Assembly (NCBI GenBank): GCA_903848125.1
Contig: CAINFN010000062.1
Location: 1-34,124 of the forward strand
Length of the DNA stretch: 34,124 bases
Direction: 5' to 3'
From: an uncultured Bacteroidota bacterium
Lineage (GTDB): Bacteria; Bacteroidota; Bacteroidia; Chitinophagales; Chitinophagaceae
Part shown: positions 1-34,124 of the stretch, piece by piece
How the letters are laid out: each line of letters starts with the position of its first letter
Numbering within the stretch: the stretch's first letter is position 1
Notes under the pieces: generated by a model
What the model saw: only the letters and a program-made list of their open reading frames with translations
Database searches by the model: none
What the model was told of the DNA's origin: nothing
Made by a program: the position numbers and the translations under genes

Positions 1-2
1 AA

Positions 3-3000
3 ACCGAATACCCACTTTGCTTACACAAGACTATTTTACTGCTACAACTGTTTCAATTAAAAGGGGCTGATTATTTTGAAACCATTCGTAACTGGGACAG
101 AGAGAAAAATAAGCTTCTGGCCTTGTATGGCTTTACTTTAGATGATTATATCGAAGACAAATTTGAATTTATTTACCATGATGGCAAACCCTTTTTAAAA
201 GTATTAGACGAAAAGGTTTTAAAATTAAATTCAAATGCGCCAGTAGCAATGAAGAGACCTAAGTCCAATGATTGGGACTTAGAGGAGGACGAGGATAAAG
301 TGATTAGTAAGCAGGAAATAAAAGAACGTTTTGGTATTGTTATGCAGCACCAACCTACGGCTTACCCCTATATTACTTTTAATGTTATTAAGGGAGAAGT
401 AAATGAGGAGGGCACTTCCTTTATTGGGAAAGTGGAAAAAGTTGATTTAGCTAAATTGGTGGTTCCTGCATTAATTAAAGAAGAAGATAAAATTTTAATA
501 CAGCTGGTAAAAAAACTGCAAACTGCTGAAATGTCAAAGTTCTTAAATAAAAACTCACCATTTCAAGGCATTTGGGATACCATTGTACATGCAGAGGAAG
601 ATAGTTTGCCAGAAGAGACAAAAGAATTAATTCAAGAATACCTACATCCAAAATTGGAGAAAGTTTGGAGAGATTTATCTGAGCATCCCTTTAATTTTTT
701 CTTACCCCACAACAAGCCTTTTACCACGGCCAATCTACAGAAGGCTGAATTGGTATTTAATACCATCCAACCTAGTTTTAAAGTAGAAAAAGAAGACAGT
801 AGATACCTTATTTATGCCAGTGTTAATTTACCAGAAGGCAATATTCCATTAGAAGAGAATCATGCTAAGTCTAATTTTATTTTTCAATACCATCATCAAT
901 TTTTTGTTTGGAAAAACAGAGACGATTTATCATGGGTGGAGAAATTTATGCCTCAAGGTTTTCATGAAATTGAATTAGATCAGTGGCCACAATATTTGCA
1001 AAGTACTTTATTGCCTTTGTCAAAAAAATATCATGTAGCATTAGAGAATGTCATTCAAGAAAAAGTAAGTGGAGTTAAGCCTCAATTACAAATTTTGTTA
1101 AAAGAAAGTGGCGATTATCTATTTTTTGAACCATTGTATGTTTATAAGGATATGGTTGTTCAAAAAGAAGACGGTCCTTCAGTGATTCAACAAGTGGGAG
1201 ATAAAATTATCATCTTAGAAAGAGACCTAGCTGCTGAAAGGCAATTAATGAATGTGATTGAACAACTTCATTCTGGTTTTATACGACCTAATGAAGGAAA
1301 TGTTTTAGCCTTAAAAGGAGCAGAGGTCTTAAAAAATAATTGGTTCTTTTTGTTTATAGATACGCTACGTGAAAAACAAATTCCATTATTTGGAACAGAA
1401 TATTTAAAACAATTTAAATTTAATACTGCTAAGCCATCCACTAAATTATACATTAGTAGTAATACAGATTGGTTTGATGCTAAAGTAGAAATTTCCTTCG
1501 GAGAGCAAAAGGTTTCAATTCAAGACATAAAAAATATGTTGTCTAATAAGCAACAGTTTGTGCCATTGAAAGATGGTAGCTTAGGCGTGCTTCCAGAAAA
1601 ATGGTTGAATAAATATTCCTTATTGTTTAAAGTAGGTGAAGGGAAAGCAGATAATTTAAAACTAAGTAAATACCATTTTTCTATTTTAGATGAATTGTAT
1701 CAACAAAGAGATGAGGAAGAAATTATCTTTCAGTTGGAAGGCAAGTATGAAAAAATTAGAGAACGTTATGCTATCGCAGATGTAACCCCTCCAGCACATT
1801 TAATGCCTATTTTGCGTCCTTATCAAATCAGTGGTTTCCAATGGTTGAACTATTTACACGATGTGCAATGGGGAGGCATATTGGCTGATGATATGGGATT
1901 AGGAAAGACTATCCAAACTTTATCTTTTTTACAACATTTAAAACAAAAGAATGGGAAGTTGGTGGCTTTAGTGGTTTGTCCTACCACGCTTTTATACAAC
2001 TGGCAGAATGAATTAAAAAAATTCACTCCTAGTTTAACGTATCATATCAATCATGGAGGCAGCAGAAATAAACAATTAATATTAAAACAGGAAGTAGAAG
2101 TAATTATTACAACCTATGGTACTTTAAGAAGTGATATTAAAATGTTTGTGGAAGTTAATTTTGATTACGTCATTTTAGATGAAAGTCAAGCGATAAAAAA
2201 TCCTGCCAGTAAAGTAACTAAAGCTGCGTGCTTGTTAAAGGCGACTAATAAATTGTGCTTGAGTGGTACGCCATTGCAAAACAATACTTTTGATATTTAT
2301 GCTCAAATGAATTTCTTAAACCCAGGTATGTTGGGTACGGTTGAATATTTCAAACATAATTTCTCTATGCCTATTGATAAATTTGATGAGCAAGAGCAAA
2401 AAGAACACCTACGTAAATTTGTATTCCCGTTCATTTTAAGAAGAACCAAAGAGCAAGTGGCTAAAGACTTACCAGAAAAACAAGAGATGGTTTTGTATTG
2501 TGAAATGGGAGACGCACAAAGAAAAATTTATGAAGCCTACCGAAATGATTACAGAGATAAGTTAATCGGAATGGTAGAAGAGAAAGGCATACAAAAATCT
2601 CAACTTTCTATCTTACAAGGTTTGATGAAGCTGAGACAAATTTGTGATAGTCCAGCAATTTTAAAAGACGAAGCGTATCCAAATGAATCTGTAAAATTGG
2701 AAGAATTGACCCGTGAAATAGCTGAAAATATTGGTGGACATAAAGCGTTGGTATTTTCTCAATTTTTAGGCATGCTAGCTTTGATTAAAGAACAATTAAA
2801 GAAATTAGGTATTGATTATGAATATTTTGACGGAGGAAGTACCATTCAAGAAAGAGAACGCGCCATTGAAAGATTCCAAAATGATGACAACTGTCGAGTA
2901 TTTTTAATTTCATTAAAAGCAGGTGGAGTGGGTTTGAATTTAACTGCAGCTGACTATGTATATATCGTTGATCCTTGGTGGAATCCAGCTGTAGAACAAC

Positions 3001-3197
3001 AAGCCATCGACAGGACGCATAGAATAGGACAAACTAAAAATATCTTTGCGTATCGTATGATTTGTAATGATACGGTTGAAGATAAAATATTGAAACTACA
3101 AGAAAGGAAAAGAAATTTAGCCAAAGAGTTAATATCAGATGAAGTAGGTTTTGTTAAGTCTTTAACCAAGGATGACATTGCTTATTTATTTAGTTAA
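3..3197 (+). CDS. SNF2/SWI2-family DEAD/DEAH helicase, 5' end truncated by window edge
   Basis: Helicase motifs ILADDMGLGKTIQT, DESQAIKNP, LSGTPLQNN, LISLKAGGVGLNLTAADYVYIVDPWWNPAVEQQAIDRTHRIGQ. The track start at 123 is a TTG; frame 3 is open back to position 3 with no stop. Confidence 0.95.
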   Translation, partial: TEYPLCLHKTILLLQLFQLKGADYFETIRNWDREKNKLLALYGFTLDDYIEDKFEFIYHDGKPFLKVLDEKVLKLNSNAPVAMKRPKSNDWDLEEDEDKVISKQEIKERFGIVMQHQPTAYPYITFNVIKGEVNEEGTSFIGKVEKVDLAKLVVPALIKEEDKILIQLVKKLQTAEMSKFLNKNSPFQGIWDTIVHAEEDSLPEETKELIQEYLHPKLEKVWRDLSEHPFNFFLPHNKPFTTANLQKAELVFNTIQPSFKVEKEDSRYLIYASVNLPEGNIPLEENHAKSNFIFQYHHQFFVWKNRDDLSWVEKFMPQGFHEIELDQWPQYLQSTLLPLSKKYHVALENVIQEKVSGVKPQLQILLKESGDYLFFEPLYVYKDMVVQKEDGPSVIQQVGDKIIILERDLAAERQLMNVIEQLHSGFIRPNEGNVLALKGAEVLKNNWFFLFIDTLREKQIPLFGTEYLKQFKFNTAKPSTKLYISSNTDWFDAKVEISFGEQKVSIQDIKNMLSNKQQFVPLKDGSLGVLPEKWLNKYSLLFKVGEGKADNLKLSKYHFSILDELYQQRDEEEIIFQLEGKYEKIRERYAIADVTPPAHLMPILRPYQISGFQWLNYLHDVQWGGILADDMGLGKTIQTLSFLQHLKQKNGKLVALVVCPTTLLYNWQNELKKFTPSLTYHINHGGSRNKQLILKQEVEVIITTYGTLRSDIKMFVEVNFDYVILDESQAIKNPASKVTKAACLLKATNKLCLSGTPLQNNTFDIYAQMNFLNPGMLGTVEYFKHNFSMPIDKFDEQEQKEHLRKFVFPFILRRTKEQVAKDLPEKQEMVLYCEMGDAQRKIYEAYRNDYRDKLIGMVEEKGIQKSQLSILQGLMKLRQICDSPAILKDEAYPNESVKLEELTREIAENIGGHKALVFSQFLGMLALIKEQLKKLGIDYEYFDGGSTIQERERAIERFQNDDNCRVFLISLKAGGVGLNLTAADYVYIVDPWWNPAVEQQAIDRTHRIGQTKNIFAYRMICNDTVEDKILKLQERKRNLAKELISDEVGFVKSLTKDDIAYLFS

Positions 3198-3259
3198 TCA
3201 TCACATTTTTTTATGCTAGCCCATTTTATTTATTATATTTAGTTAGCAAAATTTAATAA

Positions 3260-4330
3260 ATGAAAAAGGGAATACTATTTTTAGTAGGGGTATTTTTTTA
3301 TACCAGTCAGCAAGCGCAATCGCCTATTCAGTATCACACAATAGAAAATTTATCTATTGTAGGAAGGGCCTTCCCTAATCAAACTAGCTATCAACGTTTC
3401 CCTGATAGTTTAGCAAGTTTATTAAGGGTACCAGTTTGGCAACTAAGTAAAAATTCTACGGGGTTAGCCATTTACTTTGAAACCAATTCAAAACAGATTA
3501 GTGCAAAATGGAAAACTGGAGCCACCACCAGCTTCCCACATGTAGCCAATACACTGGTTAAAGGGGTAGATCTATATGCATTGGATCATGATCAATGGTA
3601 TTATGTTGGTATTGGAAAACCTAATCATGCTGTTTATCAAGAAGCATCTATCATTAAGGATTTAGACGGATCAATAAGACAATATTTATTGTATTTGCCC
3701 GATTATGAAACAACCGATTCCTTATTTATTGGCGTCGATTCAGCAGCTTTATTACAAAATAGCAGTCGCCCTATTTTCAAAAAGAATAAGCCAATTGTAT
3801 TTTATGGAACCAGTATCGTTCAAGGTGCTTCTGCCATGCGCAGCGGGATGGCGTATCCCGCCATTATTGAAAGACAATTAAAAACGGAAACCATCAATTT
3901 AGGATTTAGTGGCAATGGGCAGCTTGACTCAATGTTAGCAGTAATTATGTCTACCATTGATGCTTCTTGTTATGTAATTGATTGTGGTCCTAATTTAACG
4001 CCGCAACAGGCAAAGGAACGAACCTTACCTTTTTTAAAACAACTTAAACAACTAAGCCCCAACACACCTATATTATTAATTGAACAAATAAATTACCCAA
4101 CAGCCCGCTTTGTTTCAAGTATCGATGAAAAAATAAAATTGATTAATAAAAGTTTTTCAGACGCTTTTGAAACTTTAAATAAAGAGGGCGTTACTGGTAT
4201 TTATTATTTACCAGCTAAAGGGCTTATTGGCGAAGATGGGGAAGCCACAGTTGACGGAGTTCATTTAACTGATCTTGGATTTTTTAGAATGGCACAATCC
4301 ATCATAAAAAAATTAAAAACAATTTTATAA
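3260..4330 (+). CDS. secreted SGNH/GDSL-family hydrolase
   Basis: N-terminal signal-like segment; GTSIVQG block (Ser nucleophile), GFSGNG block, C-terminal DGVHLTDLG (Asp/His) block. Confidence 0.85.
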   Translation: MKKGILFLVGVFFYTSQQAQSPIQYHTIENLSIVGRAFPNQTSYQRFPDSLASLLRVPVWQLSKNSTGLAIYFETNSKQISAKWKTGATTSFPHVANTLVKGVDLYALDHDQWYYVGIGKPNHAVYQEASIIKDLDGSIRQYLLYLPDYETTDSLFIGVDSAALLQNSSRPIFKKNKPIVFYGTSIVQGASAMRSGMAYPAIIERQLKTETINLGFSGNGQLDSMLAVIMSTIDASCYVIDCGPNLTPQQAKERTLPFLKQLKQLSPNTPILLIEQINYPTARFVSSIDEKIKLINKSFSDAFETLNKEGVTGIYYLPAKGLIGEDGEATVDGVHLTDLGFFRMAQSIIKKLKTIL

Positions 4331-4336
4331 TCCAAT

Positions 4337-4651
4337 CTATTTTAATTCAGCTGCAGCTAGGTTTGCTTTTGGATTTTTTAAAAATTCATTTTTACATTCG
4401 GTCGAACAAAATCCGAGCACTTTATTTTGAAAATGGGCAGTATCACTTATGCCAGCAGTTACTGGCATGCCACAACTAGGATCTTTTTTATTGTCAACCA
4501 AGGAGACACTAAACGTCTTTTCATCTGCTTTTTGGCTAATGGCTACCTTGGTCGTATCAGCAACAGATGCTGTTTTATTTGCATTATTTTGGCCGCAGGC
4601 AAGCAGGAAGCAGCTACATCCAATAACAAAACTATTCGTGAAAATTTTCAT
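4337..4651 (-). CDS. small lipoprotein with YHS-like metal-binding domain
   Basis: Lipobox-like LLACG; DPSCGMPVTAG...FCSTECKNEFLKNP matches YHS domain pattern. Confidence 0.8.
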   Translation of the reverse strand: MKIFTNSFVIGCSCFLLACGQNNANKTASVADTTKVAISQKADEKTFSVSLVDNKKDPSCGMPVTAGISDTAHFQNKVLGFCSTECKNEFLKNPKANLAAAELK

Positions 4652-4762
4652 ATTCGAGGATTTGGATCAAAATTACAATTAAAAAGCAGCTTTTGAAAAA
4701 CTAACAATCATTCACTTTTAGAGCTGTATTTTCCTAAAAGACAGTGCTGGAACAAATTAGGG

Positions 4763-4777
4763 GGGGTCTTAGACCCC
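4763..4777. repeat. short perfect inverted repeat GGGGTCT-T-AGACCCC
   Basis: Direct reading: 7-bp arms around a single base, in the intergenic region between a minus-strand gene and the arg leader. Confidence 0.85.
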
Positions 4778-4808
4778 ATTTGTCTATTTTATTTAATACT
4801 TTTATACC

Positions 4809-4828
4809 CTCCTTCCTATTAAAAGGAG
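4809..4828 (+). promoter_or_regulatory. hairpin sequestering the leader-ORF Shine-Dalgarno
   Basis: CTCCTT (4809-4814) pairs with AAGGAG (4823-4828), loop cctattaa; AGGAG lies 8 nt before the ATG at 4837. Confidence 0.5.
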
Positions 4829-4836
4829 TCATCTAA

Positions 4837-4962
4837 ATGAAACAGGTACAATTACATATTACTAAAACTTGTGCAATTACTGCACCAGTATCTGTTTTAA
4901 ATGAACCGAGCCCTATGATGACGTCTAGTATCGTCAGATTTTTCTGCCGACGTGGATTCTGA
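4837..4962 (+). CDS. putative arginine-operon leader peptide (41 aa): MKQVQLHITKTCAITAPVSVLNEPSPMMTSSIVRFFCRRGF
   Basis: ATG at 4837 with AGGAG at 8-nt spacing; TGA at 4960-4962; three Arg codons in the last eight (aga ... cga cgt); directly upstream of the arg operon and overlapped by hairpins. Confidence 0.6.
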   Translation: MKQVQLHITKTCAITAPVSVLNEPSPMMTSSIVRFFCRRGF

Positions 4963-4994
4963 TAGGACGAGCAATTGGCACTTGCCCCTATCAG
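4959..4994 (+). promoter_or_regulatory. attenuator-type hairpin overlapping leader stop codon
   Basis: Perfect 8-bp arms CTGATAGG (4959-4966)/CCTATCAG (4987-4994) plus inner GCAA/TTGC. Confidence 0.6.
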
Positions 4995-4997
4995 TGG

Positions 4998-5043
4998 AAA
5001 AAGCCCCAAAGAATCATTCTTACGCCAGCATTCTTCTTTTTTT
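4998..5043 (+). terminator. candidate conditional terminator in arg leader
   Basis: AAAAAG and AAGAAT on the 5' side can pair with ATTCTT-CTTTTT on the 3' side, ending in a 7-T run (5037-5043). Stem is A/T-rich and has a 5-nt bulge, so weak. Confidence 0.35.
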
Positions 5044-5058
5044 AAAATTAATAGCTCA

Positions 5059-5706
5059 TTGGAACCAAAAATTATAGTTCGCGTAGCCCACAGTGGGGAC
5101 GCTTCCTTTGCAAATACCATCACCGATGAAATGGCTTCTTCGGCGCAAGCGCGTGGGACGGGTATTGCTAAACGTAGCCCTGAATATGTGGCCAAAAAAA
5201 TAAATGAAGGCAAGTCTGTTATTGCAGTTACCGAAGATGGTACCTGGGTAGGTTTTTGTTATATTGAAGCTTGGCAACATGGACAGTTTGTGGCCAATAG
5301 TGGTTTAATTGTAGCCCCTGCTTTTAGAAAAACGGGCATTGCTAAAAAAATTAAGCAAACTATTTTTCAATTGTCTAGAGAAACCTATCCTACTGCTAAA
5401 ATATTTGGATTAACAACGGGTTTAGCGGTAATGAAAATAAATAGTGAATTAGGCTATGAACCAGTCACCTATAGTGAACTAACCGATGATGAAGAATTTT
5501 GGGCTGGTTGCAAAAGTTGTGTGAACTATGAAATTTTGATGAGTAAGGATCGTAAAAATTGCATGTGTACTGCTATGTTGTATGAACCCAAGCAACCGAA
5601 TACTGTTGAAGAAGTAGCGGCTGAATTTTCAAATAACTCTAAGTTGTACGAGCGTTTTATGAAAATAAAACAAAGTAAATTATTGAACTGGTTTAGAAAA
5701 AAATAA
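5059..5706 (+). CDS. GNAT-family N-acetyltransferase, first structural gene of the arg operon
   Basis: GNAT-like protein core (VIAVTEDGTWVGFCYIE, NSGLIVAPAFRKTGIAKKI). Track start is TTG at 4975; a second in-frame TTG at 5059 (MEPKIIVRVA...) lies after the leader structures and gives a more plausible N-terminus. Confidence 0.75.
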   Translation: MEPKIIVRVAHSGDASFANTITDEMASSAQARGTGIAKRSPEYVAKKINEGKSVIAVTEDGTWVGFCYIEAWQHGQFVANSGLIVAPAFRKTGIAKKIKQTIFQLSRETYPTAKIFGLTTGLAVMKINSELGYEPVTYSELTDDEEFWAGCKSCVNYEILMSKDRKNCMCTAMLYEPKQPNTVEEVAAEFSNNSKLYERFMKIKQSKLLNWFRKK

Positions 5707-5711
5707 ATGTT

Positions 5712-6911
5712 ATGGAAAAAGTTGTATTAGGATTTAGTGGAGGTTTAGATACTACGTTTTGTGTAAAATACTTAACGGAGGATAAAGGATTAGAAGTACA
5801 CAGTGTGATTGTGAATACCGGTGGTTTTACCGAAGAGGAATTAAAAAAAGTGGAAGCACATGCTTATGCTTTGGGTGTAAAAACACATACTTCTGTAAAT
5901 GCAGTGGAAGGCTACTATGATAGTATTATCAAGTATTTGATTTATGGAAATGTTTTAAAAAACAATACCTATCCATTAAGTGTGAGTGCAGAGCGATTAA
6001 GTCAAGCTTTACATATTGCGGAGCATGTAAAAAAAGTAGGTGCTAAATTAGTAGCCCATGGCAGTACGGGCGCTGGCAATGATCAGGTTCGTTTTGATAT
6101 GATATTTCAAATTATGATTCCTGGCATTGAGATTTTAACACCGATACGTGATTTACAATTAAGTAGAGAAGCAGAAATTGAATATTTAAAAGGGAAAGGT
6201 GTTCAAATGAATTTTGAAAAAGCGGCCTATTCAATTAATAAAGGGTTGTGGGGTACCAGTGTGGGTGGAAAAGAAACATTGAATTCAAAAGGGATGTTGC
6301 CAGAAAGTGCATGGCCAACTCAAATGTCAAAAGAAGGGGCGAGCGAAGAAATGGTGATTGGCTTTGAAAAAGGAGAAATTAAAAAAGTAAATGGTCAAGC
6401 ATTTGCGCATCCAACAGAGGCCATTCAATTTATACAATCTATTGCTGGTGCATATGGTATTGGAAGAGACATTCATGTAGGAGATACCATTATAGGAATT
6501 AAAGGACGTGTAGGTTTTGAAGCGGCAGCACCGATGGTGATATTAAAAGCACACCATGCTTTAGAAAAACATGTATTAACAAAGTGGCAATTATCTTGGA
6601 AGGATCAGTTGGCTTCTTTTTATGGCAACTGGTTACATGAGGGTCAGATATTAGATCCAGTAATGCGTGATATTGAAGCGTATTTAACCAATTCACAAGC
6701 ACAAGTTACTGGTCATGTATTTGTTCAATTAAATCCATATCGTTTCCAAATCATAGGTATTGAATCAGAGAATGATTTGATGAGTGCGAAATTTGGTAAG
6801 TATGGTGAAATGAACACAGGATTTACGGGTGCGGATGTAAGAGGGTTTACTAAAATATTTGGTAATCAAACAAGCATCTTTCATAATGTGAAAGAATCAA
6901 ATAAAAAATAA
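5712..6911 (+). CDS. argG: argininosuccinate synthase
   Basis: LGFSGGLDTTFCVKYL ATP-pyrophosphatase motif, AHGSTGAGNDQVRFD. Confidence 0.95.
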   Translation: MEKVVLGFSGGLDTTFCVKYLTEDKGLEVHSVIVNTGGFTEEELKKVEAHAYALGVKTHTSVNAVEGYYDSIIKYLIYGNVLKNNTYPLSVSAERLSQALHIAEHVKKVGAKLVAHGSTGAGNDQVRFDMIFQIMIPGIEILTPIRDLQLSREAEIEYLKGKGVQMNFEKAAYSINKGLWGTSVGGKETLNSKGMLPESAWPTQMSKEGASEEMVIGFEKGEIKKVNGQAFAHPTEAIQFIQSIAGAYGIGRDIHVGDTIIGIKGRVGFEAAAPMVILKAHHALEKHVLTKWQLSWKDQLASFYGNWLHEGQILDPVMRDIEAYLTNSQAQVTGHVFVQLNPYRFQIIGIESENDLMSAKFGKYGEMNTGFTGADVRGFTKIFGNQTSIFHNVKESNKK

Positions 6912-6923
6912 ACGAATTCTAAA

Positions 6924-7904
6924 ATGCAAAAAGTTAATATTGGAATAGTAGGAGGTGCAGGCTATACAGGTGGTGAATTACTGCGTGTAGTTTTGCGTCA
7001 TCCTAATGCACATATTAGTTTTGTGCACAGTACTAGTAGCGCAGAAGAATTGGTGAGCAAGGTACACACTGACTTAGTGGGGGATACGGATTTAAAATTT
7101 GTAGCAGCATTAGATCAAAATATAGATGTTTTGTTTTTATGTGTTGGTCATGGAGATGCAAAAAAATTCTTGGCTGCTCATGATATAAAATCAAGTATAA
7201 AAATAATTGATCTGTCTCAGGATTTTAGGTTAGCTGAAGGAGCTTCTATTGGTACAAGACAATTTGTATATGGTTTACCAGAATTAAACAAAGCAGCAAT
7301 AACTAGTGCACAAAATATTGCCAACCCAGGTTGTTTTGCCACAGCCATTCAATTAGGTTTATTGCCTTTGGCTTCAAAAGGATTATTAAAGGAAGTATAT
7401 ACAACAGGTATTACTGGTGCTACGGGTGCTGGCCAAGCTTTGTCAGTAACCAGTCATTTTAGTTGGAGAGCCAATAACATTCAAGCCTATAAAACTTTAC
7501 AACATCAACACTTAAATGAAATAGAAGAAAGTTTGGCTACACTTCAAGGCAATAAAAATGCGGAAGTGCACTTTGTGCCATGGAGAGGCGATTTTACAAG
7601 AGGTATTTTTGTGACTTCAGTAATCTCCTCCGATTTAAGTATGGAGGCTATTTACGAATTATACAATGCCTATTATGAGTCGCATCCTTTTACACATGTT
7701 TCTAAAAACAATATTGATTTAAAACAAGTAGTGAATACCAATAAATGTTTAATTCATATTGAAAAGCAAGGAAATAAAATTGCCATTCATTCGGTGATTG
7801 ATAATTTATTGAAAGGTGCTGTAGGTCAAGCGGTGCAAAATATGAATTTAATTTTCGGATTAGAAGAAGGCACTGGATTACAATTAAAAGCAAATTATTT
7901 TTAA
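6924..7904 (+). CDS. argC: N-acetyl-gamma-glutamyl-phosphate reductase
   Basis: GIVGGAGYTGGELLR nucleotide-binding motif; NPGCFATAIQL active-site Cys motif. Confidence 0.95.
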   Translation: MQKVNIGIVGGAGYTGGELLRVVLRHPNAHISFVHSTSSAEELVSKVHTDLVGDTDLKFVAALDQNIDVLFLCVGHGDAKKFLAAHDIKSSIKIIDLSQDFRLAEGASIGTRQFVYGLPELNKAAITSAQNIANPGCFATAIQLGLLPLASKGLLKEVYTTGITGATGAGQALSVTSHFSWRANNIQAYKTLQHQHLNEIEESLATLQGNKNAEVHFVPWRGDFTRGIFVTSVISSDLSMEAIYELYNAYYESHPFTHVSKNNIDLKQVVNTNKCLIHIEKQGNKIAIHSVIDNLLKGAVGQAVQNMNLIFGLEEGTGLQLKANYF

Positions 7905-7930
7905 ACTCTATTGATTATAAATTTTTCACC

Positions 7931-9082
7931 ATGTCATTATTCAACGTATACCCTTTAAACCCCATCGCAATTATCAAAGCTGCAGGCAGCCGCGTTTGGG
8001 ATGATAAGGGGCAGGAATATTTAGACATGTATGGTGGACACGCTGTTATAAGTATTGGTCATACGCAACCACATTGGGTAAAGCGTATCGAAGATCAATT
8101 GCATGCGATTGCATTTTATTCAAATTCTGTCATCATGCCTATTCAGGAGCAACTTGCAACTGCATTGAATGAAATAAGTGGGAAAAAGGATTTTCAATTA
8201 TTTTTATGCAATAGTGGGGCGGAAGCCAATGAAAATGCATTAAAATTAGCTTCCTTTCATACCGGCAGAAAAAAAATCATAGCGTTCAAGAAATCATTTC
8301 ACGGAAGAACTTCTTTAGCAGTGGCAGCAACGGACAATCCAAGTATTGTTGCCCCTGTGAATGAAACAGATAATATTATCTTTTTACCATTCAATGATGT
8401 GGCTGCTTTAGAAGCTTGCTTTGCAAGCAATGGTGCTGAAATTGCTGCTGTCATTATTGAAGGCATTCAAGGTGTTGCTGGAATTCATAAGGCAAACGAT
8501 GCATTTTTACAAGCCATTCGAAAAACATGTGATATACATGGTGCTGTATATATAGCTGATAGTGTGCAATGTGGTTATGGAAGATCAGGTCAATTTTTTG
8601 CGCACGATCATGCAGGAGTTAATGCAGATATTTATTCAATGGCCAAGGGAATGGGAAACGGATTTCCTATTGGCGGTATTTTAATTGCACCCCATATTCA
8701 AGCAAAGATGGGTATGCTAGGTACCACATTTGGGGGCAATCCTCTAGCTTGTGCTGCCGCATTAGCAGTGATTGAAGTAATGCAAAAAGAAAATTTGATT
8801 AAAGCTGCTCAAGAAAAAGGGGCCTATTTAATAAACGCATTAAAAAATACAGAAGGAGTGAAGACGGTAAGAGGTAGAGGTTTAATGATTGGATTTGAAA
8901 TGGAAGCAGGGTTGGAGGACATTCGGAAAGTATTATTGAATGATTTGAAAATATTTACTGGTGAGGCTAAGCCAAATGTGGTGAGACTATTACCGTCATT
9001 AGCGATTAGCATGGAGGATATAAATTTATTTTTAACCGGGTTGAATAAGGCGATTCAACTTTTGAAGCAAAAGAACGATTAA
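7931..9082 (+). CDS. argD: acetylornithine (or succinylornithine) aminotransferase
   Basis: Class III PLP aminotransferase: NSGAEANENALKLAS, FHGRTSLAVAAT, DSVQCGYGRSG, SMAKGMGNGFPIGG. Confidence 0.92.
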   Translation: MSLFNVYPLNPIAIIKAAGSRVWDDKGQEYLDMYGGHAVISIGHTQPHWVKRIEDQLHAIAFYSNSVIMPIQEQLATALNEISGKKDFQLFLCNSGAEANENALKLASFHTGRKKIIAFKKSFHGRTSLAVAATDNPSIVAPVNETDNIIFLPFNDVAALEACFASNGAEIAAVIIEGIQGVAGIHKANDAFLQAIRKTCDIHGAVYIADSVQCGYGRSGQFFAHDHAGVNADIYSMAKGMGNGFPIGGILIAPHIQAKMGMLGTTFGGNPLACAAALAVIEVMQKENLIKAAQEKGAYLINALKNTEGVKTVRGRGLMIGFEMEAGLEDIRKVLLNDLKIFTGEAKPNVVRLLPSLAISMEDINLFLTGLNKAIQLLKQKND

Positions 9083-9085
9083 GTC

Positions 9086-10054
9086 ATGAAACAATTTATT
9101 TCAGTGAAGGATGTGAAGGATATTAATGTATTGGTAAAGCAAGCATTACACTATAAAGCAAATCCATTTGCAGATAAGGCATTGGGTGCAAATAAAAGAA
9201 TTGGATTACTTTTTTTAAATCCAAGTTTAAGAACTAGATTAAGTACACAAGTAGCGGCACAGCAATTAGGTATGGAGCCAATTGTTTTTAATGTAGATAA
9301 GGAAGGATGGGCTTTGGAATTTATAGAAGGGGCCATTATGAACGGAACTACCGTAGAGCATATAAAAGATGCAGCACCTGTATTAGGTAATTATTTTGAT
9401 ATTTTATGTATTAGAACTTTTCCTGGCTTAGTCAATAAAGAAGAAGACTATAATGAAAAAATAATCAACCAGTTTATTAAATATGCCGGTATTCCTATTG
9501 TAAGTTTAGAATCTGCAACCCTTCATCCATTGCAATCCTTAACGGATATTATTACCATACAAGAGTCGATGGCAGCTAACCCAATCTTTATCAACAAGAA
9601 ACCTAAAATTGTTTTAACCTGGGCGCCACATATCAAACCTATCCCACAATGTGTAGCCAATAGTTTTAGCGAATGGGTAAATGCATGGGGAGCAGCCGAT
9701 TTTGTAATCACCCATCCTAAAGGCCACGAACTTTCCACTGAATTTACAAAGGGAGCGAGTATTACCAACGATCAAGAAGCGGCATTAAAAGAGGCAGATT
9801 TTGTGTACGTAAAAAATTGGAGTAGCTATGAACAATATGGAAAAATTTTATGTGAAGATGCTCAATGGATGATGAATAATAATAAACTAGCACTTACCAA
9901 TAATGCAAAAGTGATGCATTGTTTACCTGTAAGAAGAAATGTAGAATTGAGTGATGAAATTTTGGATGGGCCTAATAGCTTAGTAACTAAAGAAGCGGCT
10001 AATAGAGTATGGGCGGCACAAGCGGTGTTGTCTGAAATTTTGAAAAATCATTAA
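9086..10054 (+). CDS. argF': N-acylornithine carbamoyltransferase (acetyl- or succinyl-ornithine type)
   Basis: SLRTRLSTQVAA carbamoyl-phosphate motif, LESATLHPLQSLTDIITIQE, MHCLPVRRNVELSDE; features of the acylornithine rather than ornithine transcarbamylase branch. Confidence 0.88.
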   Translation: MKQFISVKDVKDINVLVKQALHYKANPFADKALGANKRIGLLFLNPSLRTRLSTQVAAQQLGMEPIVFNVDKEGWALEFIEGAIMNGTTVEHIKDAAPVLGNYFDILCIRTFPGLVNKEEDYNEKIINQFIKYAGIPIVSLESATLHPLQSLTDIITIQESMAANPIFINKKPKIVLTWAPHIKPIPQCVANSFSEWVNAWGAADFVITHPKGHELSTEFTKGASITNDQEAALKEADFVYVKNWSSYEQYGKILCEDAQWMMNNNKLALTNNAKVMHCLPVRRNVELSDEILDGPNSLVTKEAANRVWAAQAVLSEILKNH

Positions 10055-10092
10055 AAATTCAGGTTAATAATAAAACGAATTGAATTAATTAT

Positions 10093-10875
10093 ATGGAATC
10101 ATTGTATGTTATTAAAATAGGAGGCAATATTGTTGACAATCCAACTTTGTTAACTGCTTGCTTGCAATCTTTTGCGAAAGTAAAGGGCCAAGTTATTTTA
10201 GTGCATGGTGGTGGTAAGTTAGCTACTAGTATAGCTACTTCTATGGGCGTGGAACAAAAAATGGTACAAGGTAGACGTATTACTGATGAAGCTACTTTAA
10301 AAATAGTCACTATGGTGTACGCTGGCTATATTAATAAAAACATAGTGGCGCAATTGCAAGCAGAAGGCCTTGATGCTATTGGATTATCTGGTGTAGATGG
10401 CAATTTAATTCTTGCACATAAAAGAATCAATGCCGCAATTGATTTTGGTTTTGTTGGGGATATCGATCAAATAAATACCCCTTTGCTTTTACAGTTACTT
10501 TCTAACAACAGTAGACTAGTGATAGCCCCTATTACACATGATGGTCATGGCCAATTACTTAATACCAATGCAGACACCATTGCGCAAAGTATTGCAACCT
10601 CTTTGGCTAAGACCTACCAAGTACATCTGATATATGGCTTTGAAAAAGAAGGCGTACTAAGTGATATTGACAATCCTAGTTCTGTAATTTTGCAAATTGA
10701 TAATGCAGCATATAACAATTTGAAAGAAAAAAAGGTCATATTTGAAGGAATGATTCCCAAAATTGACAATGCTTTTTCGGCACTTGAAAATGGAGTACAA
10801 TCTGTGATCATAGGCAAAGCAGAAAGATTAAATGAATTAATACAAGGCACCGCAGGTACCACAATTAAATTATAA
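10093..10875 (+). CDS. argB: acetylglutamate kinase
   Basis: VIKIGGNIVDN, LVHGGGKLATSIA, GLSGVDGNL, VIIGKAERLNELIQGTAGTTI. Confidence 0.93.
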   Translation: MESLYVIKIGGNIVDNPTLLTACLQSFAKVKGQVILVHGGGKLATSIATSMGVEQKMVQGRRITDEATLKIVTMVYAGYINKNIVAQLQAEGLDAIGLSGVDGNLILAHKRINAAIDFGFVGDIDQINTPLLLQLLSNNSRLVIAPITHDGHGQLLNTNADTIAQSIATSLAKTYQVHLIYGFEKEGVLSDIDNPSSVILQIDNAAYNNLKEKKVIFEGMIPKIDNAFSALENGVQSVIIGKAERLNELIQGTAGTTIKL

Positions 10876-11978
10876 TGTCAGAACATTACGATACCGCTAA
10901 TTTTAATAACATAGCATTGCTGCAAAAGGATGCTGTTGACTTATTAAAAAATTTAATAGCTATTCCATCTTTTAGTAAGGAGGAAGATAAAACAGCGGCG
11001 CACATTATACAATTTTTGACAGCACGTACTATTAAAGTAGAGCAAGCTAAAAATAATGTATGGGCCACTAATTTACATTTTGATACTGCTAAGCCTTCCT
11101 TATTATTAAACTCACACCATGATACGGTGAGGCCTAATAAGGGCTATACCCTTGAGCCTTTTCATCCAATTGAAAAAGAAGGTAAAATATATGGATTAGG
11201 CAGCAATGATGCGGGTGGTTGTTTAGTGAGCTTAATAGCTACTTTCTTGTATTTTTATCCTCAAACTAATTTACCTTATAATATTGTTTTAGTAGCTTCT
11301 GCAGAAGAAGAAATTTCAGGACACGATGGTATTGAATTGGCTTTACCTCAATTGCCTACTATTGATTTTGGTATTGTTGGAGAACCTACTAAAATGGAAA
11401 TGGCCATTGCGGAGCGAGGCTTACTTGTGTTAGATGTGGTGGCAACTGGAATTGCTGGGCACGCAGCAAGAGAAGAAGGGGTAAATGCTTTGTACAAAAT
11501 ACTACCTGATATCGATTGGTTTAAAAGTTTTGAATTTGAAAAAGTATCACCCTTGTTGGGAAAAGTGAAGATGAGTGTTACAGCAATAGAAACAGATAAT
11601 AAGCAACACAATGTGGTCCCTTCTAATTGTAAAATGGTGGTGGACGTTCGGGTGAATGAATTGTATTCTTTTGAAGAAATTTTGGAAACTATTGGCCAGC
11701 ATATAAATGCAATAGCTACACCCAGAAGTGTAAGAATGCGTTCAACTAGCATAGCACTGGACCACCCTTTAGTTAAAGCAGGTTTGCTATTAGGAAAAGG
11801 GTATTATGGTTCTGTAACTACTTCAGATAAAGCATTAATGCCTTTCCCTGCCTTAAAAATGGGACCTGGTGATTCTGCAAGAAGCCATACAGCGGATGAA
11901 TTTATTTTTATAAAAGAGATAGAGGAGGGAATTGTAACTTATATTCAATTACTTGAAAAAATGTTTAACCATGAGTAA
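10875..11978 (+). CDS. argE: M20-family acylornithine deacetylase
   Basis: LLNSHHDTV, GLGSNDAGGCL, ASAEEEISG metallopeptidase motifs; overlaps argB stop by 1 nt (TAATG). Confidence 0.88.
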   Translation: MSEHYDTANFNNIALLQKDAVDLLKNLIAIPSFSKEEDKTAAHIIQFLTARTIKVEQAKNNVWATNLHFDTAKPSLLLNSHHDTVRPNKGYTLEPFHPIEKEGKIYGLGSNDAGGCLVSLIATFLYFYPQTNLPYNIVLVASAEEEISGHDGIELALPQLPTIDFGIVGEPTKMEMAIAERGLLVLDVVATGIAGHAAREEGVNALYKILPDIDWFKSFEFEKVSPLLGKVKMSVTAIETDNKQHNVVPSNCKMVVDVRVNELYSFEEILETIGQHINAIATPRSVRMRSTSIALDHPLVKAGLLLGKGYYGSVTTSDKALMPFPALKMGPGDSARSHTADEFIFIKEIEEGIVTYIQLLEKMFNHE

Positions 11979-13308
11979 GCTTTGGCAAAAAAATAGCAAC
12001 ACATCTGCCTTGGTAGAAAAATTTACCATTGGAAATGATCAAGCCATGGATACTTATCTGGCTGCCTACGATGTATTGGGGTCTATTGCACACACTACCA
12101 TGTTGTCTGAGGTTGGTTTACTAACTGCAGTAGAACAAACCCAACTTAAAAAAGCGTTAATTGAAATTTACCAAAAAATACAAGCGGGCGAATTCAAATT
12201 GGATCCAGGAGTGGAAGACATTCATTCACAAGTAGAAATGATGTTGACTGAAAGTTTAGGAGATGTTGGAAAAAAAATTCATAGTGCTAGGAGTAGGAAT
12301 GATCAAGTATTAGTAGACATTAAATTATTTTTACGTGCCGAATTAATTAGTATGAGTGCGGCTGTTCAATCATTTTTTACTTTACTTCAAGAAAAAAGCG
12401 AAGCACATAAAAATGATTTACTTCCTGGGTATACTCATTTGCAATTGGCCATGCCTTCTTCATTTGGTTTGTGGTTAGGTGCTTATGCCGAAAGCTTAGT
12501 TGATGATATGACTATGTTACAAGCAGCGTATACAATTGTAAATAAAAATCCCTTAGGATCAGCAGCGGGGTATGGCTCCTCTTTTCCTATCAATAGAAAA
12601 AGAACTACTGAATTATTGGGTTTTGAAACGCTTAACTATAATGTGGTATATGCCCAAATGGGTCGTGGAAAAGCTGAGCGAGTAACTGCTATGGCATTGG
12701 CCAATATTGCAGATACCTTATCTAAACTAAGTATGGATGCATGCTTGTTTATGAACCAAAATTTTGGATTTATACAATTCCCCGAAGAATTAACTACTGG
12801 ATCAAGTATTATGCCGCATAAAAAAAATCCAGATGTTTTTGAATTAATAAGAGCTTATTGTAATCGAATTAAAGCACTGCCAAATGAAATTATGATGATG
12901 ACTACTAATTTACCATCTGGGTATCATCGTGATTTACAATTATTAAAAGAGCATTTATTTCCTGCGTTTACACAACTAAAAAACTGCATGGAGATGGCTA
13001 CTTTAATGATTCAAAACATGGTCGTAAAAAAAGATTTATTGGAAGATCCAAAATATCAATATTTATTTAGTGTTGAAGAAGTGAATAAATTAGTAATAGG
13101 TGGAATGCCTTTTAGAGATGCTTATAAGCAAGTAGGCTTGGCCATTGAAGCCGGTAATTTTACTTATACCACCCAAATGAAGCATACACACGAGGGTAGT
13201 TTGGGGAATCTTTGTACTTCTCAAATAGCAGCAACTATGCAAAAAGTGGTAGCATCTATGGAAATTGTTAAAGTAGAGCAACAAATTAAACAATTATTGA
13301 AACTTTAA
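11971..13308 (+). CDS. argH: argininosuccinate lyase
   Basis: GSSIMPHKKNPDVFE fumarase/lyase signature, SARSRNDQVLVD. ATG at 11971 (MSKLWQKN) is preferred over the track start at 11953; overlaps argE end by 8 nt. Confidence 0.95.
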   Translation: MSKLWQKNSNTSALVEKFTIGNDQAMDTYLAAYDVLGSIAHTTMLSEVGLLTAVEQTQLKKALIEIYQKIQAGEFKLDPGVEDIHSQVEMMLTESLGDVGKKIHSARSRNDQVLVDIKLFLRAELISMSAAVQSFFTLLQEKSEAHKNDLLPGYTHLQLAMPSSFGLWLGAYAESLVDDMTMLQAAYTIVNKNPLGSAAGYGSSFPINRKRTTELLGFETLNYNVVYAQMGRGKAERVTAMALANIADTLSKLSMDACLFMNQNFGFIQFPEELTTGSSIMPHKKNPDVFELIRAYCNRIKALPNEIMMMTTNLPSGYHRDLQLLKEHLFPAFTQLKNCMEMATLMIQNMVVKKDLLEDPKYQYLFSVEEVNKLVIGGMPFRDAYKQVGLAIEAGNFTYTTQMKHTHEGSLGNLCTSQIAATMQKVVASMEIVKVEQQIKQLLKL

Positions 13309-13367
13309 GCCAATAATTCAAAACCTTACTCTACTTTTGAACCTCTCAAGAAGAAAAAAAATATACT

Positions 13368-14120
13368 ATGAAAAAAACATTAATTATTTTAAGTTTAGTT
13401 GTAGCCAGCATGAGTAGTATGGCGCAAACTAAAACTACCCCACCTAAACAAGTAAAAGTGGGTAATGCACAAGTGAAAGTAGGCAATACAAAAATTGCCG
13501 TTGGCGAAACCTCCCCTGCTTTAATTAAAAATGCCAAAGACAGTGCTTCTTATGCATTGGGTTATAGAATTGCACAAAGCATGAAGGGCCAAGGATTACA
13601 AGCTATTAATATGGCCATCTTCGAAAAGGGGATGAGTGCAGGATTTCTTTCAAAAGGAATCATTCCAGATAGTTTATTAGACAATTGTATTAAAACCTAC
13701 CAAGATAAAATGAGTCAAGAAAAAATCACAGCAAATCGTGCAGCAGGCGCTGCCTTTTTAGCGGAAAATGCAAAAAAACCAGGCGTAGTTAAAATGTCTA
13801 ATGGTATGCAATACCTAGTCATATTAGCTGGTAAAGATACCACCAAGCCAACACTAAAAAGTAAAGTAAAAGTACATTACCATGGTACGCTTATTGACGG
13901 AACTGTTTTTGATAGTTCTGTTCAAAGAGGGGAACCCATCAGTTTTCCATTGAATGGTGTTATTAAAGGCTGGCAAGATGGCTTACAATTAATGTCTTTG
14001 GGCAGCAAATGGAAGTTATTCATTCCTTCTGAATTGGCTTATGGCGAACGTTCTGCAGGACCAACTATAGGACCAGGGTCTACTTTGATATTTGAAGTAG
14101 AATTATTGGGTATAGAATAA
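13368..14120 (+). CDS. secreted FKBP-type peptidyl-prolyl cis-trans isomerase
   Basis: Signal peptide; [44 protein letters not shown] and [12 protein letters not shown] motifs. Confidence 0.93.
13449..13511 (+). repeat. three 21-bp in-frame tandem units ([21 protein letters not shown])
   Basis: Direct alignment of consecutive 21-nt units inside the FKBP gene; the third is diverged. Confidence 0.75.
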
Positions 14121-14137
14121 GCTTTAATTAATTTTTA

Positions 14138-14177
14138 AACACCCCCTTCCTGAATTCAAAGGAGGGGGGTGTTTTTA
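14138..14177 (+). terminator. intrinsic terminator after FKBP gene
   Basis: AACACCCCCTTCC-tgaattcaaa-GGAGGGGGGTGTTTTTATT: GC-rich stem followed by T-run. Confidence 0.88.
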
Positions 14178-14220
14178 TTAGTATTATGTGGTAAATTTGC
14201 AGCAGTTATAAAACAGAATT

Positions 14221-14970
14221 ATGAATCAGAAGCTTTTAGTCTTAATCACCTTTGTGGCCCTATTTTTTGGCTGTTCTCCTAATAATGTAAAAATAGATGC
14301 CTCCATTTCAAAATTATTGGACAGTGCAGGGGTGCAAGGCAGTTTTGCTTTATTGGAAAATGGATCTGGCCAATTTACGATTTCAAATTTGTCTCGTTAT
14401 AAAGATTCAGCTTATAGCCCTTTAAACACTTTTTTTATTATTCCTAGTTTGATGGCTTTAGACAATGGCATGATTAGTCAAAATGCTAGTACCTGGGTAA
14501 GTGCAGATTCAATTGCCTTTTATCAGCATCTTATAGTTAACATAGGAAGAGCAGCCTTAATTAAAACCATTGATTCTATTCATTATGGTAAAGGAATAGT
14601 AAGCACCAACTTGAATGATTTTTGGAGAGATAATTCCTTGCGTATAACTGCAGATGAGCAACTTGGGCTTATTAAAAAAATGTTTTTTAAAGAATTACCC
14701 TTTCAAAAACGTTCTCAGGAATTGTTCAAAAAAATGATTTCCAAAGAAGACAATAGCAATTATCATTTAAGTTATATGGAAGCAGCTGATAGCTTGACTC
14801 AAATTTCTTGGGTAGTTGGTTTTTTTGAAGAAAATAAACACATTTATTTTTTTGTTTTAAATACAAGTGCGTCTAAACAAGGCTCGGCGCCTAATGGGAC
14901 TGTTCAATCTGCCGTACCCTTGTTAAAAACAATCTTACTACAACAAGGATTTTTAAAAGGACTTAGATAG
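14221..14970 (+). CDS. class D (OXA-type) beta-lactamase-like lipoprotein, predicted catalytically inactive
   Basis: Lipobox-like LFFGCS; colinear with OXA enzymes (LLDSAGVQGSFALLENG, PLNTFFIIPSLMALDNG, SIAFYQHL, YGKG, NDFWRDNSLRITADEQLGLIKKMFFKELPF, WVVGFFEENKHIYFFVLN) but catalytic motifs are altered. Confidence 0.7.
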   Translation: MNQKLLVLITFVALFFGCSPNNVKIDASISKLLDSAGVQGSFALLENGSGQFTISNLSRYKDSAYSPLNTFFIIPSLMALDNGMISQNASTWVSADSIAFYQHLIVNIGRAALIKTIDSIHYGKGIVSTNLNDFWRDNSLRITADEQLGLIKKMFFKELPFQKRSQELFKKMISKEDNSNYHLSYMEAADSLTQISWVVGFFEENKHIYFFVLNTSASKQGSAPNGTVQSAVPLLKTILLQQGFLKGLR

Positions 14971-15005
14971 GACAATAAAATAATTATCTTTACGATTTCA
15001 ATTTT

Positions 15006-17021
15006 ATGGAACAATATTGTAATTCACTTACCAGTTATCAACGTTTAATTACCCGAGAAGTAAAAGTGGGTAATTTAATGATTGGAGGAGGTCATCCTAT
15101 TCGTATTCAAACCATGACAACTTCTGATACGCTTGACACTGAAAAAACAGTGGCACAAGTAATTCGTTGTATAGAAGCAGGGGCTGAATTGGTTAGAATC
15201 ACCGCGCCAAGTAAAACGGAAGCAGAAAACTTAGCAAACATTAAAGCTGCTTTACATGCCAAAGGATATACCACACCTTTAGTTGCTGATATTCATTTCA
15301 CCCCGAATGCGGCCGAAATTGCTGCCACCATTGTAGAAAAAGTGAGAGTGAATCCAGGTAATTATGTGGACAAGAAAAAATTTGAACAAATTGAATATAC
15401 CGATGCGGAGTATCTTGAAGAGATAGAAAGAATTAGAGAAAGATTTTCTCCATTGGTACTTATTTGTAAACAGCATGGAACTGCTATGCGTATTGGCACC
15501 AATCATGGTTCCTTAAGCGATAGAATTATGAGTAGGTATGGTGATACTGCCATGGGTATGGTAGAAAGCGCGATGGAATTTTTAAGAATTGCAAGAAGCT
15601 TAGACTATCATCAAATTATCTTAAGCATGAAATCGAGCAATCCGCTTGTGATGGTGCAAGCTTATCGATTATTGATACAACAAATGCAAAATGAATTTAA
15701 GGAATGCTATCCTTTGCATTTAGGTGTTACGGAAGCAGGCGATGGAGAAGATGGTCGTATTAAAAGTGCCATTGGTATTGGTACTTTATTAGAAGACGGC
15801 ATTGGAGATACCATTAGAGTGAGTTTAACGGAGGATCCAGAATTAGAAATACCAGTTTGTAAGGATTTAGTCAAGAGATATCCTGCTAATCGGATGAAAG
15901 GAATTCAGCATATTCCAACCATTGAAAAATTGGCATATAATCCATTTGAATACAAAAGAAGGGCTACTGTTAACATTAGTATCATTGGTGGAAAATCGGT
16001 TCCGGTAGTGTTGGCCGACTTTAGACACAAGGCAATAATTGTTCCGGATGATTTAATATCAATAGGTTATCAATATGATGCGGTTACCGATAAATGGACT
16101 ATTTCAGATGCTGCTGCTGATTTTATTTATATAGAAAATGCATTATTAGATTTTGATTTACCTGGTACATTAAGAGTCATTACTAAGCCTGAACTATGGG
16201 AGACAGTAACTGATCGCACTAAGTACTTACCCATTTTTGATTACAAAGAATATTTAAAAGCAACTCGAAAAAGTGCTTTTATCAATTTTGTGGAAGTAGA
16301 TTGTTTTGGATTTAAAAATGGAATAAGAGAAGATCAATTGTTAGAAATTGCCAAGGATAAATCCGTTGTATTTTGCTTGAGCAGCCCACTGGCGCATTCC
16401 ATGCCAGCGGTGCGTAGAATGCTGGTTCGAATGATGGAATTAAATATAAATAATCCTGTTATTTTAACAACACAAAGTGCTTGGACAAGTGCTGATGAGC
16501 ATTTAATTCATTTTGCCACCGAGACAGGGGCTCTTTTATTAGATGGAATGGGAGATGGCTTGTTCCTGGGCGTCAATAAAAAAATACATGACGAGTTTGC
16601 AAATTCTACAGAGGGCGGCAAAGTTTCGGGAAGAAATTATTTTAGCAATCATTCTATGGAGCAGTTTTTAAATACCACTGCATTTGGAATATTGCAAGCC
16701 ACTAGAACTAGAATTTCAAAAACAGAATATATTTCATGTCCTAGCTGTGGCAGAACCTTATTTGAATTACAAGAAACTACTGCTAAAATACGAAGTGTTA
16801 CTAGCCATTTGAAAGGATTAAAAATTGCCATCATGGGTTGTATTGTAAATGGACCAGGAGAAATGGCAGATGCTGATTTTGGTTATGTAGGAAGTGGAGT
16901 GGGTAAAATTACTTTGTATAAGGGAAAGGAAGTAATGAAAAGAAACATAGACAGTGCAGTAGCAGTGGATGAATTAATACAGCTACTAAAAGAGCATGGC
17001 GCTTGGATAGCACCCCAATAA
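15006..17021 (+). CDS. ispG: 4-hydroxy-3-methylbut-2-en-1-yl diphosphate synthase, long (three-domain) form
   Basis: IRIQTMTTSDTLDTEKTVAQV, LVADIHFTPNAAEIA; C-terminal SCPSCGRTLFELQ and GCIVNGPGEMADADFGYVG Fe-S region; 671 aa consistent with long form. Confidence 0.95.
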   Translation: MEQYCNSLTSYQRLITREVKVGNLMIGGGHPIRIQTMTTSDTLDTEKTVAQVIRCIEAGAELVRITAPSKTEAENLANIKAALHAKGYTTPLVADIHFTPNAAEIAATIVEKVRVNPGNYVDKKKFEQIEYTDAEYLEEIERIRERFSPLVLICKQHGTAMRIGTNHGSLSDRIMSRYGDTAMGMVESAMEFLRIARSLDYHQIILSMKSSNPLVMVQAYRLLIQQMQNEFKECYPLHLGVTEAGDGEDGRIKSAIGIGTLLEDGIGDTIRVSLTEDPELEIPVCKDLVKRYPANRMKGIQHIPTIEKLAYNPFEYKRRATVNISIIGGKSVPVVLADFRHKAIIVPDDLISIGYQYDAVTDKWTISDAAADFIYIENALLDFDLPGTLRVITKPELWETVTDRTKYLPIFDYKEYLKATRKSAFINFVEVDCFGFKNGIREDQLLEIAKDKSVVFCLSSPLAHSMPAVRRMLVRMMELNINNPVILTTQSAWTSADEHLIHFATETGALLLDGMGDGLFLGVNKKIHDEFANSTEGGKVSGRNYFSNHSMEQFLNTTAFGILQATRTRISKTEYISCPSCGRTLFELQETTAKIRSVTSHLKGLKIAIMGCIVNGPGEMADADFGYVGSGVGKITLYKGKEVMKRNIDSAVAVDELIQLLKEHGAWIAPQ

Positions 17022-17041
17022 TTTAATATTTAAATCACTTC

Positions 17042-17929
17042 ATGTATTTTATCATTTATATTTTTTGTTATACATTTTCATTGCTTCCTTGGCGAGTTAT
17101 GTATTTGATTAGTGATTTTGTTGCTTTCATTTTACAACATATTGTAAAATATAGAGTTGATGTGGTAACTCAAAATTTAAACATTGCATTTCCTAATAAG
17201 TCTACTGCAGAGAGGAAAAAAATTGCCAATGAATTTTACCAACAGTTTGCAGATTCTTTTATAGAGACTTTTAAATTGTTGTCCATGTCGGATGCTACTT
17301 TTAATAAAAGGTTTACCTCTAATGCAGAAGTATTAAAAGATTTATACAAGACAGGGCAGAATGTACAAATTATGGCAGGGCATTTTTTTAATTGGGAATT
17401 TGCCAATTGGGGTGCAGCTAAATATGGTCAATATCCTTTTATTGGCGTATACATGCCACTGAGTAATCCTCATTTTAATAAAATTATATTAGGCTTAAGA
17501 AAAAGATATGGAAGCATCCTAATTCCTGCTACTAATTTTAGAGCACAGTTTCAAAAGTTTGCTACGCAAGGTCGCTATGCCATGGCTTTGGCAGCTGATC
17601 AAAATCCAGGCAATCCATTATCTGCTTATTGGGTACCGTTTTTTGGGCAACTAACGCCATTTGTAAAAGGCCCAGAAAAGGGAGCGAAACTAAATAATAC
17701 AGCACAAGTTTTTGTGCATTTTTATAGAACCAAAAGAGGCTATTACCATTCTCAATACGAAGTCATGACCACCTCACCCAATTATTATAAAGATGGGCAA
17801 TTGACTGTTTTATATGTAAAAATACTTGAGGAAAAAATCAAGCAAAATCCAGCCAATTACTTATGGACCCATCGTCGTTGGAGGTATGCCTATGATGCTT
17901 CTAAGCACAGTAATTTGCTAGTACACTAA
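17042..17929 (+). CDS. LpxL/HtrB-type lysophospholipid (lipid A) acyltransferase
   Basis: HX4E motif in MAGHFFNWEFANWG; AADQNPG; N-terminal hydrophobic segment. Confidence 0.87.
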   Translation: MYFIIYIFCYTFSLLPWRVMYLISDFVAFILQHIVKYRVDVVTQNLNIAFPNKSTAERKKIANEFYQQFADSFIETFKLLSMSDATFNKRFTSNAEVLKDLYKTGQNVQIMAGHFFNWEFANWGAAKYGQYPFIGVYMPLSNPHFNKIILGLRKRYGSILIPATNFRAQFQKFATQGRYAMALAADQNPGNPLSAYWVPFFGQLTPFVKGPEKGAKLNNTAQVFVHFYRTKRGYYHSQYEVMTTSPNYYKDGQLTVLYVKILEEKIKQNPANYLWTHRRWRYAYDASKHSNLLVH

Positions 17930-17938
17930 TGATAAAAA

Positions 17939-18610
17939 TTAATTTAAAAAAGGGTCTTCTTCTGTAGGTTTTTGCTTTGTACTTTCAAAAGAAAATTTAT
18001 CTTTTATTTGAAGTAATTCTTCCCATCCTCTTTTTACTATTCTAATATTATGGATGCCTTGCTTTTTTAATAAACTTGCAGCAAGGGTATTGCTTTCTCC
18101 ATTATCGGTAATGATATAAATATTAAAATGCTCGTCTAATTCTGACATGCTCCCAGGGTCGCCCATTTCAGATAAGGGAACTGCCACTGAATTTTTGATA
18201 TGCTGTTTATCAAATACGGGTTCTTCACGTGTGTCTAATACCATTAGGTATTCGTCAAAGGGGATATCCATGGCTAATTCATCTACTTCTACCTCAATAA
18301 TTAAATCATATCTTTTGGAGGCAGCAACCCAGCTAGCAAAACCACCTATTAAATATCCTTTAATTTGGGTAAACTCAGCCTTGATAAAATAAGCCATCGT
18401 TTCTGCTACTAACTCATCTTCCGTTACAAAAACCATGGGTGTATCTTTAGTAAGGATACCCATTGCAATTGCATATTTAATGGTGGCTGGTGTAATATTA
18501 AGCGCATTGGGAATATAGCCATCTACAAACAATTCGGCAGGCCTTGTATCAATGATAAAAACAGATTCGTCCTTCAGAAGTGTTTGAAATTCTTCGATTG
18601 ATAAAGACAT
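17939..18610 (-). CDS. tandem rhodanese-like protein lacking both catalytic cysteines
   Basis: Two rhodanese-like modules (FIIDTRPAELFVDGYIPNALNI; VLDTREEPVFDKQHIKNSVAVPL); no Cys in the 223-aa sequence. Confidence 0.8.
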   Translation of the reverse strand: MSLSIEEFQTLLKDESVFIIDTRPAELFVDGYIPNALNITPATIKYAIAMGILTKDTPMVFVTEDELVAETMAYFIKAEFTQIKGYLIGGFASWVAASKRYDLIIEVEVDELAMDIPFDEYLMVLDTREEPVFDKQHIKNSVAVPLSEMGDPGSMSELDEHFNIYIITDNGESNTLAASLLKKQGIHNIRIVKRGWEELLQIKDKFSFESTKQKPTEEDPFLN

Positions 18611-18612
18611 AT

Positions 18613-18948
18613 TTATCCAACTAGTTGTTCAATAAATTTATTTACTTCCTCCAGTCGATTGTAATCAACTGTGTAAAAAATAAATTTTCCTTCACGAATA
18701 GTAGATACAATACTTGCTCTTCTTAAGATGGCTAAATGTTGTGATGCTACAGATTGTTCTAATCTTAGCTTAACATAAATTTCAGTTACAGTAACTTTTT
18801 TTTGTTCGTCAATTAATTTTACAATTTGTTGACGAAGCTTATGGTTTAAAGCACGCAAAATCATTGCTGCTTTTTTGATGTGTAGTAAATCTACTTTTAA
18901 TAGACTTGCGCCATTCGCTAATTGTAATTGTGGAAGTGATTGGTTCAT
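18613..18948 (-). CDS. ArsR-family winged-helix transcriptional regulator
   Basis: ILRALNHKLRQQIVKLI ... SVASQHLAILRRASIVSTIREGKFIFYTVD; lies 2 nt upstream of the rhodanese gene in the same direction. Confidence 0.88.
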   Translation of the reverse strand: MNQSLPQLQLANGASLLKVDLLHIKKAAMILRALNHKLRQQIVKLIDEQKKVTVTEIYVKLRLEQSVASQHLAILRRASIVSTIREGKFIFYTVDYNRLEEVNKFIEQLVG

Positions 18949-19135
18949 GATATTAATTATTTGGGGGTTTTAACATCTAAAATTGCACCACAAAGCTAAT
19001 CATTTAAATTAAAATTTACTTTTTTAATAATATATAAATTCGTAGCAATTTTGATTTTGTGTATGTATTTTCTCTTTTTTCAAAATTTACTTTGACATAT
19101 TAAGGGCCCATTAAGTTTAAACCGCTTATCCTTTT

Positions 19136-19819
19136 TTAACCTTTTTTAGTGTAAAAATCTTTTAAATAAGCAGGGCTAGAGTAAGCCAGATCCTCGTAGG
19201 ACTTTTTAGCAAACTTTGATTCGGCTAATTCAATGAAATCCATTAGGTTATAGGCTACATCGCTTATATATACGTTTGGATGAGTAGTCAATTCCTTTAT
19301 TTTACTAGCACCATTTCCTATACATAAAATAGGGCCATTGGTCAATAGATTCGCAACAAAGGCTTCCTCAAGTACGATGGCTTGTTCTTCTAAGGTAATT
19401 TCTAGCGCCTGGTTAAATAGGGCACCAAATACTTCCATCCTTTTAGCGTCAATCATGGTAAAGACTTGTATTTGGTCTCCCAGGCTTTTAAACAAGGCAG
19501 TTTTGCTAGCCGCATTGGCTAAAAGGGCCAAAGTGGATAGGCCAATAAGCGGTTTTTGAAGGGCATAGGCAATTCCTTTTGCGCTAGAAAGACCCACTCT
19601 AAGTCCTGTATAGCTTCCTGGTCCCATGGTGACCACCACTGCATCTATGTTTGCAAGTGTACAATTTGCTGTAACCGCTAATTCATGAATAGTTGCTTGC
19701 ACAAAGGCGGCATGGGTATGAGGGGTTGTGTTTTCTTTACTAGCCAATACCACTCCATTTTTTGTGAATGCAATCATGGCTTTTTCGCCAGCAGTATCAA
19801 TATGAAGAAGGGTTGCCAA
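19136..19819 (-). CDS. tsaB: tRNA threonylcarbamoyladenosine biosynthesis protein TsaB
   Basis: LHIDTAGEKAMIAF, VVTMGPGSYTGLRVGLSSAKGIAYAL. The track start at 19879 is TTG; in-frame TTG at 19819 (MATLLHIDTAG) matches the usual N-terminus better. Confidence 0.88.
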   Translation of the reverse strand: MATLLHIDTAGEKAMIAFTKNGVVLASKENTTPHTHAAFVQATIHELAVTANCTLANIDAVVVTMGPGSYTGLRVGLSSAKGIAYALQKPLIGLSTLALLANAASKTALFKSLGDQIQVFTMIDAKRMEVFGALFNQALEITLEEQAIVLEEAFVANLLTNGPILCIGNGASKIKELTTHPNVYISDVAYNLMDFIELAESKFAKKSYEDLAYSSPAYLKDFYTKKG

Positions 19820-19894
19820 AATTTTAAAAGTGTTTTGCAAAAATAAGTGGTGATTTGATAGAAAAACAAGAAATTGCAATCTTAATTTAATTAT

Positions 19895-20281
19895 ATGTCA
19901 AAAGAAATTATTCAATCAAGTAAAGTGCCAGCGCCCATTGGGCCTTATAGTCAAGCAATAATTGCCAACGGATTTTTATTTGCAAGTGGTCAAGTTGCTT
20001 TTAATCCTGCTACAGGAGAATTGGTCTTGTCAGATATCCAGGCTGAAACAAGGCAAGTAATGGAAAATGTAAAAGCTATTTTAGAAGAAGCTAAATTAAG
20101 TTTTGCGCATGTTGTTAAAACTTCTATTTTCTTAAGTGATATGCAATTGTTTGCGCAAGTAAATGAAGTGTATGGCAGTTATTTTACCTCCAATTTTCCT
20201 GCACGTGAAACGGTTGCTGTTAAAACTTTGCCACGCAATGTAAATATTGAAATAAGTATTACAGCTGTTATTGAGCTATAA
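19895..20281 (+). CDS. ridA: RidA-family enamine/imine deaminase
   Basis: PAPIGPYSQAIIANGFLFASGQ; FPARETVAVKTLPRNVNIEIS. Confidence 0.93.
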   Translation: MSKEIIQSSKVPAPIGPYSQAIIANGFLFASGQVAFNPATGELVLSDIQAETRQVMENVKAILEEAKLSFAHVVKTSIFLSDMQLFAQVNEVYGSYFTSNFPARETVAVKTLPRNVNIEISITAVIEL

Positions 20282-21217
20282 TTTTATAAAGAATTGATAA
20301 TTAGTTTTAAAAACTAAACTTTCATGGGGCTTCATCATTAGAAGCCCCATTTTGTTATTAAAACAATTAGGCGCCCCGCTTAAATTTTCTATAGCTATAC
20401 TTTTTCTATCTGGTGGTATATACAATTGCAAATAAGGATAATTCATTTCAGCTTGTACCACCAATTTCATTTTGTCATTTTCTAAAACACATTCCTTTTG
20501 AGTGGGGTCTACTATAAAGCATTTGTCTAATTCTATGGCTTCTATTTTTCTAGCATGGTTAAAAGTATCGTCTTCCATCACTTGTCCAGTAGGCAATAGC
20601 TGATCGTTAAAAACCACTTTCCCTTTATTTTTAAAAGTTAAACTGCAATCATTCATAAGACTGCCAATACTAAAGTAGGGATGCCATCCATCCATCATAG
20701 GAATTGCTTGTGCTGTCTGATTTGTAATGATGGATTCAACGCTTATTTTATTATTTTTTTGTAAATGCCATTTCACAAGTATTGTGAAATTAAATGGATA
20801 GCCTTGATCAATACCCATATAGGTATGTTTCAAAATAACATAAGCACCGTGCTCGTCTGCTTGCGTGTTTTGTATAGTATATATAGCATCATATACAATT
20901 CCATGAATAGCATCCTTATTCAAATAGAATTTTTCAATTGTATAAGGCTTGCCTAAAAGCTCGTATTTGCCACTTTCCATTCGACAAGCAAAGGGCGACA
21001 TTTTAGCCCCTCTAAATCCTTGTTGTTCAAAATGGCTCCATCCATTGCTAAAATCATTTCCATGAACCAGCTGTAAAGTATTAGGTTGATGAGCTACTTG
21101 CCAACGATTCATGAGCGCCCCCTTGGTCGTAATGTCAATCACAACCCCGTTTTGGCTGTCGATTAGTTGAACTTTTTTGAAATCAAAAAGTGAAGAAACT
21201 TGAATTTCAAAGGCCAT
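20276..21217 (-). CDS. aldose 1-epimerase-family protein
   Basis: DGWHPYFSIG and the general galactose mutarotase-like pattern (NRWQVAHQ...VHG). Confidence 0.8.
   Translation of the reverse strand: MAFEIQVSSLFDFKKVQLIDSQNGVVIDITTKGALMNRWQVAHQPNTLQLVHGNDFSNGWSHFEQQGFRGAKMSPFACRMESGKYELLGKPYTIEKFYLNKDAIHGIVYDAIYTIQNTQADEHGAYVILKHTYMGIDQGYPFNFTILVKWHLQKNNKISVESIITNQTAQAIPMMDGWHPYFSIGSLMNDCSLTFKNKGKVVFNDQLLPTGQVMEDDTFNHARKIEAIELDKCFIVDPTQKECVLENDKMKLVVQAEMNYPYLQLYIPPDRKSIAIENLSGAPNCFNNKMGLLMMKPHESLVFKTNYQFFIKL
20324..20354 (+). terminator. intrinsic terminator for ridA, inside the aldose epimerase coding region
   Basis: Perfect 10-bp stem ATGGGGCTTC-atcatta-GAAGCCCCAT followed by TTTG on the + strand. 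Confidence 0.75.
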
Positions 21218-21283
21218 TTTAAATTTTGTTTGAATGGAAAATTAAAACTATTCTATTAACTTTGGTAGGTAAAGATTTTAAAT

Positions 21284-21856
21284 ATGTATAAATGTTTATT
21301 TTTTAGCTGGCTTTTTTTGTCTTTGCAGGTAAGTGGACAGCAATTTGCCAAGTATGATAGTACTATGAAAATAGGCAAAGCAGGCTATAGAGTTAGTTGC
21401 TTGAATAAATCAACAGAGTCAAATGTTTTTAACATTAGACCTGTAGGATTTAAATCTGAGGCAAGAGATGTTAGTTTAGAATTAAAAGGAAGGGTACTTG
21501 GTGCCGAAGTTGATGATTTTAATGAGGACGGCTTTCCAGATTTAGTGGTGTACATTTATGATAAGGAAAACAAAGCCAATATTTTTAGTCTTAGCTCAAA
21601 AAACAATGAAGGCGTAGAACCTATTTATTTTCCTGATATTTTTAATGACATGCAACTTTGTAAAGGTTATAGAGGCAAGGATGAATTTAAATTGGTAGAA
21701 GGGGTTTTATTTAGAAAATTCCCAATTTACGACACGGATACGGCCATCAAGGTACCCACCAATAAAGTTAGACAAATTATGTATCGTGTAGTGGCTGGTG
21801 AAAAAGGATACTTAAAATTTAAGTCCTTTAAAAACTTTGATTTAGCCGTTCAATAA
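21284..21856 (+). CDS. secreted protein with FG-GAP/VCBS-like calcium-binding motif
   Basis: Signal peptide; DDFNEDGFPDLVVYIYD motif. Confidence 0.6.
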   Translation: MYKCLFFSWLFLSLQVSGQQFAKYDSTMKIGKAGYRVSCLNKSTESNVFNIRPVGFKSEARDVSLELKGRVLGAEVDDFNEDGFPDLVVYIYDKENKANIFSLSSKNNEGVEPIYFPDIFNDMQLCKGYRGKDEFKLVEGVLFRKFPIYDTDTAIKVPTNKVRQIMYRVVAGEKGYLKFKSFKNFDLAVQ

Positions 21857-21872
21857 TTTAATGCACAAAAAC

Positions 21873-24071
21873 TTATTGTCCACTGGTGATGACAATTTTA
21901 CCCACGCCTTTTTCATTGCCAGCATCATCTCTTACAAACACTAAGTAAATTCCGGAAGCCACTTTACTCCCTTCGTAGGTTTTACCATTCCAAATAGCTT
22001 GTCCTCCTAATGCACGTGTTTCATAAACCAATCTGCCATTTAATTCTGTAATTTTTACTATCGCATTTTCTACCAATCCTCTAAAAGCGATAGGACCATT
22101 GTATCCTGGCGCAACAGGGTTGGGGTAAATGTCAATATCATTTTGTGTAGTTGCACCAGTAGTAGCGCTGCCCCTATAACTTACCATTTCATTATTGGTA
22201 TTAAAAAAAACCTCTCCTTCATTGGGGTCAATCATTATTTGTAATAGGGTATCACTTGGAAGTGGGCTGTTGTCTTTGGTAAAATGCTCAATAATGGTTC
22301 TACCGTCCGCACTTAATAACCAGGCCCCATTATTGGTTCCAATCCATTTTCTATTGGCCCCGTCTACTGCCATACAATTCACTATTTCTTTTTGAAATAG
22401 GAAGCCAATAAATCCATTGGTATTTTTTATGGGTGGTAAATAAGCATCACAGATTTCTTTTGAAATATCACCGCAATTAAAGATGCCAATCCCATTGTCC
22501 GTTCCCACCCAAATGGAACCCTCCTTGTCTTCTACCATGCTTGTCACATTGGTACTTGGTAAATTACCACTTGATTTAGCAGTGGTTAATTGTTTCCATA
22601 CTTCAGTTGGATACACTTCATTGGATTGGTATAAGTAGATCCCTTGATTTTGTGGTGCAATCATCCAAATTTGTCCTTGCTTACTTACAAGCATTTTATT
22701 TAAACCTGATTTAATAAATTGATTTGGAGGAGTGAATAATTTCCAAGCATTGTCTTTTTTTTGTAAAAGACCTTGCCCATCTAATACTACCCATAAATTT
22801 CCAATGGTACTAAATTGAAGATCCTTGTAGACTCCGTTTAAATTTAATGGAGTTATTGTTTCAAAATTTGTATTGCTTGTAGTAGCGTGCAATAAACCAT
22901 TATTAGTGGTCAACCACCAACTTTCATCTTTTGGATCAACGGTGCTGGCAATACAAATAGGTAAGTTAATATTGTTGCTATTTTTTAGGTAATTTTTCCA
23001 ACCTGTGCTTGAATAAGTACTAAAGCCATTGGCATTCCCACTAAATGGGGCTAGTAAGACTTTATCGTTGATGAAAGATTTTCCTTTTATATTTTCAATG
23101 GGACCGCCTAAAGTGGTCCATTGGCTGGTTGTATTTTTAAGTAACAATCCATTGCTACTATCTGCTACCCAATAATCATTTTGATTAACTAGTAGTTCCA
23201 TTGGGTGGTCAAGTATGGTTGAATCTATTAGTACAGTAGTACTTTTATCTGCATTGAGTTGAAGTAGAGCGCCTTTGTTTACATAGTTTACGGCAAGCAG
23301 AAATATACCTTCCTTTGTAATATTCACTTGTTTTATAGTACCTATCTTATTTTTTAGGATAGGGTCGGTGAATGGGAATTGATATACATTCTCCTTATTG
23401 TAAACAGCAATGATACTAGTATTGCTGTTTATTTTATTTAGACCAAATTTTTTGTAGGGTTCAAAAAAATGCCATCCATCTGAGACAATCCAATTGTTTT
23501 TTAATGGACAGCTAAACAAACCCTCTTCTGTTATTGCATATAAACTATCTTTAGTAATTGTAGTTTGATAGGTGAGGGTTGGCTGCCTATTGTTGTTGGG
23601 GAACCAAGTATCTTTTACTTCATGCTTTACTAAGTCTACCACAACAATTCCAAAATTGGTTGAAACTAATGCCCACTGATTTAATATTTGAATGTCATTA
23701 ATTTTCTTATTGCCATATAAGTTAGAAATAGCGATATCATTCACATTAAAAACTTGATCCCCTTTTAAAATATCAATATTGCTATTGTTGTAAGCAATCA
23801 CCAATTGTTGATTTAAAGCGTCCCAGGCCATAGCGGCAATACCCACTTCATTTAATCCAGTTGATTTTCCAAACAACTCAACTTGTTTCTTACTATCTAT
23901 GCTAAATACTTGGCCTCTACTTGCTCCATAAATTTTATCTCCTTTTACAATATGAAAGATGCTTTTATTATTGTAATGTTCTCTCCATTGGCCTATTGGC
24001 CCTAACGTATTTTGGCTATTGGCAAATATCGTTTGGCTTAATAATGCAAATAATAGAATGGATCTAAACAT
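21873..24071 (-). CDS. porZ: PorZ-like beta-propeller protein with C-terminal T9SS sorting domain
   Basis: Signal peptide, WREHYNNKSIFHIVKGDKIYGASRGQVFSID start, propeller repeats (SIWVGTDNGIGIFN, KWIGTNNGAWLLS), C-terminal IDIYPNPV...ASGIYLVFV type-A CTD pattern. Confidence 0.72.
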   Translation of the reverse strand: MFRSILLFALLSQTIFANSQNTLGPIGQWREHYNNKSIFHIVKGDKIYGASRGQVFSIDSKKQVELFGKSTGLNEVGIAAMAWDALNQQLVIAYNNSNIDILKGDQVFNVNDIAISNLYGNKKINDIQILNQWALVSTNFGIVVVDLVKHEVKDTWFPNNNRQPTLTYQTTITKDSLYAITEEGLFSCPLKNNWIVSDGWHFFEPYKKFGLNKINSNTSIIAVYNKENVYQFPFTDPILKNKIGTIKQVNITKEGIFLLAVNYVNKGALLQLNADKSTTVLIDSTILDHPMELLVNQNDYWVADSSNGLLLKNTTSQWTTLGGPIENIKGKSFINDKVLLAPFSGNANGFSTYSSTGWKNYLKNSNNINLPICIASTVDPKDESWWLTTNNGLLHATTSNTNFETITPLNLNGVYKDLQFSTIGNLWVVLDGQGLLQKKDNAWKLFTPPNQFIKSGLNKMLVSKQGQIWMIAPQNQGIYLYQSNEVYPTEVWKQLTTAKSSGNLPSTNVTSMVEDKEGSIWVGTDNGIGIFNCGDISKEICDAYLPPIKNTNGFIGFLFQKEIVNCMAVDGANRKWIGTNNGAWLLSADGRTIIEHFTKDNSPLPSDTLLQIMIDPNEGEVFFNTNNEMVSYRGSATTGATTQNDIDIYPNPVAPGYNGPIAFRGLVENAIVKITELNGRLVYETRALGGQAIWNGKTYEGSKVASGIYLVFVRDDAGNEKGVGKIVITSGQ

Positions 24072-24075
24072 TTGA

Positions 24076-26940
24076 TTATTTTATGGCAGCATAAATTCGC
24101 TCCTGAATTTTAGACCTCATGTTTAAGGCATTGTACACTTTACTATTCCTTGTTGGATACACTCTATTTGACAGGAAAATAAATAATAGCTGATTATCAG
24201 GATCAGCCCAAACGCAAGTGCCTGTAAATCCAGTATGGCCAAAAGTGCTAGGAGAAGCACTTAAGCAAGGGTAGGGATCTTTAAGGGAAGCGTTATTTTT
24301 TTCTGGCTTATCAAATCCGAGCCCTCTGCGACTTTTATCAGTTTGGTAGGAAGTGAAAAGATCAACGGTGTTCGGTTGAAAATAAGTTTGTCCTTGCCAT
24401 TGACCTTTGTTCATCAACATCAAATACAATTTAGCTAAGTCGGTGGTATTGCCAAATAAGCCAGCATGCCCTGCTATACCTCCAAACACAGATGCGCCTT
24501 CGTCGTGTACTGATCCTTGTATTAATTCATGACGATAATAATCATCTATTTCTGTAGCAGCAATTTTATCAACGCTGGTTTTTTCTAGGGGTAAAAAACC
24601 AGTAGCTTTCATACCTAAGGGGCCATAAATATTTTGAGTAGTATATTCATTGAGTGACATGCCTGATACTTGTTCAACGATAGCGCCTAAAAAGATAAAA
24701 TCATTGTCGCTGTAAACATATTTACCTGCGGTGGTAATAGGGCTCGCTAAAATTTTATTATGAATGCTATCTATCCAACTATCTATTAAGTATTTAGTAG
24801 GCGTCATCATTTGGTGATGCGTATTGTCGGGCGTAGGGCTTACCATGCCTGGTAAAAATTTACCCTCTTTGTCCATTAAAAATTCATAAAATTTAATAAA
24901 AGGAAAAAGTCCAGCTTGATGCAATAGTAAATCTTTGAGTGTTATTTTTTCTTTGTCATTCCCTTTTACCCAGGGTAAATAATCTCCAATGGTTTTATCG
25001 ATAGATACCTTGCCTTCTTCTACTAATTTCATAATAGAAACTGTGGTAGCACTAGTTTTAGTCATGGAGGCTAAATCATACACTGTTTCTAAGGATACTT
25101 TTGCAGAGCCTTCGCCAGCTACCTGCCCAAAGGCTTTGTTAAAAATTATTTTATTATTTTTTGCTACTAAGATCTGACAACCTGGTATGGCTTTCCTTTC
25201 AATAGCGTCCAGTGCTATAGAATCTATAAACATTAATTTTTCGCTGTATACATTAGGTTCTGTTTTGGCAATAGCATTGTCGATTGTTGGGCCATACAAT
25301 AGACTATCACTAATGCTGACAGGTAATTGGCCTGTTGCTTGTGTTTTTCCTTCGAGCCATTGCATTACAGCTTCTTGTGTATAGCTATTGTCTTCGTAGG
25401 CAAATAAAATATTGTCAATATTTTTGAAGTTAGCAACCGCGTATGGGTTACCAAAAATCATTCGCATCCAATGATTGGATTGAGTCTCGTTAATAAAATT
25501 AATAATTGAACTAGGTAGCTCAAAATTGTTAGCAGGTTTTTTACTATAATTGTGAAGTCCAACAATTACTTGATCAAATTGAGTAAGACTATTTTTTAAA
25601 TTAGGTAAATTATTACTGTCTTTGGCATTTATATAAAATATAGTGGCTTGGTATTTTTCTTCCAATGCCTTAGTAATTACATTAGGTGTTGCTAAATTAA
25701 AAGCCAAGTAAGCTATTTTTTTATGTGCAGCAAGATAGGGCTGTGGTAAAGTACCTCTTATAAAAGTTAATGATTGCTTAGCCATTTGACTTTTGATACT
25801 TCCTACTGATTTATTTAAATCAAAAATTAAATTGGTGGTATCAATGGGTGTAAATTGACTTAAACCATATTTGTATTTTGCTGTCAATACTTTTTTAACA
25901 CTAGCATTAATATTTTTCTTGCTCAATCTTCCTTCTTTAATAGCGGCCCTCACTTTTTGAATAGATTGCTCAATATCTCCAGGCAAGCATAGCATATCAT
26001 TTCCTGCTAATAGTGCTTGCACAGATGCTTCTCCAGCAGGATAATAATTACTAATGGCTTTCATATCTAAAGCATCAGTAACGGCAAGTCCTTTAAATCC
26101 TAATTCATTTTTTAATAAACCATTGATGGCTAAGGAAGATAAGGAAGTGGGGTATTTTGGAGTGCTATCTATAATAGGTACCGATAAATGCGCTACCATC
26201 ACTGAACCAATTCCAGCGCCTATTAAAGCCTTGAAAGGGGCCAGTTCCATTTCGTCTAATGCGGCTCTTGTTTTGTTAATGACTGGTAAATCTAAATGGG
26301 AATCAACAGAAACATCACCATGCCCGGGAAAATGTTTTGCAGTAGCCATGACACCATTTTCTTGCAATCCTTGCATATAAGCAATACTATGTTGTACGAC
26401 TCTTTCTTTATTTTGTCCAAAGCTGCGGTCATTAATGACAGGATTCGCTGGATTGTTATTGATATCCGCTACTGGCGCATAATTAATTTGTATGCCTAAT
26501 CTTTTACATTGTTCTGCTACCGCTAAACCCATTTGATACATTAATTGAGAAGAGGAAATGGCGCCTAAAGAAAGTTGTCTTGGAAACATTTCTACACTAT
26601 CTAAACGCATTCCTACGCCCCACTCTGCATCCATAGCTATAAAAAGAGGGGTCTTCACCAATGATTGATAATAATTGGTTTGAAGTGCTTCTCTTACAGG
26701 GCCTCCCTGAAAAAAACACAATCCACCAATATTGTATTTTTTAATTACTTCACTTAAGCTATCTTTTTTTGCTTCACTCCAATTACTATGTGCTCTTAGC
26801 ACCATGAGTTGAGCAATTTTTTCGTTTAAAGAAAGTGATGCAAATTGTTTGCGTACCCATTTTTTTTCTGCACTAGATTGGCTCATTCCACTTAGCGCAA
26901 TTAAACCTAATAGACAAGCCAACAATACTATTTTTTTCAT
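24076..26940 (-). CDS. GH3 NagZ-like glycosidase fused to class C beta-lactamase-type serine hydrolase
   Basis: N-terminal KHFPGHGDVSVDSHLDLP and VTDALDMKAIS (GH3); C-terminal SMTKTSATTVSIMKL (SxxK) and YSDNDFIFLGAIVEQVSG (YxN). Confidence 0.9.
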   Translation of the reverse strand: MKKIVLLACLLGLIALSGMSQSSAEKKWVRKQFASLSLNEKIAQLMVLRAHSNWSEAKKDSLSEVIKKYNIGGLCFFQGGPVREALQTNYYQSLVKTPLFIAMDAEWGVGMRLDSVEMFPRQLSLGAISSSQLMYQMGLAVAEQCKRLGIQINYAPVADINNNPANPVINDRSFGQNKERVVQHSIAYMQGLQENGVMATAKHFPGHGDVSVDSHLDLPVINKTRAALDEMELAPFKALIGAGIGSVMVAHLSVPIIDSTPKYPTSLSSLAINGLLKNELGFKGLAVTDALDMKAISNYYPAGEASVQALLAGNDMLCLPGDIEQSIQKVRAAIKEGRLSKKNINASVKKVLTAKYKYGLSQFTPIDTTNLIFDLNKSVGSIKSQMAKQSLTFIRGTLPQPYLAAHKKIAYLAFNLATPNVITKALEEKYQATIFYINAKDSNNLPNLKNSLTQFDQVIVGLHNYSKKPANNFELPSSIINFINETQSNHWMRMIFGNPYAVANFKNIDNILFAYEDNSYTQEAVMQWLEGKTQATGQLPVSISDSLLYGPTIDNAIAKTEPNVYSEKLMFIDSIALDAIERKAIPGCQILVAKNNKIIFNKAFGQVAGEGSAKVSLETVYDLASMTKTSATTVSIMKLVEEGKVSIDKTIGDYLPWVKGNDKEKITLKDLLLHQAGLFPFIKFYEFLMDKEGKFLPGMVSPTPDNTHHQMMTPTKYLIDSWIDSIHNKILASPITTAGKYVYSDNDFIFLGAIVEQVSGMSLNEYTTQNIYGPLGMKATGFLPLEKTSVDKIAATEIDDYYRHELIQGSVHDEGASVFGGIAGHAGLFGNTTDLAKLYLMLMNKGQWQGQTYFQPNTVDLFTSYQTDKSRRGLGFDKPEKNNASLKDPYPCLSASPSTFGHTGFTGTCVWADPDNQLLFIFLSNRVYPTRNSKVYNALNMRSKIQERIYAAIK

Positions 26941-27006
26941 TTTTATTTTTTTTAAGCCATTTAATTTAAATGTCTCCGCACCTCTTGCAATTTAAGCATA
27001 AAAAAA

Positions 27007-27034
27007 AACTTACCCTAGGTTGAGTAAGTTTTTT
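27007..27034. terminator. bidirectional intrinsic terminator
   Basis: AACTTAC-cctaggttga-GTAAGTT flanked by A-run and T-run; downstream of the minus-strand DUF5606 gene. Confidence 0.7.
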
Positions 27035-27120
27035 ATATAAGTTAGGTGAGGGAAATTTAAAGGAGTGTGACTCTTGTATCAGCAAAGGCCGAATAGTTTT
27101 ACTCTGTCATCAGAAAAGGC

Positions 27121-27534
27121 CTATGCCTTTTCTTCTTCTTCTTCATCTACTTCTGGTAAAGTAGGAGTAACCTCGTGCTTTTGAAGTTGTGCAAACCATT
27201 TAATCATTTTTTTCATATCACTTGGATAAACACGCTCAAAGTCCATTTTAGGATATACTTTTTTAAAGTAGGCTTGTATTAATTTGGCGTCCTTGTCATT
27301 AGGCAGGGCCTCTTTTGATTTCCCCATTTCGATAAAAACAGATGCTAAAAACACGTTTTCATGGGTGGTAAATACTTCAATACTCTCTAAATGAGAGAAT
27401 TGGTGAGCTCTAGAACTAATAAATTGAGTACTATCGTTTTCTATAGATTTGGCAATAGCGCCATCGCTTTTGCTGGTTAATAATTCAAATAATCCAGACT
27501 TGCCAGACACGGCGATCAATTTGCTGTATTCCAT
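27121..27534 (-). CDS. DUF5606-family protein
   Basis: MEYSKLIAVSGKSGLFELLTSKSDGAIAKSIE, a Bacteroidota-restricted family pattern recalled from knowledge; acidic C-terminal tail. Confidence 0.75.
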   Translation of the reverse strand: MEYSKLIAVSGKSGLFELLTSKSDGAIAKSIENDSTQFISSRAHQFSHLESIEVFTTHENVFLASVFIEMGKSKEALPNDKDAKLIQAYFKKVYPKMDFERVYPSDMKKMIKWFAQLQKHEVTPTLPEVDEEEEEKA

Positions 27535-27628
27535 AAGTGCGCTAAGGTTTTTTACGGGCGCAAATTACTGAAAAACACCCAATTTTCGTTTTTTAAACTA
27601 CCTTTGTTTATCATTAAAAATCAAGGAT

Positions 27629-28828
27629 ATGCCAGGTTTTGAATTCTTTGGAGCAGAAGAAAGAAAGGAAGTAAATGAGGTCCTAGAGACCGGTATTTTA
27701 ATGCGTTATGGATTTGACGGGCCTAGAAAAGGCATTTGGAAATCAAAAGAGTTAGAAGCAGCAGTTTGCGCCACTTTTGGATCAGCCTATGCACAACTTA
27801 CCTCTAGTGGAACAGCTGCATTAACTACCGCTATGGCTGCGCTAGGTGTGGGTGCTGGAGACGAGGTGATTATGCCAGCCTTTACTTTTGTGGCAAGTTT
27901 CGAAGCCATCTTAAGTATGGGTGCCATCCCTGTATTAGTGGATATTGATGAAAGCTTGACTTTATCACCAGCTGCAGTCAAAGCTGCCATCACAGCAAAA
28001 ACAAAATGTGTGATGCCCGTTCACATGTGTGGAAGTATGGCGGACATGGATGCATTGGTGGCTATTTGTAAAGAACACCATTTAATTTTATTAGAAGATG
28101 CTTGTCAAAGTATCGGGGGCACCTATAAAGGAAAGCATTTGGGTACGATCGGACATGCTGGCACTTTCTCATTTGATTTTGTAAAAACAATTACCTGTGG
28201 GGAAGGTGGGGTAGTAATGACGAACGATCAAGAAGTGTATACTAAGTCGGATGCCTTTACAGACCATGGCCATGATCATTTAGGAGTAGACAGAGGGGCG
28301 GATTTACACCCTGCATTGGGCTATAATTTTCGCATTAGTGAATTACACGCTGCAGTGGGTTTAGCACAAATTAAAAAATTAAATACTTTTTTGACGATTC
28401 AAAAAAAGAACAACCAAATTTTACGTTCCTACTTAGAACAAGTCCCAGGCATTCAATTTAGAGTGGTGCCCGATCCAGCAGGGGACAGCTATAGTTTCTT
28501 AACCTGGTTCTTGCCAAGTCAAGCCGATACTGAAAAAGCAATTGCTGCATTCAAAGAAGCGGGCATCATGCCTGGCAACTTTTATTGGTATGCGAACAAT
28601 TGGCATTATATCAGAAAATGGGATCATTTAAAAAATGCAACAAGTTTATATCCATTATCCGATGCGCAACAAAAGGCATTGATTGCCTTACAAAGCGCCA
28701 ATTTTTCAAAGAGTGATGCGGTAATGAGTAAATGTATTTCTACCGCAATTAGTTTACTATGGACAGAAGAGCAAGTGCATGAAAAAGGCGCCCTATTTTT
28801 AGCAACATTACTTAAAGCACTTTCTTAA
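27629..28828 (+). CDS. DegT/DnrJ/EryC1/StrS-family PLP aminotransferase
   Basis: SSGTAALTTAMAALGVGAGDEVIMPAFTFVAS, EDACQSIGGTYKG, FSFDFVKTITCGEGG (PLP Lys). Confidence 0.92.
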   Translation: MPGFEFFGAEERKEVNEVLETGILMRYGFDGPRKGIWKSKELEAAVCATFGSAYAQLTSSGTAALTTAMAALGVGAGDEVIMPAFTFVASFEAILSMGAIPVLVDIDESLTLSPAAVKAAITAKTKCVMPVHMCGSMADMDALVAICKEHHLILLEDACQSIGGTYKGKHLGTIGHAGTFSFDFVKTITCGEGGVVMTNDQEVYTKSDAFTDHGHDHLGVDRGADLHPALGYNFRISELHAAVGLAQIKKLNTFLTIQKKNNQILRSYLEQVPGIQFRVVPDPAGDSYSFLTWFLPSQADTEKAIAAFKEAGIMPGNFYWYANNWHYIRKWDHLKNATSLYPLSDAQQKALIALQSANFSKSDAVMSKCISTAISLLWTEEQVHEKGALFLATLLKALS

Positions 28829-28840
28829 AAGTAATCGTTT

Positions 28841-30355
28841 ATGTCATTAGGGCAATCCTTGCATCAAAGACAATTACAAAGATTGTCGCCCCAGCAAATA
28901 CAATTGATGAAGTTGTTGCAAATTCCTACTGCTCAAATTGAACAAAGAATAAAAGAAGAATTGGAAGAAAATCCTGCTTTGGAAATGAATGCAGATTTAT
29001 TAGAAGGAGATATGGAGAAGTCGGTGGAAGAAATGAAAGATGATTTGTTAGATGGAAATATAGAAGAGGAGGAGGCGATTCCAGTGGATGAATTTGAAAT
29101 GAGCAATGAGGAATTAAGTAATTATGACTATGACGATGATGGAGATATTGCCAATTACAAAACTAAAGATGATTATTATCCAGAGCTTGATAATGACAAA
29201 GTAATTCCAATTAAAGCTGAATTAAGCTTACACGAAATTTTAATGGATCAATTAAGTATGTTGGCTTTGGAGGAGCATGCTTATAAAATTGCTGAACAAA
29301 TTATTGGAAGTTTAGATGATGATGGGTATTTAAGAAGGGCGCTGCAATCTATTGCTGACGACCTTGCTTTTAAACAAAGTTTGACAGTAGAAGTAAAAGA
29401 GATAGAAGCGCTTTTGTTAAAAATACAGCAATTTGATCCCCCAGGAATTGGTGCTAGAAACTTGCAAGAATGCTTGCTGCTCCAATTAAAAAGAAAAAAA
29501 GAGGAAGCTGGAGAAGTAGATGCAGACACGCTATTGGCCATTACTATTATTGAAAAATATTTTGAGGAATTTACACGGAAACATTATGATAAGATACAAA
29601 AGAGCTTGCACTTAGAGGATGGTCAAATTAAAAAAGTGTTGCATCAAATTATTTCATTGAATCCTAAGCCAGGTGCCGAAACTGGGCACATGAGTGAAGC
29701 AGATAAATATATCACACCCGATTTTACAGTTTTAATTAGTAATGGAAAATTAGAATTGATATTAAATAGCCGCAATGCACCACCTTTGGTCATTAGCGAT
29801 GATTATAAATTAATGTTAAAGGAGTATGATCGAGGTAATAAGCAGGACAAGTCACAAAAAGAAGCTGTCTTTTTTTTAAAACAAAAAATAGATGCTGCTA
29901 AATGGTTTATAGAAATGATTCTTCAAAGGCAACAGACTTTATTGAAAACAATGAATTCAATCTTAATTCATCAAGAGGCTTTTTTCATGAGTGGAGATAC
30001 GACTAAGCTAAAGCCTATGATATTAAAAGACATTGCGGAAAAAACGAATTTAGACGTGTCCACTGTGAGTAGAGTGGCCAATAGCAAATATGTTCAAACA
30101 GAATTTGGTACTTTTTTATTGAAATACTTTTTTAGTGAATCATTAACCACCGACTCCGGTGAGGAGGTGAGCACCAAGGAAGTGAAAGCCATTTTAGAAG
30201 AATTACTAGAGTCGGAGGATAAGCATAAGCCATTTAGTGACGATGAATTAACAGAACAATTACAAGAAAAAGGGTATAATATTGCCAGAAGAACAGTGGC
30301 TAAATATAGAGAACAATTAAACATTCCAGTAGCTAGACTAAGAAAAGAACTCTAG
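28841..30355 (+). CDS. rpoN: RNA polymerase sigma-54 factor
   Basis: N-terminal Q-rich activator-interacting region LSPQQIQLMKLLQIP, central FDPPGIGARNLQECLLLQL, C-terminal RpoN box ARRTVAKYREQLNIP. Confidence 0.96.
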   Translation: MSLGQSLHQRQLQRLSPQQIQLMKLLQIPTAQIEQRIKEELEENPALEMNADLLEGDMEKSVEEMKDDLLDGNIEEEEAIPVDEFEMSNEELSNYDYDDDGDIANYKTKDDYYPELDNDKVIPIKAELSLHEILMDQLSMLALEEHAYKIAEQIIGSLDDDGYLRRALQSIADDLAFKQSLTVEVKEIEALLLKIQQFDPPGIGARNLQECLLLQLKRKKEEAGEVDADTLLAITIIEKYFEEFTRKHYDKIQKSLHLEDGQIKKVLHQIISLNPKPGAETGHMSEADKYITPDFTVLISNGKLELILNSRNAPPLVISDDYKLMLKEYDRGNKQDKSQKEAVFFLKQKIDAAKWFIEMILQRQQTLLKTMNSILIHQEAFFMSGDTTKLKPMILKDIAEKTNLDVSTVSRVANSKYVQTEFGTFLLKYFFSESLTTDSGEEVSTKEVKAILEELLESEDKHKPFSDDELTEQLQEKGYNIARRTVAKYREQLNIPVARLRKEL

Positions 30356-30371
30356 TAAAATTAAATCATAC

Positions 30372-31010
30372 ATGGAAAACAAACCCGCTAAGCCACTACC
30401 TTATATTGCCAATGCAATTTCTTATGTATTTCACCCTTTATTTATACCTACTTACTTTTTTTTATATTTAATGTACCTGATGCCTTTTGAATTTGCTGGC
30501 ATCACCGATTGGCAATTGAAATTGAAGTTATTTAGTGTTTTTTGGCTCACTGCATTTTTTCCAGCCTTTGCCGTATTTTTATTATGGAGATTAAAATTTA
30601 GCGATAGTATCTTTTTAAGAACAAGGAAGGAAAGAATTATACCTTATGTTATTACTATGTTTTTTTATTGGTGGATGTATTATTTAAGTAGAAACTTTAC
30701 GGATCAGCCTTTGGCACTCAAATATTTTTATTTTGGCATTTTCATTGCAAGTGCCATAGGATTGACAGTTAATAATTTTATTAAAGTAAGTTTACACGCC
30801 ATGGGGATCAGTGGGTTACTGATGGCAGTAATTTTAGTGGGTTTTTATTATCCAGTGAATAATTTAGCCTGGATTTTATTAGCCCTTGTTATTGCCGCTT
30901 TTGTGGTGAGTGCAAGAATGGTGGTAAGTGACCATACTAAGAATGAATTAGTAGTCGGATTTACTATTGGTTTACTTACACAGTTGGCTGCCTTTGTATG
31001 GGTAATTTAA
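30372..31010 (+). CDS. PAP2-like polytopic membrane protein
   Basis: Multiple hydrophobic segments; SLHAMGISG and SARMVVSDHTKNELVVGFTIGLL resemble degenerate PAP2 motifs. Confidence 0.6.
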   Translation: MENKPAKPLPYIANAISYVFHPLFIPTYFFLYLMYLMPFEFAGITDWQLKLKLFSVFWLTAFFPAFAVFLLWRLKFSDSIFLRTRKERIIPYVITMFFYWWMYYLSRNFTDQPLALKYFYFGIFIASAIGLTVNNFIKVSLHAMGISGLLMAVILVGFYYPVNNLAWILLALVIAAFVVSARMVVSDHTKNELVVGFTIGLLTQLAAFVWVI

Positions 31011-31020
31011 AAAAAAGTTT

Positions 31021-33360
31021 ATGTGGAAAAGCCTAGGTCAATTTATTGTTAGATTTAAAATAGCCTCACTCGTTGTATTGGGTGTGGTCACCATCATAAT
31101 GGGGTATTTTGCAATGCAAGTAAAATTGAGCTATGAGTTTACAAAAGCCATTCCCGAAGACAACCCTAAATTTGTTATTTATAAGAATTTTGTACAAAAA
31201 TTTGGAGTAGATGGAACTACTGTTGTCATTGGTTTTAAGACCGATAACATGTATACTGCTCCAGTTTTTAATGCGGTATTTAATTTGCATCAGTCGTTAA
31301 AAAAAGTACCAGGTGTAACCGATATTCTAAGCCTACCTTATGCTTATACTATTACAAAAGATAGTGCTCAAACAAAATTCGTACCACGTAAAATTTTTAA
31401 TGCCCCTTACTTTAATGATTCTATTTTATTAAAGGATCAAGTTACACTTGAGCAGCTCCCTTTTTATAAGCATCTATTATACAATCCAGATAGCCATGCC
31501 TATATGATGGCCGTAAGTTTTAATCCAGATTCTATCAATAGTGCAGCTAGGTCGCGTATTATTTCTTTGTTACAAAGCAAGCTGGATTCATTTACCCATC
31601 AAACTGGCTTAGCTATTCATGTTAGTGGCTTGCCTTATATTAGAACCATACTCGCAGACCGAATTAAAAAAGAGATGGTTTGGTTTTTAATTGGTTCTTT
31701 ATTATTGTCTGCTGTGACACTGCTTTTATTTTTTAGATCTTTCTCGGCCACACTCATGAGTTTATCAGTGGTAATCATGGGGGTTATTTGGAGCTTTGGG
31801 ACAATGGTATTAATGGGCCAAAAAATTACTTTACTAACTGCCCTTATTCCACCATTGATTGTTGTAATTGGGATACCCAATTGTATCTATTTCTTAAATA
31901 AGTACCATACTTCCTATAAAGAGACCAATGATAAACAACAGGCCATCGTTCAAATGGTAAGTAGAATGGGGATTGTTACTTTGTTTTGTAATCTTACTGC
32001 AGCTATTGGTTTTTTTGTGTTTGCCTTTACCAAAAGCCCTTTGTTAAAAGAGTTTGGATGGGTTTCGGGAATTAATATAATGGCGTTATTTTTTATAAGT
32101 TTATTTTTTATACCACCTGTGCTCACATTTTTAGAAGCACCTAAACCTAAGCATGTTAAATATTTAGACAATAAGTATTTAGAACGCATTTTAGTTAAAA
32201 TAGAAAAATGGACATTTCATCATACCAAATGGGTTTTTGGAATTACCCTAGTTTTAATTGTCATTGCTGTTGTGGGTGTGATGCGTATTAAGAAAGAAGC
32301 TTTTATCGTAGATGATTTACCTAAAAAAGATAAATTATATACCGACTTAAAATGGTTCGAGAAAGAAGGGGGTGGGGTGATGCCATTAGAAATTACAATA
32401 GATACTAAAAAAAGAAATGGATTAATCAAAAATATACATCCGCTTGAAGCTATAGATGCATTGGATGTTTATTTGAGTCAACAACCAGAATTAGGGAAAC
32501 CCATTGGCTTATTGGATGGTATTAAATTTGCCAAGCAAGCTTTTTATGAAGGGGATAGCCTAGCTTATTCTTTACCTTCTGCCACCGAAATGGCTTTTAT
32601 AGCACCTTATTTACAATTTGATAAAACAGCTGCAGGTAAAAGCTTAGCTGCTTCTGGAGCGGTATCAGGTCCTGCCCAATTGCTAAGTAAATTCATCGAT
32701 AAAGATAAAAGCCAAACTAGAGTAAGTGTTAATATGAAAGATATTGGAAGTGCACAATTACCCATTTTTTTAAATAAATTGGACAGTGCTACTAAATCAA
32801 TTTTTGATAGTACAAAATATACCATACAAATAACAGGAAGTAGTGTTACATTTTTAGAAGGAAGTAATTTTATCATTCGAGGATTAGGAGAGTCTATTTT
32901 TTGGGCCTTTTTATTAATTGCCATTTGTATGTTATTTTTATTTAGATCTTTTCCCATATTTATGTGCTCTTTGGTGCCTAATTTGGTGCCATTGCTTATT
33001 ACAGCCGGCATAATGGGTTGGGTAGGGGTGTCTTTAAAACCATCAACAGTATTGGTGTTTAGCGTAGCATTAGGTATCGCTATTGATGTCACCATTCGAT
33101 TTTTAATCAATTATAAACAAGAGCTGCCTCGTTTAAATAACAAGGTTGATATTACTTTGGCGCAAACTATCAAACATACCGGCATAAGCATTATTTACAC
33201 TTCTATGGTACTGGTGGCAGGATTTGTTATTTTTTGTTTCAGTGATTTTGGAGGAACTAAAGCCCTAGGATGGCTTACTTCTTTAACCTTAGTGGTAAGT
33301 ACTTTTACCAATTTAATATTACTTCCAGCCTTAATAAAGACGTTTATTAAGCAAAAATAA
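31021..33360 (+). CDS. MMPL/RND-family exporter
   Basis: Duplicated transmembrane bundles with large periplasmic loops; ALIPPLIVVIGIPNCIYFLNKYH and FSVALGIAIDVTIRFLINYK. Confidence 0.88.
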   Translation: MWKSLGQFIVRFKIASLVVLGVVTIIMGYFAMQVKLSYEFTKAIPEDNPKFVIYKNFVQKFGVDGTTVVIGFKTDNMYTAPVFNAVFNLHQSLKKVPGVTDILSLPYAYTITKDSAQTKFVPRKIFNAPYFNDSILLKDQVTLEQLPFYKHLLYNPDSHAYMMAVSFNPDSINSAARSRIISLLQSKLDSFTHQTGLAIHVSGLPYIRTILADRIKKEMVWFLIGSLLLSAVTLLLFFRSFSATLMSLSVVIMGVIWSFGTMVLMGQKITLLTALIPPLIVVIGIPNCIYFLNKYHTSYKETNDKQQAIVQMVSRMGIVTLFCNLTAAIGFFVFAFTKSPLLKEFGWVSGINIMALFFISLFFIPPVLTFLEAPKPKHVKYLDNKYLERILVKIEKWTFHHTKWVFGITLVLIVIAVVGVMRIKKEAFIVDDLPKKDKLYTDLKWFEKEGGGVMPLEITIDTKKRNGLIKNIHPLEAIDALDVYLSQQPELGKPIGLLDGIKFAKQAFYEGDSLAYSLPSATEMAFIAPYLQFDKTAAGKSLAASGAVSGPAQLLSKFIDKDKSQTRVSVNMKDIGSAQLPIFLNKLDSATKSIFDSTKYTIQITGSSVTFLEGSNFIIRGLGESIFWAFLLIAICMLFLFRSFPIFMCSLVPNLVPLLITAGIMGWVGVSLKPSTVLVFSVALGIAIDVTIRFLINYKQELPRLNNKVDITLAQTIKHTGISIIYTSMVLVAGFVIFCFSDFGGTKALGWLTSLTLVVSTFTNLILLPALIKTFIKQK

Positions 33361-33441
33361 AAAGGTAGGTAAGCTAATTAAATAGATAAGCGCTTAGATG
33401 TTTCATCGGCACTAGTAACTTACTTAACAAGTATAAAAGTA

Positions 33442-34124
33442 TTAATGTAAAACAGCAGCTAAGGTATCTTGTAAGGCTTGGCCTCTTAATTCTTTAGCGA
33501 TAATTTTTCCTGTAGGATCAATGAGTACATTAAAGGGAATGCCTTCAATTTGATAGGCGCCAACAACAATACTCTCCCATTTTTTTAGATCACTTACATG
33601 TTGCCAATTTAATTTATCTTGTTTAATGGCTTCTAACCAGCTGTTTTTATTGTCATCTAATGAAACACCTAACACTGTAAAATTCTTCTTCTTAAATTTT
33701 TCATAAGCCACTACCACATTTGGATTTTCTCCTCTACATGGTCCACACCAACTGGCCCAAAAATCAACCAATACATATTTGCCACGTAAATTACTTAAAG
33801 AAATAATTTTTCCATTAGGGTCGGCTAAAGAAATTTCAGGAGCCATATTGCCAACTCCTATAGAAGTAGTTTTAGTATTAGATTGAACTTGTGTGTTTAA
33901 TAAAGCAACAAATTCTACCAAAGGGTTGGCTTTGATTTTTTCTGCAGCCGCTTTAGCCAAGGCCAATACCTTGGTAGATTCCATGGATCTTAAACTCAAT
34001 CCAAGTGAATAATAAATTAATGCAGGACTGGTTGAATTTGTTATATTATTTTCTACAAAATTATTTAAGTCTACAATTTTATCATTCTTTTGTTTTTGCA
34101 ACCAAAATATAGTGCTGTCTTTTC
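33442..34124 (-). CDS. TlpA/thioredoxin-like disulfide oxidoreductase, 5' end truncated by window edge
   Basis: KYVLVDFWASWCGPCRGENPNVV; frame open beyond the TTG at 34101 to the window end (KDSTIFWLQKQK). Confidence 0.92.
   Translation of the reverse strand, partial: KDSTIFWLQKQKNDKIVDLNNFVENNITNSTSPALIYYSLGLSLRSMESTKVLALAKAAAEKIKANPLVEFVALLNTQVQSNTKTTSIGVGNMAPEISLADPNGKIISLSNLRGKYVLVDFWASWCGPCRGENPNVVVAYEKFKKKNFTVLGVSLDDNKNSWLEAIKQDKLNWQHVSDLKKWESIVVGAYQIEGIPFNVLIDPTGKIIAKELRGQALQDTLAAVLH

Follow-up and report, generated by a model that had tools for sequence, protein, structure and literature searches.

Attenuators of the trp, his and leu type present a translated leader ORF upstream of a biosynthetic operon; toward its end, this ORF contains codons for the amino acid that the operon produces, and its stop codon belongs to the 5′ arm of a hairpin. 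These three features are shared by the locus described here, upstream of the arg operon of a Sediminibacterium (Chitinophagaceae) genome. It differs from these attenuators by its putative signal, arginine, by a few Arg codons instead of a long run, by a peptide that is conserved beyond these codons in many genera, by the lack of a conserved terminator and, in many genera, by a predicted loop-loop contact between its main hairpin, hereafter P1, and a second hairpin.

Translation arrest is induced in TnaC by tryptophan and in the fungal arginine attenuator peptide (arg-2/CPA1), which also concerns arginine synthesis, by arginine. With TnaC, SpeFL and the fungal peptide, our leader shares a conserved peptide sequence and a probable control near the stop codon. 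In contrast to them, it has Arg codons near the stop; no sequence relation was seen, the likeness being one of peptide conservation only.

In Staphylococcus aureus, the Arg codons of a short upstream ORF, rbfL, sense arginine limitation, and rbfL blocks the ribosome binding site and lowers expression at low arginine (PMC13009471). The sensor is of the same kind as the one proposed here, but the target gene is unrelated and a P1-type hairpin is not described for rbfL in the portion of that report considered here. In the same phylum as our locus, transcriptome mapping of Flavobacterium psychrophilum gave clues of leader-peptide attenuation upstream of amino acid operons (PMC9723704); the main text of that study names neither an arginine leader nor such an RNA or peptide family. 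In the main text of a comparative RNA survey (PMC8632094), neither an argG nor a Chitinophaga element is mentioned, and no paper on an arginine leader in Bacteroidota was found in the openly readable literature searched. Rfam gave no match in the window at the gathering score and, at E ≤ 5, only one irrelevant match on the opposite strand. The leader peptide has no NCBIfam match and its versions from other genera have no Pfam match. We propose that the leader peptide and P1, which have no counterpart in Rfam, Pfam or NCBIfam, together represent a new variant of attenuation.

The arg operon and its putative promoter region

The window, i.e., the whole stretch of DNA analysed, corresponds to 34,124 nt of DNA from a freshwater Sediminibacterium, and all features described below are on its forward strand. 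The putatively regulated operon starts with a gene encoding a GNAT acetyltransferase (5059–5706; Pfam matches PF13508 and PF00583), followed from 5712 to 13308 by argG (5712–6911, Pfam match) and then argC-, argD-, argF-, argB-, argE- and argH-like genes, the names other than argG being assigned by reading the translations. The mechanical ORF call puts the GNAT start at TTG 4975, whereas conservation puts it at TTG 5059, which is kept genus-wide in the Sediminibacterium relatives; most GNAT genes have a weak start codon (TTG or GTG). The gene is present in 52 of the 60 other congeneric genomes and in 311 of the 399 Chitinophagaceae genomes. Our congeneric set contains 52 loci (upstream DNA from 51 genomes, plus the window), one further GNAT-bearing genome being left out because of a partial gene at a contig end.

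Upstream of the operon, the sequences TTTG (4779–4782) and TACTTTTA (4797–4804) resemble the −33/−7 elements of Bacteroidota promoters. The arrangement TTTG...TACTTTTA is kept at the corresponding place in close relatives from the window's clade and, in other genera, 97% of 35 sequences, versus 9% of shuffles, carry TA-N2-3-TTTG within the 60 nt that precede the leader start. From these conserved elements, we infer that the region 4779–4804 is a promoter, so that transcription probably begins before position 4837, as the leader postulated in the initial annotation would require. Further upstream, GGGGTCTTAGACCCC (4763–4777) followed by a T-rich stretch forms a terminator-like palindrome; in close relatives, this region is G/C-rich yet variable.

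ArgR is the classical controller of arginine synthesis. No ArgR domain (PF01316) was detected in the 61 genomes searched from the genus and the order, including the window's own genome (79% complete), whereas the control search was positive for 9 of 14 reference genomes, one of them a Bacteroides.

The leader peptide and its relatives

The initial annotation pointed to an ORF of 41 codons, missing from the ORF track, with an AGGAG located 8 nt upstream and three Arg codons among its last eight codons. All these elements are present. The unannotated ORF (4837–4962, 41 codons plus the stop codon TGA at 4960–4962) encodes the 41 aa peptide MKQVQLHITKTCAITAPVSVLNEPSPMMTSSIVRFFCRRGF, and the Shine-Dalgarno-like AGGAG (4824–4828) corresponds to a G/A-rich site conserved in the window's clade. 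The Arg codons (4936–4953) are AGA 4936, CGA 4948 and CGT 4951, the last two encoding the conserved RR of a terminal RRG[F/C]* motif. A leader ORF ending with this motif, with its stop codon inside the 5′ arm of P1, precedes the GNAT-argG operon in 50 of the 52 congeneric loci, and RR is conserved in all 50 core-bearing loci; the conservation of the small ORF and of its Arg codons anticipated by the initial annotation is thus observed. The codons of the motif vary synonymously (CGT/CGC, GGA/GGT/GGG and, in one case, CGA/AGA), a pattern indicative of selection at the amino acid level.

Leader homologues in the window's clade are 30–41 aa long, with ω = 0.40 versus 1.06 and 0.97 in the shifted frames (48 sequences), and ω = 0.35 after dropping the last six codons. 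In other genera, the leaders are peptides of 36–41 aa of the type MNNILTHTKQFAFHAPITSGVYAVGFDVFTFSRPRRRPVF, with Arg codons farther upstream of the stop codon. Their median ω is 0.13, the shifted frames giving 1.7 and 2.1 (35 sequences; proportion of synonymous differences 0.71, of non-synonymous differences 0.23), and ω is 0.11 for the N-terminal, Arg-free part. These low values relative to shifted frames indicate that the Arg-free N-terminal half is conserved too, although much less so in the window's own clade than across the other genera. Purifying selection on the leader thus extends beyond the sensor codons, as in arrest peptides, more weakly in the window's clade. The HTK, FH, V and D positions are invariant, the position of the start codon is identical in 35/35 of the sequences from other genera (17 ATG, 17 GTG and 1 TTG) and the stop codon of the leaders associated with P1 is always UGA. 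The coding-type substitutions and the conserved start indicate that the leader ORF is translated.

In some loci (L073, L077, L086, L089, L116 and L119, and also L125, L139, L151, L174 and L181), the ATG is absent and the frame is open to RRG[F/C]*; judging from the open frame, these leaders must use another start codon, as in the genera with GTG or TTG. Leader read-through or frameshift into the GNAT gene was rejected, since the intervening frame is closed in most relatives.

We identified a third group of leaders in Chitinophagaceae, which ends with RRPRI* and begins at a conserved TTG. These leaders (L302–L321) precede the same GNAT gene in many P1-lacking Chitinophagaceae, and some of them are followed by hairpins such as GCAGGT...ACCTGC. 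Their profile aligns with that of the P1-group leaders from other genera (hhalign probability 87%), and their N-terminal half has a pN of 0.45 for a pS of 0.72. In relatives at the order level, unrelated-looking Arg-rich leaders are present before the same gene, e.g., in L051, where RRRR* is followed by a strong terminator (GACTAC...GTAGTC GTTTTT). The RRPRI* and RRRR* leaders show that Arg-rich leaders before the arg operon are widespread, P1 being part of one version.

The P1 hairpin and the downstream region

P1 (4959–4994) is composed of two outer arms, 4959–4966 (CTGATAGG) and 4987–4994 (CCTATCAG), an internal loop ACGA (4967–4970), an inner stem (4971–4974/4982–4985) and an apical loop TTGGCAC (4975–4981). 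Together with the end of the leader ORF and its stop codon, it forms a conserved core of 52 nt (4948–4999; covariance model R1). This core, CGACGYGGNTKCTGATAGGACGAGCARYTGGCMNTTGCCCCTATCAGTGRA, is present in 50 of the 52 congeneric loci, the exceptions being L017, cut by a contig end, and L015, which has a deletion. In L015, the core was apparently lost between CCGAC and CTGTTC, with the leader ORF and the GNAT gene retained; the loss may be natural or may reflect misassembly. Among named genomes, a pattern scan detected 120 places, with the same GNAT start downstream in all but a few. In the window's genome, the core is in single copy, and a search for a second copy of the P1 hairpin with its arms found none.

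The covariance model detected the core in 111 of the 399 Chitinophagaceae genomes (E < 1e-3), from 32 genera, and nothing convincing outside of this family. Among the best 89 matches, which were aligned (the weakest, L291, is probably spurious), 87 have the GNAT gene directly downstream, and argG is often detectable beyond it within the fetched DNA. One genome, G424, carries two copies of the element, L288 and L289 (E = 2.6e-5 and 6.4e-4), both of which precede a GNAT gene. P1 accompanies about one third of the GNAT-bearing genomes of the family and is missing from about two thirds of them, indicating that it is not essential to arginine control.

The pairs of P1 were counted on 81 distinct sequences: 93.9% of the cells are paired, versus 33–41% in slid controls, and 83 cells are changed on both sides, versus a mean of 24 in shuffles. 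The outer arms are almost invariant; their fifth pair occurs as C-G (37 distinct sequences), U-A (35) or U-G (9), and the inner stem also covaries. The hairpin 4959–4966/4987–4994 proposed in the initial annotation is therefore confirmed as a conserved and covarying main stem. The structures thought to compete with it are not conserved in the same way. The letters of TGACG (4919–4923) and CGTCA (4932–4936) are present, but their pairing is kept only in a few close relatives, and neither the alternative CGTC/GACG pairing (4932–4952) nor CCTAT (4912–4916), a supposed competitor for 4962–4966, is kept beyond such relatives. Inside the leader ORF, TGACG-N8-CGTCA (4919–4936) followed by GATTTTTC looks like a terminator, and a similar hairpin is present at the same place in a few close relatives only.

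In about 50 members of the element from other genera, the apical loop of P1, NACCA, faces a downstream hairpin GGA-YUGGUNR-UCC. The variable pair N:N′ of NACCA/UGGUN is complementary in 27/52 cases, versus a mean of 12.5 ± 3 in shuffles that ignore relatedness, and the second hairpin is altered on both sides (e.g., GCA/UGC, AGA/UCU). These observations support a loop-loop (kissing) contact between P1 and the second hairpin in these genera. In Sediminibacterium, the P1 loop has changed to UGGC, and 64% of sequences, versus 37% of shuffles, contain a 4-nt complement of it farther downstream, most often GCCA. This weakly suggests a similar contact in the genus, for which the partner in the window, proposed from complementarity, would be GCCAG (5024–5028), facing TTGGC (4975–4979). 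A long helix between AGTGRAAA, at the end of P1, and a downstream TTTYCAYT was rejected (mean p = 0.43 versus shuffles).

The A/T-rich stem with a T run (4998–5043) that the initial annotation placed after the hairpin is probably not a conserved part of the element. The T run before 5043 is present, but the stem is specific to the window and its role as a terminator was rejected, since it is not conserved in relatives and does not pass the terminator criterion, which gave zero matches in the post-hairpin region of the window. The whole leader of the window folds just 1.65 sd below its own shuffles. Between P1 and the GNAT start, terminator-like hairpins are present in 64% of Sediminibacterium sequences versus 29% of shuffles, and in 43% versus 35% in other genera, without clear excess. 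In Sediminibacterium, they vary in sequence at the same place (AACAC/GTGTT, GCC/GGC, ACGC/GTGT). They do not overlap P1, exclusive pairing was not seen, and no intrinsic terminator is conserved across the family. Transcription termination is thus a plausible output in some lineages only.

Candidate mechanisms of arginine sensing

We assumed the usual ribosome footprint, which reaches about 12 nt beyond the first base of the codon in the A site. With AGA 4936 or CGA 4948 in the A site, P1 can still fold: in the latter case, the ribosome covers the RNA up to about 4960, and the folding energy of P1 with the RNA hidden up to 4960 is −9.6 kcal/mol. In contrast, P1 is lost (−4.3) when the ribosome occupies CGT 4951 or the stop codon. 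Geometry and folding alone thus let the position of the ribosome decide whether P1 can form, and they imply that P1 is hidden chiefly under ample arginine and not under scarcity. Stalling at low arginine would thus allow P1 to form, as happens in the trp leader. This reverses the initial annotation, in which a ribosome stalled at CGA-CGT would mask the 5′ arm of P1. Its broader proposal of an arginine leader peptide upstream of an arg operon is supported by the conserved ORF, its Arg codons and the covarying main stem, as well as by the probable promoter upstream of 4837 and the absence of ArgR in relatives.

We consider it likely, from comparative sequence data, that the arg operon is controlled by a cis-acting arginine sensor combining the translated leader peptide and a structured RNA. 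Under a shortage of charged tRNA-Arg, the ribosome would halt on the Arg codons just upstream of P1, P1 would fold and the operon would be expressed; in many genera, the loop of the folded P1 would then contact the second hairpin. When arginine is ample, the ribosome would reach the stop codon and cover the whole 5′ arm of P1, which would stay open, and expression of the operon would fall, the last step being possibly premature termination in some lineages and a block of another kind elsewhere. That the folded P1 corresponds to the ON state is deduced from the stalling geometry and from the way a biosynthetic operon would be expected to behave.

A classical trp-type transcription attenuator, with P1 as the antiterminator and a downstream hairpin plus U tract as the terminator, is a possible reading toward which we do not lean. 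It agrees with a first hairpin whose 5′ arm contains the leader stop codon, as in trpL, with the excess of terminator-like hairpins in Sediminibacterium and with the terminator that follows RRRR* in L051, but the terminator criterion gave no match in the window, the other genera show no clear excess and the terminator-like hairpins do not overlap P1. As neither the competing hairpins nor a terminator exclusive with P1 is conserved, we do not classify the element as a proven transcription attenuator in the strict sense suggested by the initial annotation. The output could also be the translation start of the GNAT gene, through pairing of the downstream hairpin with the start region. RNAalifold (46 sequences) does predict a pairing between the second hairpin and the region of the GNAT start codon, and the start codons are mostly weak; however, 98% of start regions swapped between species pair as well or better, so that this pairing was rejected and such control seems quite unlikely. 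It is highly improbable that P1 acts as a palindromic DNA operator bound by an unknown repressor, with an incidental ORF: an inverted repeat with almost invariant arms would suit an operator, but the U-G intermediates in the covarying outer pair, the covariation of the inner stem, the coding signature running up to the leader stop and the single copy of the core in the genome all argue against it.

The Arg-free half of the peptide is conserved beyond the needs of codon-based attenuation, which counts against sensing by codons only. A nascent-chain sensor, in which free arginine or a related metabolite would cause the peptide in the ribosome tunnel to arrest translation near its stop codon and P1 would read the arrested ribosome, could account for the low ω of this half (35 sequences), for the invariant positions of the peptide, for the related peptides of the RRPRI* group and for the UGA stop throughout the P1 group. 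We nevertheless find it rather doubtful, because both the window's clade and the RRPRI* group show much weaker conservation of the N-terminal half, P1 pairing also explains the invariant UGA and Arg codons near the stop suit codon sensing. Its extension, a Chitinophagaceae arrest peptide of about 40 aa sensing arginine in the tunnel and signalling to a kissing-loop RNA that replaces ArgR, appears slightly more doubtful still. The cis-acting sensor combining leader translation and P1 remains our preferred reading, and its conserved Arg-free half raises the question of whether some attenuation leader peptides are themselves metabolite sensors. The leader and P1 probably tune arginine production to supply in these ArgR-lacking bacteria, and an RNA and peptide element present across 32 genera would explain arginine control in Chitinophagaceae without ArgR.
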